Assembly: GCA_002841865.1 (NCBI GenBank)
Contig: PHBD01000008.1
Location: 62,001 to 126,000, forward strand
Direction of reading: 5' to 3'
Source: Deltaproteobacteria bacterium HGW-Deltaproteobacteria-19
GTDB taxonomy: Bacteria; Desulfobacterota; Syntrophia; Syntrophales; PHBD01
DNA length: 64,000 nucleotides
How positions within the stretch are numbered: position 1 is the stretch's first letter; the number at the start of each line of letters is the position of its first letter. Below are positions 1 to 64,000 of the stretch, piece after piece. The position numbers and the translations under genes were made by a program. Under the pieces are notes generated by a model that was not told the DNA's origin, made no database searches, and saw only the letters and a program-made list of their open reading frames with translations.

Positions 1-835
1 TCTCGACGCCGATCTCCCTCATGATGGCGATGGCGGCATCCCTCATGTCCTGGTACTCACGGTCCGTCAGGGTCTGGGCGGGGGCGACGGTGATGGACTC
101 GCCCGTGTGGACCCCCATGGGGTCCATGTTCTCGATGGAGCAGATGATGACGACGTTGTCCGCCTTGTCCCGCATCACCTCCAGCTCGTATTCCTTCCAG
201 CCCAGGGCGGACTCCTCCAGCATGATCTCATGGATCATGCTGGCGTCGAGGCCCGCCTTGGCCATCTGGGCAAGCTCCTCCCGGTTGTAGGCGACGCCGC
301 TGCCCGTGCCCCCCAGGGTGAACGATGGACGGACGATGATGGGGTAGCCGATCTCCGTGGCGACGCGGTAGACGTCCTCCATGGAGCGGGCGAATCCGCT
401 CCGGGGGACCCGGAGCCCGATCCGCTCCATGGCATGACGGAATTTTTCCCGGTCCTCCGCCTTGTGGATGACTTCCCGGGTGGCGCCGATCATCTCCACC
501 CCGTACTGTTCGAGGACTCCCATGTCCGCCACGGCGACGGCCGTGTTCAGTCCCGTCTGCCCCCCCAGGGTGGGCAGGAGTGCGTCGGGCCGCTCCCGGG
601 CGATGATCTTCGCCACCGCCTCCGGGGTGATGGGCTCCACGTAGGTCCGGTCCGCTGTTTCCGGGTCCGTCATGATCGTGGCGGGGTTCGAGTTGATCAG
701 GACGACCTCGTATCCCTCTTCCTTGAGGGCCTTGCATGCCTGGGTCCCCGAATAGTCGAATTCGCAGGCCTGGCTGATGATGATCGGGCCCGAGCCGATG
801 ATCAGGATTTTCTTGATGTCGGTGCGCTTGGGCAC
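1..835 (-). CDS. carB: Carbamoyl-phosphate synthase large subunit, N-terminal part (gene runs off the left edge)
   Basis: Reading leftward from a GTG start at 835-833, the frame stays open to the window edge and gives about 278 residues of the CarB amino-terminal carboxyphosphate domain. It begins [18 protein letters not shown] and contains [33 protein letters not shown] and the ATP-grasp glycine loop [12 protein letters not shown]. CarB makes carbamoyl phosphate from bicarbonate, ATP and ammonia delivered by CarA, for pyrimidines and arginine. The start lies 3 bp after the guaA stop, so carA-guaA-carB read as one operon. It differs clearly from the complete CarB at 21304-24504, so the window encodes two distinct CarBs. 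The C-terminal half is outside the window. Confidence 0.93.
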
Positions 836-837
836 GG

Positions 838-2363
838 TTACTCCCACTCGATGGTGCTGGGCGGTTTGGAGCTGATGTCGTAGACCACCCGGTTGACACC
901 CCGGACCTCGTTGATGATCCGGTTGGAGACCTTTCCCAGGAGATCGTGGGGCAGGCGCGCCCAGTCGGCCGTCATGGCGTCGTCGCTGGTGACGGCCCGG
1001 AGGGCGAGGATGTTCTCGTAGGTCCGCTGGTCCCCCATGATGCCGACGCTCTTGACGGGCAGGAGGACCGTGAATGACTGCCAGAGTTTCCGGTATAGCC
1101 CGGCCGAGCGGATCTCCTCGAGGAAGATCACGTCGCACTTGCGCAGGACGGAAAGGCGGCGCTCCGTCACCTCGCCGATGATGCGGATGGCCAGGCCCGG
1201 GCCGGGGAAGGGCTGCCGCCAGATCATCTCCTCCGGGAGCCCCAGCTCTTTTCCGAGAAGCCGGACCTCGTCCTTGAACAGGTGCTTCAGGGGCTCCACG
1301 AGCCTGAGCTTCATCCGCTTCGGGAGCCCGCCCACGTTGTGGTGAGACTTGATGACGGCGCTGGGGCCGCCGAAGACCGACCGTGATTCGATCAGGTCCG
1401 GGTAGAGGGTCCCCTGGGCGAGAAATTCGGCTCCCTTGATCTTTCGGGCCTCCCGGTCGAAAACGTCTATGAAGGTCCTGCCGATGATCTTCCTCTTCCG
1501 CTCGGGGTCTTCCACTCCCTTGAGCTTCTTCAGGAATTCCCTTCCTGCCCTGACAAAGCGGAGCTTCACGCGGTAGTGGCTCCGGAAGACTTCCTGGACC
1601 CTTTCGGCCTCCCCGTGCCGGAGAACGCCGTTGTCCACGAAGACGCAGGTGAGCTGTTCGCTGATGGCCTGGTGCAGGAGGATCGCGGCCACCGACGAGT
1701 CCACGCCGCCGCTCAGTCCCAGGATGACCTTCTTGTCGCCGACCTCCTCACGGATCTCCGCGATGGTGTCCCGGGCGAAGCTCTTCATCGTCCAGGACCG
1801 CTTACAGCGGCAGACGTCGAAGAGGAAATTGCCCAGCATCCGCTTCCCTTCCGGGGTGTGAACGACCTCGGGGTGGAACTGGAGGCCGTAGAAGCGCCGT
1901 TTCGGGTCCTCCGCCGCGGCGACCCGGGTGCTGGGCGTCGTGGCGGTGATGCGGAAGCCCTTCGGGAGCCGGCCGATGGAATCGCCGTGGCTCATCCAGC
2001 AGCGGGAATCCTGGTGAACGCCCGCGAAGATTCCTTCCGGCTTCAGGATGCGGAGCTCGGCAAACCCGTACTCCCGCTTGTTCGCCGGGATTACCTCGCC
2101 TCCGAGAGCGTCCGCCATGAAGTGAAGACCGTAGCAGATGCCCAGGACGGGAATACCCAACTTGAAAATCCCCGGGTCCGCCTTGGGGCTGCCGGACTCG
2201 TAGATGCTGGCGGGGCCCCCCGAAAGGATGATCCCCTCGGGATTCAGTGCCCGGATCTTTTCCAGCGGAAGGTCCGGCGGTTCGATCTGGCAGTAGACAT
2301 GGTGTTCCCGGACGCGCCGGGCAATGAGCTGGTTGTACTGGGATCCGAAATCGACGATGAGGA

Positions 2364-2367
<4 letters not shown>
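838..2367 (-). CDS. guaA: GMP synthase (glutamine-hydrolysing)
   Basis: Converts XMP to GMP with glutamine as the nitrogen donor, in the cytoplasm. The 509-residue protein has the usual GuaA layout. An N-terminal class I amidotransferase domain carries the nucleophile C78 in GICYG and H165/E167 in QFHPEV. The ATP-pyrophosphatase domain carries the PP-loop SGGVDSS (219-225), and the C-terminal dimerisation domain ends PPSTIEWE, the typical GuaA terminus. Its ATG overlaps the carA stop as ATGA, which indicates translational coupling. Finding guaA between carA and carB is unusual, because the neighbours serve pyrimidine and arginine synthesis. Identification is secure. Confidence 0.97.
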
Positions 2368-3509
<1,142 letters not shown>

Positions 3510-3543
3510 AAAAAGCACCTCAACTTCTGTAAGAGTCGCCTCC

Positions 3544-3569
3544 GGGGGCAGATTGTAAAATCTGTCCCC
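3544..3569. repeat. Hairpin in the carA leader with a GGGGACAG-type arm
   Basis: An inverted repeat with 11-nt arms (GGGGGCAGATT and AATCTGTCCCC, pairing fully if one G.U is allowed) and a GTAA loop. It lies about 35 bp upstream of the carA ATG and no T-run follows on the minus strand, so it does not look like an intrinsic terminator. The GGGGACAG core recurs in the larger palindrome at 3752-3787, so this may be a REP-like element rather than a carA regulatory device. Confidence 0.6.
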
Positions 3570-3698
3570 GCACTGCTGACTGCCGGCCGTGAGAAACCAG
3601 GAAGGCGGGAAGGCGAAAGCACAGACGGTGACCTTCGCATTTCCCGCCCCTCATCCGGGATCCAGGGTGAATTGTCCACCTTTTGGAATCCGTAGGCG

Positions 3699-3727
3699 TC
3701 CTTATCTCATCTTGCCTGCCAGTGCAA
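3699..3727 (-). promoter_or_regulatory. Possible sigma-70 promoter for carA-guaA-carB
   Basis: On the minus strand TTGCAC is separated by 17 bp from TAAGGA, about 190 bp upstream of carA. The match is moderate and the rest of the 280-bp gap between glnN and carA shows no better candidate. Low confidence. Confidence 0.25.
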
Positions 3728-3751
3728 CGCGCAACTGGGGACAGGCTAACG

Positions 3752-3787
3752 GAACAGGGGGACGGGTTTAAACCTGTCCCCTTGTTC
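3752..3787. terminator. 36-bp palindrome just after the glnN stop; terminator or REP-like element
   Basis: Two 18-nt arms meet without a loop around GGTTTAAACC: GAACAGGGGGACGGGTTT and AAACCTGTCCCCTTGTTC, with only a few mismatches. It ends 2 bp before the glnN stop codon, so it lies immediately downstream of the GOGAT-GS operon and probably ends its transcript. The GGGGACAGG/CCTGTCCCC core also appears at 3737-3745 and in the hairpin at 3544-3569. That clustering is typical of REP-type extragenic palindromes. Confidence 0.6.
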
Positions 3788-3789
3788 GG

Positions 3790-5967
3790 TCAACTGATGA
3801 AGAGCATCTCCCAGAATTTCGGCAGCGGCCACAGCTCGTCGTCCACCAGCATCTCCAGTTCGTCGACGTACCCGCGCAGCTCGTTCATTTTGGTTTTGAC
3901 CCTGTCGCAGAGCATTTCCGCCTTTTTCTGCTCGTCGTGAACGGCCGAGGCCTTCTCGACCCCGGTCTGGATTGCCTGGTTGGTGGCGTAGACCTGGTTC
4001 ACCAGCGCCGCCAACTTTTTCAGCAGGTCCAGCTGGGCGCTGAGATCCGCGGACTTGCCCAGGGCCTCCCGCGTGCCCAGGATCGCCTCCGAGAGCCGAT
4101 TCTGGTAGCTTGTTGCGGCGGGGAGGATCTGGCTCAGGCAGATGTTCTGCAGGCACTTTGCCTCGATGCTCAGGTCCTTGATGTATCTCTCGATATGGAT
4201 CAGGTAGCGCGACTTGAGCTCCACGTGGGAGAGAACCTTATATTTTTCAAATAGATCCAAGGCCTTGGGAGTGATCAGGGCCTTCAGGGCCACCGGCGTG
4301 GTCTTGTAATTCGGGAGCTTCCTCTTGGCGGCCTCCTTTTCCCATTCCATGGTGTAGTTGTCGCCGTTGAAGAGCACCGGCTTGATGTCCTTCAGCTCTT
4401 CCCGGATCACAGTCAGGACACACTGGTTGACGTTCCCGCTCTTGTCGCACCGTCCCTTGATTTTCTCGGCCAGGTAGTCGAGGCTTTCCGCAACGATCGT
4501 GTTGAGGACCGTCGCCGGGAAAGAGATCGACTGGGCGGAGCCGACAGCCCGGAACTCGAACTTGTTGCCCGTGAAGGCGAAGGGCGATGTCCGGTTCCGG
4601 TCGGTGCTGTCCTTGCTGACGATGGGCAGCGAGGAGATGCCGAGGTTGATGATCTCCTTGTCGGAGGCCTTCGACACCTTGCCGGCCTCAATGTCCCCGA
4701 GAATCCGGGTGAGTTGGTCACCGAGGAAGACGGAGATGATCGCCGGCGGTGCTTCATTTGCCCCCAGGCGATGATCGTTGGCGTAGGACCCCACGGAGGC
4801 CCTGATGATGTCCGCGTGCTTGTAGACGGCACGGATGACGGCGATCAGGAAGACCAGGAAGTGGATATTGTCCTCCGGCGTCTGCCCGGGATTCAGGAGG
4901 TTGTTCCCCTTGTTGTCGGAGAGCGACCAGTTCAGGTGCTTGCCTGAGCCGTTGATCCCCGCGAAGGGCTTCTCGTGGAGCAGGCAGGCCAGGCGATGCT
5001 TCTTCGCCACCTGCTGCATCGTGTCCATGACGATCTGGTTGTGGTCGACCGCCAGGTTGGCCTCCTCGAAGACCGGCGCCAGCTCGAATTGGCTGGGTGC
5101 CACCTCGTTGTGCCGGGTCTTGGCGGGAACGCCAAGTTTGAAGAGCTCTTCCTCCATGTCGTGCATGTATGAGGAAACGCGCTCCTTGATGCTGCCGAAA
5201 TACTGGTCCTCCAGTTCCTGTCCCTTGGGCGGCGGGGCGCCGACGATGGCCCGCCCTCCCATGACGAGATCGGGGCGCTTGTAGTAGTAGTCCGCGTCGA
5301 TCAGGAAGTACTCCTGCTCCGGTCCCAGGGTCGCGAAAACGCCCCTCACGTCTTTGCTTCCGAGGAGCTTCAGGATGTTCAGGGCGCTCTTGCTGACCGC
5401 CCGGTTCGACCGCAGGAGGGGGGTTTTCTTGTCGAGGGCCTGGCCGGTGAAGGAGATGAAGGCTGTCGGGATGCACAGGGTCGTCGAGATGCCGTTTCGC
5501 CGGATGAAGGCGGGGGAGGACATGTCCCAGGCCGTGTAGCCCCGAGCCTCGAAGGTCGCCCGGATGCCGCCGCTGGGGAAGCTCGACGCATCCGGTTCAC
5601 CCTGGACCAGCTGCTTGCCTGAGAAGCGCTCGATAACCGAGCTGGCGCCGGTGACGTCGATGAACGCATCGTGCTTTTCCGCCGTGATCCCCGTCATGGG
5701 CTGGAACCAGTGGGCGAAATGCGTCGCACCCTTTTCGATGGCCCACTTCGCCATGGCGTGGGCGACCGTGTTGGCGGTCTCGAGATCGAGAATGGTGTTT
5801 TCGTGGATGGCGTCGATGATCTTGTTGTAGGTGTCCCCGGGCAGCTTGTTCTTCATGACCCGGATGTTGAAGGTGTCCTCGCCGTAGTATTCCGATACGG
5901 GTCCGGACTTTTCCTTCTCCACCGCGTAACTTCTTTCTGCTGCGGTGATGGGGCAGGTCTTTTTCAT
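3790..5967 (-). CDS. glnN: Glutamine synthetase type III
   Basis: Makes glutamine from glutamate, ammonia and ATP. With the ATG at 5967, preceded by GGAGGAG, the protein is 725 residues. That is normal for the GSIII family and far longer than the roughly 470 residues of GSI. Diagnostic stretches include HNEVAPSQFELAPVFE, NGSGKHLNWS and GANEAPPAIIS. The open frame continues upstream to 6051 but would overlap the previous gene, and only the inner start has a ribosome site. It sits 31 bp behind the GltB/GltD fusion gene and ends the four-gene minus-strand run from 11076, a GS-GOGAT operon. GSIII is known mainly from Bacteroidetes, cyanobacteria and some anaerobes. Confidence 0.95.
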   Translation of the reverse strand: MKKTCPITAAERSYAVEKEKSGPVSEYYGEDTFNIRVMKNKLPGDTYNKIIDAIHENTILDLETANTVAHAMAKWAIEKGATHFAHWFQPMTGITAEKHDAFIDVTGASSVIERFSGKQLVQGEPDASSFPSGGIRATFEARGYTAWDMSSPAFIRRNGISTTLCIPTAFISFTGQALDKKTPLLRSNRAVSKSALNILKLLGSKDVRGVFATLGPEQEYFLIDADYYYKRPDLVMGGRAIVGAPPPKGQELEDQYFGSIKERVSSYMHDMEEELFKLGVPAKTRHNEVAPSQFELAPVFEEANLAVDHNQIVMDTMQQVAKKHRLACLLHEKPFAGINGSGKHLNWSLSDNKGNNLLNPGQTPEDNIHFLVFLIAVIRAVYKHADIIRASVGSYANDHRLGANEAPPAIISVFLGDQLTRILGDIEAGKVSKASDKEIINLGISSLPIVSKDSTDRNRTSPFAFTGNKFEFRAVGSAQSISFPATVLNTIVAESLDYLAEKIKGRCDKSGNVNQCVLTVIREELKDIKPVLFNGDNYTMEWEKEAAKRKLPNYKTTPVALKALITPKALDLFEKYKVLSHVELKSRYLIHIERYIKDLSIEAKCLQNICLSQILPAATSYQNRLSEAILGTREALGKSADLSAQLDLLKKLAALVNQVYATNQAIQTGVEKASAVHDEQKKAEMLCDRVKTKMNELRGYVDELEMLVDDELWPLPKFWEMLFIS

Positions 5968-5998
5968 AACTCCTCCATATCTTTCGTGATGATGGTTT

Positions 5999-8332
5999 TC
6001 ATTCGATGGGTGGATTCTCCACGAGTTCCCAGATGCCACAGGGACAGGCATCGGCGCAGAAGCCGCAGCCGATACAGCGGTCCCCGTCTACAACATATTC
6101 GTAGGAGTCTCCCTCGAGGCTGCGCCTTGAAATCGCCTGGCCCGGACAGAGGGTCTCACAGAGGCCGCAGTCCCGACAGGCGCCGCAGGAAGCACACGCG
6201 GTGGAACAGCTGCCCAGGTCTCCCGCCGTCGGGATCAGCGGATCGTAGTATTCCAGGTGCACCCGAGAGGTTGAAATGGCGGGTAAACGGTCGTAGGTGT
6301 CCTGCCGGCCCTGGAGCAGGTCGTCGATGGCCCGGGCTGCGATCCTGCCGGCCCCGATGGCCTCCGTCAGGAGGCCGGGCCGCACCGCGTCCCCGATGGC
6401 GAAGACCTGGGGATCGGAGCTCTGGTACCGCTCGTTGACGGCCACGAAACCCCTCTCCAGGACAATGTCCTCGGGAAGGAACCCGAGGTCCGGCGCGTCG
6501 CCGACGGCCATGATGACCGTGTCCGCCGGCAAGACTTCGCCGTCGGCCAGTTCCACACCCTTCTCCGTGACGGCCTTCGTCATTCGCGGCCAGAGAAAGC
6601 GTGCCCCGGCCGCCTCGGCTTGCCGGCGTTCCGCCCCGAAGGAGGCGGGTTCCTGGATGTCCACGAGGGTAATCTCGCGCGCCCCAAGCCGACCGGCCTC
6701 CGCCGCGGCGTCGCAACCCACGTTGCCGGCGCCGATGATCACCACGCGCTCGCCCACGGAGGCTTGCCCTTCCTTGCTGTCTTTGAGAAAATCCAGTGCC
6801 GCCAGGGCCCGTTCCTTGCCGGGCACGGGGATTTTCCTGGCTTTCTGGGCACCAGGGGCGATGACCACGATGTCGTGCTTGCCCTTGAGGGTCCGGAACG
6901 CCTCCTTCGTGAGAGGCTTCTTCAGGTGGGTCGTGGGGATCTGCTCCTGGACCCGCTGGAGTTCGTGGATCACTACATCGTCGGGGATTCTCGTCCGGGG
7001 GATGGTGGCGGTGATCTTCCCGCCCAGCCGCTTCTCCCGCTCGTAGATGACCGGCGAATGGCCCATCATCCAGAGTTGCCAGGCCGCGGATAGCCCCGCC
7101 GGCCCTCCGCCGATGACGGCAACGGTCTTTCCGGTCGAAGGGGCGGGGGACGGCGTCTTCGCCTCCAGGGAGGCCTTCCCCAGCAGAGCCACGTCCAGTG
7201 CCGGAAGGCGGGCCGCTTGCCGGGTGCATCCCTGGATGCACAGGTTGGGGCAGAGGTGACCGCAGACGGTGGCAGGGAAGGGTGTGTAGGCCAGTGCAAG
7301 GTCCACGGCCTCCGCCATCCGGCCCTTTCGGATCAGGGCCCACCGCTTCTGTACGGGGATTCCCGTCGGGCAGGAGGCCTGGCAAGGGGGGAGGTGCGTT
7401 TCGTTTTCCCAGCGGGGGACGTAGCGGCGCAGGTCTCCGGTCGTGATGACATCGATGATCGACCGGGGGAGATCCGTCAGGTCCCCGATCAGTCCACCGG
7501 GGCCCAGTTCCCGGTCCCAGCTCTCCCGGGAAAACTGCGCCACGGTCCGAACCGGGGTGCCTGTTTTTTCAAAGGGCTTGCGGGCCACGAGGAGGTGCCA
7601 CTCCGAGCGGTCCGATATCAGGACCGGGTAGAGCTCTGTCCGGCCGATGGTCTTCAGGAAGATGAGGAGGTTGTCGAGGAGCCACTGCCAATCCTCGTCG
7701 TCGGGCTCGGTCAGCCGGGCATCCTGCTCGCTGAAGCCCCGATGGGGCCCGCGGAAGAAGATCCGTCCGCTCACCATGCCGACGCAGGGGCGGTAGCCGA
7801 GGGTGTTCTCGATCCTTGTCGTGCCGTGGCCGCAGATCACGGCGGTTCCGCCGGCCATGAACTCGGCGAAGGAGTCGCCGGCGCTGCCCAGGACCCACAA
7901 CTCCGGAGCTGCGAAGCGGGGGTTGTGCTTCGTCATGGTCATGCCGCGGGCGCCGATGTCTCCGGCGATGTAGATCCTGCCCTGGGCCATGGCGTTGCCC
8001 GCCCCGTTGGTGGCATGGCCCCGGACGATGATGGTCGCTCCCGCATTCAGCCAGCCCACGTCGTCGGAGACGGGGCCGAAGACGTCGATCGTCGTGTTGG
8101 GAAAGCCCATGGACCCAACGCGCTGGCCCGACGAGCCAAGGATGCGAATCATGATCTCGTCCTCGCCGCCCTTCCAGAGGCGGCCGCCGATGCCGTGCTG
8201 GCCGTAGGCATGGACCTCGATGCAGCGGTGCCCGTTCTGGACGGCCTTCTGCAGGTTCGCCTCCAGGTCCCGGGAATCCACCCGGACACCCTGAATGACA
8301 CCGGGCAGGACGATCGTCGGTTTGTACAGCAT
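5999..8332 (-). CDS. Glutamate synthase GXGXG domain fused to GltD-type oxidoreductase and ferredoxin domains
   Basis: A 777-residue fusion preceded by AAGGAG. Residues 1-235 form the GXGXG beta-helix domain of GltB (VRGHATNGAGNAMAQGRIY, GTAVICGHGT). Residues of about 325-410 match the cysteine-rich N-terminus of GltD and related enzymes (CQASCPTGIP, CGHLCPNLCIQGC). Residues of about 410-700 form the two-dinucleotide oxidoreductase (VAVIGGGPAGLSAA and VVIIGAGNVGCDAA). The C-terminus adds a two-cluster ferredoxin (CGACRDCGLCETLCP and CIGCGFCADACP). It would feed NAD(P)H electrons to the FMN subunit encoded just upstream and hold the GOGAT structural domain. Bacterial GltB normally contains GXGXG in one large chain, so this split-and-fused design is distinctive. 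Confidence 0.9.
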   Translation of the reverse strand: MLYKPTIVLPGVIQGVRVDSRDLEANLQKAVQNGHRCIEVHAYGQHGIGGRLWKGGEDEIMIRILGSSGQRVGSMGFPNTTIDVFGPVSDDVGWLNAGATIIVRGHATNGAGNAMAQGRIYIAGDIGARGMTMTKHNPRFAAPELWVLGSAGDSFAEFMAGGTAVICGHGTTRIENTLGYRPCVGMVSGRIFFRGPHRGFSEQDARLTEPDDEDWQWLLDNLLIFLKTIGRTELYPVLISDRSEWHLLVARKPFEKTGTPVRTVAQFSRESWDRELGPGGLIGDLTDLPRSIIDVITTGDLRRYVPRWENETHLPPCQASCPTGIPVQKRWALIRKGRMAEAVDLALAYTPFPATVCGHLCPNLCIQGCTRQAARLPALDVALLGKASLEAKTPSPAPSTGKTVAVIGGGPAGLSAAWQLWMMGHSPVIYEREKRLGGKITATIPRTRIPDDVVIHELQRVQEQIPTTHLKKPLTKEAFRTLKGKHDIVVIAPGAQKARKIPVPGKERALAALDFLKDSKEGQASVGERVVIIGAGNVGCDAAAEAGRLGAREITLVDIQEPASFGAERRQAEAAGARFLWPRMTKAVTEKGVELADGEVLPADTVIMAVGDAPDLGFLPEDIVLERGFVAVNERYQSSDPQVFAIGDAVRPGLLTEAIGAGRIAARAIDDLLQGRQDTYDRLPAISTSRVHLEYYDPLIPTAGDLGSCSTACASCGACRDCGLCETLCPGQAISRRSLEGDSYEYVVDGDRCIGCGFCADACPCGIWELVENPPIE

Positions 8333-8347
8333 GGATGCTCCTTCTCC

Positions 8348-9982
8348 CTATAGAACGTGGCTGATCCGGAGCCGTTCGGCCGCAGTAGCGTCAGCGATGC
8401 CTAGTGCGTCGGACATGCCGATCGGCAGGGACGTCGAGCGGCCCAGGGGGGCCACGATCTTCTTCAGTTCCGTGTCAAAGCTGAGGTAGGTGTCCACCAC
8501 TCTCTGGGCGACCTGCTCCGGGTCCAGGCGTCGGTAGAGCCTCGGGTCCTGAGAGGTGATGCCCTTGGGGCAGAGTCCGATGTTGCAGATGTTGCAGCGG
8601 TCCGTCTCGGAACCGAGGCATCCCGCCGCCGCCTGCATAATGTACTTGCCGATCTGGACGCCGCTGGCCCCCAGCATGATCAGGGCGGCGGCGTTGGCGG
8701 CGAGGTTTCCGTTCTTGCCGATGCCACCCCCGGCAAAGAGGGGTATTTCGTTCTGCTTTCCCACTTTCACGAGGTTCAGGTAGGCGTCCCGGATGTTGCT
8801 GGCGATCGGGTGGCCCATCGTGTTCATGGAAACGTTGTAGGCGGCCCCGGTTCCGCCGTCCTCGCCGTCCATGGCGAGGCCGGACGCGTAGGGATTCCGG
8901 GTCAGGTTGTTGAGCACGGCCAGGGTGGTGCTGGTGGCCGAAATCTTCGGATAGACGGGAACCCGGAAACCCCAGGCCATGGCCATGGACTGGGTCATCT
9001 TGGCCACGGACTCCTCGATGGAGTATTTGGTCTGGTGGGTCGGCGGGCTGGGCAGGCTCACCCCGGGGGGTACGCCCCGGATGGCGGCGATCAGCCTGTT
9101 CACCTTGTACCACATCAGGAGTCCGCCGTCGCCGGGCTTTGCTCCCTGGCCGTACTTGATCTCGATGGCGCAGGGGTCTTCCTTCATCTCCGGCAGGGCG
9201 TGGATGATCTCATCCCACCCGAAGTACCCGCTGGCGATCTGCAGAATGACGTATTTCAGGAACCGGGAACGCAAGAGCCGGGGAGGACATCCGCCCTCGC
9301 CCGTACAGATCCGGACGGGCATGCCCATCTCCTCGTTCAGGTAGGCCACCCCCATCTGGAGCCCCTCCCACATGTTCGGCGAGAGGGCCCCGAAGGACAT
9401 GCTGCCGATGATGAGGGGGTAGATCTCCCGCACGGGCGGGATCCATCCGTTGTCCTGGACGGCACGGACGAGCGCTTCCGGGGGAAGAATCCGGCCCAGG
9501 AGGGTGCGGAGCTCGAAGTCGTGGCGGCCTGCGTCCAGTGCCGGGTCCGTTAGCATGGAGATGCGGATGAACTTGATTTCGTCGAGGAGGCTCCGCGGGT
9601 CATTGCGCCGCCCGCCGCGCCGGCGGGGTACGCCGCCTGCATTATTGTGAAAGCGGAGTTTGTCGGGCTCGCCGCCCCGGACGGGCCGGATGGCCCCGTT
9701 GGGACAGACCAGGTCGCACATGCCGCAGCCGATGCAGGCGAATGCCGGCTCGGTCTTCTGGCGGATGCCGTGATAGACGCTGAATACGTTTCCCGGTTTT
9801 TCCGCCAGTCCCAGGCCGACTTGGACGACCCGCTTCCGGTGCACCCCCAGTTCGATGGCCCGGACGGGGCAGACTGCCGTGCATTGGCCGCAGAGCGTGC
9901 ATTTTTCCCTGCTCCAGGCAAGCTGCCAGGGAAGATCGGTCCGGCTGAGGGTTGAGGGCGTCAGCGTTCCCATTGATTCCAT
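8348..9982 (-). CDS. Glutamate synthase FMN-binding subunit with N-terminal ferredoxin domain
   Basis: Carries the synthase centre where 2-oxoglutarate and ammonia are reductively joined to glutamate. The 544-residue protein starts with a two-cluster ferredoxin domain (CTLCGQCTAVCP, CIGCGMCDLVCP). The FMN-barrel of GltB follows (KYGQGAKPGDGGLL, SLPSPPTHQTKYSIE, AMDGEDGGTGAAY, FAGGGIGKNGNLAANAAAL). The late cysteine set CNICNIGLCPKGI corresponds to the 3Fe-4S site of GOGAT. The start at 9982 follows GAGGTGATTCG and overlaps the amidotransferase gene by 22 bp, indicating tight coupling. The size and architecture resemble the stand-alone archaeal-type GltB. Confidence 0.92.
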   Translation of the reverse strand: MESMGTLTPSTLSRTDLPWQLAWSREKCTLCGQCTAVCPVRAIELGVHRKRVVQVGLGLAEKPGNVFSVYHGIRQKTEPAFACIGCGMCDLVCPNGAIRPVRGGEPDKLRFHNNAGGVPRRRGGRRNDPRSLLDEIKFIRISMLTDPALDAGRHDFELRTLLGRILPPEALVRAVQDNGWIPPVREIYPLIIGSMSFGALSPNMWEGLQMGVAYLNEEMGMPVRICTGEGGCPPRLLRSRFLKYVILQIASGYFGWDEIIHALPEMKEDPCAIEIKYGQGAKPGDGGLLMWYKVNRLIAAIRGVPPGVSLPSPPTHQTKYSIEESVAKMTQSMAMAWGFRVPVYPKISATSTTLAVLNNLTRNPYASGLAMDGEDGGTGAAYNVSMNTMGHPIASNIRDAYLNLVKVGKQNEIPLFAGGGIGKNGNLAANAAALIMLGASGVQIGKYIMQAAAGCLGSETDRCNICNIGLCPKGITSQDPRLYRRLDPEQVAQRVVDTYLSFDTELKKIVAPLGRSTSLPIGMSDALGIADATAAERLRISHVL

Positions 9983-11076
9983 CGAATCACCTCGTCCCGC
10001 CCGGGCGGGATCATGACCGTGTCGTATTTCATCGGCTGAATGTCAGTGCTCTTGTTCCGGGCGGGGATCGCCGCGTCGAGGCCGCACACTTCCGAAGAAA
10101 GGGCAAACATACCGGGGCTGCCGCCCGCGATGCCGGGACGGAGCTTCTTGCTGTCATGAACCATGAAGATGGTCTTGTCGGGAAGGCAGCCGATCACACA
10201 GTTGGGACCGTCAATGATGAGAGGACGGCAGGCCTGCTTGATCTGTTTCAATTTTGTACCATTCGGATGGTGCCCGAGTTCCCCGTCCTTCAGGGGGGTG
10301 ATGATGTGCTTGTACAGGTCGAGGCCGAGCCCGAGGCCCTTCTGTGTATAATGAAGGATATGGGTGAAGACCTCCGAGTCGGACTGGTATCCTGTGTATC
10401 CCGCGTAATTCCGGGAGGTGAGAAACTCCCGGATGGGAACGAAGGCCGTGTTCTCGCCGTTGGTCATCGTTGCGTATCCCTGGATGAAAAAGGGATGGCA
10501 GGCGTAGATGTTGATGGCGTAATTGGTGTTCTGCCGCCCCTGGGCCAGGATCACCCGGGCCTGGAGCTCTTCGTGGTCGAGCCCCAGATAACCCGCCAGT
10601 TCCATGGGATCCCCGACTTCCTTGATCATGATCACGTCGGGCCAGAAACTGAAGATGAGCATGGAGCCGTCGGCCTCACCCATCTGGCGGAGGCGGAGGC
10701 GGGTCAGCATCAGGCGATGCTCCCTTTCTTCCTGGGGCAGGGCGAGCCAGTCCGGCGGGTAGTCATAGGCGCGGACTACATAATTGTCCCGTTTCGGCGT
10801 TCCTGCGGGCGGAATCTGGGCGGGGCGGATGGAGAGCTTGTACTTGACGGTGAAGTCCAGGTCCATCAGGTACCGGTCGAGGGCCCGAAGCCCCTCATTG
10901 GAGAAGATGCCCGAGAGAATGGGGGAGCCCCGGAACCGCTCGAAGCTGCCCCCGAGGTCAGTCAGGAACAGCCCCATCCCCGAGCCGTCGTGCCCTTCCT
11001 TCATGACGTTCAGGGCATGGACGGCCGTCATGGGGGAGAGGGGTTCCCGGCTGGTGACGGCAAACAGACGGCACAT
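9961..11076 (-). CDS. Class II glutamine amidotransferase subunit of the split glutamate synthase
   Basis: Expected to release ammonia from glutamine for the FMN subunit. The ATG at 11076 follows GAAAGGAT and gives a 371-residue protein beginning MCRLFAVT. Cleavage of Met would expose Cys2, the N-terminal nucleophile that defines class II amidotransferases. HDGSGMG and the later SDSEVFTH segment also fit the family. Longer reading from 11301 would bury the cysteine and is rejected. It is the first gene of the GOGAT-GSIII operon, 46 bp downstream of the likely sigma-54 start site. The full-length GltB amidotransferase domain is normally fused to the synthase, but here it is a separate polypeptide (GlxB-like). 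Confidence 0.88.
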   Translation of the reverse strand: MCRLFAVTSREPLSPMTAVHALNVMKEGHDGSGMGLFLTDLGGSFERFRGSPILSGIFSNEGLRALDRYLMDLDFTVKYKLSIRPAQIPPAGTPKRDNYVVRAYDYPPDWLALPQEEREHRLMLTRLRLRQMGEADGSMLIFSFWPDVIMIKEVGDPMELAGYLGLDHEELQARVILAQGRQNTNYAINIYACHPFFIQGYATMTNGENTAFVPIREFLTSRNYAGYTGYQSDSEVFTHILHYTQKGLGLGLDLYKHIITPLKDGELGHHPNGTKLKQIKQACRPLIIDGPNCVIGCLPDKTIFMVHDSKKLRPGIAGGSPGMFALSSEVCGLDAAIPARNKSTDIQPMKYDTVMIPPGRDEVIRWNQWER

Positions 11077-11133
11077 GACAGATCCTTTCAAAAACGGCTT
11101 ACGCCCCGAGGGGTTGAGCGGTCCCTGCTGAAT

Positions 11134-11149
11134 AGCGAAAATTGTGCCA
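11134..11149 (-). promoter_or_regulatory. Sigma-54 promoter of the GOGAT-GSIII operon
   Basis: On the minus strand the sequence TGGCACAATTTTCGCT matches the -24/-12 consensus TGGCACGNNNNTTGCW at all but two specified positions, with exact GG-to-GC spacing. The predicted start is near 11122, leaving a leader of about 46 nt. A sigma-54 activator gene lies directly upstream, which strengthens the call. Confidence 0.75.
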
Positions 11150-11227
11150 CCATGAACGCCGGGTGATAACATCCGCAGGCAAGGGACTCTCTCACGATTG
11201 ACCCCTTCGGGCTTCGAGCGGAATGGC

Positions 11228-11268
11228 ACAAAATTGTTTTTTCCGGGTGCTGAAAAATACAAAATTGT
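11228..11268. promoter_or_regulatory. Tandem ACAAAATTGT motifs: candidate enhancer sites for the sigma-54 activator
   Basis: ACAAAATTGTT occurs at 11228-11238 and again at 11259-11269 in the same orientation. Each core has inverted ACAA/TTGT arms, and the copies are 31 bp apart, about three helical turns. They lie roughly 110 and 140 bp upstream of the predicted sigma-54 start, the usual distance for activator-binding sites. A variant, ACAAAATTGG, sits upstream of the NrpR-like gene. Confidence 0.5.
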
Positions 11269-11293
11269 TGTTCGCGATCCCGTTTCCCATCCA

Positions 11294-12853
11294 TCAGGCA
11301 ACCTCTTGGACGCTCTGGCCCGGCCCGTTCGATCCGCGCCCCTTCTCCCTGTATTTTCGTGGATCGATGCCCAGCTTCTGGATCTTGTACTGGATAATCC
11401 GCTTCGTCGTTCCCAGGAGCCTCGCTGCCTGGCTCTGGTTGCCGCGGGTCTCCTTCAGGGCGTCGACGATCAGTGTTCGTTCCTGGGCCTCTACGACGGA
11501 ACTGAGCCGTCCCGAATCCTTCTTTTCCCCTGCCCGGGTCTTGACCTGTAATGATGGAGGAAGGTGCATGATTTCAATGGAATCTGCCTCCGCCAGGAGG
11601 ACGGCTCGCTCGATGCAGTTTTCCAATTCCCGGACGTTGCCCGGCCAGGGATGGGCCAGGAAGGCCTCAACGACGGCCGTGGAGATCCGGTGGACCGGTT
11701 TCCCCAGTTCCTGCGAGTACTTCAACACGAAGTGATCGGCCAGCAGGATGATGTCGTTGCCTCGTTCCCTGAGCGGCGGCAGGTAGATGGGGAAGACGCT
11801 CAGCCGATAGTAGAGGTCGGACCGGAACTGGCCGCCGGCAATGCATTCCTCCAGGCGGCGGTTGGTAGCCGCGACGACCCGGGCGTTCGTGTGGACCAGC
11901 CGTGACGAGCCCAGGGGCTGGAACTGCTTTTCCTGGAGCACCCGGAGCAGCTTGGCCTGGGCGGCGGCTGAGAGCTCCGACACCTCGTCGAGGAAAATGG
12001 TTCCATTGTTGGCCTCTTCGAAGCGGCCCCGGCGCTGTCTTAATGCCCCGGTGAAGGCCCCTTTTTCATGTCCGAAAAGCTCGCTTTCCATCAAGGTATC
12101 CGGAATCGCCGCGCAGTTCACTTGGATAAGGGGACCCTTGCCGTGGGGACTGTTCACGTGGATCGCCTGGGCAACCAGTTCCTTCCCGGTGCCCGTCTCG
12201 CCCAGGATCAGAACGGTCGTGCCCGAGTCGGAGACGTGGCTGATGAGTCCGAATACCTCCTGCATTCCCTTGGAATGACCGATGAAATCCACGGACGGCG
12301 ACCGTCCCTGGTTGATGAGCCGGCGGAGCCGGCGGTTCTCCTCTTCCAGCGCCAGGATGTGGACTGCCTTGGCGATCAACTCCGCGACGGCGGTGAGCAT
12401 GGAAAGCTCCCGGTCCAGGTCGACCACGGATCCGGCGCCCTTGTCGGCCGACAGGATGCCCACAACCCGGTTGTCGTACATAATGGGGACGCACAGGAAG
12501 GCCAGTTCTTCGCGGTTCAGGAAGCGCCGGGCTCCCGTCCTGTCGAGGAACAGGGCCTCCTTTCCCAGGTTTGGGATCGCCATGGGGCGGCCTGTCTGGG
12601 CCACCTTTCCGGTGATCCCCTCCCCCATACGGTAGGTGATCTCCAGGCCATCGAGATTGACGCCATGGGCGACGTCCAGCCACGCCTCGCCGGTATCCCT
12701 GTCGAGAAGGGAAATCATGCCGCGTTCCATCCCCAGCCGGGCGTGCATCTCATTGAGGACGCGTTCAAGCTGGTCCCGCAATTCCCACGGCTGGGCAAGG
12801 ATCTTGGCGATGGCATGAAGGGCCGCCAGTTCTTCGAAACTATGGATGCTCAC
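11294..12853 (-). CDS. NifA/NtrC-type sigma-54-dependent transcriptional activator with GAF sensor domain
   Basis: A 519-residue enhancer-binding protein. Residues of about 10-170 form a GAF domain. The AAA+ domain carries Walker A GETGTGKE (218-225) and the sigma-54 contact loop GAFTGA (265-270). The C-terminus has a Fis-type helix-turn-helix (NQSQAARLLGTTKRIIQYKI). The GAF-AAA-HTH order is that of NifA, but no nif genes are visible. The next genes downstream in the same direction are the split GOGAT and GSIII, headed by a sigma-54 promoter, so this is most likely their activator. The GAF ligand is unknown; in NifA relatives the GAF domain senses 2-oxoglutarate or GlnB-type proteins. A possible sigma-54 element also precedes this gene. 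Confidence 0.92.
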   Translation of the reverse strand: MSIHSFEELAALHAIAKILAQPWELRDQLERVLNEMHARLGMERGMISLLDRDTGEAWLDVAHGVNLDGLEITYRMGEGITGKVAQTGRPMAIPNLGKEALFLDRTGARRFLNREELAFLCVPIMYDNRVVGILSADKGAGSVVDLDRELSMLTAVAELIAKAVHILALEEENRRLRRLINQGRSPSVDFIGHSKGMQEVFGLISHVSDSGTTVLILGETGTGKELVAQAIHVNSPHGKGPLIQVNCAAIPDTLMESELFGHEKGAFTGALRQRRGRFEEANNGTIFLDEVSELSAAAQAKLLRVLQEKQFQPLGSSRLVHTNARVVAATNRRLEECIAGGQFRSDLYYRLSVFPIYLPPLRERGNDIILLADHFVLKYSQELGKPVHRISTAVVEAFLAHPWPGNVRELENCIERAVLLAEADSIEIMHLPPSLQVKTRAGEKKDSGRLSSVVEAQERTLIVDALKETRGNQSQAARLLGTTKRIIQYKIQKLGIDPRKYREKGRGSNGPGQSVQEVA

Positions 12854-12910
12854 GTGATTCCTCCGGGTTGCTTCCGGCCCGTTGTCACGGGGTCCTGATG
12901 AACAAAAATG

Positions 12911-12926
12911 AACAAGAAGTGTGCCA
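12911..12926 (-). promoter_or_regulatory. Possible sigma-54 promoter of the activator gene
   Basis: TGGCACACTTCTTGTT on the minus strand, 58 bp upstream of the activator start, matches the -24 element exactly and most of the -12 element, but has GT where GC is nearly invariant. It could support autoregulation. The intergenic gap (12854-13039) holds nothing else recognisable except a short leader-like ORF at 12977-12991. Confidence 0.35.
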
Positions 12927-13039
12927 ACGACGAGAATCTATACATTTTCGTAAAAAATAGCAATAGGAGGACAGAAATGTTTCTGGTATGAAACTTGAAG
13001 ATGAGGGATCAAGGCAACTTCAAAAGGGGGTCATTATCC

Positions 13040-15631
13040 ATGGTATCGTTTTCCCGGGTCTCGACCGGCATCGAGGGGCTGGACAACATCCTCAACTATC
13101 TGCAAACGGGCGACAATGTCGTTCTCCAGGTAGACGACATGGAGGATTACCGGTCCTTCGTCCTTCCCTTCGTCAAAACGGCCCTGGAGAACAAAGAACG
13201 GGTCGTCTACATGCGCTTCGCCCGCCATGCGCCGCTCCTGGAGGCCACCGGCCAGGTGACCATCTACAAGCTCAACGCCGACATGGGGTTCGAGTCCTTC
13301 TCCACGCAGGTCCACAACATCATCCGGCAGGAAGGCCCGGACGTTTTCTATGTTTTCGACTGTCTCTCGGATCTTTTGCACGCCTGGGCCACGGACCTGA
13401 TGATCGGCAACTTCTTTGTCATTACCTGCCCTTATCTCTTCGAGCTGAATACCGTCGCCTATTTCGCCATTCTCCGGAGCCGCCATTCTTTCAAGACGAT
13501 CGCCCGGATCCGGGAGACGACCCAGGTGCTCCTGGACATTTACAACTACAAGGGAAAGCTCTGCGTTCACCCCCTCAAGGCCTGGCATCGCTATTCACCT
13601 ACCATGTTCCTTCCCCATATCCAGACCAACGGCCGTTTCACGCCGATCATGAACAGTGTCGACGCCACGAACCTGTTCGCCTTCCTGGCCCACAAGGGAT
13701 CCGTCGGCGCCGAGCGGAATCTGGATTACTGGGACCGCAACTTTATGCAGGCCCGGGAACTGGCCCAGGATCCCGAGGCAGGAGACGCGAAGCGCAGCAT
13801 GGTGGATCAACTTTCCCGCGTCCTCATCGGCCGGGAGAAGCGGATGCTGTCGCTGGCAAAGGATTTTTTCAACCTGGAGGATCTGCTGGAGATCGAGGAG
13901 CGCCTCATCGGCACGGGGTTCATCGGCGGAAAATCCGTCGGCATGCTCCTGGCCCGGAATATCCTCCGGAAGGACCGGTCCTTCGAATGGGACGCCAAGC
14001 TGGAGCGCCACGACTCCTTCTATATCGGTTCCGATGTCTTTTACTCCTACATCGTCCAGAACGGCTGGTGGAAACTCCTGATGGCCCAGAAGACCAAGGA
14101 AGGCTATTTCGAGTGCGCCGGGGAGCTTCGGAACGTCATGCTCCGGGGCGTTTTCCCGGAGGAAGTGCGGGAGCAGTTCCAGTTGATGCTTGAATACTTC
14201 GGCCAATCCCCCATCATCGTCCGCTCCAGCAGCCTTCTGGAAGACGCCTTCGGCAACGCCTTTGCCGGCAAATACGAGAGTTACTTCTGCGCCAACCAGG
14301 GTACGCCGGAGCAGCGCTACGAGCACTTTGAGGAGGCCGTGCGCCGCATCTTCGCCAGCACCATGAACGTCGATGCCCTGACCTACCGGGTTCAGCGCGG
14401 CCTGGACCAGCAGGACGAGCAGATGGCCCTCCTCGTCCAGCGGGTGTCCGGATCCTACCGGAAACATTATTTTTTCCCGGAACTGGCCGGTGTCGGGCTT
14501 TCCCACAACACCTTCGTCTGGAAACAGGGCCTGGATCCCAAGGCGGGGATGCTCCGGCTGGTCCTGGGGTTGGGAACCCGGGCAGTCAACCGGGTCGAGA
14601 ACGATTATCCAAGGATTGTGGCCCTCGACGATCCCCTGCTGAAGGCCCATTCGGGGCTCAACGACGCCCGGCGGTTCTCCCAGCACGACGTGGACACCCT
14701 CAATCTGGAGGAGAACCGCTTCCAGTCGCTGCCGCTGGAACAGGTGGTCCGGGAGGAACTGGACGCGCGGCTGGACCTGGTGGGCACCCGGGACATGGAG
14801 GCTGCGGACCGCCTGCGGGCCTTGGGCAGACCGGAAACGGACAGCTGGATCCTGACTTTCGATGAACTCCTCTCGACGACGGATTTTCCCGACACCATGT
14901 CCCGGATGCTCAAGACGCTCGAAAGGGTCTATGAATATCCGGTGGATATAGAGTTCACGGCCAACTTCAGCTCCCAGGGAAGCCTGCAGGTCAACCTGCT
15001 TCAGTGCCGTCCGTTTCAGACGCGGGGCCAGACGGTCCAGGTGGACATCCCGGCGCGGATCCGGAAGGAACGGGTGCTCCTCCGCCAGGAAGGCAACTTC
15101 ATGGGCGGAAGCATCTCACAGCCCATTTCCCGTGTGATTTACATCGATCCCCAAGGGTATACAAAATTGTCCCTCTCGGAAAAGTACGACGTGGCCCGCC
15201 TCATCGGCCGTCTCAACAAGCTGGTGGAGAACCGCGAGGAAACGCCCACGGCCCTCCTGGGACCGGGGCGCTGGGGAACGACGACGCCGGCCATGGGGGT
15301 TCCCGTGACCTTCTCGGAGATCAACAACATCACCGCCATTGCCGAGATCGCCTACCGGGACGGGAGCCTGATTCCCGATCTCTCCTTTGGAACCCATTTC
15401 TTCCAGGACCTCGTGGAGATGGAGATCTTCTACATGGCCATCTATCCCGAAAAGGAGAAAGTCTTCTTCAACACGGCGTGGCTCACGGCCTTTCCGAACC
15501 GCCTGAAGGACCTTTCCCCCCGGGACGGTGCCTACGAAGAGGTGGTCCGGGTGTATGACGTGCAGGAGCACCATCTGAGGCTCATGTCGAACGTCGTAAC
15601 ACAGCAGCTGATCGTTTACGCCCGGGAATGA
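13040..15631 (+). CDS. KaiC-like domain fused to a PEP synthase/PPDK-type ATP-grasp domain
   Basis: An 863-residue protein from ATG 13040, which follows AAAAGGGGG; ATG 13001 and TTG 12995 are alternatives. The first 200 residues begin like KaiC (RVSTGIEGLDNILNYL). Where the P-loop should be they read TGDNVVLQVDDMEDYRSF, so the nucleotide loop is lost. The middle resembles the N-terminal nucleotide-binding domain of PEP synthase and pyruvate phosphate dikinase (IVRSSSLLEDAFGNAFAGKY and a QCRPFQT end). The phosphohistidine and PEP-binding domains are missing. A further C-terminal region of about 200 residues (ALLGPGRWGTTTPAMGVP) is not one I can name. It is divergent from the nitrogen activator and convergent with gdhA. 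The function is unknown. Confidence 0.85.
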   Translation: MVSFSRVSTGIEGLDNILNYLQTGDNVVLQVDDMEDYRSFVLPFVKTALENKERVVYMRFARHAPLLEATGQVTIYKLNADMGFESFSTQVHNIIRQEGPDVFYVFDCLSDLLHAWATDLMIGNFFVITCPYLFELNTVAYFAILRSRHSFKTIARIRETTQVLLDIYNYKGKLCVHPLKAWHRYSPTMFLPHIQTNGRFTPIMNSVDATNLFAFLAHKGSVGAERNLDYWDRNFMQARELAQDPEAGDAKRSMVDQLSRVLIGREKRMLSLAKDFFNLEDLLEIEERLIGTGFIGGKSVGMLLARNILRKDRSFEWDAKLERHDSFYIGSDVFYSYIVQNGWWKLLMAQKTKEGYFECAGELRNVMLRGVFPEEVREQFQLMLEYFGQSPIIVRSSSLLEDAFGNAFAGKYESYFCANQGTPEQRYEHFEEAVRRIFASTMNVDALTYRVQRGLDQQDEQMALLVQRVSGSYRKHYFFPELAGVGLSHNTFVWKQGLDPKAGMLRLVLGLGTRAVNRVENDYPRIVALDDPLLKAHSGLNDARRFSQHDVDTLNLEENRFQSLPLEQVVREELDARLDLVGTRDMEAADRLRALGRPETDSWILTFDELLSTTDFPDTMSRMLKTLERVYEYPVDIEFTANFSSQGSLQVNLLQCRPFQTRGQTVQVDIPARIRKERVLLRQEGNFMGGSISQPISRVIYIDPQGYTKLSLSEKYDVARLIGRLNKLVENREETPTALLGPGRWGTTTPAMGVPVTFSEINNITAIAEIAYRDGSLIPDLSFGTHFFQDLVEMEIFYMAIYPEKEKVFFNTAWLTAFPNRLKDLSPRDGAYEEVVRVYDVQEHHLRLMSNVVTQQLIVYARE

Positions 15632-15680
15632 GGCGGGTCGGCAAACGCGGTGAATAGATCGACGGGATGAGATAAAATAA

Positions 15681-15709
15681 GGACAGCCGCAGGATTTCCG
15701 CGGCTGTCC
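15681..15709. terminator. Bidirectional terminator between the PPDK-like gene and gdhA
   Basis: Perfect 10-bp stem GGACAGCCGC/GCGGCTGTCC with a 9-nt loop. It is preceded on the plus strand by AT-rich ATAAAATAA and followed by TTTCC, so both strands carry short T-runs. It lies between two convergent genes. Confidence 0.85.
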
Positions 15710-15734
15710 TTTCCAGTTCGGACCCTTCCTATTG

Positions 15735-17108
<1,374 letters not shown>

Positions 17109-17130
17109 TTAATATTCTTGATTTTGTTTT

Positions 17131-18210
17131 CTACCCGGCGTTCCTTCCCGGGAGCGCCGCGGTGCTGCTTTTTTTTCTGTTGGTCGGCCGGCCCTGGTAA
17201 CGCTTCAGAATCTGGTCGAACGGTTCCATCTCCCCATACTCCATGACGGCGGACATGGCGCGGTTATCCACGTCCAGGCCGGCTTCCCCGACGCAGGCCA
17301 CCGGATTGAGGCCACCGATGAGAACGATTCCGACCCGGTTCATCTCCACGGGAGTCTGGCAGACAGGCTCGCTGACATCACCCTTCACAAGGATCCCGTC
17401 GATGCCCGCCCGGGCCAGCCCGGCCAATTGCTGCTCCATCAGGGGCAGGCAGGGTGCCGGGATCTCCCGGAAATTGGCCAGGATCATTCCTTCACCCTCG
17501 TCGACGACGCTCCGGACGGAGGTCATCTTCCCCCGGATGAAGACCTCCGACGGGTCCAGGGACGACCCGGAGTAATGGATCAGCTCCACAAACCGGAGAG
17601 GGTGGCGGTTTTTCACCTGCAGGATGCCGCCGAACTTGGAGTCCATGGGAATGCCGTTCTTCAGGAGAACGCCGTTGACCACGATGCTGCACACCGTGGC
17701 CAGCCCTACGCGCCCCTCGGGAACGAGGAGTCCGGCGAGGCGCTGTCCCGGCCCGGCCATGGCCACGCGCCGGCTTACCGTGTAACCCGCGTTGAACACC
17801 GGTTCCATGATCCGAAGCGCATCGGGAAATGTCTCCTCCGACAGGAGCGAGATGTTCACCGGCAGGAGCCCCCGGCCGGTTTCCGGCTCGAACGTGGTCT
17901 GGAAGGCCAGGATCTCGATGCGGGAATTGGCCAGCCCCACCTTGTCGCGGACCCGGGCTCTGCCGATCTCCTCGATACCCTTTTCCGTAATGACTCGCCC
18001 GTCCCTGTTGCCGATCAGCCTTGTCAGCCCCCGCTCGTCCATGAGCTTGAAGTGATAACGGACGGCCCGCTCGCTCGAGGGAAGACCCCGATCCTGCATC
18101 CGCCGCGAGATCAGACGCGACCCTACAGGCTGACCCGCCTCGTGAAGGATGCGGAGGATCATCAGGGTCTTGCGTTCGACATCGGCGGGTGTGGTGAATG
18201 GGGAAACCAT
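17131..18210 (-). CDS. NrpR-like nitrogen regulator (winged helix plus one DUF128 domain)
   Basis: A 359-residue protein from ATG 18210 (the frame is open upstream to 18318 but lacks support there). The first 75 residues form a winged-helix domain (KTLMILRILHEAG, ERAVRYHFKLMDERGL). The rest matches the DUF128/NrpR regulatory domain (LLPVNISLLSE, GLATVCSIVVNGVLLKNGIP, DGILVKGDVSEPV, IVLIGGLNPVACVGEAG). In methanogens NrpR represses nitrogen-assimilation genes and releases DNA when 2-oxoglutarate binds DUF128. Bacterial forms usually have one such domain, as here. Its position as first gene ahead of gdhA fits a nitrogen role. Operator and effector are inferred. Confidence 0.85.
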   Translation of the reverse strand: MVSPFTTPADVERKTLMILRILHEAGQPVGSRLISRRMQDRGLPSSERAVRYHFKLMDERGLTRLIGNRDGRVITEKGIEEIGRARVRDKVGLANSRIEILAFQTTFEPETGRGLLPVNISLLSEETFPDALRIMEPVFNAGYTVSRRVAMAGPGQRLAGLLVPEGRVGLATVCSIVVNGVLLKNGIPMDSKFGGILQVKNRHPLRFVELIHYSGSSLDPSEVFIRGKMTSVRSVVDEGEGMILANFREIPAPCLPLMEQQLAGLARAGIDGILVKGDVSEPVCQTPVEMNRVGIVLIGGLNPVACVGEAGLDVDNRAMSAVMEYGEMEPFDQILKRYQGRPTNRKKSSTAALPGRNAG

Positions 18211-18238
18211 CGGCAATCGGCCATCCTTTGCCGATGCA

Positions 18239-18277
18239 CCTACACGGGATGAGACAATCTTGTCAACACAAAATTGG
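18239..18277 (-). promoter_or_regulatory. Possible promoter and operator of nrpR-gdhA
   Basis: On the minus strand a perfect TTGACA (18266-18261) is followed 16 bp later by TGTAGG, a weak -10. Directly upstream of the -35 lies CCAATTTTGT, the complement of ACAAAATTGG at 18268-18277. This is a one-base variant of the paired motifs upstream of the GOGAT operon. The arrangement suggests shared control but is unproven. Confidence 0.35.
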
Positions 18278-18355
18278 TCTTTTCCGATTAGCGCCCCCTT
18301 CGGCATCGCCGCCTGCAATATCAGCTGGGAGCGATCTCCCGGCGGATCAACCCGT

Positions 18356-18384
18356 TTGCCAAATCCCGCGTGTTCTGGTACACT
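18356..18384 (+). promoter_or_regulatory. Sigma-70 promoter of the aminopeptidase transcript
   Basis: TTGCCA, a 17-bp spacer and TACACT, with start expected near 18391. The resulting leader of about 180 nt contains a 25-codon ORF and two hairpins before the aminopeptidase start. Confidence 0.55.
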
Positions 18385-18412
18385 TCCGCAACTTCACCGA
18401 GGGGAGAGGACG

Positions 18413-18490
18413 ATGAGGAGACGGTGGTCGACTGCGTCGGTCATGGTCATCGGCTGTTTCCTCAACGAGGGACACAAGATTTTTCAATAA
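18413..18490 (+). CDS. Possible 25-residue leader peptide
   Basis: ATG 18413 follows GGGGAGAGG at good spacing and the frame ends at TAA 18488, encoding MRRRWSTASVMVIGC plus ten residues. Two hairpins follow immediately. There is no run of one amino acid that would mark a classic attenuator, so its reality rests on position and ribosome site only. Confidence 0.3.
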   Translation: MRRRWSTASVMVIGCFLNEGHKIFQ

Positions 18491-18492
18491 AT

Positions 18493-18549
18493 CCGGCACC
18501 GACGGATGCCGGACAACCGGAAAACCCCGTCCGCGCGGCGGGGTTTTCC
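18493..18549 (+). terminator. Two consecutive hairpins, the second terminator-like, upstream of the aminopeptidase
   Basis: The first hairpin pairs CCGGCA (18493-18498) with TGCCGG (18507-18512). The second pairs GGAAAACCCCG (18519-18529) with CGGGGTTTTCC (18539-18549), an 11-bp stem that ends in a T-rich arm. It lies 20 bp before the aminopeptidase start codon. Either it ends an upstream short RNA or it attenuates aminopeptidase expression. Confidence 0.6.
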
Positions 18550-18569
18550 TCTGGAAGGGGAGAAGAGAC

Positions 18570-19769
18570 ATGCTGACGGATGCCCAGTTGGAGCGCTATG
18601 CGGATGTTCTTATGTGGGGATTGGAAACCGCCCGGAAGGAGAAATTCCGGAAGGGGGACATCGTCCTGATCCAGTATGACCCGCCGGCGCTGCCCCTGGC
18701 GGAGCTTTTGTATGCCCGCGTCCTGGAACGGGGAATGTTCGCGGTGCAACGGATGGGCCTGACATTTCGCATGGAACGGAATTTTTTCGCGAAATCATCC
18801 GGGCGGCAGCTCTCCTTCATCGCTCCTGGGGAGCGGGAACTCCTGGAACGGGTCAACGGCCGGATCTTCCTGCGGGCGCCCGAGTCACTGACGCACCTGA
18901 AGGAGATCGATCCCCTCCGGATCGGAAAGGTCCTCGTGGCCCGCAAATCCCTGAAAGACATTCTGGACCGGCGGGAAGAGGAGGGGCGTTACGGATGGAC
19001 ACTCTGCACGTACCCCACGAAGGAACTGGCGATCCAGGCGAAGACGACTTCGAAGTCCTATGAGACGGAGATTGTCCGGGCCTGCTGGCTTGACGAGGAG
19101 GAGCCTGCCCGGAAGTGGGCCTGGATCCATCGGGAGATCGGCCACATCAAGAAGTGGCTGGGCAGCCTGCCTGTGAAGGCCTTTCGCATCGAGTCGGCGA
19201 ACATGGATCTGACCGTCACGCCGGGAGAGCAGAGGAAATGGGTGGGCGTCTCGGGGCACAACATCCCGAGCTACGAAGTCTTTCTTTCCCCCGACTGGCA
19301 TGGAACCGAAGGGACGTTTTACGCCAATCTGCCGTCCTACCGGAGCGGCAACTACGTGGAGGGGGTCCGGCTGACCTTCCGGAAGGGCGTTGCCGTGGAC
19401 ATTCAGGCCGATACGGGAGAGGAATTTGTCCGGAAACAGCTCGTCATGGACCGGGGGGCGAGCCGGGTGGGAGAGTTCTCCCTGACGGATCGCCGGTTTT
19501 CCAGGATCGGCCGCTTCATGGCCGATACGCTTTTTGACGAGAACCATGGAGGGGCCTTCGGGAACTGCCATGTAGCCGTCGGATCGTCCTATTCGGACAC
19601 CTATACGGGAAACCCGGCGGAACTGACGAAGGAGAAGAAGAAGGCCCTGGGCCTGAACGACTCGGCCCTCCACTGGGACTTGGTGAACACGGAGGACAAA
19701 ACCGTGACGGCGAAACTGAAAACGGGGAAGTCGTTCGTCGTTTACGAAGGAGGAGTCTTCAAGATCTGA
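18570..19769 (+). CDS. M29-family aminopeptidase
   Basis: A cytoplasmic metallo-aminopeptidase of 399 residues, the normal size for family M29 (AmpS/aminopeptidase T). The C-terminal half carries the family's metal-site region: EGVRLTFRKG, DRGASRVGEF and the DENHGGAFGNCHVAVG stretch, followed by SYSDTY. The ATG at 18570 follows GGGGAGAAG. These enzymes cut N-terminal residues from peptides with low specificity; the physiological substrate is not predictable. It is a single-gene unit behind a leader with hairpins and faces purF convergently across a terminator hairpin. Confidence 0.88.
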   Translation: MLTDAQLERYADVLMWGLETARKEKFRKGDIVLIQYDPPALPLAELLYARVLERGMFAVQRMGLTFRMERNFFAKSSGRQLSFIAPGERELLERVNGRIFLRAPESLTHLKEIDPLRIGKVLVARKSLKDILDRREEEGRYGWTLCTYPTKELAIQAKTTSKSYETEIVRACWLDEEEPARKWAWIHREIGHIKKWLGSLPVKAFRIESANMDLTVTPGEQRKWVGVSGHNIPSYEVFLSPDWHGTEGTFYANLPSYRSGNYVEGVRLTFRKGVAVDIQADTGEEFVRKQLVMDRGASRVGEFSLTDRRFSRIGRFMADTLFDENHGGAFGNCHVAVGSSYSDTYTGNPAELTKEKKKALGLNDSALHWDLVNTEDKTVTAKLKTGKSFVVYEGGVFKI

Positions 19770-19824
19770 CAACACGTCCTGATCCGGCCGGAACGGGGCC
19801 TGTGCAATCGGCCCGGTCCCGGAA

Positions 19825-19845
19825 ACGGACGGTTCTTCCGTCCGT
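19825..19845. terminator. Bidirectional hairpin between the aminopeptidase gene and purF
   Basis: A perfect 8-bp stem, ACGGACGG/CCGTCCGT, with a TTCTT loop, in the 102-bp gap between convergent genes. There is no clear T-run. Confidence 0.5.
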
Positions 19846-19871
19846 CCGGCAGTGCATGCAGAGCAGCAGCT

Positions 19872-21251
19872 TCAGCCGGAGACGGGGATTACGCCATCGA
19901 AGCACTTCAGGCACAGGTCCTCCCGGGGCAATCCCAGGGCGGCGACGAAGGCGGCGGTTCCATTGTACTTGACCGAATCGGCCCCGATCTGGTCCGCCAC
20001 CCACCGTTCCAGCTCCCGCAGCTTGTCCAGCGAGTCGATGTCTCCCGACCGGAAGAAGTGGCGCGCCGCCAGTTCGTCGTAAGAACGGGTGGAGATGCCG
20101 AAGTCGCAGGGATACATCAGGGGGGGGCAGGCGATCCGCACGTGAACCTCCCGGGCCCCGGCCTCCTTCAGATCCCTTACTTTATAGAGGATCTGGGTTC
20201 CCCGGACGATGGAGTCGTCGCAGATGAGGATCCGCTTTCCCTCCACGGCATACTTGAGGATGGAAAGCTTGCGCTTGGCCATTTTCTTCCGCGCATCCTG
20301 GGTGGATTGGGTGTAGCTCCGATCGGCGTAACGGTTGTAGAGGAACACCTCCTGGTAAGGGAGGCCGGATTCCTGATGATATCCGACGGCGTGTCCGATG
20401 CCGGACATGGGAACGGGGGCGACGAGGTCCGCCTCCAGTCCGCCCTCCTCGCGGTCCCGCCGGGCGAGGCTCCGTCCCAGGTTGTTTCGGGCCTCCTGGA
20501 CATACAGCCCATCCATGACGGAATCGATGCTGGCCGTGTAGGCCCATTCGAAGGCACAGTAGGCCTTCCTGGGGGAGGGCAGCTGCTTGAGGCTCTGCAC
20601 GCCCTGGTCGTTGATCAGGACGATCTCCCCGGGTTTCACATCCCGGATGATGTCCATCTCCAGGTTCACGATGGCCCGCGATTCGGAGCAGACGGCGGTC
20701 CGCCCGGCGTCCTTTCCGAGGATGAGGGGACGGAATCCATAGACGTCCCGGGCGGCGTAGATCCCTTCCGCCGACAGGATGACCAGGGCATAGGCGCCGC
20801 GGATCCTCTCCGCCAGATTGCAGAGGCCCGACAGAATGTCGTCGGACTCCATGATGATCTTGGCGATCACCTCGATGTTGTAGCTCCGGTAGAAGGAGTG
20901 GCCCTGCCGTTTCAGATCGCCGATGAGCTCGTCGGCATTGATGATATTGCCGCTGAATGCCAGGGAGATGTCGCCCACCCGGGACTGCCAACTCATGGGC
21001 TGGCGCTCCCAGAGGCTGACGTGGCCGATCCCCTGGTTACCCTTCAGGTATTCAAGATCTTGCGCGGTGAAGGAAACCCCGGCCTTCCCATGGTGGGTGA
21101 CCTGGTGGATCTTCCCGTCATACGTGGCGATGCCGCAGTACTCCTGGCCCCGGTGCTGGATGAAGTCCATGCCGTTGAAAATGTCGTACACGCAGGGGCC
21201 CCGGGATATGATTCCGAAGACACCACAGTTGTCGCGAATTTCGTCTTCCAT
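19872..21251 (-). CDS. purF: Amidophosphoribosyltransferase
   Basis: Catalyses the first committed purine step: PRPP plus glutamine to phosphoribosylamine. The 459-residue protein starts MEDEIRDNCGVFGI. C9 would become the N-terminal class II amidotransferase nucleophile after removal of an eight-residue prosegment, as in the Bacillus-type enzymes. The PRPP loop is ILICDDSIVRGTQ. Cysteines in ACPPLMYPC and CLKC suggest the 4Fe-4S cluster of that type. It lies 52 bp downstream of the second carB in the same direction, so carB-purF probably share a transcript. This links pyrimidine/arginine and purine entry steps, both glutamine users. Confidence 0.96.
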   Translation of the reverse strand: MEDEIRDNCGVFGIISRGPCVYDIFNGMDFIQHRGQEYCGIATYDGKIHQVTHHGKAGVSFTAQDLEYLKGNQGIGHVSLWERQPMSWQSRVGDISLAFSGNIINADELIGDLKRQGHSFYRSYNIEVIAKIIMESDDILSGLCNLAERIRGAYALVILSAEGIYAARDVYGFRPLILGKDAGRTAVCSESRAIVNLEMDIIRDVKPGEIVLINDQGVQSLKQLPSPRKAYCAFEWAYTASIDSVMDGLYVQEARNNLGRSLARRDREEGGLEADLVAPVPMSGIGHAVGYHQESGLPYQEVFLYNRYADRSYTQSTQDARKKMAKRKLSILKYAVEGKRILICDDSIVRGTQILYKVRDLKEAGAREVHVRIACPPLMYPCDFGISTRSYDELAARHFFRSGDIDSLDKLRELERWVADQIGADSVKYNGTAAFVAALGLPREDLCLKCFDGVIPVSG

Positions 21252-21303
21252 GAAGATTTCCTCTCGCCACCGGGGACGCCGGCGATGCGGGATACGATCC
21301 CGT

Positions 21304-24300
21304 TTATTGAATATCCTTGTGATAGCTTTGCAGCGATCTGGCTCGCCCGTGGCCCTTCCGGAAGGCCAGGATGCCCTTTACCGCAGCGGCCGCGGCCGCG
21401 GTGGTGGTGATGTAGGGGATCCGGTACTTGATGGCCGCTTTCCGGATGTACGAATCGTCATAGGCGCTCATCTTGCCGCTCGGCGTGTTGATGATGAGCT
21501 GGATTTCCCCGTTCTTGACGGCGTCCACGATGTTGGGCCGCCCTTCGTGCATTTTCAGGATCGGTTCCGTGGCGATCCCCTGGCGGGACAGGAATTCGTG
21601 GGTCCCCTGCGTGGCCAGGATCTTGAATCCAAGATCCTGGAACGTCCTGGCCGTCTGGATGATGCCGCCCTTGTCCTGGGCTTCCACCGTGATCAGGACG
21701 CTGCCGGCGTTGGGAAGGACCTGCTGGGCCGCCTCTTCGGCCTTGTAGAAGGCCAGTCCGAAGGAATCCGCCAGCCCCAGGACCTCGCCGGTGGAACGCA
21801 TCTCGGGTCCCAGGACGGGGTCCACTTCCTGGAACATATTGAAGGGGAACACGGCTTCCTTCACCCCGAAATGGGGGAACCGCCGGGTGGACAGTTTCAG
21901 GTCCGACAGTTTTTTCCCCAGCATCACCTGGGTTGCCAGGCGGGCCATGGAGATGCCGCATACCTTCGACACGAGGGGCACCGTCCGGGAGGCCCTGGGA
22001 TTTGCTTCCAGGACGTAGACCGTGTCCCCGGCGATGGCGTACTGGATGTTCATGAGGCCCACCACGTTGAACTCCACCGCGATCTTCCGGGTGTACTCCT
22101 CGATCGTGTCAAGGTGACGTGCAGGGATGCTGATGGGCGGGATGACGCAGGCCGAGTCGCCGGAGTGGATTCCCGCCAGCTCGATGTGCTCCATCACGGC
22201 CGGGACATACGCGTCGGTCCCGTCGGAGATGGCGTCGGCCTCGGCCTCGATGGCGTTCTCCAGGAACTTGTCGATGAGGATGGGGCGCTCCGGTGTGACG
22301 CCCACGGCGGCGGATACATACTGCCTCAGCATTTCCTCGTCGTGGACGATTTCCATGCCCCTGCCTCCCAGCACATAGGACGGCCGGACCATCAGGGGGT
22401 AGCCGATGCGATTCGCGACGACCAGGGCGTCCTCGATCGTGCTGGCCATGCCCGACTCGGGCATGGGGATGCCCAGCTTGACCATCATCTGGCGGAACCG
22501 GTCCCGGTCCTCCGCCAGGTCGATCGTATCCGGAGACGTCCCGAGGATCTTCACGCCCGCCTTCGCCAGCTCGCCGGCGATGTTCAGGGGCGTCTGGCCG
22601 CCGAACTGGACGATGACCCCCTCGGGCCTCTCCTTGTCATGGATGGACAGGACGTCTTCCACGGTCAGGGGCTCGAAGTACAGCTTGTCCGACGTGTCGT
22701 AGTCCGTCGAGACGGTCTCGGGATTGCAGTTCACCATGATGGATTCGAACCCTTCATCCCGGAGGGTGAAGGCCGTGTGGACGCAGCAGTAGTCGAACTC
22801 GATCCCCTGGCCGATCCGGTTCGGGCCTCCCCCGAGGACCATGATCTTCCGGCGGTCGCTGACGGGAACCTCGTCGGATCCGTTGTAGGTCGAATAATAG
22901 TAGGCGGCGTTTTCAACGCCGCTGACGGGGACAGCGTGCCAGGCCTCGGCCATGCCGATGCCGAGCCTCTGCCGGCGGATGTCCGTCTCGGGAACGCCGA
23001 GGATCTGCGCCAGGTATCGGTCGGCGAAACCGTCTTTCTTGGCCTGCTTCAGGATCTCGTCCGGCAGGGGGCCGCCCCTGTATTTCAGGATTTGCTCCTC
23101 CATGTCGACCAGTTCCTTCATCTGGGAGAGGAACCAGGCCTTGATGAAGGTTTTCCGGGAGAGGGTCTCGACGGTCGCTCCCTTTCGCAAGGCCTCGTAG
23201 ATGATGAACTGGCGTTCGCTCGAAGGCTCCGCCAGGAGCTCCATCAACTCGTCGAGGGACTTCCGGTTGAAGTCTTTTACAAAACCCAGTCCGTAGCGGC
23301 CTTTTTCCAGGGACCGGATGGCCTTCTGGAAGGCCTCCTTGTAATTCTTCCCGATGCTCATGACCTCGCCCACGGCACGCATCTGGGTGCCCAGCCTGTC
23401 GACGGACCCCTTGAATTTCTCGAAATCCCAGCGGGCGAACTTGACGACGACATAGTCGCCCCAGGGGGTGTACTTGTCCAGGGTCCCCTCGCGCCAGTAT
23501 GGGATCTCGTCGAGGGTCAGGCCTCCCGCCAGGAGCGAAGACACGAAGGCGATGGGGAAACCCGTGGCCTTGGAAGCCAGGGCGGAGGAGCGGGATGTCC
23601 GGGGATTGATCTCGATCACCACGACCCGACCCGTCTCCGGGTTGTGGGCGAACTGGATGTTCGTGCCGCCGATGACCTGGATGGCCTCGACGATGTCGTA
23701 GCTGTGCTTCTGGAGCCTTGCCTGGAGTTCGGGAGCGATGGTGAGCATGGGGGCCGTGCAGTAGGAGTCTCCCGTATGCACGCCCATGGCGTCCACGTTT
23801 TCGATGAAGCAGACGGTGATCATCCGGTTCTTGGCGTCCCGGACGACCTCCAGTTCCAGCTCCTCCCAGCCCAGGACGGATTCTTCCACGAGAATCTGGC
23901 CCACCAGACTGGCGGAGATGCCACGGCCGGCCACCGTTCTCAGCTCCTCGAGATTGTAGACAAGCCCGCCGCCGGTGCCGCCCATCGTATAGGCGGGGCG
24001 GATGACGACGGGATAGCCGAGCTGGGCGGCGATCTTTTCCGCTTCTTCGACGGTATAGGCCGGCTCGCTCAGGGGCATGTCGATGCCGAGCCGGTTCATC
24101 GTTTCCTTGAAGGCGATCCGGTCCTCACCCCGCTCGATGGCGTCCACCTGAACCCCGATCACCTTGACTCCGTATTTATCGAGGATTCCCCGGCGGGCCA
24201 GCTCGGAGGTAAGGTTCAGCCCGGTCTGTCCGCCCAGGTTGGGCAGGATCGCATCGGGCCGCTCGTTCTCAATGATCTCGATCATGGACTCGGGATTCAG

Positions 24301-24504
24301 CGGCTCGATGTACGTGACGTCGGCCATCCCCGGATCGGTCATGATGGTGGCGGGGTTGGAGTTGACCAGAACGATCTCGTAGCCCAGCTTCCGGAGGGCC
24401 TTGCACGCCTGGGTGCCGGAATAGTCGAATTCGCAGGCCTGGCCGATGATGATGGGTCCCGAGCCGATGATCATTACCTTGTGAATGTCGCTTCTCTTCG
24501 GCAT
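21304..24504 (-). CDS. carB: Carbamoyl-phosphate synthase large subunit (complete second copy)
   Basis: A full 1066-residue CarB with both ATP-grasp halves. The carboxyphosphate half has [15 protein letters not shown] and PAYTMGGTGGGLVYN. The carbamoyl-phosphate half has GGGPNRIGQGIEFDY, VQFGGQTPLN and RPSYVLGGRGMEIV. A C-terminal MGS-like allosteric domain ends the protein. The ATG at 24504 follows GAGGAC. No carA adjoins it; the only carA in view belongs to the other operon. Its N-terminal 280 residues differ substantially from those of the partial CarB at the left edge, so this is an old paralogue or an acquired copy. A near-perfect sigma-70 promoter precedes it and purF follows. Confidence 0.96.
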   Translation of the reverse strand: MPKRSDIHKVMIIGSGPIIIGQACEFDYSGTQACKALRKLGYEIVLVNSNPATIMTDPGMADVTYIEPLNPESMIEIIENERPDAILPNLGGQTGLNLTSELARRGILDKYGVKVIGVQVDAIERGEDRIAFKETMNRLGIDMPLSEPAYTVEEAEKIAAQLGYPVVIRPAYTMGGTGGGLVYNLEELRTVAGRGISASLVGQILVEESVLGWEELELEVVRDAKNRMITVCFIENVDAMGVHTGDSYCTAPMLTIAPELQARLQKHSYDIVEAIQVIGGTNIQFAHNPETGRVVVIEINPRTSRSSALASKATGFPIAFVSSLLAGGLTLDEIPYWREGTLDKYTPWGDYVVVKFARWDFEKFKGSVDRLGTQMRAVGEVMSIGKNYKEAFQKAIRSLEKGRYGLGFVKDFNRKSLDELMELLAEPSSERQFIIYEALRKGATVETLSRKTFIKAWFLSQMKELVDMEEQILKYRGGPLPDEILKQAKKDGFADRYLAQILGVPETDIRRQRLGIGMAEAWHAVPVSGVENAAYYYSTYNGSDEVPVSDRRKIMVLGGGPNRIGQGIEFDYCCVHTAFTLRDEGFESIMVNCNPETVSTDYDTSDKLYFEPLTVEDVLSIHDKERPEGVIVQFGGQTPLNIAGELAKAGVKILGTSPDTIDLAEDRDRFRQMMVKLGIPMPESGMASTIEDALVVANRIGYPLMVRPSYVLGGRGMEIVHDEEMLRQYVSAAVGVTPERPILIDKFLENAIEAEADAISDGTDAYVPAVMEHIELAGIHSGDSACVIPPISIPARHLDTIEEYTRKIAVEFNVVGLMNIQYAIAGDTVYVLEANPRASRTVPLVSKVCGISMARLATQVMLGKKLSDLKLSTRRFPHFGVKEAVFPFNMFQEVDPVLGPEMRSTGEVLGLADSFGLAFYKAEEAAQQVLPNAGSVLITVEAQDKGGIIQTARTFQDLGFKILATQGTHEFLSRQGIATEPILKMHEGRPNIVDAVKNGEIQLIINTPSGKMSAYDDSYIRKAAIKYRIPYITTTAAAAAAVKGILAFRKGHGRARSLQSYHKDIQ

Positions 24505-24626
24505 GTTGTCCTCTTGTCTTTCCGCCGCACCCGGTGCTGGACGGCTTGCTGTTTGGATGGTCCGTCGACGATAACGTACAGGTTATCCGGGAGGATTGCT
24601 GTGCAGATCGGTCAACCGGTTGGCGA

Positions 24627-24655
24627 TATATAGGGGAGAGCCCATCGGTTGTCAA
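24627..24655 (-). promoter_or_regulatory. Sigma-70 promoter of carB-purF
   Basis: TTGACA (24655-24650), a 17-bp spacer and TATATA (24632-24627) on the minus strand. The start is expected near 24619, leaving a leader of about 115 nt to carB. The -35 box overlaps that of an opposing promoter. Confidence 0.75.
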
Positions 24656-24677
24656 GGCAGAAATAACTACTTAATAA
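24649..24677 (+). promoter_or_regulatory. Divergent promoter for the amidohydrolase gene
   Basis: TTGTCA (24649-24654), a 17-bp spacer and TAATAA on the plus strand, in a conspicuously AT-rich patch. The rest of the 348-bp gap 24505-24852 shows only a GATAAC/GTTATC hairpin near 24570. The two -35 boxes share TTGTCAA/TTGACAA. Confidence 0.45.
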
Positions 24678-24852
24678 TATACATATATTTTCTGTGAGGC
24701 CCTGCGAGCGTTTCCCGGGGAGGCGGCCTGCCGGTGTCCCGTTATGGCTTATCCGGTGGGCGTTTTCCTGATTGCACGCCTTGTCAGGCCCGTTGTGCCT
24801 GTGGTAGATGCCTCGGGCGAGAGGCGGAGAAACGGGTGCAGCCGGAGGTGAA

Positions 24853-25764
24853 ATGCCCAGAAAAGATATGCCGGCACCGGTCGGAGGTGGAGAAAGCGAA
24901 CAGGACGGCGCTTCTCCCGTTCCCGGCGGAATCGTCGATTTTCATGTCCATCTTTTCCCGGACCGCCTGTTCGAGGCCATCTGGGACCGCTTCGTCACCG
25001 ACTATGGCTGGCCCATCCTCCACCGTTTCTACTGGCGGGAGGCGGTGGATCATCTCCGCCGGCGGGGCGTCGGGCCCATCGTCTTCTCCAATTATGCCCA
25101 TCGGCCGGGAGTGGCCCGGGGTCTCAACGACTGGAACCGCAGCGTCCTCGACGAAGATCCGGACCTTTACTGCTTTGCCCCGTTCCATCCGGGCGACGAC
25201 GATGCCCTGGCCGTGGCCGCGGACGTCCTGAGGCACCCGAGGGTCCTGGGATTCAAGCTCCAGCTCCTCGTTCAGCGACTTCATCCCCATGACGAGCGCC
25301 TTTTCCCCCTCTATGAACTGGTCATGGAGCGGGGGAAGCACCTGCTCCTGCACGTGGGGAACGGGCCTGTAGGCAATGAGTTCGTTGGACTCGACGGTTT
25401 TGCGAAAGTCCTCCGGCGATATCCGGACCTTCCTGCCACGGTGGCCCACATGGGGGCGCTGGAGTACGGCGGATTCGCCTCCCTTCTGGAGGACCATCCG
25501 GGACTGTTGATGGATACGGCCTTCGCCTTCATCCCTCGTCTGGGCTCCATGTGCGACATCGGCCGGAAACGTCTGGAAGGTCTGCGGGAGCGGATACTCT
25601 ATGGATCGGATTTTCCGAATCTGCTCTTTCCCCGGGAGGACGAAATCGAGCACCTTCGGTCGTTGAAACTGACGGACTCGTTTTATCGCCGGGCATTCCG
25701 GGAGAATGGGCTGGCCCTGATCCGGCGGGCCTGCCCGGATGCGCCGCCGAAAGCGGAATGCTAA
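24853..25764 (+). CDS. Amidohydrolase-family (amidohydrolase 2) metal-dependent hydrolase
   Basis: A 303-residue TIM-barrel hydrolase of the Amidohydro_2 type. VDFHVHLFP gives the HxH metal motif. Further metal or catalytic positions are suggested by LLLHVGNG, VAHMGALEYGG and YGSDFPNLLF. I start at ATG 24853, directly after GGAGGTG; the frame is open upstream to 24808 but those residues lack family character. Relatives include decarboxylases and lactone or amide hydrolases, so no substrate can be named. It is transcribed alone, divergent from carB-purF. Confidence 0.85.
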   Translation: MPRKDMPAPVGGGESEQDGASPVPGGIVDFHVHLFPDRLFEAIWDRFVTDYGWPILHRFYWREAVDHLRRRGVGPIVFSNYAHRPGVARGLNDWNRSVLDEDPDLYCFAPFHPGDDDALAVAADVLRHPRVLGFKLQLLVQRLHPHDERLFPLYELVMERGKHLLLHVGNGPVGNEFVGLDGFAKVLRRYPDLPATVAHMGALEYGGFASLLEDHPGLLMDTAFAFIPRLGSMCDIGRKRLEGLRERILYGSDFPNLLFPREDEIEHLRSLKLTDSFYRRAFRENGLALIRRACPDAPPKAEC

Positions 25765-25771
25765 GCTGGAA

Positions 25772-26170
25772 TTACAGGAGCCCGGCCAGGCGGAGACCCG
25801 TAAGGACGGTCAAAAGGGCCGCGGCCAGGGCGAGACGGCCGATCCAGCGGTGAACCGTCCGGAGCCGGACGGCGTGCGCGCGGATCCGGAATGCCAGAAG
25901 GCCGAGGACCGGGGCGGTCCAGGAGAGAGCAAGCGCAGTGGTGCCCAGCCAGGTGTGCGGCTCCTGGAGGTGAACCCCGGTGGATACCTCCACGAGGAAG
26001 TACGCCGCCGCCGCACCCGGGACCAGCGTCACGGTCCCGGCAATGCCCAGGGCCCGGTGTCCCTTCAGCCACCAGCGCTTCCGCTTCAGGAAACGGGACA
26101 CGACGCCGGCCGAGGTCATGAGCCCGAATCCCGCTCCCATGAGTAGACCGTGGATCAGCAGAGGATTCAT
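25772..26170 (-). CDS. Four-helix membrane protein resembling cytochrome b561
   Basis: A 132-residue protein made almost entirely of four hydrophobic helices. Histidines H7, H38, H72 and H107 lie near helix ends (HGLLM, GHRALG, HTWLG, HRWIG), the pattern expected for two b-type hemes in b561-like proteins. It would reside in the inner membrane and move electrons across it. The stop is 7 bp from that of the convergent amidohydrolase gene. The family call rests on histidine placement and topology, not on a strong motif. Confidence 0.6.
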   Translation of the reverse strand: MNPLLIHGLLMGAGFGLMTSAGVVSRFLKRKRWWLKGHRALGIAGTVTLVPGAAAAYFLVEVSTGVHLQEPHTWLGTTALALSWTAPVLGLLAFRIRAHAVRLRTVHRWIGRLALAAALLTVLTGLRLAGLL

Positions 26171-26338
26171 CGGGAGTGGATGCCTCCGTTGGGGGGGAAA
26201 GGGTCAGGCCGTTCTCCACCTCTTTTCCCATTGTTTCGGACAACCGGGAGGCCCGGAGACGGATTCCCGGTCCTGTCCGCGCGCGGCTTTTATCGTTCCA
26301 CGTTCCGCACGCATGTTCCGGGAAAGCGTCCGTCACCC

Positions 26339-26755
26339 TTATTTTGCTGCCGGTTTCGCTGCCGGGTTTGCCGCCGGGACGGTGAATTTCACGGCTTTCG
26401 AACCCCAGAGGTTGCAGGTTGCCTTCACATCCAGGACGTCTCCGGGAACAACCTGGATTTTGTAACTGTACGAGAAGGCCGGGGCGTCCGGTTGGCTCTT
26501 GTAATTCTGGGAGAGAAGAACCTTGTTATCCTTCTTGATTTCCACGCTTTTGATGTAATGGGATGTCGGGAAAGGAGAGGGATGGGTAATGGTCACCTGG
26601 AGCGTCAGGGTCGCCGCGTCATAAGCGCATTTCACATCGCTCGGCGCCGTGGCCTGGGCTGTGCCGCCCGGTAGAACCAACGTCAGAGCCAGGATCAGCC
26701 AGAATAACGTCAGCGGGAGCAGCCTGCTGCCGGCCTTTTTTGCATTCCGTTTCAT
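26339..26755 (-). CDS. Exported superoxide-reductase-like (desulfoferrodoxin-fold) protein lacking an iron ligand
   Basis: A 138-residue secreted protein. Residues 1-35 form a signal peptide ending TAQA. The mature part resembles the iron domain of superoxide reductases: HPSPFPTSHYIKSVEI matches HPM..EHYI.WIE (H58, H66), and the late cysteine in KATCNLWG is C114. The residue that should be histidine in the CNLHG motif is tryptophan (W117), and the usual first His motif is not apparent. A working Fe(His)4Cys centre is therefore unlikely. The tail is Ala/Pro-rich. The ATG follows AGGAGAAC. It may be a structural or redox-sensing derivative. Confidence 0.65.
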   Translation of the reverse strand: MKRNAKKAGSRLLPLTLFWLILALTLVLPGGTAQATAPSDVKCAYDAATLTLQVTITHPSPFPTSHYIKSVEIKKDNKVLLSQNYKSQPDAPAFSYSYKIQVVPGDVLDVKATCNLWGSKAVKFTVPAANPAAKPAAK

Positions 26756-26818
26756 GGTTGTTCTCCTTCCTTTTTGAGTGCTTTTCTGCCGCTGGCGCTG
26801 CGGGTGGATGAACAGGGG

Positions 26819-27658
26819 CTATATCTTTATTTCCATGTTCTGGTGAAGAGCGAAACAATCCATTTTACGGCCCTCCCGTTTGATGAAACGGCGGCAGTCC
26901 TGGACGATGGCGTCCACCTGGTCGTCAGACCGCTCCTGGTTGTGATGGAACAGGCCGAGGCGCTGAACGCCGGCCCCCAGGGCCAGATTCAGGGCGTCCG
27001 TGTAAACCGAGTGGCCCCAGGCGCGCGTGCGGAGATAATCCGTTTCCGTGTATTCCGCATCGTGGATCAGGAGGTCCGCCCCTCGGGAAAAAGCGAGATA
27101 GTCCTCAAAATCGCACCCGCCGGGATGCTTGTACAGGAGTTCGTTATCTGTCAGGAAGACAAAACTTTTCCCGTCCTCCTCGAACTTGAACCCCTCTCCC
27201 TGGTTCGGGTGGCTGATCGGGATGGTCTTGATGCTGATGGAGTTGATCCGGAGCTCCTCCACGCAGGACTCGTGATAGAGGATCTCCGCCCGGATATCGC
27301 CGAAATTAACCGGAAAATGAGGGGGTTCCATGACCCGGGAGATGATTTCCTGGAGGGAGGACTGGGCATAGGAGCACCCGTACATGGCAATGGAGGTTTT
27401 CGAGAAGTAGATGGGCTTGAAGAAGGGGAAACCCATGAGATGGTCCCAATGGGCATGGGTGAAGATCATGGTGAAGGAATTCACGCCTTCGGCCATGAGC
27501 TGGTTGCCCAGTCGCCGGATCCCCGAACCGGCGTCGACAATGATGACATCGTTGTCCTTCGTCCGGATTTCGACGCACGTCGTATCCCCGCCGTATTTGA
27601 GATACTCGCTCCCGGATACGGGGATCGATCCCCGAGCCCCCCAGCACCGGATGATCAT
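26819..27658 (-). CDS. MBL-fold metallo-hydrolase
   Basis: A 279-residue metallo-beta-lactamase-fold protein. The metal motif THAHWDH spans residues 67-73, preceded by IIVDAGSGIRRLG and followed by FLTDNE and LLIHDAEYT, which supply further ligands. The start MIIRCWGARGSIPV is typical of the PhnP/RNase Z-like branch often seen in environmental bacteria. The substrate is unknown (a phosphodiester or cyclic nucleotide is plausible). It is preceded by a strong sigma-70 promoter and is transcribed separately from the exported protein gene downstream. Confidence 0.85.
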   Translation of the reverse strand: MIIRCWGARGSIPVSGSEYLKYGGDTTCVEIRTKDNDVIIVDAGSGIRRLGNQLMAEGVNSFTMIFTHAHWDHLMGFPFFKPIYFSKTSIAMYGCSYAQSSLQEIISRVMEPPHFPVNFGDIRAEILYHESCVEELRINSISIKTIPISHPNQGEGFKFEEDGKSFVFLTDNELLYKHPGGCDFEDYLAFSRGADLLIHDAEYTETDYLRTRAWGHSVYTDALNLALGAGVQRLGLFHHNQERSDDQVDAIVQDCRRFIKREGRKMDCFALHQNMEIKI

Positions 27659-27735
27659 AGGTTACCCTCCACCCTGTCTTTCCCGGATCGGTCTGAAAAC
27701 GCTGCCGTTTCTGCCGGACATGGAACAATGAAGAG

Positions 27736-27764
27736 TAAATACTGGTTATCAGGGGGGGTGTCAA
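27736..27764 (-). promoter_or_regulatory. Sigma-70 promoter of the MBL hydrolase gene
   Basis: On the minus strand TTGACA, a 17-bp spacer containing a C7 run, and TATTTA, about 80 bp upstream of the start codon. The gap 27659-28170 holds this promoter, the fbp promoter and otherwise nothing I can assign. Confidence 0.65.
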
Positions 27765-28108
27765 GTTTCAACAGGCTGCCGAAAGACGCCTTCCGGCCCT
27801 GTTTCCCTCATTCCTCACCATGCGATGTTCCGATAAGTCCGCCTCATGGCTGATGATTTTCAGGGCTTGGCATCCGAACGGACGTGAACGGGCGGCCCGA
27901 CTTTTTCTGCAGCCTGTTCATCCCGCCGGGTGCCGGCTTCGCTCCCTGTCCGGCATCCAACCCCCCGGAAGAGTGCAGAGTCCATGCTCCCGGCGCTGGC
28001 GGCCGCAGCAGGGCAGGGATTGCGGGAAGACATGGACAAACTGCGTACATGAAGGATGATTCCTGATGGATTCCGATGAGATCCGAGTGCAGGAGGCGGA
28101 TTTTGTGC

Positions 28109-28137
28109 TTGTCAAAAAAAGCGTTCATTGCTACAAG
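28109..28137 (+). promoter_or_regulatory. Candidate sigma-70 promoter of fbp-fba
   Basis: TTGTCA, a 17-bp spacer that includes A7, and TACAAG, about 35 bp upstream of the fbp start. Confidence 0.45.
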
Positions 28138-28170
28138 GAATCCATTTAAAGGAAGCGAGGTGAACAACGG

Positions 28171-29115
28171 ATGGGAGAGGGCATTTCGGACTATACAAAA
28201 TTCGTCGTGGACCTGCGACGCCACATGTGGATGGCCGGTGTGGAGATGGAGCTGCGGCGGCTCATCTGGCAGATTGCCGTGACAGGGAAATACATTTCCG
28301 CAAAGATCCATGAATCCAACCGCAAGCTCGCGGGACTTCGAAACGTATATGGGGAGGAACAGCTCGCTCTGGACCGGAGCGCCGACGAGATTCTGAAAAA
28401 CCAGCTTCACCATTCGGGGTTCGTCCGCCAATACGCCTCTGAGGAGCAGGAGGCCATCGTCGAGATCGGGCAGGGAAACGGGAAATATTACGTCACGGCG
28501 GATCCCCTGGACGGATCCTCCCTCGTGGATACGAATCTGTCCATCGGGACCATCATTGGAATTCACCGGGAGACGTTTCTGACAGAGGGCGAGCGTTCCA
28601 TGGTGGCGGCCCTCTACATCACTTACGGGCCCCTGATCACCATGGTCTACTCCGCCGGCAAGGGCGCCCATGAGTTCGTTCTCAACCGGGAAGGAGAATA
28701 CGTCCTTTCCCAGGAAAACATCCGGCTCAACGAGCAGGGATCCATCTACAGCCTGGGCGGGCTGCGCAAGGACTGGACGGACGGGCATCGGCAGTTCGTG
28801 GAGTTCCTCGAGGGACGGGGCTACAAGCTCCGATACAGCGGAGGCTTCGTCCCCGACATCAACCAGGTGCTCATCAAGAAGGGCGGTATTTTCACCTATC
28901 CCGCCCTGAAAAAGAATCCCCACGGAAAATTGCGGCTCCTGTTCGAACTGCAGCCCATGGCGTTCATCGCCACCCAGGCCGGCGGTATGGCAACCGACGG
29001 CCACCGGGATATCCTCTCGATTCCGGTGGAGGAACTGGACCAGTGTTCTCCCATCTATATCGGGAGCTCTTTTGAGATTCGGAAGGCCTCGGAATTCCTG
29101 GAACAGGCATCCTGA
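28171..29115 (+). CDS. fbp: Class 1 fructose-1,6-bisphosphatase
   Basis: Removes the 1-phosphate of fructose 1,6-bisphosphate in gluconeogenesis. The 314-residue protein has the metal motif DPLDGSS (111-117) with VDTNLSIGT, the acidic SEEQ before it, the sugar-phosphate region RYSGGFVPDINQVL and the C-terminal ATQAGGMATDG. It lies 81 bp ahead of a class II aldolase gene, so the pair would convert triose phosphates to fructose 6-phosphate. This is a biosynthetic route expected in an organism growing on acids. Identification is secure. Confidence 0.94.
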   Translation: MGEGISDYTKFVVDLRRHMWMAGVEMELRRLIWQIAVTGKYISAKIHESNRKLAGLRNVYGEEQLALDRSADEILKNQLHHSGFVRQYASEEQEAIVEIGQGNGKYYVTADPLDGSSLVDTNLSIGTIIGIHRETFLTEGERSMVAALYITYGPLITMVYSAGKGAHEFVLNREGEYVLSQENIRLNEQGSIYSLGGLRKDWTDGHRQFVEFLEGRGYKLRYSGGFVPDINQVLIKKGGIFTYPALKKNPHGKLRLLFELQPMAFIATQAGGMATDGHRDILSIPVEELDQCSPIYIGSSFEIRKASEFLEQAS

Positions 29116-29196
29116 AGGAGGACAATCCCCCAAAAGTCCTGAAGCGGCGGATCATACCCCGGATCCCGTCTCCGCTTCTCAGAAAGGAGACGTTTC

Positions 29197-30588
29197 ATGC
29201 CCGTGATTTTTGAACAGTTGGATTCATTGCGCGTTGCCTTGAAGGGGGTCCTCTCGGTCGAGGAGGACGTCCGGGTTCTCGATGAGCAGAACCTTCGGGA
29301 CCGTCTCGTGGACGACCTGGTTTATTCAGCCGTCTTCAGCGGCGATGAGGGCGTCCGGGAGGCCTGCCGCTGGCTGATCCGGCGCGCCGGCTGGGCCCTG
29401 GGGATTCATTCGGCCTCCATCCAGCCTCTTTATGAGGCCATGGGAAGGAAAGAGATCTCCGGGTTTACCGTACCGGCCATCAACATCCGGACCCTCACCT
29501 ACCATACGGTCCAGGCCGTCCTCCGGGCCGCCGTCAAGGGAAAGACGGGATTCGTCATATTCGAGATTGCCCGCTCGGAAATAGACTACACGAAGCAGCG
29601 GCCCTCCGAGTACACGGCGGCCGTAACGGCGGCGGCCATCAAGACGGGATGGAGAGGCCCCCTGTTTATCCAGGGAGACCACTTCCAGGTGAATGCAGGG
29701 AGATACGCCAAGGACCCCGACAAGGAAGTCCGGGCCGTGAAGGACCTGATCTGGGAGGCCATCGAAGGGGGCTTCTACAACATCGACATCGACACCTCCA
29801 CGCTGGTGGATCTCTCCAAGCCGACCGTGCGGGAACAGCAGTACCTCAACTACAGCCTCGCGGCGGAGCTGACGACGATGATCCGCGACCTGGAGCCGGA
29901 GGGAATCACCGTCTCCGTGGGAGGCGAAATCGGCGAGGTCGGCGGCAAGAACAGCACGGTGGAGGAACTGAACGCCTACATGGAAGGCTTCCTGGAAGTC
30001 CTGAGAAAACAGGGTGAGGATCTCAAGGGGATCAGCAAGATGAGCGTCCAGACGGGAACGACCCATGGTGGTGTGCCCCTTCCCGATGGAACCGTGGCCC
30101 AGGTGAAGCTGGATTTCGAGACCCTGGAGCGGCTGTCCGAGGAGGCCCGGGTCCGCTGGGGACTCTGCGGAGCCGTGCAGCACGGTGCCTCCACCCTGCC
30201 CAACGAGGCCTTCGGCCGCTTCCCCGCCACGGGAACGGCGGAGGTCCATCTCGCTACGGGGTTCCAGAACATCGTTTACGACAGCCCGGCCTTCCCGGCC
30301 CCCTTGAGGGACAAAATCTACGGATACCTGAAGACGGAGCTGGGTGGGGAACGGAAGGCGAGCGATACGGAGGAGCAGTTCCTCTACAAGACCCGCAAGA
30401 AGGGATTCGGTCCCTTCAAGCGGGAATTGTGGGACCTGCCGGAAGAGACCCTGTCCGCCCTGGGCCGGGAACTGGAAAACCAGTTCGCCTTTCTCTTCGG
30501 CAAGCTGAAGATGAACGATACGGAGCGCCTCGTGGGACGCTGCATCCGTCCCGTTGACGTTCCCCTGAAAAAGCCGGCGGGACTCTGA
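29197..30588 (+). CDS. Class II fructose-bisphosphate aldolase
   Basis: A 463-residue zinc-dependent aldolase-family protein, longer than the E. coli FbaA type because of about 80 N-terminal residues. The barrel part begins near ISGFTVPAINIRT. It contains FIQGDHFQVN, IDIDTSTLVDLS, SVGGEIGEVGGKNST and SVQTGTTHGGVPLPDG, and ends in an extended C-terminal segment. ATG 29197 follows AAAGGAG. Pairing with fbp argues for condensation of DHAP and glyceraldehyde 3-phosphate in gluconeogenesis. A related sugar bisphosphate substrate cannot be excluded for this divergent long form. Confidence 0.85.
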   Translation: MPVIFEQLDSLRVALKGVLSVEEDVRVLDEQNLRDRLVDDLVYSAVFSGDEGVREACRWLIRRAGWALGIHSASIQPLYEAMGRKEISGFTVPAINIRTLTYHTVQAVLRAAVKGKTGFVIFEIARSEIDYTKQRPSEYTAAVTAAAIKTGWRGPLFIQGDHFQVNAGRYAKDPDKEVRAVKDLIWEAIEGGFYNIDIDTSTLVDLSKPTVREQQYLNYSLAAELTTMIRDLEPEGITVSVGGEIGEVGGKNSTVEELNAYMEGFLEVLRKQGEDLKGISKMSVQTGTTHGGVPLPDGTVAQVKLDFETLERLSEEARVRWGLCGAVQHGASTLPNEAFGRFPATGTAEVHLATGFQNIVYDSPAFPAPLRDKIYGYLKTELGGERKASDTEEQFLYKTRKKGFGPFKRELWDLPEETLSALGRELENQFAFLFGKLKMNDTERLVGRCIRPVDVPLKKPAGL

Positions 30589-30624
30589 GGACGGTCGGCC
30601 GCCCGTGAGCCAAGACACGAAGGA

Positions 30625-30647
30625 GGAGCGGATTCGAAATCCGCTCC
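30625..30647. terminator. Hairpin between the convergent aldolase and nitroreductase genes
   Basis: A perfect 10-bp stem, GGAGCGGATT/AATCCGCTCC, with a CGA loop, followed on the plus strand by CCCTCTGTTT. It lies 37 bp after the aldolase stop. Confidence 0.7.
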
Positions 30648-30688
30648 CCCTCTGTTTGGCGTGAAGACCGCGGTATTCGGCCCCGGGG

Positions 30689-31258
30689 TCAGCCCAGGAC
30701 GATGTCTTCCAGGCGGCGCTTGGGGACGTGGTGAACGCGGTTTCCGTCGCGCCAGTACTTCACGTCCCCGTCGGGTCCGATGGGATCCATGACGACAATT
30801 TCCACCGGCTTTCCCAGGGCGACGACCAGGAGGATCTCGTAGCGCTCCGGGATGGCGAGGGCCTTCCGCAGGGCGGCCCGACTGATCGAGGCGATCATGC
30901 AGCCCCCCAGGCCTCTTTCCACCGCCCCCAGGAGGATGGTCTGGGCGGCGATGCCGTGATCATAGGCCACTTCCGGGGCCGTTTCCTTGTCTCCCAGCAT
31001 GATGACGTATCCCGTGGGGCGCTCCCCCGCCTCCGGACCCGGCCAGTCCGGCAGGTAGCCCGCCCAGGCGATATTGCCGAAGATGACCGCATTTCTCGAC
31101 GGGTCCGAGGACAGGATGTACCGAAGAGGCTGCTTGTTGGCCGCCGAGGCCGTCTGGCGGGCCAGGTCCACAAGCTCCAGGAGCGTTTCCCGGCTGATGG
31201 CGAGGGACTCGTCGAATCTCCGGTAACTCCTGTTTTTCGCTACAAGATCCTTGAACAT
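30689..31258 (-). CDS. Nitroreductase-family flavoprotein
   Basis: A 189-residue FMN-dependent reductase. It opens with KNRSYRRFDES, the usual phosphate-contacting RS.R.F motif. LARQTASAANKQP follows, then YDHGIAAQTILLGAVERGLGGCMIAS and KPVEIVV near the end, all in standard nitroreductase order. The physiological substrate is unknown. Its ATG follows GAGGAGG and starts 3 bp after the stop of the frameshifted aldolase gene, so it is the last gene of the long minus-strand series that begins at the patatin gene. Confidence 0.88.
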   Translation of the reverse strand: MFKDLVAKNRSYRRFDESLAISRETLLELVDLARQTASAANKQPLRYILSSDPSRNAVIFGNIAWAGYLPDWPGPEAGERPTGYVIMLGDKETAPEVAYDHGIAAQTILLGAVERGLGGCMIASISRAALRKALAIPERYEILLVVALGKPVEIVVMDPIGPDGDVKYWRDGNRVHHVPKRRLEDIVLG

Positions 31259-31261
31259 GGT

Positions 31262-32393
31262 CTATCCTCCTTCTTCCAGGATGGAAAAATACAGGGCCCA
31301 GCAGGCGTTTTCGATTCCAAGAAGACGCTCGACGGGACTGTTGAAGTCCGCCTCTCCGGCGGTGAACAGGCCGTGGCCGTACACTAGGGCGGCCCCGGTG
31401 GCCGCCACGGCGGGGGGGACCGGCTCCCCACGCTCCCCCGCCGGCGTCGCCGGTGACGACGGGCACGCCCGCCACGGACCAGGGATGGGGACAATGGCGA
31501 TGGCAGTTCCCTCGCTCCCGGCAATCGGGCCGCAGGCAGTCCAGGGAGAGGATGACGGCGAACTTCGGATGGCCGTGGAGTACCGCACGGAAGGGCGTTT
31601 CGATCACGATGCGCCGGTGGGAGGGGAGTTCCGTAGAGGCGCCGGCGTCTTCTTCCGAGGGAGCGCCGACAGGCACCGAGGTGATGTTTCCCGCCAGCTC
31701 GTCCAGGGGGGCTCCGCGGCGGCTGATGTAGATCCGGTTCCCGCGGCGGTACGAGATGTTCCCGAAGTTCGAGTCCACCAGACCCATCCTCACCGTCATG
31801 GACCCTGCCTCTTCCAGGGCCGCCAGGACGTCTGTCTCCGCTTCAAAAGGGCCCCGGCAAAGCGGCGCCGGCAAGGATGGCGGCGGGGCCAGTCGCTCCG
31901 AAACTTCCCGGAGGTGGCGCCGGGTGTCCGCATCCATGGACCCGTCCCGCACCCGGGCGAGAATGGCGGAAAAGTACGTTACGAACCCGGCGAAACAGGC
32001 GGCGCTGAACCCGGCAAAGGCCCCCTCGAGGGAGGTCCTGGCCGTGGCCAGGACGGCCCCTCCCCTGAGCAGGATGCAGCGTCGGCCCTTGAGGGCCGCT
32101 CCCAGGGATTCCACTTCGGAGTCCCCGGCAACGGGCAGGTCCGTCAGGAAGATCCGTGTCTCGAAGTCTCCCGGTTTCACGACTCCGGCGGCTGATTCGG
32201 CCAGCCGGGCCAGGATCGAGCGATACGGCTCCGCCGGTTCACAGTAGAGGACCGCCTGCCTGCCCAGCGTGTCGAGGACCTTCTCCAGGGAGGGAATCAG
32301 GGTGTGGGGCCGGTTCCACTGCCATCCGTCGCCCCGGAGTCCAAGCAGGGGAGCGCCCGGCTCCGCAAGCCCCGTTATGACAAGTTTGTTCAT
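31262..32393 (-). pseudogene. Class II aldolase/adducin-family gene with a single-base frameshift
   Basis: Two minus-strand frames together form one class II aldolase-like protein. The first (from ATG 32393) includes SNFGNISYRRGNRIYISRRG, VIETPFRAVLHGHPKFAVIL and VPVVTGDAGG. The second, to the stop at 31262, continues AVAATGAALVYGHGLFTAGE and ends with a family-like tail. They join at a run of seven Gs (plus strand, 31412-31418). Removing one base restores a continuous PPAVAATGAALV reading. The family cleaves sugar phosphates such as fuculose or deoxyribulose phosphates with a zinc ion. The N-terminal 170 residues are not typical of the family. The shift may be a true mutation, slippage or a sequencing error. 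Confidence 0.75.
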
Positions 32394-32465
32394 GTACCTC
32401 GAGAACATGCAGCGTTCCTCGACAAACCGGCAGGGAGCGATGCATCCGGGATTGATCGGATGCCT

Positions 32466-33491
32466 TCAGCGATGGGGTTCGATGACGACTTTCAGGGACG
32501 GACCGCCCTCGGCGACGAGCCGGAATCCCTCCTGGATGTCCCGGAGCGGAAGTCGATGGGTGATCATTTCCTCGACAGGCAGGCGCCCCAGGCGGATGAG
32601 GTCGATGGCGACCTGGGCGTCCAGGGGACTGTTCCCGTAGGAGGGCAGGATCCGGATCTCGTTCCGCCAGAACTCGTTGAGGGGCACGGGAAGAAGATAA
32701 TCCGGATCCGTGGTGGCGAAGCAGAGAACGACGCCGCCCCGGTCCACGCATCGGAGCGCCTGCTCGAAGGCGGAGGGCGCGCCGGCGCAGACGATAACGG
32801 TGTCGGCCAGGCATCCGTCGTTGAGCCGGCGGACCCAGTCCGGGAGGTCCTCCCGGGCGTCCATGACGGCCTCGGCGCCGAACCGGAGCGCCGCCTCGCA
32901 CCGGTAGTCGTGAACGTCCGTCGCCAGGATCCGGCCCGCCCCGAGGGCCCGGGCCAGCATGATGTGAAGGATTCCCGAAATGCCGCTCCCCAGAACCAGG
33001 ACCGACTGGCCGGGCTGAAGGCCGGCGAGGCGCTGGCCCCGGATGACGCACGCCAGCGGCTCGATCATCACGGCGGCGGCGAAGCTCATCTCTTCCGGCA
33101 GGAGGAAAACGCCCCGGTCCACGTTCAGGCGGGGCACCCGGAGATACTCGGCGAAGCCGCCCGGGTCGTAGTTCGTGGTGTGGAGGGTCTCGCAGGCTGT
33201 GTGAAAGCCTCGAAGGCACCAGCGGCAGGTGTTGCAGGGGATATGGTGGGAGACGAAGACGCGGTCGCCCCGTTTCCAGCCCGTTACGCCGGGGCCGGTC
33301 TCCTCAATGGTCCCGGCAATTTCGTGACCCAGGACGAGGGGCGCCTTGCGGAGGCGGTACCACTCCATGACATCGCTTCCGCAGATGCCGCTCGCCAGGA
33401 CCTTGACGAGGATCTCGCCGGGTCCGACAGCCGGCACCGGCCGCTCCTCGATCCGGACGTCCCGGTTTCTGTAGTAGACGGCGACGCGCAT
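32466..33491 (-). CDS. Zinc-dependent medium-chain alcohol dehydrogenase
   Basis: A 341-residue dehydrogenase of the sorbitol/threonine dehydrogenase type. The catalytic zinc region is SGICGSDVMEWY with LGHEIAG. The structural zinc site is the cysteine series CNTCRWCLRGFHTAC. The Rossmann fold has VLVLGSGISGILH. It would oxidise a secondary alcohol or polyol with NAD(P), but the substrate is not readable. It lies between the LsrF-like and class II aldolase genes in the same direction, suggesting joint processing of a short-chain sugar phosphate or its dephosphorylated product. Confidence 0.88.
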   Translation of the reverse strand: MRVAVYYRNRDVRIEERPVPAVGPGEILVKVLASGICGSDVMEWYRLRKAPLVLGHEIAGTIEETGPGVTGWKRGDRVFVSHHIPCNTCRWCLRGFHTACETLHTTNYDPGGFAEYLRVPRLNVDRGVFLLPEEMSFAAAVMIEPLACVIRGQRLAGLQPGQSVLVLGSGISGILHIMLARALGAGRILATDVHDYRCEAALRFGAEAVMDAREDLPDWVRRLNDGCLADTVIVCAGAPSAFEQALRCVDRGGVVLCFATTDPDYLLPVPLNEFWRNEIRILPSYGNSPLDAQVAIDLIRLGRLPVEEMITHRLPLRDIQEGFRLVAEGGPSLKVVIEPHR

Positions 33492-33545
33492 GGTCGAGTC
33501 CCGGGAAGATTTACGGGAGACGGGCTTCCCGCCCGCTCAAGAGGA

Positions 33546-34370
33546 TTACTTCTTTCGCGCCTTCGTTCCGGCCGCTTTTTTGCCGCCGGAGACCAGCTCC
33601 CGGTAGAGCCCGTGGGCCTCCCGGGGTGTGAAGTCTTCGTGGATGATGGCTCGGAGCGACCGCATCATGGCCACCGGATGGGGATGCTGCCAGACGTTCC
33701 GCCCCAGGTTGAGGCCGATGGCGCCCTTCCGGATGCCGTCATGGACGAATTCCATCACTTCAAGCTCGGTCTCGCACTTCGGGCCTCCTGCCATGACCAC
33801 CGGAACGGGACAGCCGCAGGTCACCCTGTCGAAGTCCTCGCACCAATAGGTCTTGACCACCCGGGCGCCCAGTTCGGCGGCAATGCGGGAGGCCAGGGCC
33901 AGGTAGCGGGCGTCCCGCTTCTCCAGCTCCTTGCCCACGGCGGTGACGGCCATGACGGGAATCCCGTAGTCCTCACAGAGATTGACCATGTCCGCCAGGT
34001 TCATGAGGGACTCCCGCTCATAGTCGGTTCCTACGAAGATGGAAACGCCCACGGCGGCCACGTTCAGGCGGAGGATCTCCTCCATGGAGGTGGTGATGGA
34101 CTCGTTGGCCAGGTCGGCGCCGATGACGCTGGTGCCTCCGGAGACCCTGAGAATGATAGGGGTGGTTATGGACGGATCCACGGCCGCCCGCAGTACGCCG
34201 CGGGTGACGAACAGAGCGTCGCAGTACGGCAGGAGCGGCGCGATGGTCTCGCCGGGTTTCTCCAGGCAGGACGTGGGCCCCTGGAAATAGCCGTGATCGA
34301 TGGGCAGAAAGAAGCAGCGGCCGTCCGGCTGGATCAGGCGGGAGAGGCGGTTTTTCATGCCCCAGTCCAT
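33546..34370 (-). CDS. LsrF/DhnA-type class I aldolase or thiolase
   Basis: A 274-residue protein from ATG 34370. The ATG at 34379 sits directly against the AAAGGA ribosome site, so the inner one is better spaced. It closely follows E. coli LsrF: DWGMKNRLSRL, LPIDHGYFQGPT, SGGTSVIGADLANE, the Schiff-base lysine in RVVKTYWCEDFDR, and CPVPVVMAGG. LsrF cleaves the phosphorylated autoinducer-2 product, and relatives are archaeal class I FBP aldolases and ADH synthases. No other lsr genes are present. The dehydrogenase and class II aldolase beside it suggest another small phosphorylated sugar. Confidence 0.8.
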   Translation of the reverse strand: MDWGMKNRLSRLIQPDGRCFFLPIDHGYFQGPTSCLEKPGETIAPLLPYCDALFVTRGVLRAAVDPSITTPIILRVSGGTSVIGADLANESITTSMEEILRLNVAAVGVSIFVGTDYERESLMNLADMVNLCEDYGIPVMAVTAVGKELEKRDARYLALASRIAAELGARVVKTYWCEDFDRVTCGCPVPVVMAGGPKCETELEVMEFVHDGIRKGAIGLNLGRNVWQHPHPVAMMRSLRAIIHEDFTPREAHGLYRELVSGGKKAAGTKARKK

Positions 34371-34455
34371 GGTTTTCATTCCTTTCGTTTCTATGCCGGA
34401 CGATGCCGGCGGTGTCGTGAAAAGCGGTGGGGGACTTCGATACCGCCTGCCCTGG

Positions 34456-36054
34456 TTACAGTTCCTTCAGGTCTTTCTTTATCTCCAGCCGTTTGTCCTT
34501 CTGCATGGCCGTCTTGATTCCCTCGACCCAGGTCCGGATGATGTTCCTCTGCTTCATCTGCAGGAGAGCGCCCTGGAGGGATTCCTTCCGGGAGGCGAAG
34601 TCCGTCATGTCGAGGGGGCTCTTTCCCTTGAGCTCCACCAGGATGAACCGGTCGTTCACCGGGAACGCCTGCTCCGGATGAGGCTTCTTGGTGGAAAGTG
34701 CCCAGAGGGCCTCCGTCAGCTCCCGGGATTCGCCGATTTTCGGGATCGTCCGGGTGGGGGCGAAGAAGCCCGTCTCCTCAATCTTCCAACCCTTCTCCCG
34801 GGCAACCTGATCGAGGGTTGCACCGGCCTTGATCCGGCCTGCCAGGGTTTCCGCCTCTTTGGCGGCCAGCCGGCGGGCTTCCGCCTGGAGGAATCCGGCC
34901 CGGACCTCCTTCTCGACATCCTTGAGCGAGGGGACGTAAGCGGGTTTGCGCTCCGCCACCTGGACGAGGAAATATCCCCGGTCATTCGAGAGAACGGGAC
35001 TGATCTCGTTGGGCTTCAGGGCAAAGACGGTCTTTTCGAAGTCCTTGATCCCGCGATATTCCGCCGGTGGATCGGAGGCAGGGAAGAAACCCGTCAGCTG
35101 GACGGCCAGGCGGTTCTGGGCGACGTAGCCGTCGAACTTTTCATCCTGATAAATTATATCATGGGCCTTCTTGGCACGATCAGAGGCGGCATACATCCCC
35201 TCGACGCGCTTCATCTCCGTGACGATCCGGTCCCGCACCTGCTCCAGGGGCTGTTCCCGGCCGTCCTTGCGAAACTCGGATTTGTGCCGCTCGTAGTAGT
35301 CGCGGACGTCCCCGTCGGAGGGCTTCACCATGTCCGCGTAGTCCTTTGCCAGGAAGGCCAGCACCTTCAACTGGATCCGCTCGGCCACGCGAAACCGGTC
35401 GCCGTGCTCCTTCAGGTAACCCTCCAGGTCCTTCTCCGAGGGCGTAATGCGACCCAGGAAATCCTTGGGCGAGATCGCGACGAAGGCCAGGTTCATCTTT
35501 TCGTTCTGGAGGCGGTAGAGATCCGAGACCTCGCGGTCCGAGACCTTGACCGATCCCTGGACGAGGTCTTCCAGCTTGGCGATGGTCATGGCCCGCTTCT
35601 GGATGCCCTCGAACTCCTCCGCCGTGATCTTGTTGTACCGAAGGGCCTGCTGGTAGAGGCGGTCATCGAAGACGCCGTCCCGCTGGAAGGCGGGAACGGA
35701 CAGGATGAAGGTTCGCATCTCCTCATCAGACACCTGGATATTCATCTCCGCCGCCTGCTTCAGGAGAATCGTCTGGTAGATGAGATTGTCCAGGGCCATT
35801 TCCTTCAGCCGGCCCCCCTTGAGCAGCTCTTCGGTCACCTTGTCCCCGAGCCGCTGTCGGTATGCCTCCACCATGTTGTTGTATTCCCGTTGAAAGTCGG
35901 CGTAGGTGAGGGTCTTTCCGTCCACCGTGGCGATGGTTTCCGTCTGCTGGAGGCCGCCGAGGGAGCCGAAGTAGAAAATAAATACGATGATGATGATTCC
36001 CAGGAGGACCTTCATGATCCAGTTCCTGGCGTGTTTTCTCATCAGTTCCAGCAT
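34456..36054 (-). CDS. PpiD/SurA-like periplasmic folding factor, membrane-anchored
   Basis: A 532-residue protein with one N-terminal membrane helix (about 15-35, KVLLGIIIIVFIFYFGS) and a large periplasmic part. The region after the helix is the SurA-N-type chaperone domain (ATVDGKTLTYADFQREYNN, ALDNLIYQTILLKQA). The central portion resembles the parvulin position in PpiD, but I do not see convincing active-site motifs, so isomerase activity is doubtful. It is likely to help outer-membrane or secreted proteins fold. ATG 36054 follows GGAG. It lies between DUF2905 and the LsrF-like gene. Confidence 0.85.
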   Translation of the reverse strand: MLELMRKHARNWIMKVLLGIIIIVFIFYFGSLGGLQQTETIATVDGKTLTYADFQREYNNMVEAYRQRLGDKVTEELLKGGRLKEMALDNLIYQTILLKQAAEMNIQVSDEEMRTFILSVPAFQRDGVFDDRLYQQALRYNKITAEEFEGIQKRAMTIAKLEDLVQGSVKVSDREVSDLYRLQNEKMNLAFVAISPKDFLGRITPSEKDLEGYLKEHGDRFRVAERIQLKVLAFLAKDYADMVKPSDGDVRDYYERHKSEFRKDGREQPLEQVRDRIVTEMKRVEGMYAASDRAKKAHDIIYQDEKFDGYVAQNRLAVQLTGFFPASDPPAEYRGIKDFEKTVFALKPNEISPVLSNDRGYFLVQVAERKPAYVPSLKDVEKEVRAGFLQAEARRLAAKEAETLAGRIKAGATLDQVAREKGWKIEETGFFAPTRTIPKIGESRELTEALWALSTKKPHPEQAFPVNDRFILVELKGKSPLDMTDFASRKESLQGALLQMKQRNIIRTWVEGIKTAMQKDKRLEIKKDLKEL

Positions 36055-36155
36055 GGTTTGCTGCTCCGGTCAGGCAGATTTTCCCGATGTGGACAGCGGG
36101 TCGGGAAGGGCCGTTTTGGTAGTACAAACGCGGTGAAATTGCAAATTCTTTTTCA

Positions 36156-36386
36156 TTACTTCCGGTTCAGGAAGATCCAGAGAAGACTCAGAACCAGGCT
36201 GACGAGGAGGCTGGTCGCCAGAGGAAAAAAGACGTGGAGGTTCCGGCCCTGCCAGGAGAAGTCTCCAGGCAGGCGCCCAACCCAGGAAAGGAATCCCTTT
36301 CCCCCCAGCACAAAGAGAAGGCCGACCCCCGCTGTGATCAGGCCGAAGACGATGAGTATTTTCCCGATGCCTGAAAAATCCGTCAT
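36156..36386 (-). CDS. DUF2905-family small membrane protein
   Basis: A 76-residue protein from ATG 36386 (AGGA upstream). It has two hydrophobic helices, KILIVFGLITAGVGLLFVLG and PLATSLLVSLVLSLLWIFL, separated by the conserved GRLPGDF motif that marks DUF2905. The function is unknown; it sits in the inner membrane. The longer reading to 36554 would overlap the radical SAM gene and is rejected. It is followed by a 100-bp gap and then the PpiD-like gene. Confidence 0.85.
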   Translation of the reverse strand: MTDFSGIGKILIVFGLITAGVGLLFVLGGKGFLSWVGRLPGDFSWQGRNLHVFFPLATSLLVSLVLSLLWIFLNRK

Positions 36387-36447
36387 TTCCTGCTCTGGAG
36401 AGGATCGGTCCGGAACGGCGTGCAGCGGGCGAGGCGACTCCGCCCCT

Positions 36448-37386
36448 TCAGCCGTCGCCCTCCGGCCAGTGGAAGGGATCGTCCCGCCGGAAATCGGGGA
36501 CGATCTCCCGCTCGTCCACGGCCTGAACATAGATTTCTTCGAAACCCAGGTCAAGGGCGTAATCCACCACGGCTTCGTATTCCTCCTCCGCCACTCTCCT
36601 GTTCAGATCCGGATTCTCCAGGACGGGCGCCACAGGAGTGTACTGGGCCATCAGGCTGAGGGGGACGGCCGGACTGAGCCGATTCCGGATGAGGTCGAGG
36701 ACCGCCCTGCTGTTGGCGGTTTCCCCGGGAAGGACCAGATGCCGGACGAGCAGTCCCCTCCGCGCCAGGGAGCCGTCCGTCTCCAGGGCGTCTCCGACCT
36801 GCCGGATCATCTCAGCGATGGCCCGGGCGGCCGCTTCCGGGTAATCGGGAACGCCGGCGTACTTCAGGCCCAGGGCGGGGTCGCCGAACTTGAAGTCGGG
36901 AAGATAGACGTCCACCATTCCCTCGAGGAGCCGGAGGACCTCCGGGGCCTCGTATCCCCCGCAGTTGTAAACCAGCGGAATCGACAACCCGGCCCGGCGT
37001 GCGATCATCCAGGCCTCCAGGAGGGCCGCTGCGTGCGGCGTCGGCGTCACCGGCTCGATGTTGTGGCACCCCGCCTCCTGAAGGCGGATCATGGTTCGGG
37101 CCAGCTCCACGGCCGTCTCTTCCCGTCCTTCCGTTCCATGGCTGATCTGGTGGTTCTGGCAGAACGCACAGCGCAGGTTGCAGGAGGACAGGAAGATCGT
37201 CCCGGCGCCTTTCCGGCCCGAGATGGGCGGTTCCTCGCCGTGGTGGGGCAGAGCCCGGGCAACGACGGGGCGGTTCGCAAGGCCGCAGAACCCACGCTCG
37301 CCGCCCGTGCGGTCAACGGCGCAGCGCCGGGGGCAGAGGGTGCAGTGCTTCAGGATTTCCTTCAGTTTCCGGAGTTGATTTTTCAT
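36448..37386 (-). CDS. Radical SAM protein, PflX/AmmeMemoRadiSam-like
   Basis: A 312-residue radical SAM enzyme. The cluster motif CNLRCAFCQN places C69, C73 and C76 on the catalytic 4Fe-4S. An N-terminal set (C15, C18, C22, C34 in CTLCPRRCAVDR and RGFCGLA) probably binds a second metal centre, as in the COG1313 group related to pyruvate formate-lyase activases. The later parts (EPVTPTPHAAALLEAW, LPDFKFGDP, LVRHLVLPG) fit that group. The target is unknown; no glycyl-radical enzyme is encoded nearby. Confidence 0.88.
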   Translation of the reverse strand: MKNQLRKLKEILKHCTLCPRRCAVDRTGGERGFCGLANRPVVARALPHHGEEPPISGRKGAGTIFLSSCNLRCAFCQNHQISHGTEGREETAVELARTMIRLQEAGCHNIEPVTPTPHAAALLEAWMIARRAGLSIPLVYNCGGYEAPEVLRLLEGMVDVYLPDFKFGDPALGLKYAGVPDYPEAAARAIAEMIRQVGDALETDGSLARRGLLVRHLVLPGETANSRAVLDLIRNRLSPAVPLSLMAQYTPVAPVLENPDLNRRVAEEEYEAVVDYALDLGFEEIYVQAVDEREIVPDFRRDDPFHWPEGDG

Positions 37387-37440
37387 GGGGTGCGGAAGGG
37401 AGCGGGCGTTCTCAGGGAAACCCGGGAAGGGCAGCCGCCG

Positions 37441-38511
37441 TCAGGTGATGGGCTCCACCACTTGGCGGATCCGGCCGCTCTCGACCAGTTCCAGAAATTC
37501 CTCTCCGAAGTGGGCGGACTGCCGTACAGCCTGCCACCAGTTGCGGATCCGGGCCTCGGGATCGTCGATAAACGCGGTGATGTCGTCCCGGTCCGGCACC
37601 TTCCCGTCCGGGAGACCCTGGACGAAGGTCTCGGAGGGGTAAACCATCAGGACGTTGTCGAGGATCTCCTCGGAAGGCTTGCGCTTCAGGCGCTTCTTGT
37701 CCATCCAGCCCGGGATGATGCGCTCCTGGTGGTTGAAAAAAAGGGTCACCTCGTCTTCCCGCTCGGTGTAGCGGTGGGTCAGGTGGTAGTCGAAGAAGCC
37801 TCCATCCCGGTAGACTCCGGTGGGCGCCCCGTAGATGTCCCGAACGCCGGCGACGACGACGGGGATGGCGCCGGAGGCGAGGATGGCGGCCCTGAAGTTC
37901 GTGGCGCTCAGCTTGATGAAGGTCCCCTTGAATTCGCTCCGAAGGCAGAAGGAGGGAGGCTTGGGGCCGTTGTAAAAGATGACCCGTTCGCCAAAGGCGT
38001 GCAGGGTCGCGGGATTGGCGATGTTCAGGAGGTAGCTGAGTGCGAAACCGGCATGCTGGACCCAGGGCCGAGCCGATGCGGTCAGCGGGCGGCATCGCAT
38101 CGTGGCCACGGCGAGGCGGTATCTCTTGTTGGCCAGGGCAAAGGAGACGGCGTCCCGTTCCAGGTAAGTGTTGATGATGCCGCCCAGGGTCTTCAGGATC
38201 TCCTGAGGCGAGTCCGTCCGGCGATAGGGCGCCGTGATGTAGGACTCCAGGAGAGTGCTGTAGCTTTTCTCCGGCTCGGGCTGAAGCCAGGCCGCGAAAC
38301 GCCACGCCCCGGCGGAGGATCCCGCCAGCAGAACCGGTTTCTGGTTTCCCAGGAGTCCCGAGGAGAAGAGCGTGCGGTCAAAGCCGGACACGATGAGCCA
38401 TCGCGGTCCCGAGGCAGGACCGTAATACGCCCGGACGGCATCCAGGGAAAACCCGCCGTCCCGGATCAGGGCGAGGGCGGAACGGCCTGCACGGATCTGG
38501 AGAGAGCTCAT
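37441..38511 (-). CDS. Patatin-like phospholipase
   Basis: A 356-residue cytoplasmic-looking patatin-fold protein from ATG 38511. The nucleophile elbow LAGSSAGAWR gives S66, and the second catalytic residue lies in GVYRDGGFFDYH, forming the Ser-Asp dyad. The usual glycine-rich oxyanion loop is weak near the N-terminus (RDGGFSLDAVRAYYG). It probably hydrolyses acyl esters of membrane lipids. It is the most upstream gene of an eight-gene minus-strand series, divergent from proA, and no signal peptide is visible. Confidence 0.8.
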   Translation of the reverse strand: MSSLQIRAGRSALALIRDGGFSLDAVRAYYGPASGPRWLIVSGFDRTLFSSGLLGNQKPVLLAGSSAGAWRFAAWLQPEPEKSYSTLLESYITAPYRRTDSPQEILKTLGGIINTYLERDAVSFALANKRYRLAVATMRCRPLTASARPWVQHAGFALSYLLNIANPATLHAFGERVIFYNGPKPPSFCLRSEFKGTFIKLSATNFRAAILASGAIPVVVAGVRDIYGAPTGVYRDGGFFDYHLTHRYTEREDEVTLFFNHQERIIPGWMDKKRLKRKPSEEILDNVLMVYPSETFVQGLPDGKVPDRDDITAFIDDPEARIRNWWQAVRQSAHFGEEFLELVESGRIRQVVEPIT

Positions 38512-38635
38512 GGGGATGCCTGCAGGGTTGTGATGCACTGCTCCGATGCTGCGTCGACCGGCCTGTTCTCACCGGTTTGACCGCTCCGGATATGCTGCCT
38601 GTTCATAGATATTCCCTGATATAATGATATCGTTC

Positions 38636-38664
38636 TTGACACGATCCGGTACGTTTTGTAAGTT
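38636..38664 (+). promoter_or_regulatory. Sigma-70 promoter of proA-nadD
   Basis: TTGACA (38636-38641), a 17-bp spacer and TAAGTT (38659-38664). The start is expected near 38671, about 155 bp before the chosen proA start. Confidence 0.65.
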
Positions 38665-38826
38665 GATTCTGCCGTTTGACCCCTGCGGGCGGATCCGGCA
38701 GATATGGAGATGGATGGGCTGGACGTCGGTTCATACAAAATCTCCTGTGGTTTTGTCAACATTTCCCTGGCCGGTTCTAAGACGGAAAGGGAAACCTTCC
38801 TTGAAATTATCTTCTGGAGCGCGGGA

Positions 38827-40083
38827 TTGGAGATAAGGGAAAGTATTCTCGAAACAGCGGTAAGGGCGCGGGAAGCCGCTTCCGCTCTCGGGCGGGCTGC
38901 TACAGATCGCAAGGACCGCACCCTTCTGGCCATGGCGGAGGCTTTGCGGGAGCGTGAAACGTTTCTGCTGGAAGCAAACGCCGGGGATGTCGAGAAGGCC
39001 CGGGAACGCGGTTTGTCCAATGCCATGATCGACCGACTCACACTGACCCCGGCAACGGTCCAGGGAATGGCCCGGGGGCTGGAGGAAGTGGCGGCGCTTC
39101 CGGATCCGGGGGGTCGCATCACCGGCATGTGGCGTCGTCCCAACGGTCTGCTGGTCGGACGGATGCGGATCCCCCTTGGCGTCATCGGCATCATCTACGA
39201 AGCCCGTCCCAATGTCACCGTCGATGCGGCGGCCCTGTGCCTGAAATCGGGCAACGCGGTGATCCTGCGGGGGGGGTCGGAGGCCATCGACTCCAACCTG
39301 GCCATCGCCCGCGTCCTGCAGGACGTGCTGGAAACATCAGGTCTGCCGGCGGCGGCGGTCCAGGTCATCGGCGTCACGGACCGCCAGGCGGTCTACGAGA
39401 TGCTTCAGCTCGAGGAATACATAGACCTGATCATTCCCCGGGGAGGGGAAGACCTGATCCGGGCGGTGGTGCGGGACTCGAAGATCCCCGTCATCAAGCA
39501 CTACAAGGGCGTCTGCCACATCTTCGTCGACGCCGGCGCGGACATCGCAGCGGCGGTCCGGATCTGCCTGAACGCCAAGGCCCAGAGGCCGGCGGTCTGC
39601 AATGCCATGGAAACCCTCCTGGTCCACGAGGCGATCGCCGATACATTTCTTCCGGAGGCGGCGCGGGCTTTGCAGGATGCCGGCGTGTCTCTCCGCGGGT
39701 GTCCCCGGACCCGGAAGATCGTTCCCTCCGCCGGGGAGGCCCGGGAAGAGGACTGGCATGCCGAGTACCTGGACCTGATTCTCGCGGTCAAAATAGTGGA
39801 CGGGATCGATGAGGCAATGGCTCACATCGAGCGATACGGCTCCCTGCATACGGAGGCGATCCTGACGAAGGATTACGCCAACGCCCAGCGCTTTCTCCGC
39901 GAGGTATCCTCCTCGACGGTGCTGGTGAATGCCTCGACCCGCTTCAGCGACGGGTTCGAACTGGGGCTTGGGGCCGAGATCGGCATCAGCACAACGAAAC
40001 TGCACGCCTTCGGACCCATGGGACTGGAGGAACTGACGACAGCGAAATTCATCATCTACGGAGACGGACAGGTGAGAACATGA
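38827..40083 (+). CDS. proA: Gamma-glutamyl phosphate reductase
   Basis: Reduces gamma-glutamyl phosphate to glutamate semialdehyde in proline synthesis. I place the start at TTG 38827, which follows GGAG at eight bases. It gives 418 residues, the family length, with homology beginning at once ([16 protein letters not shown]). The ATG at 38704 would add 41 unrelated residues. The active-site cysteine is in [35 protein letters not shown] and [20 protein letters not shown] are also diagnostic. proB is not in the window. The stop overlaps the nadD start as ATGA. Confidence 0.93.
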
Positions 40084-40736
40084 AGTGGGGACTGTTTGGC
40101 GGTACATTCGATCCGATTCACATGGGACATCTGCGCTGCGCCGAGGAAATCCTGGAGATGTTCAATCTGAACAGGATCATCTTCGTGCCTGCATCCCGCC
40201 CCCCCCACAAGCTGGAGGCGGAGATCACGCCCTTCTTTCACCGGGAGCAGATGGTCAAGCTTGCCATCGAGGACAACCCTTCCTTCTCCTTTGCCGATGT
40301 GGAAAACCAGCGGGAGGGGAAATCCTATTCCGTGGAGACCATCGAGTACTTCCTGAACCGCTACCTCAAGGACATGGAACTCTATTTCATCCTCGGCCAG
40401 GACGCGTTTCACGCCATCCAGACCTGGCGCGAATGGGACAGGCTCCTCCTCCTGTGCCATATGGTCGTCATGACCAGGCCCGGGTATGAAAACCGGGGCC
40501 TCACCGGGATCCTGCCGGAGGATTTTGCGTCCCGTTTTTCCTACGAGGAAGAGTTGGGCGGTTACCGGGGGCCGACGGGGCACCTGATTTACTTCCGGGA
40601 GGTCACTTTCCTCGATATCGCTTCCAGCAACATCCGCCAGCGGGCAAAAGCTTCGCAATCCATCGCCTACCTCGTTCCCGGTGCGGTGCGCCGCTACATC
40701 GTCAAGAACGAACTGTACAAGTCGAGAACACTGTAA
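40080..40736 (+). CDS. nadD: Nicotinate-nucleotide adenylyltransferase
   Basis: Adenylates nicotinate mononucleotide in NAD synthesis. The 218-residue protein has the nucleotidyltransferase motif [11 protein letters not shown] (7-17), [10 protein letters not shown], the [15 protein letters not shown] segment and the late ASSNIRQR motif. The ATG overlaps the proA stop by four bases, so the two are translated together, a common pairing in bacteria. Identification is secure. Confidence 0.95.
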
Positions 40737-40866
40737 CCGGGGGAGAAAAAAGCCGGATGCCCGTTCCGTCCAGGGTGTAAAGTCATCGACGAAACCAACA
40801 TTCCGATCGGGAGCGGCTGATCCGGTTGCCGGAGGGGACGTCTCGAAGAACGGCAAGGGGGGAGTT

Positions 40867-42552
40867 ATGGAAGGCGCGAAGAAGACCAGGGAAGAGCTGC
40901 TGCAGGAAGTGGCGGCGCTGAGAAAGAAAGTTCAGGACCTCGAGCGTGACGGCCAAGCCGTCCATGTCTGGGAAAAGCGCTACCGGGAACTGGCGGAATG
41001 CCTGCCGCAGATCGTCTTCGAGCTGGACAAGAAGGGCCGGTTCACCTTCTTTAATCGCCACATCACCACGTTCCTCGGCTATGACGAGGAAGATTTCAGG
41101 AAGGGGCTTACCGCATGGGATGCGTCGATCCCCGAAGACCGGGAGCGGCTGAAACGGGAAATCGATTTGGTGCTCAAGGGAAAATCCAAGGCCCAGGGCA
41201 CCGAGACGGCCCTCCTCAGAAAAGACGGGACCTCCTTTCCCGTCACCATCTTTGCCACCCCCATCGTTTCGGCCGAGGGAATTACCGGACTCCGGGGCGT
41301 CGGAGTCGACATCTCGCACCAGAAGAAGGCGGAAATCCAGCTCCGGGAGAGCGAGGAGCGCTATCGTTCCATCGTGGAGCATACCCACGACGGAATCTGC
41401 GTCATCGATGAGCAAGCCCGCTTTGTTTACGGAAACGACGAGTTAATGCGTATGACGGGCTATAGCCTTAAGGAGAACCTAGGAAAAACATTTATTGATT
41501 TTATCGCTCCGGAAGACCGCGCCATAGCCCTGGATCGCTTTGCGAGGCGTAAGTGTGGAGAGAACATCGTCGACCAGTACGAGGCAAGGCTCGTCTGCAA
41601 GGATGGCAGCCGAATCTTCGTGGAGGCAAAGATTTCCGTCCTGAAGACATCGGGAGGAACGCAGCGCTTCGTTGTCAAGCTTCTGGACATCACAGACCGG
41701 AAAAAAGCGGAGGACAGCCTCCGCCAGTCGGAGAACCTGTACCGCACGATCTTCGAAAACACCGGAACAATCATGATGATCGTCGACGAGGACCGGAACA
41801 TCGTCCTCTTGAACGGTGAATTCGAGAGGGCCGTGGGCATCAAGCGGGAAGACGTCGTCGGGAAGATCCGGGGCGACGACCTGATCGAGAGTGACGACCT
41901 GGAACGACTGATCGGCCTCCAGCATGAAATCCTGGCGGACCCGGCCAAAGGACCTATTCATACGGAATTCTCGCTGAAGGACAGGACCGGCAAGGTGCGG
42001 GACGTTTTTCTCGTCATCTCCGCCATTCCCGAGACCAGGCTCGTGGTGTGTTCTCTCATGGACATCACGGAACGAAAACAGGCGGTCAACACGCTCCTGG
42101 AGAGGGAGAAGGCCCTTCAGGATACGACCATGCGCCTGGAGGAGGTCAACGAGGCCCTGCGGGTTCTCTTGAAGCACAAGCAGGAAAATCAGGGAGAGGT
42201 GGAATCGAAGGTCCTCGCCAATGTCCGGGAGCTGGTGCTCCCTTATGTGAAGAAGATGCAGGGCACGTCCCTGGACGGGACGCAAAAGGCGTACGTGGAC
42301 ATTATCGAGACGAATCTGGAAGACATCATGTCTCCCTTCCTCCGGACCCTGACCTCTCAGTACCTGAACTTCACCCCGAAGGAAATTCAGGTGGCGAATT
42401 ATATCCGCGGCGGAAAAACCACCAAGGAGATCGCCAGGATCATGGGTGTTTCCCGGAGCGCCATCGACCTTCACCGCAACCACATCCGGGCGAAGCTGGG
42501 ACTGAACAAAAAGAAAGCCAACCTGCGCACCCATCTTGCCAGCCTGGCGTGA
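40867..42552 (+). CDS. PAS-domain transcriptional regulator with LuxR-type output
   Basis: A 561-residue protein from ATG 40867, preceded by GGGGGAG. It has a short coiled coil, then three PAS domains (about 35-160, 165-285 and 290-405; boundaries ISHQKKAE, ITDRKKAE, ITERKQAV). A second coiled coil follows. The C-terminus is a LuxR/GerE helix-turn-helix (LNFTPKEIQVANYIRGGKTT, RSAIDLHRNHIRAKLGL). There is no histidine kinase or receiver domain, so it appears to be a one-component sensor-regulator of the kind abundant in Syntrophales-like genomes. It lies just upstream of the lipid-transport operon. The sensed signal is unknown. Confidence 0.88.
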   Translation: MEGAKKTREELLQEVAALRKKVQDLERDGQAVHVWEKRYRELAECLPQIVFELDKKGRFTFFNRHITTFLGYDEEDFRKGLTAWDASIPEDRERLKREIDLVLKGKSKAQGTETALLRKDGTSFPVTIFATPIVSAEGITGLRGVGVDISHQKKAEIQLRESEERYRSIVEHTHDGICVIDEQARFVYGNDELMRMTGYSLKENLGKTFIDFIAPEDRAIALDRFARRKCGENIVDQYEARLVCKDGSRIFVEAKISVLKTSGGTQRFVVKLLDITDRKKAEDSLRQSENLYRTIFENTGTIMMIVDEDRNIVLLNGEFERAVGIKREDVVGKIRGDDLIESDDLERLIGLQHEILADPAKGPIHTEFSLKDRTGKVRDVFLVISAIPETRLVVCSLMDITERKQAVNTLLEREKALQDTTMRLEEVNEALRVLLKHKQENQGEVESKVLANVRELVLPYVKKMQGTSLDGTQKAYVDIIETNLEDIMSPFLRTLTSQYLNFTPKEIQVANYIRGGKTTKEIARIMGVSRSAIDLHRNHIRAKLGLNKKKANLRTHLASLA

Positions 42553-42664
42553 CCGGTGACGGCCTCTGACGGAGCAGCTCCCTTCGCAATAAAGGGAATT
42601 CCTTCGGTCCGGGGCTGTTTCCCGCTGTTTTCCACCGGTGTTTGATTGGAGGAATTCCGGCCGC

Positions 42665-43822
42665 ATGTTCAAGAAAAGGGTTCCGGACAAGCCTCAGAGC
42701 TTTGCCCTCGCCGTTGAGGGGACGCCCGGGGAAGCATGCACCCTTTTTCTGTCGGGTCGGCTCGCCCTGGAAAATCTGGAGCGGCTCCTCGCGGGGGCTG
42801 AAACGTTTATCGAGACCCATCGGCCGTCGGCCATCCGGGTGGATCTGACCGGCGTAACGTATATGGACAGTGCCGGGGCCCTCTTCATCGGCAGGCTCCG
42901 GACGCTCGCCGCGGCCCGGTCCGCTCCCCTGGAGCTTGCCGGTCTGGGGGAGGATGCCCGGCGGATCCTGTCCCTCGTGGAGGGCAAAGCCGCGGCTTCC
43001 GGGACGGTGGCGACCGGAAAGAAGCCGGAGGGATTTTTCCCGAAGGTTGCGGATACGGCCGAGTCTCTGTTCGGTGCCTTCGCGGACCTCATGACGTTTG
43101 TCGGGGAGATCGTTCTGGCCCTGCTCCATTCCCTGCGTCATCCCCGCTCCGTGCGCTGGAATGCCGTCCTGTTCTACATGAGGCGGGCCGGCGTGGAGGG
43201 TCTGCCCGTGGTCGGGCTCATCAGCCTGCTTCTCGGCCTGATCATGGCCTTCATGGCTTCCCTTCAGCTTCGCCAGTTCGGCGCCAACATTTATGTGGCT
43301 TCCCTGGTGTCGATCTCCATCGTGCGGGAGCTGGGGCCGATCATGACGGCCATTCTCGTGGCCGGCCGTTCCGGATCGGCCTTCGCGGCGGAAATCGGCA
43401 CCATGATGGTCAACGAGGAAGTGGACGCTCTGACGACCATGGGATTCGATCCGATCCGGTTCCTGGTGATCCCGAAGGTGATCGCCGCCATCGTGGTCGT
43501 GCCCGTTCTGACCCTCTACGCAGACCTGCTGGGAGTCCTGGGCGGACTGATCGTCGGTGTGACGGGACTCGACATCACGGTCAACGCCTACATGACCCAG
43601 ACGATCAAGAGCATCCGGATCTTCGACATGAACGCCAGCATGTTCAAGGCCACGTGTTTTGCACTCCTGATTTCGGGCATCGTCTGCTACCGCGGCTTCC
43701 AGGTTCGGGGAGGGGCGGAGGCGGTTGGGGCGGCGGCGACATCCGCCGTCGTGTCGGCCATTTTCCTGATCATCGTGGCAGACTCGGCCTTTGCGATCAT
43801 GCTTCACTACATCAATCCGTAG
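42665..43822 (+). CDS. mlaE: MlaE-family ABC permease with N-terminal STAS domain
   Basis: A 385-residue inner-membrane permease of the MCE lipid transporter class. Residues of about 1-100 form a STAS domain (RVDLTGVTYMDSAGALFIGR), which in other systems is the separate MlaB subunit. The MlaE part has several helices with the conserved SLQLRQFGANIYVASLVSIS, VRELGPIMTAILVAGRSGSA and EVDALTTMGFDP. With MlaF and MlaD it would move phospholipids between inner and outer membranes. ATG 42665 follows GGAGGA by 11 bp. It is the first gene of a seven-gene rightward operon. Confidence 0.92.
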   Translation: MFKKRVPDKPQSFALAVEGTPGEACTLFLSGRLALENLERLLAGAETFIETHRPSAIRVDLTGVTYMDSAGALFIGRLRTLAAARSAPLELAGLGEDARRILSLVEGKAAASGTVATGKKPEGFFPKVADTAESLFGAFADLMTFVGEIVLALLHSLRHPRSVRWNAVLFYMRRAGVEGLPVVGLISLLLGLIMAFMASLQLRQFGANIYVASLVSISIVRELGPIMTAILVAGRSGSAFAAEIGTMMVNEEVDALTTMGFDPIRFLVIPKVIAAIVVVPVLTLYADLLGVLGGLIVGVTGLDITVNAYMTQTIKSIRIFDMNASMFKATCFALLISGIVCYRGFQVRGGAEAVGAAATSAVVSAIFLIIVADSAFAIMLHYINP

Positions 43823-43842
43823 GGGGTGTGGAGACGGTTGAC

Positions 43843-44628
43843 ATGAACGATCAATCCGCGGTACCCGTGAACGGGACCGGGCCCGTCATCGAGGTCGAGA
43901 ACCTCAAGGCCGCCTATGGGGATCACGTCGTTCTGGAGAACGTCAGTTTCCGGGTGCAACCCGGAGAGATCTTCGTCATCGTCGGGGGCAGCGGCTGCGG
44001 GAAATCGACCCTGCTGAAATACCTTATCGGGCTTTATCCACCCACGTCAGGCCTGGTCCGGGTCAATGACCTGGATCTTGCGAACGCCGACGAACAGGCC
44101 CTGAAGGAGTTCAAACGGCAGATCGGCGTTCTGTTCCAGTCCAGCGCCCTCATCGGCTCCATGACCCTGGCGGAGAACGTTGCCCTGCCGCTTCAGGAGC
44201 ATACGGACCTGCCGCCGCCGCTCATCGACGAGGTCGTGCGGATGAAGCTCTCCATGGTGAACCTGTCGGGTTACGAGGATTATCTGCCGGCGGAACTTTC
44301 GGGGGGCATGAAAAAGCGTGCGGGCCTTGCCCGGGCCATGGCGCTGGACCCGACGATCCTGTTCTTCGACGAGATGTCCGCCGGCCTGGATCCCGTTACG
44401 GCGGTAGAGCTGGACACGATGGTCAAAAGCATCAACGAAGGCATGGGAACGACCATGGTGGTCGTGACCCACGAGCTGGAATCGATTTTCAACATTGCTT
44501 CCCGGGCGATCATGCTCGACAAGGCCACCCGTGGAATCATCGCGGAGGGGCGCCCCCGGGATCTGCAGAAAGATGTTTCCGATCCGAGGGTTTACAATTT
44601 TTTCAATCGTTTGAGCGGCTCTTCGTAG
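43843..44628 (+). CDS. mlaF: ABC transporter ATPase of the MCE lipid transporter
   Basis: A 261-residue ATPase from ATG 43843. Walker A is GGSGCGKST, the signature is ELSGGMKKRAGLARAMA, Walker B with the switch is ILFFDEMSAGLDPVTAV, and the H-loop is VVVTHELES. The GMKKR form of the signature is characteristic of MlaF. It sits 20 bp after mlaE and 15 bp before mlaD and powers lipid movement at the inner membrane. Confidence 0.94.
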   Translation: MNDQSAVPVNGTGPVIEVENLKAAYGDHVVLENVSFRVQPGEIFVIVGGSGCGKSTLLKYLIGLYPPTSGLVRVNDLDLANADEQALKEFKRQIGVLFQSSALIGSMTLAENVALPLQEHTDLPPPLIDEVVRMKLSMVNLSGYEDYLPAELSGGMKKRAGLARAMALDPTILFFDEMSAGLDPVTAVELDTMVKSINEGMGTTMVVVTHELESIFNIASRAIMLDKATRGIIAEGRPRDLQKDVSDPRVYNFFNRLSGSS

Positions 44629-44643
44629 GGAGGCATTCCGTCC

Positions 44644-45597
44644 ATGGCCAGAATCAAGACTCCCAAGTTCCTGATCGGTCTGTTCATCACCCTGGGGGTG
44701 ACCATCGGCGTCGCCACGGTCATCTGGATCGGGGCGTCCAAGATCCTCCAGAAAGGCGATATGTACGTGACGTATTTCGATGAGTCGGTGCAGGGGCTTT
44801 CACCGGACTCCATGGTGAAATACCGCGGCGTCGATGTCGGACGGATCGACGAGATCAATGTGGCCCCGGACCGGCGCCTCATCGAGGTGGTCATGAAGGT
44901 GGACCTGAAGCCCTCGGAGGCAAAGGACTCTGTCGCCCAGTTGAAATCCGCGGGCCTGACGGGCATCGTTTTCGTGGACCTCGACCGGCTGCCCGAGGGC
45001 GAGCGGGTCGATACGCCGCGGATCAACTTCACCCCGCCCTATCCCATCATCCCTTCCCAGGCCTCGGCGCAGAAGCTGATCATGTCCGGCCTGGAGATGA
45101 CCATCGCCAAAGTCAAGGAGATCGACCTGGCGGGCATCTCGAACGAACTGAAGAGAGTGGAGCGGTCCATCAGCGAATTCTTCAGCGGATCCACGACCCA
45201 CCGCATTCTCGAGAACCTGGAATCCACGTCGGCGCACATGAATCACACACTGGACAAGGTGGATCAGCTCGTTGCCGAGGGGCACCTGGAGGGGGTTCTG
45301 GATGACGCGAAAACGTTGTTTCAGGAGACCAAGGACGCCATTGTGGAGGCGCGTGGCATGATTGAAGACGTGCGGGGAGAGCTCAAGGCGATGAAACTTG
45401 CGGAAACGGCCCGGCGGACCGAGGGCATGGTGACGGACCTGGACCGCAAGACCCGGCAGATCACGACGGACCTGACCCTGGCCGGGGAAAACATCCGTCA
45501 GGCCTCGGAAAACCTCGATGCTCTGCTCCAGAGGCTGGAAGCCAATCCGTCGGAGCTGCTCTTCGGGGAGCCGCCTCCGCCCCGGCGACCCCGGTGA
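44644..45597 (+). CDS. mlaD: MCE-domain protein of the lipid transporter
   Basis: A 317-residue protein with one N-terminal membrane helix (about 8-32, FLIGLFITLGVTIGVATVIW) and a periplasmic MCE domain (YFDESVQGLSPDSMVKYRGV, VGRIDEINV). A long helical C-terminal region contains regularly spaced polar repeats (HMNHTLDKVDQL, ETKDAIVEARGMIEDV). MCE proteins form hexameric rings or tubes that carry lipid. The coiled C-terminal stretch is longer than in E. coli MlaD (183 residues) and may extend the tunnel toward the outer membrane. Confidence 0.92.
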   Translation: MARIKTPKFLIGLFITLGVTIGVATVIWIGASKILQKGDMYVTYFDESVQGLSPDSMVKYRGVDVGRIDEINVAPDRRLIEVVMKVDLKPSEAKDSVAQLKSAGLTGIVFVDLDRLPEGERVDTPRINFTPPYPIIPSQASAQKLIMSGLEMTIAKVKEIDLAGISNELKRVERSISEFFSGSTTHRILENLESTSAHMNHTLDKVDQLVAEGHLEGVLDDAKTLFQETKDAIVEARGMIEDVRGELKAMKLAETARRTEGMVTDLDRKTRQITTDLTLAGENIRQASENLDALLQRLEANPSELLFGEPPPPRRPR

Positions 45598-45612
45598 GGG
45601 AGGAATCGGAAC

Positions 45613-46323
45613 ATGATGAACAGGATGAAGGCATGGCCCGGCATCGGGACGCTCGGGAAGGTTCACGGGGGATTGCGGTTTCTGGCGGTCTTCCTCGCGG
45701 TGGGTTGGTTATGGGGCTGTACCGGTGCGAAACCGGCCCTCCTGGTGGATCATTATTCCCTTGAATACGATCCGCCGGCCTTCGAGGGGACGGCGCCCCT
45801 GGAGGAAGTCCTCAAGCTGAACCGTTTTTCCACCACGGAGGCCCTGCGGGGCCCCCTGATGATCTCCCGGATGGAGCCTTATGTCTACTATGCGGATCCA
45901 TACCACCGCTGGCGGGTCAACCCCGCCGACCTGACCACGGATTTCCTGGCCCGGGATCTTCGCAACGCCGGGCTGTTCAAAGCCGTTTTCACGTGGCGGG
46001 ATCCCGTGGATGCGAGATTTGAGCTCAAGGGCGCCGTGGAGGAATTTTCCGAAGCGGGCGGCGCCGACGGCCGCCGGTCCCTCCTGGTGCTCCGGATCAC
46101 GCTGATGGACAGGAGCCGGAGTGACGTCCAGAGCCGGGTGGTGTATCAGAAGAAGTACGAGTCTTCCTTTCCCGTGGAAGGCAAAAACGCCGGCAGCCTC
46201 GCCGCCGCAATGAGCCGCTCCATGGCCCTCCTGTCCCGGCAGATCATCCTGGATGCCTATACGGCGGTCCGACAGAATGCGGGCGGAGGGACGTCTCCGG
46301 AGAAACCGCCGACCGGCAAATGA
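45613..46323 (+). CDS. ABC-type transport auxiliary lipoprotein (PqiC-like)
   Basis: A 236-residue lipoprotein. The N-terminus carries a hydrophobic segment ending GWLWGC, a lipobox that would lipidate Cys36. The mature part matches the ABC_trans_aux family (HYSLEYDPPAF, LNRFSTTEALRGPLMISR, AVFTWRDPVDARFELKGAVE). Such proteins pair with MCE systems at the outer membrane. The stop overlaps the next ATG by four bases. Confidence 0.82.
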   Translation: MMNRMKAWPGIGTLGKVHGGLRFLAVFLAVGWLWGCTGAKPALLVDHYSLEYDPPAFEGTAPLEEVLKLNRFSTTEALRGPLMISRMEPYVYYADPYHRWRVNPADLTTDFLARDLRNAGLFKAVFTWRDPVDARFELKGAVEEFSEAGGADGRRSLLVLRITLMDRSRSDVQSRVVYQKKYESSFPVEGKNAGSLAAAMSRSMALLSRQIILDAYTAVRQNAGGGTSPEKPPTGK

Positions 46324-47468
46324 TACTGTTTCTTGCAATCTACTTCCTCGTTTACGGGGGAGTCCATGTATACTTCTTCCTGAAACTGGTGCGTGCCTTT
46401 TCGTTCTCCGCACCGGGACAATGGGGGCTCGGCGTTTTCCTGGTCGTCATGGTCCTCATTCCAATCGCGGTTCACTTTCTTGAAAGAATCGGGCAGGAAA
46501 GAGCGGCCTGCCTGGCGTCCTGGAGCGGCTATCTCTGGATGGGTGCGCTGTTCTTCGCTTTCTGCCTGTTTCTGATCGTCGATGTCTGGAATTGGTCGAC
46601 GCGGATTGGAACGGCCGTCACAGGCTTCGACCGGTCGGCCTGGATGATCGGGGCCCGATCTGCCGCCCTGCTGGCCCTGGGAGGGGCAGTTCTTCTCTCC
46701 GTCTACAGCGCCTGGGAGGCGACCCGCCTCCGGACCGAGCGGATTGTTTTTCCTAGCGCCAAGGTATCCCAACCGACCCGGATCGTCCAGATCTCGGACG
46801 TCCACGTCGGATTCATCATCGATACGGATTGCATCGGCCGCATCGTCGCGGCCGTCGAGGCGGCGCGGCCGGACCTCGTGGTGTCCACGGGTGACCTGGT
46901 GGACGGGCAGATCGACAGCCTGGCGGGTCCCATGCAGCGGCTCCGGGATCTCAAGCCCCGCCTGGGCAAGTATGCCGTCACGGGAAACCACGAATTCTAC
47001 GCAGGCCTCGAACAGGCCCTGGCCTTTACGGAGGGGGCCGGCTTCACGGTCCTCCGGGGGGAGGGACGGGCCGTGGGAGGGGTCCTGAATCTGGCCGGTG
47101 TGGACGACGCGACGGGAATCCAGGCCGGTCTCGCCCCGGCGGTCGACGAGCGGGCAATCCTGTCCGGTCTCGACAACAGGCTGTTCACCATCCTGCTCCG
47201 GCATCGCCCGGATGCGCGGTCCGAGACGGCCGGACTGTTCGATCTGCAATTGTCGGGACACACTCACAAGGGACAGATCTTTCCCTTCAGCCTGCTTGTG
47301 GGAATGGCTTTTCCCCATCTCGCAGGGGACTACCGGCTTCCGAATGGAGGCCTTCTCCACGTCAGCCGGGGAACCGGAACCTGGGGACCGCCCATGCGTT
47401 TTCTGGCGCCTCCGGAAATCACGGTCATCGATCTCGTGCCCGGGCCCGGGCAGGGAGGAACGAAGTGA
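46320..47468 (+). CDS. Membrane-anchored calcineurin-type metallophosphoesterase
   Basis: A 382-residue protein with about four N-terminal membrane helices (residues 1-130). A metallophosphoesterase domain follows with all the metal motifs: QISDVHVGF, VSTGDLVDG, AVTGNHEF and LSGHTHKGQIF. The layout is that of the YaeI/YkuE group, some members of which act on lipid A precursors or prenyl phosphates. Coupling to the MCE operon by a four-base overlap suggests a lipid phosphate substrate, but that is inference. Confidence 0.85.
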   Translation: MILFLAIYFLVYGGVHVYFFLKLVRAFSFSAPGQWGLGVFLVVMVLIPIAVHFLERIGQERAACLASWSGYLWMGALFFAFCLFLIVDVWNWSTRIGTAVTGFDRSAWMIGARSAALLALGGAVLLSVYSAWEATRLRTERIVFPSAKVSQPTRIVQISDVHVGFIIDTDCIGRIVAAVEAARPDLVVSTGDLVDGQIDSLAGPMQRLRDLKPRLGKYAVTGNHEFYAGLEQALAFTEGAGFTVLRGEGRAVGGVLNLAGVDDATGIQAGLAPAVDERAILSGLDNRLFTILLRHRPDARSETAGLFDLQLSGHTHKGQIFPFSLLVGMAFPHLAGDYRLPNGGLLHVSRGTGTWGPPMRFLAPPEITVIDLVPGPGQGGTK

Positions 47469-48322
47469 ACGAGCGTCCCGATCCGGCGGCGATCCAGAGC
47501 GTTTTCGGGGACATTCCGGGCCATCGCGCCGTCGCCGGGATCATCCGCAGCCACTCGACGAACAGCCGGGATGTACGGCGCTATGCGCTGGAGGGGCTCG
47601 ACCTGTCGGCATGCGGCGACATCCTGGAGATGGGGTGCGCCTTCGGCCCTTTCACCGAGACCTTGCAAGGCCGGGTGTCGCCGGACGGCGTCGCCGTGGG
47701 TGTGGACATCGTGGAGGCCTACGAAGAACCGTTCCTGGAGGCCTGCCGCCGGGCGGGTCTCCGGGGACGGTTTCTCCCGGAAGGGGTCCCGGTGGTCCGA
47801 AGTTTCCCGGAGGCGTCCTTTGATCTGGTCCTGTGTTCCTTTGCCCTGTACTTTTTCCCCGAGGTCATCCCCGAGGTGGCCCGGATCCTGAGGCCGGGCG
47901 GCCTGTTTGTCGTGATCACCCACGACCGGAACAACATGGGAGAACTGGCGGACCTGATCCGGAGGACGCTGATGCAGCAGGGCGACCTTCCGGGGGGGCG
48001 CCTTCCCGTGGAGGATATCGTGGCGCGGTTTTCCGCGGAGAACGGCCGTGACCTCCTCGCTCCCTGGTTTCGGGAAGTCGAAATGCTGGACTATCGGAAC
48101 ACCCTGGTCTTCCCGCCGTCGGACATTCCACAGATCCTGCGGTATATCCACTTCAAGAGTCCTTTTCTCCTGACCGGAACACGCCGCACCGTTCCCGAAC
48201 TGACGGCGCTCCTGGAGGAGGAGCTTCAACAATGGATCCGGAGCGCCGGAAACATTCGCCTGTCCAAGGACGACCGGATCTTCCGCTGCCGCCTGCCGCG
48301 GCCCCGAAAGGACGGAGCATGA
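47465..48322 (+). CDS. SAM-dependent methyltransferase
   Basis: A 285-residue class I methyltransferase starting at GTG 47465, which overlaps the previous stop as GTGA. Motif I is ILEMGCAFGPF, the acidic residue after strand 2 is in VAVGVDIVEAYEE, and FDLVLCSFALYFFPEV with ARILRPGGLFVVITH forms motifs II-III. The substrate is unknown. Translational coupling on both sides puts it in the lipid-transport operon. Confidence 0.85.
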   Translation: MNERPDPAAIQSVFGDIPGHRAVAGIIRSHSTNSRDVRRYALEGLDLSACGDILEMGCAFGPFTETLQGRVSPDGVAVGVDIVEAYEEPFLEACRRAGLRGRFLPEGVPVVRSFPEASFDLVLCSFALYFFPEVIPEVARILRPGGLFVVITHDRNNMGELADLIRRTLMQQGDLPGGRLPVEDIVARFSAENGRDLLAPWFREVEMLDYRNTLVFPPSDIPQILRYIHFKSPFLLTGTRRTVPELTALLEEELQQWIRSAGNIRLSKDDRIFRCRLPRPRKDGA

Positions 48323-49326
48323 ACAAGCCGCGAAGGCATTATTGCCATGTCTGCGGGGGAGGAATCCTCCGCGAAAAGGACGAAGAGGGAAACGAGCGGG
48401 ATTTCTGCCGGCCCTGCGGCCGCTTTTTCTATGAAAACCCGCTTCCCGTCGTGTCGGCCATCGTGACGATGGACCGCTGGTTTCTCTTCGTCCGGAGGGG
48501 AAGGAGCCCCTACCGGGGAATGTGGTGTCTTCCCACGGGATTCGCCGAATCGGGGGAAAGCATCGAGGAGGCAGTTCTCCGGGAACTGGAGGAGGAGGCG
48601 GGGATCAAAGGGAAAATCGCGGGGCTGGTCGACGTGGATTCCTATCGGAGCCGATATTATGGAGATCTTCTGTTCCTGACATTCGAGGTGGAGCAGACAG
48701 GCGGCATTTTACGGCCCGGAAGCGATACGACGGCGGTACGGTACTATCCTCCGGACGAGCTGCCGCGGATTGCCTTCCCGTCGAATCGAAAAGCCATCGA
48801 GGCCTTTGTCCGGAGCAAGGCGGACTATTGGGCCATCGTCGACTCCTTCCGCCAGTCCGTCGGGGAGGGTTCGGAGGGGGACCGCAGGAATCTGCTTTCC
48901 GACCGGCTCGTCGGGGTCATCGAAGAGAACGCCGAGTCGATTGCCCGCATCTGGATGAAGGAGGCCCTGACCAGCCGGACCACTGCGGGGTATCACCTTT
49001 TTGGCCGGGAACGGCTTTTCGGGGATGTTCTCAATATCCTGTCCCGGTTCAGTGCCTGGCTGGGAGGAGCCCGTGAAGACGCCGACGTAAAGGATTTTTT
49101 CTCGGCCCTGGGGCGGCAGAGCAGAGGGGAAGGCGTGCCGCTCAGCCACGTCCTGAGCGCCCTCAGCCTTGTGAAGAAACACCTCTGGGAATTCGCCCTG
49201 TCGCGGGGAATGTGGCAGAAGACGCTGGATATCTACATGGCCCTGGAACTGGACCGGCGGATTGTGATCTTCTTCGACCGCGCCGTATTTCATGCGACGC
49301 AGGGGTATGAGGCGGGGGAGGACTAG
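48319..49326 (+). CDS. Nudix hydrolase fused to an RsbRD-type sensor domain
   Basis: A 335-residue protein from ATG 48319, overlapping the methyltransferase stop as ATGA. C9, C12, C30 and C33 form an N-terminal zinc ribbon like that of NudC. The Nudix box is complete from G74 to I96 (GFAESGESIEE, then REL.EE.GI). From about residue 195 a helical domain follows (LLSDRLVGVIEENAESIARI, PLSHVLSALSLVKKHLWEF). It resembles the RsbRD N-terminal domain of stressosome sensors. This combination is unusual. It may couple removal of a nucleotide diphosphate to sensing. The operon ends here. Confidence 0.82.
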   Translation: MNKPRRHYCHVCGGGILREKDEEGNERDFCRPCGRFFYENPLPVVSAIVTMDRWFLFVRRGRSPYRGMWCLPTGFAESGESIEEAVLRELEEEAGIKGKIAGLVDVDSYRSRYYGDLLFLTFEVEQTGGILRPGSDTTAVRYYPPDELPRIAFPSNRKAIEAFVRSKADYWAIVDSFRQSVGEGSEGDRRNLLSDRLVGVIEENAESIARIWMKEALTSRTTAGYHLFGRERLFGDVLNILSRFSAWLGGAREDADVKDFFSALGRQSRGEGVPLSHVLSALSLVKKHLWEFALSRGMWQKTLDIYMALELDRRIVIFFDRAVFHATQGYEAGED

Positions 49327-49544
49327 TAGTCCCCGCTCTCGTGCCGCTGCCGTTCCTTTTCAAGCTCCTTTTCCTTACGCTCTGCAATGCAGGCGGCGCA
49401 CCAGCGGGTATATCCGCACTGGCCCTTGCAGTTCCAGAAGTCCTCTTCCGGTTCCGGCGTTGCGCCGGGATCGGGGTGATGCCCCCGTTTCTCGGAATCG
49501 GTTGTATCCATAAGGCATTGCCGTTGGTCTTCCGGGGTCCTCAT
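49323..49544 (-). CDS. Small four-cysteine protein coupled to fadD
   Basis: A 73-residue protein whose ATG (49544) overlaps the fadD stop as ATGA, which argues that it is translated. The C-terminal half has C39, C43, C49 and C52 (WNCKGQCGYTRWCAACI), a likely zinc or iron-sulfur site, followed by a charged helix (ERKEKELEKERQRHE). The N-terminal third is acidic and Pro-rich. Its stop codon overlaps that of the convergent Nudix gene. I do not recognise the family. Translation from the second Met (49511) is possible. Confidence 0.65.
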   Translation of the reverse strand: MRTPEDQRQCLMDTTDSEKRGHHPDPGATPEPEEDFWNCKGQCGYTRWCAACIAERKEKELEKERQRHESGDY

Positions 49545-51337
49545 TTTCCCCTGTATAGCGCTTCGATGGCGTCCATGTACTTCTTCAGAACGACCCGGCG
49601 CTTGAGCTTCATCGTCTGGGTGAGCATCCCGTTCTCCAGTGTGAAATTTTCCTCCAGCAGAAGGAATTTTTTCGGGATCTCGTATCCGCCGTATTTCCCC
49701 TTCAGGGCATTCGTGATCTCGCCGGCGATGAAGGCCCTGGCCTCGGCATGTTCCGTCAGGGCCCTGGCGTCCGTGGGCAGCCCCTTCTGCTCAGCCCAGC
49801 GCTGAAGGGCCGGGAACTCCGGGACCACGAGGCAAATGTTGTAGGGCCGGTTTTCGCCGTAGATGACGCAGTTGGACACCCAGGGCACGAGGCAGATGTC
49901 TTCCTCCAGAGCGGCGGGGAAGACGAATTTTCCGTTTTCCAGTTTGTACTGCTCCTTGATGCGCCCGGTGATGTAGAGGAACCCGTCCTTGTCCAGGCGG
50001 CCGCGGTCGCCCGTCCTGAGTCCCCCGTCCGGCATCAGCACCTCCCGGGTGGCGTCGGGCTTGTTGTGGTAGCCCTTCATGATGTTGGGCCCGTAGGCGA
50101 CGACTTCGCCGTCCGCCGCCCCCGGCTCCACGACCGATGAATCGATGACGATCTTCACCTTGTCGATGGCCTGGCCGACGCTGCCGAAGCGGAAGGAGTA
50201 GGAGGCGTTCATGGCGATCGCCGGGGAGGTTTCGGTCATGCCGTAGCAGTCGTAAACGGGGATGCCGATGTCGTAAAAGAAGTAGGCGATGTCGACGTTC
50301 ATGGCGGCGCTGGCGGTCATGGAGCCCTTGAGGCGCCCGCCCATCTTTTCACGGATCTTGGAGAAGACGATCTTGTCGGCGATGGCGAACTTGATGTTCG
50401 TCAGAAAATCGGATTTCCCCTGCGCCGCCAGCTCCCGTTTTTTCTTGGCCGCCGCCACGCCCATGTCGAAGAGGGCCTTCGCGAGCCCTCCTTCGTCCCG
50501 CATTTTCGCCGTGATCCCGTCGTAGATGCGGTTGAAGACGCGGGGCACGGCAATGAGCCATGTGGGCTTTACCGCCAGGATGTCCTGCGCGATGGTGGCG
50601 GCGCTCTCGGCGAGGCCCATGCTGCCCCCGAGATGGATCATGGCATAGAGCTCCGCCGTCTGCCCGTAGGAGTGGGCCCAGGGGAGAATGGCGAGCGATA
50701 CGTCTTTCTCGTTCAGATGGGGGTATTTGGCGATGCCTCCCTGGAAATTGCTCGTGAAGTTCCCATGGGTCAGGAGGACCCCTTTCGGGTCGCCCGTGGT
50801 CCCGGACGTGTAGATCAGGACAGCCACGTCCTCCGGTTTGGGCCGGATCGAGGGGACGGGATTCTTCTCTCCGAGCCGCTCCAGGGCCTCCATGGTTTCC
50901 TCGCCTGTGCCCTCGATGAGGTAGATGCTCTGCAGGGTCGAAATATCATTCGGGAAATTCCTGATCTTCTCGTAGATGTCGGGCTTGGAGACGAACAGGA
51001 CCTTCACCTGGCTGTCGGCGACGATGTACTTCCAGATGTGGAGGAGTTCCGCCTCGTACATGGGGATGAATCGCCCTCCGAGGCCGTATGTTGCGAAGGC
51101 CGCCACGACCCATTCGACCCGATTGTTGGCAATGATCCCGACGGCGTCTCCCTGCTTGATGCCGATCTGGGCGAGGCCTCCCCGCAGGTTGTCCACCCGG
51201 CGGGCCACCTCCCCAAATGTGATCCACTCGTAGACCCCGTCTTTATTTTTTGTCCCGAACATGCGGTTGCCCGCATGCTTCTTGACGCTTTCCTCGAAGG
51301 TTTCCACGAGGTTGTCCGGCTTGTCATACTGGTACAT
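49541..51337 (-). CDS. Long-chain fatty-acid CoA ligase (AMP-forming)
   Basis: A 598-residue adenylate-forming enzyme. The P-loop is IYTSGTTGDPKGVLLTHGN, the second motif DCYGMTETSPAI, and the C-terminal hinge region DGGLRTGDRGRLDKDGFLYI followed by GRIKE. It resembles the FadD15/long-chain group, which activates fatty acids to acyl-CoA before beta-oxidation or lipid remodelling. ATG 51337 follows GAGGAGAG. A 16-bp palindrome lies about 145 bp upstream and may bind a fatty-acid-responsive repressor. It shares a transcript with the small cysteine protein. Confidence 0.92.
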   Translation of the reverse strand: MYQYDKPDNLVETFEESVKKHAGNRMFGTKNKDGVYEWITFGEVARRVDNLRGGLAQIGIKQGDAVGIIANNRVEWVVAAFATYGLGGRFIPMYEAELLHIWKYIVADSQVKVLFVSKPDIYEKIRNFPNDISTLQSIYLIEGTGEETMEALERLGEKNPVPSIRPKPEDVAVLIYTSGTTGDPKGVLLTHGNFTSNFQGGIAKYPHLNEKDVSLAILPWAHSYGQTAELYAMIHLGGSMGLAESAATIAQDILAVKPTWLIAVPRVFNRIYDGITAKMRDEGGLAKALFDMGVAAAKKKRELAAQGKSDFLTNIKFAIADKIVFSKIREKMGGRLKGSMTASAAMNVDIAYFFYDIGIPVYDCYGMTETSPAIAMNASYSFRFGSVGQAIDKVKIVIDSSVVEPGAADGEVVAYGPNIMKGYHNKPDATREVLMPDGGLRTGDRGRLDKDGFLYITGRIKEQYKLENGKFVFPAALEEDICLVPWVSNCVIYGENRPYNICLVVPEFPALQRWAEQKGLPTDARALTEHAEARAFIAGEITNALKGKYGGYEIPKKFLLLEENFTLENGMLTQTMKLKRRVVLKKYMDAIEALYRGK

Positions 51338-51481
51338 GTTTCTCTCCTCGAATCCGTTATGATTGGTGAATGCGCCTCACCTGTTCGGCTGCGGAAACCG
51401 GTTTTTCGGAACCCTCCCTGGAGGGTTCCGTCGCCCCGGCTCCCGCCTTCTAACCGTTTCCCGACGTTTTGACAATAAATA

Positions 51482-51497
51482 GTTTGACCGGCCAAAC
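51482..51497. promoter_or_regulatory. 16-bp palindrome upstream of fadD: candidate repressor operator
   Basis: GTTTGACCGGCCAAAC is an inverted repeat with one mismatched pair. It lies in the 170-bp gap between fadD and the flavoprotein gene. TetR-type regulators of fatty-acid genes bind palindromes of this size. AT-rich sequence on both sides is consistent with a promoter here, but no clear hexamers are visible. Confidence 0.5.
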
Positions 51498-51507
51498 GTA
51501 TATGTAA

Positions 51508-52863
51508 TCAATCGGTTACAATTTTAGCGGCGGACTCTCCGGCCATGTATCCTGTGGAGAAAGCGGCCTGGAGGTTGTACCCTCCCGTATCGGCGTCCAG
51601 GTCCAGGACCTCGCCGCAGAAGAAGAGCCCCTCCACGAGTCGGGAGGCCATGGTTCGGGGGTCCACTTCCTTGAGAGAAATCCCTCCGGCGGTGACGATG
51701 GCGGAAGACATGGGAAGGGAGCTGCGGATATTGAAGCGAAACGATTTCAGAAGGTGGAGAAGCGTTTCCCGCTCCACCGATGTTACCTGATTGGCCCGCT
51801 TGTCCGGAGCGATTCCCCACCTTTCAAGAAATGCCCCGACGACCTTCTGGGGCAGAAGCCCTTCCAGGATCCGCGCGACCATTCTCTTGCCGTGGTGGTC
51901 GAAGTCGCGCTGGAGGCGATCCCGGAGCTGTTCCCGGGTCAGGGCGGGCTTGAAATCGATGGCCATGGAGACGGGTCCCCGATTCAGGGCGTCCACGACA
52001 GCCAGGCTCATGAGAAGGGTGACGGGTCCGCCGATCCCGAAGTGGGTCAGCATCATCTCTCCCATGCGGCTCTCGATGATCCGCCCGGAGGGCCTTTTCC
52101 CCGGGATGCCCCGACCGACGTCCCGGGAAGGATCCCGGTCTTCCCGGATCTCTTCGGACCGGCAGGCGTATGCGGTGAGCCGGACGTTCCGGAGGCTGAC
52201 TCCCTGCATGGACCGGGCGACGTCGAGCTCCTCCACCACGAGGGGCACCAGGGCGGGGCGGAGCGGGACGATGGTGTGGCCGGCGGACTCGGCCAGGGAA
52301 TACCCGTCGCCGGTGGATCCCGTGGCGGGCCAGGTGGACCCGCCGGTCGCCAGGATGACGGCCCGGGCGGGGAGGAATCCTTCTTCCGTTTCAACGCCGG
52401 TTACGCGGTTGTTCTGAACACGAAGCCCGGCAACCCGGGTGCGGGTCAGGACCCGCACGCCCCCTGCGGACAGGTAACGCCGGAATGCCTCCAGCACGTC
52501 GGCTGCCTGATCGGAGGCGGGAAAGATCCTCCCTCCCCGCTCCGTCTTCGTTTCCAGGCCGTGGCTGTTCAGGAGCGCCAGCAGCTCCTCCCGGAAGAAG
52601 CGTCGGAAGACACCGTGGAGAAACGCGCCGTTCTCCCCGAACATGGCGAGAAAATCCGCCAGCTCCTTTGTGTTCGACAGGTTGCAGCGGCCCTTGCCGC
52701 TGATCAGGACTTTCTTTCCCGACCGGTCCGTCTTTTCCAGGAGCAGGACCGGGGTGCCGCATTCGGCCGCCCGGCCCGCCGCCATCATACCGCCCGCCCC
52801 GGCGCCGACAACGATGATCCGGCGGTCATCCGGAAAGACTTCCTGTTTCTTTTTCCCCTTCAT
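51508..52863 (-). CDS. HI0933-family FAD-dependent oxidoreductase
   Basis: A 451-residue flavoprotein from ATG 52863. The dinucleotide motif is IIVVGAGAGGMMAAGRAAE, and VLISGKGRCNLSN is the hallmark of the HI0933/BaiN group. ILATGGSTWPATGSTGDGY and the C-terminal GLFFCGEVLDLDADTGGYNLQAA complete the family pattern. The substrate is unknown for most members; BaiN reduces bile-acid intermediates. It is transcribed leftward ahead of fadD, separated by about 170 bp. Confidence 0.9.
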   Translation of the reverse strand: MKGKKKQEVFPDDRRIIVVGAGAGGMMAAGRAAECGTPVLLLEKTDRSGKKVLISGKGRCNLSNTKELADFLAMFGENGAFLHGVFRRFFREELLALLNSHGLETKTERGGRIFPASDQAADVLEAFRRYLSAGGVRVLTRTRVAGLRVQNNRVTGVETEEGFLPARAVILATGGSTWPATGSTGDGYSLAESAGHTIVPLRPALVPLVVEELDVARSMQGVSLRNVRLTAYACRSEEIREDRDPSRDVGRGIPGKRPSGRIIESRMGEMMLTHFGIGGPVTLLMSLAVVDALNRGPVSMAIDFKPALTREQLRDRLQRDFDHHGKRMVARILEGLLPQKVVGAFLERWGIAPDKRANQVTSVERETLLHLLKSFRFNIRSSLPMSSAIVTAGGISLKEVDPRTMASRLVEGLFFCGEVLDLDADTGGYNLQAAFSTGYMAGESAAKIVTD

Positions 52864-53026
52864 CTCACCCTGCCTTTCATGAACTCTACGTACCATTCCC
52901 GTCGGGTCCGGTCAACGATGCCGCCGGTAACCTATCTCCTTGAAATTCCTTGATGGAACTTTTCTTGAACTCATGGGGGAAAGGTTATATACACCGCTCA
53001 ACGAAAAGACCGAAAGGAACCGGCCC

Positions 53027-53875
53027 ATGCCGCAAAAATTGCGAGATGCACTGAAAACCATTGAAGAATATAAGAAAACGGCCCCCCATTATGAAGAGCT
53101 TCTGGACATCCTCGGAGAGATTCTCATCCTCCGGGAAAAGCATCTCCAGCAGTTGGACGAAGGCACCTTCTCCCTGGACGAGCGGCTCGTCGAATCCAAG
53201 ATCGAGGGAGGATTCCCCCTGGTGGACGTGATCGGTGGATCCTTCGATCTTTCCCGGCCGAAGGAATATTTCCTCGAACTCCTCGAGATCGCCGAGCAGC
53301 GCGTTCCGGGGGAGACGGGGGACGTGGCCCAGAGGATCCGGGATGGCGAGATCGAATTCGAGGAACTGATTCGCCGCTCCTTTGCCTCGGCTCTGGACGA
53401 GGGCGAAGAGGACGAAAGTGGAGAGGAGGGGGCGGACAGTGAGACCTTCGACCTCATCGACCTGTTCCTGGAAGAAAGCCTTCGTCCCTCCCTGTCCCGG
53501 CTGGCCGCCCGTTATGGAAGCCGGATCGCCGAGGCCGAATGGTCCGAAGGGTATTGCCCCATCTGCGGCAAGGAGCCCAAGATCGGAGAAATCAGGCAGG
53601 AGGAGGGATTCCGCTACCTTTTCTGCAGCCAGTGCGGATACGAATGGAATTTCCGCCGCATCAAATGTCCTTTCTGCGGCAACGAGGAGCATGACAGCCT
53701 TGCCTATTTCACGGTCGAAGGGGAGGAACGGTACAGGGTCGACGTCTGCAACGTCTGCAAACGCTACATCAAGATGGTCGATTTCCGGGAACTGAACAAG
53801 GAAGCGAACCTGGACGTGGAGGATATCGCGACGCTGCATCTCGATATACTGGCCAACGAAGAAGGCTACGAGTAG
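53027..53875 (+). CDS. fdhE: Formate dehydrogenase accessory protein FdhE
   Basis: A 282-residue protein from ATG 53027, which follows AAAGGAA; the frame is open to 52940 but lacks support. The C-terminal half contains four CxxC pairs (CPICG, CSQCG, CPFCG, CNVCK), which bind iron or zinc in FdhE. FdhE is needed for maturation of periplasmic formate dehydrogenases. No formate dehydrogenase structural gene is in the window, so it is an orphan here. The acidic stretch [15 protein letters not shown] in the middle is longer than usual. Confidence 0.85.
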
Positions 53876-53996
53876 CGACCCTGGAAAATGCCCGGATGCT
53901 TCGTTGCGCTTCATCCCTCGTCGGTGCGGCGTACCGAGGGGTACGCCTCCCTCCTCGCGATTCGCGCGCCTCGCCTGCGGGCATTTTGCAGGGTCG
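53876..53996. repeat. 121-bp intergenic element with 19-bp terminal inverted repeats
   Basis: The ends are CGACCCTGGAAAATGCCCG and the near-exact inverse CGGGCATTTTGCAGGGTCG. Inside, GTACC/GGTAC and GATTCGCGCG patches give further secondary structure. It starts one base after the fdhE stop codon, carries no plausible gene, and looks like a small non-autonomous or REP-like element that may also end fdhE transcription. Confidence 0.75.
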
Positions 53997-54008
53997 CCCC
54001 GGGTGAAG

Positions 54009-54091
54009 AGTAGCGGCTTTGGAAATTGGCCGGATGCTTCGTTGTGTCGGATCCCTCGTCGGTGCGGCGCACCAGGGCTACGCCTCTCACG
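54009..54091. repeat. Degenerate second copy of the 121-bp element
   Basis: The segment beginning AGTAGCGGCTTTGGAAATTG repeats the left two-thirds of the neighbouring element (GGATGCTTCGTTG and TCCCTCGTCGGTGCGGCG are shared). It diverges after CTACGCCTC, and the right end and its inverted repeat are missing. The remaining sequence up to nth (54092-54149) shows nothing else. Confidence 0.65.
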
Positions 54092-54149
54092 TCCCCAAAG
54101 GGGGCAGAACCCATCCCCATACGATTCGCTGCCTAGTTCGAGGCTTCCC

Positions 54150-54806
54150 GTGAATGATCGGGCCATCACGAAAATCCTGAAAGCCCTGGAGGAACGCCTG
54201 CCCGAATGGGACATGCCCATCGTGTCGGCCATGGCCGACGATCGGGCCGATCCCTTCCTGCTCCTGATCTCCACCCTCCTCAGCCTCCGCACGAAGGACG
54301 AGGTGACCGCCCTGGCCTCGGACCGGCTTTTTCGCCTGGCCGACACTCCCGAAAAGATGCTTTCCCTCCCCGAAGAGACCATTGCCCGGACCATCTTCCC
54401 GGTCGGGTTTTACCGGACGAAGGCCCGGACAATCCATTCCGTCTGCCGGGATCTGATCGACCGCTTCGGGGGACGGGTCCCCGATACCATGGAGGATCTC
54501 CTGAGCCTGAAGGGTGTCGGCCGGAAGACCGCCAACCTGGTCCTCTCGCTGGGTTACGGAAAGGACGGCATCTGCGTGGACACCCACGTCCACCGGATCT
54601 CGAACCGGCTCGGATATGTGCGGACGAAGACGCCGGGAGAAACGGAGCAGGCCCTCCGGGCGAAACTTCCCGTCCGCTGGTGGATCCGCTACAACACGCT
54701 GATGGTCGCCTTCGGCAGGACCGTCTGCAAGCCCGTCTCCCCTCTCTGCACCCAGTGTCCCGTCAGCCCGTTCTGCGATCGGGTCGGCGTATCGAGAAGC
54801 CGCTGA
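54150..54806 (+). CDS. nth: Endonuclease III family DNA glycosylase/AP lyase
   Basis: A 218-residue base-excision repair enzyme from GTG 54150, preceded by GAGG. The helix-hairpin-helix is [16 protein letters not shown], containing the catalytic lysine, and [13 protein letters not shown] holds the catalytic aspartate. The C-terminal cluster cysteines follow the family spacing C-x6-C-x2-C-x5-C ([17 protein letters not shown]). It removes oxidised pyrimidines. It is a single gene flanked by the repeat element and the TauE gene. Confidence 0.92.
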
Positions 54807-54875
54807 CGGCGGCGCGTTCCGGAATGCCGGAGCGGTGGAAACTCCCTGAGAAAAAGTGAAACGACGGCGGTTGGC

Positions 54876-55634
54876 ATGAACTTCTGGATCGGCCTGGTTT
54901 CCGGTGTATTCGGCGGCATGGTGGGGATGGGAGGCGGTGTCCTGATGATCCCGCTGATGGGCCGTTTCATGAGGCTTCCCCAGCACGCCTGTCACGGGAC
55001 CAGCCTTGTCGCAGTCGTCTTCACCGGAATTGCCGGCGCAGCGACCTACGCCTTTTTCGACCACGTGGACTGGACGGCGGCCCTGCTCCTGGCGGCGGGG
55101 GCGCTCTTGCCCGTCCGCGCGGGGGCGCGGCTGTGCAGGGCGATGCCGGAGCGGAATCTCCGGCAGGTCTTCGGTCTGTTCCTGATCTTCACCTCCATTC
55201 TTCTTTTGGCGAGGCCCTGGCTTTTCACGCTGACGGCGGCCTCGGCGAGGGACTGGCTGTGGGTTGCCGTTCTCCTGGCCGGCGGGGCCGTCACGGGATT
55301 CCTGTCGGGCCTGATGGGCGTCGGCGGCGGGGCATTCATGATCGCCTTCATGGTTCTCCTGGCGGGATTCGAGCAGCAGTCGGCCCAGGGCAGCTCGCTT
55401 CTCGCCATGGTTCCGGTCAGCGCCATGGGGGCCTGGGCCCACTGGCGCCTCGGAAGCGTCAGGAAGGCCGTTCTTCCGGGACTCATCCCGGGAATCCTCG
55501 CCGGAACAATCGCGGGAGGTGTGATCGCTGCGTTTCTGGCCGAACCGATCCTCCGGGTGATCTTCGCCGCCGTCCTCATCGGAACGGGGATTCGCTACTG
55601 CCGCACATCCGCTCCCGCCTGCCCGGAAGAGTAG
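54876..55634 (+). CDS. TauE/SafE-family sulfite or organosulfonate exporter
   Basis: A 252-residue inner-membrane protein with about eight helices. The family's two repeats show as GVFGGMVGMGGGVLMIPLM near the start and GLMGVGGGAFMIAFMV in the second half, each followed by a conserved polar/small segment (HGTSLVAVV and QGSSLLAM). The substrate is not predictable; sulfite, sulfoacetate and other anions are known in the family. It precedes the por operon by about 230 bp, a gap containing a 6-bp hairpin at 55788-55804 and a weak TTGACA box at 55739. Confidence 0.9.
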   Translation: MNFWIGLVSGVFGGMVGMGGGVLMIPLMGRFMRLPQHACHGTSLVAVVFTGIAGAATYAFFDHVDWTAALLLAAGALLPVRAGARLCRAMPERNLRQVFGLFLIFTSILLLARPWLFTLTAASARDWLWVAVLLAGGAVTGFLSGLMGVGGGAFMIAFMVLLAGFEQQSAQGSSLLAMVPVSAMGAWAHWRLGSVRKAVLPGLIPGILAGTIAGGVIAAFLAEPILRVIFAAVLIGTGIRYCRTSAPACPEE

Positions 55635-55863
55635 GCTGAGTCTGTGTCCGGACAGGTTTTGCCGAGTTCAGTAACTGACCGGACCTGTGTGAAGGGAAGG
55701 CCGCTGTTCCAGGCCGGACGCGGATTTCGAATTTTTAATTGACAGGTTCTCGGGATTTAAGATACCAAAACAGCGGTTTTCAAAGGGGGGGTGGGCCGCA
55801 CCCCGGACGGAATCGGCGGTTGCGGCGTTAGTAAGAGGAGAATCCACGAGGGAGAAAGAGCAC

Positions 55864-56421
55864 ATGTTGGAAATCCGATGGCATGGAAGGGGGGGCCAGG
55901 GAGCGGTGACGTCCGTGGAGCTCCTGGCCATGGCGGCAATCGATGAGGGAAAGTTCGCCCAGGGCTTCCCGAGCTTCGGCCCCGAAAGACGCGGGGCGCC
56001 GGTGGAGGCATTCAACCGGGTGGACACCAAACAGATCAAAATCCGATCTCGCATTTACAATCCCGATGTATCGGTCGTGCTCGACGAGAGCCAGATCGGG
56101 CCGGCTGTTGTTGCCGGTCTGAAGCCGAGCGGGACCCTGATCGTCAATACGGCGAAAAAGGCCGGCGAGGTACGGGACCTCCTGAAGAAAAAGAACGCCG
56201 ACTACGCCGGTAAGATCGCCACGGTTGATGCCACGGCGATTGCCTGGCATGAGCTTGGGGTACCCATCACGAACACCACCATGCTGGGGGCGCTCCTGAA
56301 GGTGACGAACGTGGTCAAGCTGGATGCACTCAAGGAACCGGTGGAGCACCGGTTCGGCCGGATCGCCCAGAAGAATCTGAAGGCCCTCCGGCGCGCCTAT
56401 GACGAGGTCCAGGTCCGCTGA
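55864..56421 (+). CDS. porC: Pyruvate:ferredoxin oxidoreductase, gamma subunit
   Basis: A 185-residue subunit that begins EIRWHGRGGQGAVTSVELLA, the standard gamma-subunit start, and includes FPSFGPERRGAPVEAFNRV. It belongs to the CoA-binding/electron-transfer part of 2-oxoacid:ferredoxin oxidoreductases. ATG 55864 follows GAGGGAG. The order gamma-delta-alpha-beta is the one seen in archaeal and Thermotoga four-subunit enzymes. Confidence 0.93.
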   Translation: MLEIRWHGRGGQGAVTSVELLAMAAIDEGKFAQGFPSFGPERRGAPVEAFNRVDTKQIKIRSRIYNPDVSVVLDESQIGPAVVAGLKPSGTLIVNTAKKAGEVRDLLKKKNADYAGKIATVDATAIAWHELGVPITNTTMLGALLKVTNVVKLDALKEPVEHRFGRIAQKNLKALRRAYDEVQVR

Positions 56422-56483
56422 TCCGTTGACGGAAGAAACAAAGCCCGCTTCCCCGGGGAAGCGCGACGAGAGAGGTTGCTATC

Positions 56484-56777
56484 ATGAAGAAGTGGCCGGA
56501 AACATGGAAAGAATACAACACCGGAGGGATTGTCTTTGAACCAGGCAACGCCCGGTCCTTCAAGACGGGACCCTGGCGCTCCCTGAGGCCGGTGTGGGAC
56601 AACAGCAAGTGCATCAAGTGCGGGGTCTGCTACATCTTCTGTCCCGAAGGATGCGTCCAGGAGGGACCCGACGGCTTTTTCGCAGCCGACCTGGATTACT
56701 GCAAGGGGTGCGGCATCTGCGCCCACGAATGCTGGCCGTCCGCCATCAGCATGATCGAGGAGGGTCAAGAGTCATGA
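56484..56777 (+). CDS. porD: Pyruvate:ferredoxin oxidoreductase, delta (ferredoxin) subunit
   Basis: A 97-residue two-cluster ferredoxin subunit. The motifs are CIKCGVCYIFCPEGC and CKGCGICAHECWPSAI. The upstream TGPWRSLRPVWD stretch is typical of PorD in pyruvate-specific enzymes. Its stop overlaps the porA start as ATGA. It carries electrons from the TPP site to soluble acceptors. Confidence 0.94.
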   Translation: MKKWPETWKEYNTGGIVFEPGNARSFKTGPWRSLRPVWDNSKCIKCGVCYIFCPEGCVQEGPDGFFAADLDYCKGCGICAHECWPSAISMIEEGQES

Positions 56778-57943
56778 CGAAACCCGTTGGAATGGAAGTG
56801 GCGGTCGCTGCAGCGGAAGCGGTCGCTCTCTGCAATATCGACGTGGCCGCCTGCTATCCTATCACCCCGAACACGCATATCGCCGAGCACCTGGCCGATA
56901 TCATCGCGGACGGGAGAATCGACGCGGAGTACATCACCGTCGAATCGGAGCACTCGGCCCTGAGCGCCGTCATGGGCGCCTCCGGAACGGGGGCCCGTAC
57001 CTTTACGGCCACCAGTTCCCAGGGCCTGATGTACATGCACGAGATCCTGCCCATCACCCCGGCCATGCGGTTGCCCGTGGTCATGGGCCTCGGCAACCGG
57101 GCCGTCTCCGGTCCCATCAACATCTGGAACGACCACAGCGACATCATCATGCAGCGCGATTCCGGGTGGCTGTCCATCTTCGCCGATAACGGCCAGGAAG
57201 CAGTGGACATGTTCATCCAGGCCTTCAAGATCGCCGAGCATCCCGATGTCCTGTTGCCCATCAACGTCAACATGGACGGCTTTCAGCTCACCCACGTGGT
57301 GGAGCCCATCGTCTTCCCCACCCAGGCGCAGGTCAACAAGTTCCTGCCGCCCTACAAGCCCTTCGCCTCCCTGCATCCGGATCACCCGCTGTCCATGGGC
57401 ACCCTGGGACTTCCCGAGATCTACACGGAGGCCGTGAAGGCCCGGGACGTGGCCACGGTGAACGCAAAGAAGGTCATCGTCCAGATCTGGCAGGAGTGGG
57501 AGAAGCAGTTCGGCCGGAAGTACGAGCCGGTCATGACCTACAAAACCGCCGGCGCCGAGATCCTTATTCTGACCATGGGCTCCATGGGTGAGACGGCGGA
57601 GGTCGCCGTCGATGCCCTGCGCAAGAAGGGCGTAAAGGTTGGACTGCTGAAGCTGAAGCTCTGGCGGCCCTTCCCCTTCGACGAGATCCGCAAGGCTGTC
57701 CGGGGGGCAAAGACGCTGGTCGTGACCGACCGGGCCTTATCCTACGGCGGTCCCGGCGGACCCGTCTGCTCGGAAATCCGCGCCGCCCTCTACGATCAGC
57801 CGAACCGGCCTGAGATCGTCAACTACATCATCGGCCTCGGCGGTCGGGACGTCCGCGTGGAGGACTTCATGAAGATGATCGAGGGAGCCCCCAAGGCGAA
57901 GAAGTCCGGCGATGCCTATCAAATCTACGGTGTGAGGGAGTAA
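56774..57943 (+). CDS. porA: Pyruvate:ferredoxin oxidoreductase, alpha subunit
   Basis: A 389-residue subunit from ATG 56774. Key stretches are ACYPITPNTHIAEHLAD, TVESEHSALSAVMGASG, FTATSSQGLMYMHEILP and the C-terminal-domain segment TLVVTDRALSYGGPGG. The alpha subunit binds the pyrimidine half of TPP and the substrate. It works with PorB to decarboxylate pyruvate to acetyl-CoA, CO2 and reduced ferredoxin, or in reverse to fix CO2 during growth on acetate. Confidence 0.94.
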   Translation: MTKPVGMEVAVAAAEAVALCNIDVAACYPITPNTHIAEHLADIIADGRIDAEYITVESEHSALSAVMGASGTGARTFTATSSQGLMYMHEILPITPAMRLPVVMGLGNRAVSGPINIWNDHSDIIMQRDSGWLSIFADNGQEAVDMFIQAFKIAEHPDVLLPINVNMDGFQLTHVVEPIVFPTQAQVNKFLPPYKPFASLHPDHPLSMGTLGLPEIYTEAVKARDVATVNAKKVIVQIWQEWEKQFGRKYEPVMTYKTAGAEILILTMGSMGETAEVAVDALRKKGVKVGLLKLKLWRPFPFDEIRKAVRGAKTLVVTDRALSYGGPGGPVCSEIRAALYDQPNRPEIVNYIIGLGGRDVRVEDFMKMIEGAPKAKKSGDAYQIYGVRE

Positions 57944-57944
57944 G

Positions 57945-58940
57945 ATGAGCACCTTGACGGTTACACCCAATTACGCGACGGGAGTGGTTTCGAACTTCGA
58001 CCTGTTCGCCGGGAAACTGGTGGACCGGGAAGAATATTTCAGCTGCGGCCACCGGGCCTGTCAGGGCTGCGGCGAGGCCCTGGCGATTCGCCTGATGTGC
58101 AAGGCACTCGGGAAGGAAACGGTCATCGCCAACGCCACGGGCTGCATGGAGGTCATCTCGACCCTCTATCCAACCACGGCGTGGAAGCTTCCCTGGATTC
58201 ACGTGGCCTTCCCCAATGCAGCGGCCGTCGGCTCCGGCGTTGAAGCCGGCCTGAAGGTCATGCGCCGGAAGGGACGGATTCCCGACCGCTACGTGAAGAC
58301 GGTCGCCATCGGCGGCGACGGCGGAACCGTGGACATCGGTCTGCAGGCCCTTTCCGGGGCCATGGAGCGGGGCCACGACATGCTGTACGTCTGTTTCGAC
58401 AACGAGGCCTACATGAACACGGGCATCCAGCGCTCCAGCGCGACGCCCTTCGGTGCCTCCACGACGACGGCCCCGGCGGGAGCGGCCAGCCCCGGAAACC
58501 GGACATGGAAGAAAAACGTGCCCGAGATCATGGTGGCCCACAACGTTCCCTACGTGGCCACGGCCTGCCACAGCTACCCCATCGACTTCATGAACAAGGT
58601 CAAGAAGGCCCGGGCCGTCAAAGGCCCCGCCTACATTCACTGTCTCGCCGTATGCCCCACGGGCTGGCGGGCCGAATCGAAGGACTGCATCAAGCTGGGA
58701 CGCCTGGCGGTGGAAACGGGAATCTTCCCCCTCTACGAAGTGGAGAACGGGAAGTACCGGCTCACCGTGGAAAAGCCGGAAAAGCTCCGGCCCGTGACGG
58801 ATTACATGAAGATGCAGGGGCGGTTCCGCCACTTGGGCAAGGAAGAGATCGGATATTTCCAGGATAGAGTGAACCTGGAATTCGCCAAGCTCATGAACAA
58901 GGTGGAGTGCATCGAGTCCTGGGATGAACTGAAAGGGTAG
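57945..58940 (+). CDS. porB: Pyruvate:ferredoxin oxidoreductase, beta subunit
   Basis: A 331-residue TPP-binding subunit. GHRACQGCGEALA supplies early cluster-linked cysteines, NATGCMEVISTLYPTTAW follows, and the TPP/metal motif is IGGDGGTVDIGLQALSGAME with the paired CFDNEAYMNTGIQRS. ATG 57945 lies 2 bp after the porA stop. Substrate choice (pyruvate rather than another 2-oxoacid) is inferred from PorD and overall similarity. Confidence 0.94.
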   Translation: MSTLTVTPNYATGVVSNFDLFAGKLVDREEYFSCGHRACQGCGEALAIRLMCKALGKETVIANATGCMEVISTLYPTTAWKLPWIHVAFPNAAAVGSGVEAGLKVMRRKGRIPDRYVKTVAIGGDGGTVDIGLQALSGAMERGHDMLYVCFDNEAYMNTGIQRSSATPFGASTTTAPAGAASPGNRTWKKNVPEIMVAHNVPYVATACHSYPIDFMNKVKKARAVKGPAYIHCLAVCPTGWRAESKDCIKLGRLAVETGIFPLYEVENGKYRLTVEKPEKLRPVTDYMKMQGRFRHLGKEEIGYFQDRVNLEFAKLMNKVECIESWDELKG

Positions 58941-59001
58941 GAATCGCAGCTTCCGGCCCCGGACGGGGCGAGGGAAGTCAATCATTTCAAAGGTGGCATA
59001 C

Positions 59002-60921
59002 ATGAAACCGGTTGCATTCAGCAGTTGGAACGGCAAGATCATTGACGGCCGCAAGGGCCAGCCCAAGGGGAAGGCCGGAGCGGCGGACATCGGTTGTCCC
59101 GTCCCGAAGGAAGGCCAGAAAATGTCGGCCCTCCTGGGATGGAACGGCCTGGTCGTACTGGACAAGGACGCGGACATTCCCTCCCTGACCCTGGCATATC
59201 TCAAGGAAGCCAGGAAGCTGTCCTGCGGAGAGTGCTCCGTCTGCATGATCGGCATCGACCGGGTGACGGCGCTCCTGAAGGACATGGCGGCCGGCAAGGC
59301 CGACAAGGGAGCCCTCGGGGAGATCGAGGAGATCGCAAAGGGCGTAGCCAAGAACGGCAAATGCAATTTCGGCCGGGCTACCGCCCTGACGCCGGTACTC
59401 GACGCGATCAAACACTATAAGAACGATTTCCTGGCCCTCGCCAAGGGCGGGAAGCTGGAAGAAAAGGCCTGCTCGGTCGCCGTAACGGCTCCCTGCATGC
59501 AGGCCTGTCCGGCCACGCTGGACATCCCCGGCTACATCGAGCTGATCCGGAACGGCCGCTTCGCCGACTCCCTCAACCTGATCCGGGAGCGGTGCATCCT
59601 GCCCGGGGTCATCGGCCGGGCCTGCACGCATCCCTGCGAGAGCGCCTGTGTCCGGAACGACATTGACGAGCCCCTGGCCATCCGGCTTCTGAAACGGAGC
59701 GCCGCGGATGCGGACCTCCAGAGCGGCGGCTGCGGCCTCGCGGCCCCGAAGGAAGAGAAGAAGCAGAAGGTGGCCGTGGTGGGATCGGGACCCGCGGGCC
59801 TGGCAGCGGCTTACCGCCTGCGCGTCCTCGGCTACCCGGTGACGGTGTTCGAGGCCCTGCCCAAGGCCGGCGGAATGGCGGCGGTGGGCATCCCCGATTA
59901 CCGCCTTCCCAAGGATATCCTCAATCACGAGATCGATCTCATCCGCCGCACCGGGGTGGACGTCCGGCTGAACAGCCCGGTCAGTCCCCTTGACTGGGCG
60001 GGCCTGCAGAAGAAAGGCTACGGAGCCCTGTACCTGGCAGTCGGCGCCCACGTGGGCACCAAGGTCGGCTGCGGCGGGGAAGACGTAAAGGACGGCGGTT
60101 TCATCCAGGGCGCCGAGTTCCTCCGGAACCTGAGCCTGGGCGCAAAAGTAACCCCCCTGAAGAAAGTCGTCATCATCGGCGGCGGCAATGTCGCCCTCGA
60201 CTGCGCCCGGAGCTGCGTCCGCTTCGGATTCAAGGACGTGGAGATCCTCTACAGGCGATCCCGCAAGGAGATGCCCGCCAGCGCGACGGAGATCGAGGAG
60301 GCCGTGGAGGAGGGCGTGAAGTTCACCTACCTGGTCGCCCCGGCGAACATCGTCCGGCAGGGCGGCAAGGTAACGGGCGTCGAGTGCCTCAAAATGAAGC
60401 TGGGTGAGCCGGATGCAAGCGGCCGGCGGCGCCCCATCCCGGTCAAGGGATCCGAGTTCGTCGTCAAGACGGACCTGATCATCGCCGCCACGGGCCAGAA
60501 GCCCGACACGGTGTTCCTGTCCGGGAAAAGCAAGGTCGGCCTGACCGACTGGGGAACCATCAAGGTGGACGAGGCCACGCTCCAGACGAACGTCCCGGGG
60601 GTCTTCTCCGGCGGCGATTGCGTCAGCGGCCCGGCGACCCTGATCGAGGCCCTCGACGCCGGCAACAAGGCGGCCAGGAGCATCGACGCATACCTGGCGG
60701 GAAAGGCCGTCGCCCCCGAGCTGTCGCTCAAGGGTCTCGACACGAAGGCCCAGCGGGACAGCGGCTTCACGGCGAAAGCCGGTGCCGCCAAGGCGGCCCT
60801 TCTGAACCCGAAGGAGCGCACCGCGGTCTTTGCCGAGGTGGAGGCGGGCCTGTCGGCCGCCGCCGCCATGAAGGAAGCGGGGCGGTGCCTGCGCTGCTAT
60901 CGGCTGCTGGTGTGGGAATAA
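59002..60921 (+). CDS. SfrB-like NAD(P)H:acceptor oxidoreductase (GltD-type) with NuoF iron-sulfur domain
   Basis: A 639-residue flavoprotein from ATG 59002, which follows AAAGGTGG. Residues of about 60-145 resemble the 4Fe-4S domain at the end of NuoF (LSCGECSVCMIGIDRV, KCNFGRATALTPVLDAIKHY). Then comes a GltD-like cysteine domain (CMQACPATLDIPGYIELI, RACTHPCESACVR) and the two-dinucleotide oxidoreductase (VAVVGSGPAGLAAAYRL, VVIIGGGNVALDCARSC, GVFSGGDCVSGPATL). This is the domain order of Geobacter SfrB. Its place 60 bp behind porB suggests that it passes electrons between the pyruvate oxidoreductase and NAD(P). Confidence 0.88.
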   Translation: MKPVAFSSWNGKIIDGRKGQPKGKAGAADIGCPVPKEGQKMSALLGWNGLVVLDKDADIPSLTLAYLKEARKLSCGECSVCMIGIDRVTALLKDMAAGKADKGALGEIEEIAKGVAKNGKCNFGRATALTPVLDAIKHYKNDFLALAKGGKLEEKACSVAVTAPCMQACPATLDIPGYIELIRNGRFADSLNLIRERCILPGVIGRACTHPCESACVRNDIDEPLAIRLLKRSAADADLQSGGCGLAAPKEEKKQKVAVVGSGPAGLAAAYRLRVLGYPVTVFEALPKAGGMAAVGIPDYRLPKDILNHEIDLIRRTGVDVRLNSPVSPLDWAGLQKKGYGALYLAVGAHVGTKVGCGGEDVKDGGFIQGAEFLRNLSLGAKVTPLKKVVIIGGGNVALDCARSCVRFGFKDVEILYRRSRKEMPASATEIEEAVEEGVKFTYLVAPANIVRQGGKVTGVECLKMKLGEPDASGRRRPIPVKGSEFVVKTDLIIAATGQKPDTVFLSGKSKVGLTDWGTIKVDEATLQTNVPGVFSGGDCVSGPATLIEALDAGNKAARSIDAYLAGKAVAPELSLKGLDTKAQRDSGFTAKAGAAKAALLNPKERTAVFAEVEAGLSAAAAMKEAGRCLRCYRLLVWE

Positions 60922-60984
60922 CTGGTTCCTTCCCCCTTCGGGCGGGACGGACTTGCTGGAATTCACGAGAATAGAGGTTAGCAA

Positions 60985-61692
60985 ATGGTTGCGATTACGA
61001 TTGACGGGCGCAAGACAGACGCCAAAGAGAACTCGACGGTTCTTGAGAATGTCCGGAGCCAGGGAATCATCCTGCCCACCCTCTGCCACCACGAGGAAGT
61101 GAGCGCCTTCGGGTCATGCCGTCTCTGCACGGTGGAGATCAAGGCCAACGGAAAGTGGCAGCTTGCCACCGCCTGCAACACGCCGGTAGCGAAGGGCCTG
61201 GAGGTCCGGACCAACTCGGAGCAGGCCATCGAGGCGCGCGCCTTGGCGGCCCGGCTTCTTTATTCAAAATATCCGACAACGAAGGCCGTCCGGGACATCG
61301 CCCGCCAGGTGGGTGTAGACGTCGCCGACGAAAAGGCCGACGCGAAAGACTGCGTTCTCTGCGGACTCTGCGTCCGGGCCTGCCGGGAAGTGGTGGGCGC
61401 CTGCGCGCTGACTTTTGCGGACCGCGGGCTGGGCCGCGACCTGGACGAGCCGAAGATCGACTTCACCACCGACGCCTGCATCGGCTGCGGATCCTGCGCC
61501 TTCATCTGCCCCACCGGCTATGTGCGCATGGAGACCACCGGGGACCGCCGGATGATCTGGGACAAGGTCTTCAAGATGGCCACCTGCAAAGTCTGCGGCC
61601 GATACTTTGCGCCGGAAGACCAGTTGGCCTTCATCAGCAAGCAGACCGGCGTGCCGATGAGCGCGCTCATGACCTGCGTCAGCTGCCGGTAA
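60985..61692 (+). CDS. NuoG/SfrA-like iron-sulfur subunit (2Fe-2S plus 4Fe-4S domains)
   Basis: A 235-residue protein. The first 80 residues form a 2Fe-2S ferredoxin domain (LCHHEEVSAFGSCRLCTVEI, TACNTPV). The middle carries the cluster-binding CVLCGLCVRACREVVG, then CIGCGSCAFICPTG. The C-terminal CKVCGRYF and TCVSCR add more cysteines. It corresponds to the N-terminal part of NuoG or SfrA without the large molybdopterin domain. Together with the SfrB-like gene it forms a two-subunit NAD(P)-reactive module attached to the por operon. Confidence 0.88.
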   Translation: MVAITIDGRKTDAKENSTVLENVRSQGIILPTLCHHEEVSAFGSCRLCTVEIKANGKWQLATACNTPVAKGLEVRTNSEQAIEARALAARLLYSKYPTTKAVRDIARQVGVDVADEKADAKDCVLCGLCVRACREVVGACALTFADRGLGRDLDEPKIDFTTDACIGCGSCAFICPTGYVRMETTGDRRMIWDKVFKMATCKVCGRYFAPEDQLAFISKQTGVPMSALMTCVSCR

Positions 61693-61734
61693 ACCAAGCG
61701 GGAACATGTATTTCTCCCGATACCGAATCGTCTC

Positions 61735-61763
61735 TTGACAAGGGACCGCTTTTTTCCTAAAAA
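61735..61763 (+). promoter_or_regulatory. Sigma-70 promoter of tRNA-Asn embedded in a terminator
   Basis: TTGACA (61735-61740), a 17-bp spacer and TAAAAA (61758-61763). The spacer and -10 box are also the left arm and loop of the terminator hairpin at 61743-61771. The start is expected near 61770, about 22 bp before the tRNA. Confidence 0.6.
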
Positions 61764-61779
61764 GCGGTTCCGTTTTTTT
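61743..61779 (+). terminator. Intrinsic terminator of the por-sfr operon
   Basis: A 12- to 13-bp stem (GGACCGCTTTTT against AAAAAGCGGTTCC, one mismatch) followed by GTTTTTTT. It is 50 bp after the SfrA-like stop and overlaps the tRNA promoter. Confidence 0.85.
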
Positions 61780-61791
61780 ACACCGACGCAT

Positions 61792-61867
61792 TCCCCAGTA
61801 GCTCAGTCGGTAGAGCAGATGGCTGTTAACCATCGGGTCTGTGGTTCGAGTCCGCACTGGGGAGCCA
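61792..61867 (+). tRNA. tRNA-Asn (anticodon GTT)
   Basis: The cloverleaf reads clearly. The acceptor stem is TCCCCAG with CTGGGGA, the D arm GCTCAGTCGGTAGAGC, the anticodon arm GATGG-CTGTTAA-CCATC with anticodon GTT, and the T arm TGTGG-TTCGAGT-CCGCA, with an encoded CCA at the 3' end. It stands alone between the por-sfr operon and a region of lower coding density. Confidence 0.97.
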
Positions 61868-61877
61868 ATAAAGAAGA

Positions 61878-61909
61878 GGGGTTAGCCGATCAATGGCCAG
61901 CCCCTTTTT
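61878..61909 (+). terminator. Terminator after tRNA-Asn
   Basis: The hairpin GGGGTTAGCC/GGCCAGCCCC (one mismatch, one G.U) with a 7-nt loop is followed by TTTTT, 10 bp after the tRNA end. The stretch 61910-62064 holds no gene I can support. Confidence 0.75.
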
Positions 61910-62064
61910 CTTTGATTGCCGATTTTGTCCCGCTATCGTCCCGTTTTTCAACCCTTAGGCAAAAAGACGGCGAGACCTCTTTCCCCCATCGTGGCACGGC
62001 ATTTCCGCGTTATCCCCCGCTCATGTGTTGCGCCAAGAGTGCCGTTATCGCTGCGAAAAATGAA

Positions 62065-62096
62065 GAAAGGCAGTCACGTTGCCGCAACTGCCTTTC
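62065..62096. terminator. Hairpin downstream of the universal stress protein gene
   Basis: A perfect 10-bp stem, GAAAGGCAGT/ACTGCCTTTC, with a 12-nt loop, 28 bp beyond the usp stop. On the minus strand it is followed by TTCATTTTTC, consistent with a terminator. Confidence 0.7.
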
Positions 62097-62123
62097 ATTA
62101 CGTATTCACTGATTGTTTTCTCG

Positions 62124-62567
62124 CTACTTCACGAGTAGCACCTGACATTTGGCAGCCCGCACCACCCTCTCGGCCACCCCTCCAAGCAGATTGTGCAACA
62201 GGCCGGTCTTTCCATGGGATGCGATCACGATCAAATCAATTCCCTTGTCTTCCTGTTCCCTTAGGATCGTTTCATAAGGAACGCCACGTTTGATGTCGAA
62301 GACGACTTCCACGCCCTTGGCTTCCCCAATAGCCTTTACTTCCTGTCCCAGTTTTTCCGCAGTGGCCTGCTGGCTCTGTGCCCTGTACCCTTCCATGACG
62401 TTTTCTGAGAGACAGTAATCAACCGCACACTGCTGCAAATCCTCGATGACATGCAGGAGGTACACTTTTGCATTGAACCTGGAAGCGAGGTCGATTGCCT
62501 GCTTCAGTGCGCGATCCGAATGTTCCGAGAAATCGGTCGGAACCAGTATGTTTTTCGGTGCGAACAT
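62124..62567 (-). CDS. Universal stress protein, UspA family
   Basis: A 147-residue cytoplasmic protein from ATG 62567, which follows AAAGGAGG. It opens KNILVPTDFSEHSDRALKQA and ends with the nucleotide loop SHGKTGLLHNLLGGVAERVV and CQVLLVK. The glycine-rich loop fits an ATP-binding UspA type. It is transcribed leftward toward tRNA-Asn and has its own terminator hairpin. Its regulation is not visible. Confidence 0.9.
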   Translation of the reverse strand: MFAPKNILVPTDFSEHSDRALKQAIDLASRFNAKVYLLHVIEDLQQCAVDYCLSENVMEGYRAQSQQATAEKLGQEVKAIGEAKGVEVVFDIKRGVPYETILREQEDKGIDLIVIASHGKTGLLHNLLGGVAERVVRAAKCQVLLVK

Positions 62568-62838
62568 GGTCCTTACCTCCTTTCGTAAATTCTTAATACA
62601 AATGGTAACCACTCAAATGTGCTTGTCAAATAGGGGCTGAACATCGGGACTGAACAACACGCAACAGCCTGCCAAGGCTTCGATTTTCAACGCAAATGAA
62701 AAAAGGGCCAACCTTTCGGCCGGCCGCTCGCCTTCATCCCGGAACATCTTGCTGAGAACATGAATCACGGGGGTTCGTCTTTCCCTGCCTCTTTCATTTC
62801 GATTGCGCTCCCTTGAAACTTCACATAAGGGAGTCGTC

Positions 62839-63078
62839 ATGTTTCCCGACGATGAAAGCATATTTGTGGTCGTCAACGTCCCCTTTGACGCGATCCTTAA
62901 AGACCGGAGAGGAAACATCGTCAACCTTTGCGTTGCCCGGGACAGCCAGATCATCTTCGAATTCGGCGTAAGCATGGATGGCCATGGTCTCGCCTCGTCT
63001 CTCATCATTGACCATGGTGGTTTGCGAGAGATTGAGCTTAATGTCAGCCGTGCATCCTTGAGGAAGTCCACCGGGTGA
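62839..63078 (+). CDS. Uncertain small hypothetical protein
   Basis: A 79-residue frame from ATG 62839 with AAGGGAG five bases upstream; it begins MFPDDESIFVVVNVPFDAIL. I do not recognise it. On the opposite strand another frame (62821-62985, MAIHAYAEFEDDLAVPGNAK) also has a GAGG-type site and comparable codon use, so only one of the two can be real, and possibly neither is. The stretch 62568-62838 shows no convincing gene. Confidence 0.25.
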   Translation: MFPDDESIFVVVNVPFDAILKDRRGNIVNLCVARDSQIIFEFGVSMDGHGLASSLIIDHGGLREIELNVSRASLRKSTG

Positions 63079-63136
63079 GGTCAAAGAGGGGTACCTGATC
63101 ATCTCATCCCTGCATTGTCCCACTTCTATTTGGCCA

Positions 63137-63379
63137 TCACGGCTGCTGGTTCTGAACCCACCCCTTCACCTCTTCAAAGAATTTCTTCCGGAAATCATCA
63201 GGATCGAGGATCGAGATATGGGGAATCCATGAGTGGAGAATGCTCCGGATCGCCTCGTAGCGGCCCACCCGGTAGGTGACGACGAGGGAGCCGTCGGGCC
63301 GTTCTTCCCGGATCTCCTGGCAACAAGACCAAGGCTGGTCCCATGGCCACGGCCTCCCACCGGCGGCAGTACCGAACAA
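63137..63379 (-). pseudogene. Remnant of a WYL-domain transcriptional regulator (C-terminal end)
   Basis: An 80-residue minus-strand frame whose last 60 residues (QEIREERPDGSLVVTYRV, AIRSILHSWIPHISILDPDD) match the C-terminal end of WYL regulators, where a DGS strand and an L.PDDF.K helix close the domain. The HTH and WYL core are absent, and the N-terminal 20 residues do not fit. The gene appears to have lost its 5' part, perhaps by insertion of the HD-gene segment next to it. Confidence 0.55.
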
Positions 63380-63546
63380 GAAGACAGTAATTTGTCCGCA
63401 AGGATTGCCATATCACTATGACTGTGCTATCGAACACACCGAAGTTGCTATTGGAACGCTACGATGTCCTGAAACAGAGGGTGGTCTCCGGGCAGGAACC
63501 GTTCTGACGGATCCTGCATTTCCTGGAGAGGGAGACCACTTGGCTT

Positions 63547-64000
63547 ATGTCGCCTGCGAGCACCCGTTATCACCTGGCTATGGAACGGGGTCTTCTGGCG
63601 CACAGTGTCGGCGTGGCGGACACACTGCTTCACCTCTCCAGGTTCCTTGCGCCGGCTATACCGGAAGAGAGCTGCGTCATTACCGGGCTGTTCCACGATG
63701 TGGGCAAGCTCGGATCGACGAGCCGGCCGCTCTACATTCCCAACGAGAACGAGTGGCAGGTCAAAAACAGGGGAATTTGCTATCGGGTCAACCCGGAGGT
63801 TACGGCCATGGGCCTCGCTGTCCGCAGTCTTTACCTGGTAGCCCGGTTCATCCCCCTTTCCGACGAGGAAGCCCAGGCCATCGCATATCACGACGGCCAA
63901 TACATCGAGGAGAACCGCGTCGTAGCGCATAAAGAGGCACCTCTTATCTTGCTCCTTCACTGGGCGGACTATTGGACAGCCCATATTTATGAGGATGGCC
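63547..64000 (+). CDS. HD-domain phosphohydrolase-like protein (runs off the right edge; upstream in-frame TGA)
   Basis: From ATG 63547 the frame is open to the edge and encodes STRYHLAMERGLLAHSVGVA followed by CVITGLFHDVGKLG. The histidine and HD pair are the metal ligands of HD hydrolases. Later HDGQYIEENR and LLLHWADYWT continue the domain. The same frame extends upstream to ATG 63418 with plausible family sequence (LLLERYDVLKQRVVSGQEPF), but a TGA at 63505-63507 interrupts it. The gene is therefore either translated from the inner start, N-terminally damaged, or read through. The substrate is unknown. Confidence 0.7.
   Translation, partial: MSPASTRYHLAMERGLLAHSVGVADTLLHLSRFLAPAIPEESCVITGLFHDVGKLGSTSRPLYIPNENEWQVKNRGICYRVNPEVTAMGLAVRSLYLVARFIPLSDEEAQAIAYHDGQYIEENRVVAHKEAPLILLLHWADYWTAHIYEDG

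Follow-up and report, generated by a model that had tools for sequence, protein, structure and literature searches.

An 863-residue protein combining a KaiC-like head, a PPDK_N ATP-grasp domain and a new C-terminal domain as a candidate partner of glutamate dehydrogenase

Introduction

A defining feature of the dikinases of the ATP-grasp type is a swivelling phosphohistidine domain, which carries the motif T/SxxGGxxxH (PMC12167813). Rifampin phosphotransferase (RPH) no longer inactivates rifampin when it is mutated at Lys22, Arg117 or Thr136 (PMC4844700). In the two-component dikinases HpeHI, CreHI and PpsAB (phenylphosphate synthase) the PPDK_N domain works on a separate chain from the His domain (PMC12167813). 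Here we describe an 863-aa protein with a PPDK_N domain that is encoded in a stretch of 64,000 nucleotides from Deltaproteobacteria bacterium HGW-Deltaproteobacteria-19 (contig PHBD01000008.1, positions 62,001 to 126,000), in the following referred to as the window.

Glutamate dehydrogenase (GDH) provides one of the two main bacterial routes by which ammonium is fixed into glutamate. Post-translational regulators of dehydrogenases include AceK, which acts on isocitrate dehydrogenase, and GarA, which acts on GDH. Rapid and reversible inactivation of bacterial GDH upon shifts in ammonium has been reported in physiological work, and we know of no agent that has been identified as its cause. Our literature search, with subscription papers mostly outside it, found no paper that connects proteins of the PPDK_N type to GDH or to KaiC, and the protein family presented here is apparently undescribed.

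Results

The gene (13040..15631, + strand) encodes a KaiC-like head, a PPDK_N ATP-grasp domain and a new C-terminal domain and is present in one copy in its own genome. Its ATG at 13040 closely follows a GGGGG stretch that resembles a ribosome-binding site; an alternative in-frame TTG upstream at 12995 would extend the protein to 878 aa. Full-length relatives with 58–80% identity were found at 79 of 80 fetched loci, which according to the genome labels belong mainly to Deltaproteobacteria/Desulfobacterota and also to Planctomycetota, Omnitrophota, Nitrospirae and Spirochaetes. The 80th locus (L060), from a genome labelled Anaerolineales, holds a partial copy that is 78% identical to the 863-aa protein, probably on a misbinned contig. 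Because invariant positions are dense over the entire length of a 77-member orthologue alignment, we regard the 863-aa protein as a conserved functional protein rather than a chance fusion. The AlphaFold2 model of the whole chain reached a pLDDT of 86 and a pTM of 0.86. PPDK_N is its sole above-threshold Pfam match, and no Pfam or NCBIfam model was found to cover any part beyond this domain.

The PPDK_N domain comprises residues 295–676 (13922..15067, + strand; E 1.6e-52). RPH is the top Foldseek match of this part, and a profile alignment to PEP synthases of related genomes spans the whole domain (Prob 98.6). In profile alignments, K298, R395, S414, E638, Q655 and R657 are the counterparts of ATP-site positions in RPH and PEP synthase, the first three aligning with Lys22, Arg117 and Thr136 of RPH. 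A diverse alignment of 26 members with identities down to about 25%, from which the antisense-shadow ORFs L156, L158 and L159 were left out, shows K298, R395, E638, Q655 and R657 to be identical in 26/26 members and in all architectures. Judged by these residues, the ATP site looks functional. An earlier note on this DNA, made from the letters and their reading frames, had recognized a PPDK/PEP-synthase-type ATP-grasp domain here, and the strong PPDK_N match together with the intact ATP-positioning residues agrees with this assignment. The same note had pointed out that a phosphohistidine and a PEP-binding domain are absent; likewise, our Pfam and NCBIfam profiles returned neither a PEP-utilizers nor a PEP-binding domain anywhere in the 863-aa protein. 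A separate small His-domain partner was also considered and rejected, as the three PEP-utilizers matches of the same genome belong to ORFs with lengths of 641, 777 and 856 aa. If only its single Pfam match is taken into account, the protein could pass for an ordinary PEP synthase or PPDK that is degraded or misannotated. We consider this highly improbable given that the His and PEP/pyruvate domains are missing, that the scores of NCBIfam PEP-synthase models are far below cut-off, that the tail is unrelated and that the genome has a PEP synthase-like gene of its own.

Residues 664–863 (15029..15628, + strand) form a C-terminal domain with the motifs GPGRWG (741–746) and PDLSFGTHFF (779–788). 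When modelled alone this domain reached a pLDDT of 91.8 and a pTM of 0.90, indicating that it folds independently. Neither Pfam nor NCBIfam assigns residues ~664–863 to a family, and a Foldseek search against solved structures in the PDB gave no significant fold match (best E 0.011). G741-P-x-R-W-G, E769 and S782-x-G-[TS]-H786-F-F show little or no variation down to ~25% identity, and R744, E769, S782 and His786 are invariant in 26/26 diverse members. His786 (codon 15395..15397, + strand), which is also found in 77/77 orthologues, is an obvious candidate for carrying the phosphoryl group or for a role in catalysis. We rejected the idea that the tail is a divergent phosphohistidine swivel: hhalign gave a Prob of 0.3% to PEP-utilizers, and Foldseek no significant match. 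The swivel motif T/SxxGGxxxH is absent around His786, where the sequence reads SFGTHFF. The weak top Foldseek hits of the tail include a TRiC apical domain and a PA domain, which we take to represent the swivelling beta/beta/alpha fold class, so that a very remote link is conceivable. Since the tail lacks a relationship to PEP-utilizers, the swivel motif and a significant fold match, phosphorylation of His786 is a guess. In the earlier note this region figured as an unassigned tail of 200 residues. No family can indeed be assigned to it, but rather than a loose end it is one half of the conserved core described below, and no other part characterizes the family as strongly. The further suggestion that the phosphoryl acceptor must be another protein or a small molecule is not compelling, as the invariant His of the tail could itself be the carrier.

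The head (residues 1–246; 13040..13777, + strand) is a RecA/KaiC-fold domain without Walker A. In a Foldseek search with the AlphaFold2 model, it matched KaiC (4tlb) and the archaeal FlaH ATPase (4yds) with E about 3e-9 to 8e-9 and TM 0.68–0.69 by target length. The stretch STGIEGLD is followed by GDNVVLQVDD at the expected position of Walker A; across the 77 orthologues this position mostly reads GDNVV[WLF]QV[DE], and GxxxxGK[ST] occurs in none of them (0/77). A Walker-B-like YVFDCLSDLL is still present. Membership of the MEDS sensory domain (PF14417) was rejected, as its best match, at the N-terminus (E 0.0086), falls below the Pfam gathering score; it covers ~40 residues of the window protein, and any match is seen in only 6/30 members. 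A KaiC-like domain devoid of a P-loop had already been read from the sequence of the window, and fold and orthologues extend this to the whole KaiC-headed family. The absence of a P-loop from a KaiC-fold head and the lack of a recognized carrier domain would also suit a protein that binds ATP and serves GDH in assembly, as a chaperone or as a scaffold, without phosphotransfer. Yet the ATP-site residues and His786 are fully conserved, which suggests chemistry and makes such a role quite unlikely.

The pseudo-ATPase of KaiC fold is not the fixed head of the family that it appeared to be from the window, but one among several interchangeable ones. The core, consisting of ATP-grasp domain and tail, is combined with no fewer than four kinds of N-terminus: the head of the window protein and its orthologues, which is KaiC-like, a head of ~180–200 residues without Pfam match in proteins of ~770 aa in total (L141–L145, L147, L149), a longer head without assignment (L148, L150) and a tandem receiver (REC) head, recognized by Response_reg matches in L151 and L153. 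The core is constant and the head exchangeable. At one of these loci (L148:5014-8229, - strand), a core protein of 1071 aa carries an extra C-terminal NTP_transf_2 nucleotidyltransferase domain and is encoded directly beside a GDH gene. Two Planctomycetota genomes (G407:C345 and G526:C10) have two core copies of different lengths side by side, possibly two architectures that act together.

For Desulfobacterota, we screened 297 genomes for both the tail domain and the GDH family PF00208. GDH was found in 80/80 core-positive and 118/217 core-negative genomes of this phylum (p 9e-18) and in 27/28 core-positive and 47/117 core-negative genomes of Omnitrophota (p 1.6e-8), p-values that ignore kinship among the genomes, thereby overstating their independence, and that are uncontrolled for genome size. 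In Planctomycetota, where 30/30 core-positive and 156/169 core-negative genomes have GDH, the enzyme is near-universal and the test powerless. The agreement of three phyla and several architectures is the main safeguard for these uncorrected tests. Taking the three phyla together, GDH is present in 137/138 core-positive genomes; the one without a detected GDH (G594) has a short core ORF. Gene order points in the same direction. Among the matches listed, at least 55 of the 80 core-positive Desulfobacterota genomes have a GDH gene no more than 8 kb away from the core, where chance would account for ~0.7% per genome, and four further neighbouring pairs seen directly (G103, G306, G155, G337) raise this to at least 59/80. 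GDH also adjoins the core in at least 9/30 core-positive Planctomycetota genomes and, among Omnitrophota, in at least G349, G574, G588, G632 and G690.

The link to GDH is seen for each head type. In the types with other than KaiC-like heads, GDH and core usually form a same-strand pair whose genes are arranged from small overlaps to ~100 bp apart (L142, L143, L145, L147–L151, L153, L154). In the window, the proposed partner gdhA (15735..17090, - strand) encodes an NADP-specific glutamate dehydrogenase (PRK09414 above cut-off) and is convergent with the gene of the 863-aa protein, tail-to-tail at a distance of ~100 bp, so that the two are not co-transcribed. Since GDH occurs without the core whereas the core almost never occurs without GDH, the core fits an accessory or regulatory factor. 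Overall, gene order and co-occurrence make the partnership of the core with GDH well supported, and it could reflect a shared pathway instead of physical regulation. Comparison of GDH from core-positive and core-negative genomes for a modification site yielded only Ser391 of GdhA, a weak candidate that we rejected: Ser is found in 91% of core-positive genomes versus 6/20 core-negative ones, with Ala otherwise, and this difference is probably a matter of phylogeny.

The gene is divergent from that of a GAF-AAA-HTH sigma-54 activator (11294..12853, - strand), which we name no further than NifA-like because its score of 469 bits with TIGR01817 is below the curated NifA cut-off of 528.85. Beyond gdhA follows an NrpR-type nitrogen repressor (17131..18318, - strand; NRD1_2 4.7e-79), so that the gene indeed lies between the activator and gdhA-nrpR, all three on the minus strand. 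At least one nitrogen-assimilation gene was found within five ORFs of 67/81 KaiC-headed loci. These genes comprise GdhA, pieces of glutamate synthase, type III and type I glutamine synthetase, an ammonium transporter, P-II, NrpR and the NifA-like activator. The orthologues are hence not placed at random, and the link to nitrogen proposed in the earlier note stands, but the partner that is tracked is GDH rather than the activator.

Activator-type neighbours are mixed: 28 of the 81 loci (19 from Desulfobacterota, including the window, and 9 from Planctomycetota) have one whose match to the window activator extends over almost the entire protein and takes in the GAF region. The remaining ones match in the AAA/HTH part only; these are probably NtrC-type regulators, and many have a Cache-type histidine kinase as a neighbour. 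We found NrpR in 27/80 core-positive versus 37/217 core-negative Desulfobacterota genomes (p 0.004, uncorrected for phylogeny or genome size). An obligate partnership of NrpR with the core was rejected, and because NrpR is found in so few core-positive genomes we consider it a looser associate than GDH. The activator orthologues in two phyla, the NtrC-type regulator and histidine kinase at other loci and the enrichment of NrpR are all in line with a signalling protein that controls transcription of nitrogen genes through the NifA-like activator or NrpR, with GDH as one target gene among others. However, two-thirds of the core-positive genomes have no NrpR, and the types without KaiC-like head pair tightly with GDH, often without such regulators alongside. 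A role of this kind is therefore unlikely.

Several further features of these neighbourhoods were recorded. A -24/-12 (sigma-54)-like element, TGGCACACTTCTTGTT (12911..12926, - strand), points at the NifA-like gene; such elements are not more frequent in the window than expected by chance, and this one is notable for its position and its recurrence, as similar TGGTACGATA[CT]TTG[AT]T sites lie in this intergenic region of four close relatives (L032–L035) as well, which suggests that the activator gene itself may be sigma-54-dependent. Sigma-54 promoters upstream of the gene of the 863-aa protein were rejected, with 3 matches versus 2.05 expected in 78 upstream regions and hence no enrichment. 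The sequence GGAAN6TTCC, which we take to be the operator consensus of archaeal NrpR, occurs in the window at 11920, 21846, 28286, 40318, 47301, 48887 and 52374. These 7 matches to an archaeal consensus compare with 2.2 expected, 7 being reached in 3/100 shuffles, and none of them lies next to the start of gdhA, nrpR or the gene of the 863-aa protein. A protein of ~200 aa without Pfam match is encoded between gdhA and a pair of sigma-54 regulator and Cache histidine kinase at L076 (5807-6415) and 14 other Desulfobacterota loci. At three Desulfobacterota loci (L096, L097, L099), genes for HdrA-like and HdrC-like heterodisulfide reductase proteins lie upstream of the gene on the same strand.

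Discussion

We propose that the 863-aa protein is an ATP-dependent phosphotransferase dedicated to GDH that regulates this enzyme post-translationally, a reading to which we assign a probability of about 0.48. In more general terms, the protein probably serves GDH as a switch or helper of a kind not yet described. The ATP-grasp domain would bind ATP via the same residues as RPH and PEP synthase; these sites can be read from the alignments, and catalysis is presumed from them. The phosphoryl group would then pass to a nucleophile, most likely His786 of the tail, which would take over from the swivelling phosphohistidine domain. From there, it might be transferred to GDH, or the phosphorylated tail might dock on GDH, where both direction and chemistry are our assumption. 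As a result, GDH activity would be turned off or on as the supply of ammonium, 2-oxoglutarate or energy shifts. The interchangeable heads (dead KaiC, tandem REC and others), whose swapping is observed, may provide the signal or a docking surface.

The main rival to post-translational regulation of GDH is a small-molecule dikinase in the GDH pathway that phosphorylates a metabolite, e.g. 2-oxoglutarate, glutamate or a GDH effector. It holds this rank because the characterized PPDK_N-type ATP-grasp proteins known to us act on small molecules or glycans and not on proteins (PMC4844700, PMC12167813), PEP synthase phosphorylating pyruvate and RPH rifampin, and the many invariant polar residues of the tail are typical of an active site. 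On the other hand, swappable sensor-type heads including REC and a strict dependence on GDH look regulatory, and a recognized substrate-binding domain like that of PEP synthase or RPH is missing. Overall, we regard an action on a small molecule as conceivable but doubtful.

The regulatory reading that we prefer can be extended to the family as a whole. A dikinase-type ATP-grasp could have been turned into a modular and widespread GDH regulator, in which a His of a new carrier domain is phosphorylated and this domain acts on GDH and in which plug-in heads tune how ammonium is assimilated in Desulfobacterota, Planctomycetota, Omnitrophota and, probably, further phyla. We put this forward as a tentative picture that may well prove wrong. 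Still, the gene is a concrete candidate for a GDH regulator that tracks GDH across phyla and combines an intact ATP site with an invariant-His domain and interchangeable heads. If true, the dikinase fold would extend from the phosphorylation of metabolites to the regulation of enzymes, and the tail would define a new domain family.

How does the 863-aa protein compare to known systems? With the dikinases RPH, PEP synthase and PPDK it shares the PPDK_N ATP-grasp domain and the corresponding Lys, Arg, Ser/Thr, Glu and Gln residues of the ATP site. In contrast to these enzymes, it has no recognizable swivelling phosphohistidine domain and no pyruvate/PEP or rifampin domain, in place of which it carries the new tail and a sensor-like head. 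Since the defining swivel domain is absent, we consider the protein a variant of the ATP-grasp dikinases and not a member of the dikinase family. HpeHI, CreHI and PpsAB have their His domain on a separate recognizable subunit, whereas in the genome analysed here no small subunit of this kind was found. The head has its fold in common with KaiC and FlaH of the RecA superfamily, whereas in the 863-aa protein a single RecA-like domain is fused to an ATP-grasp domain and Walker A is lost in 77/77 orthologues. AceK and GarA, whose folds and chemistry are presumably unrelated to those of the 863-aa protein, resemble it in the logic that we propose, namely that a dehydrogenase at a branch point of metabolism is controlled by a factor of its own.
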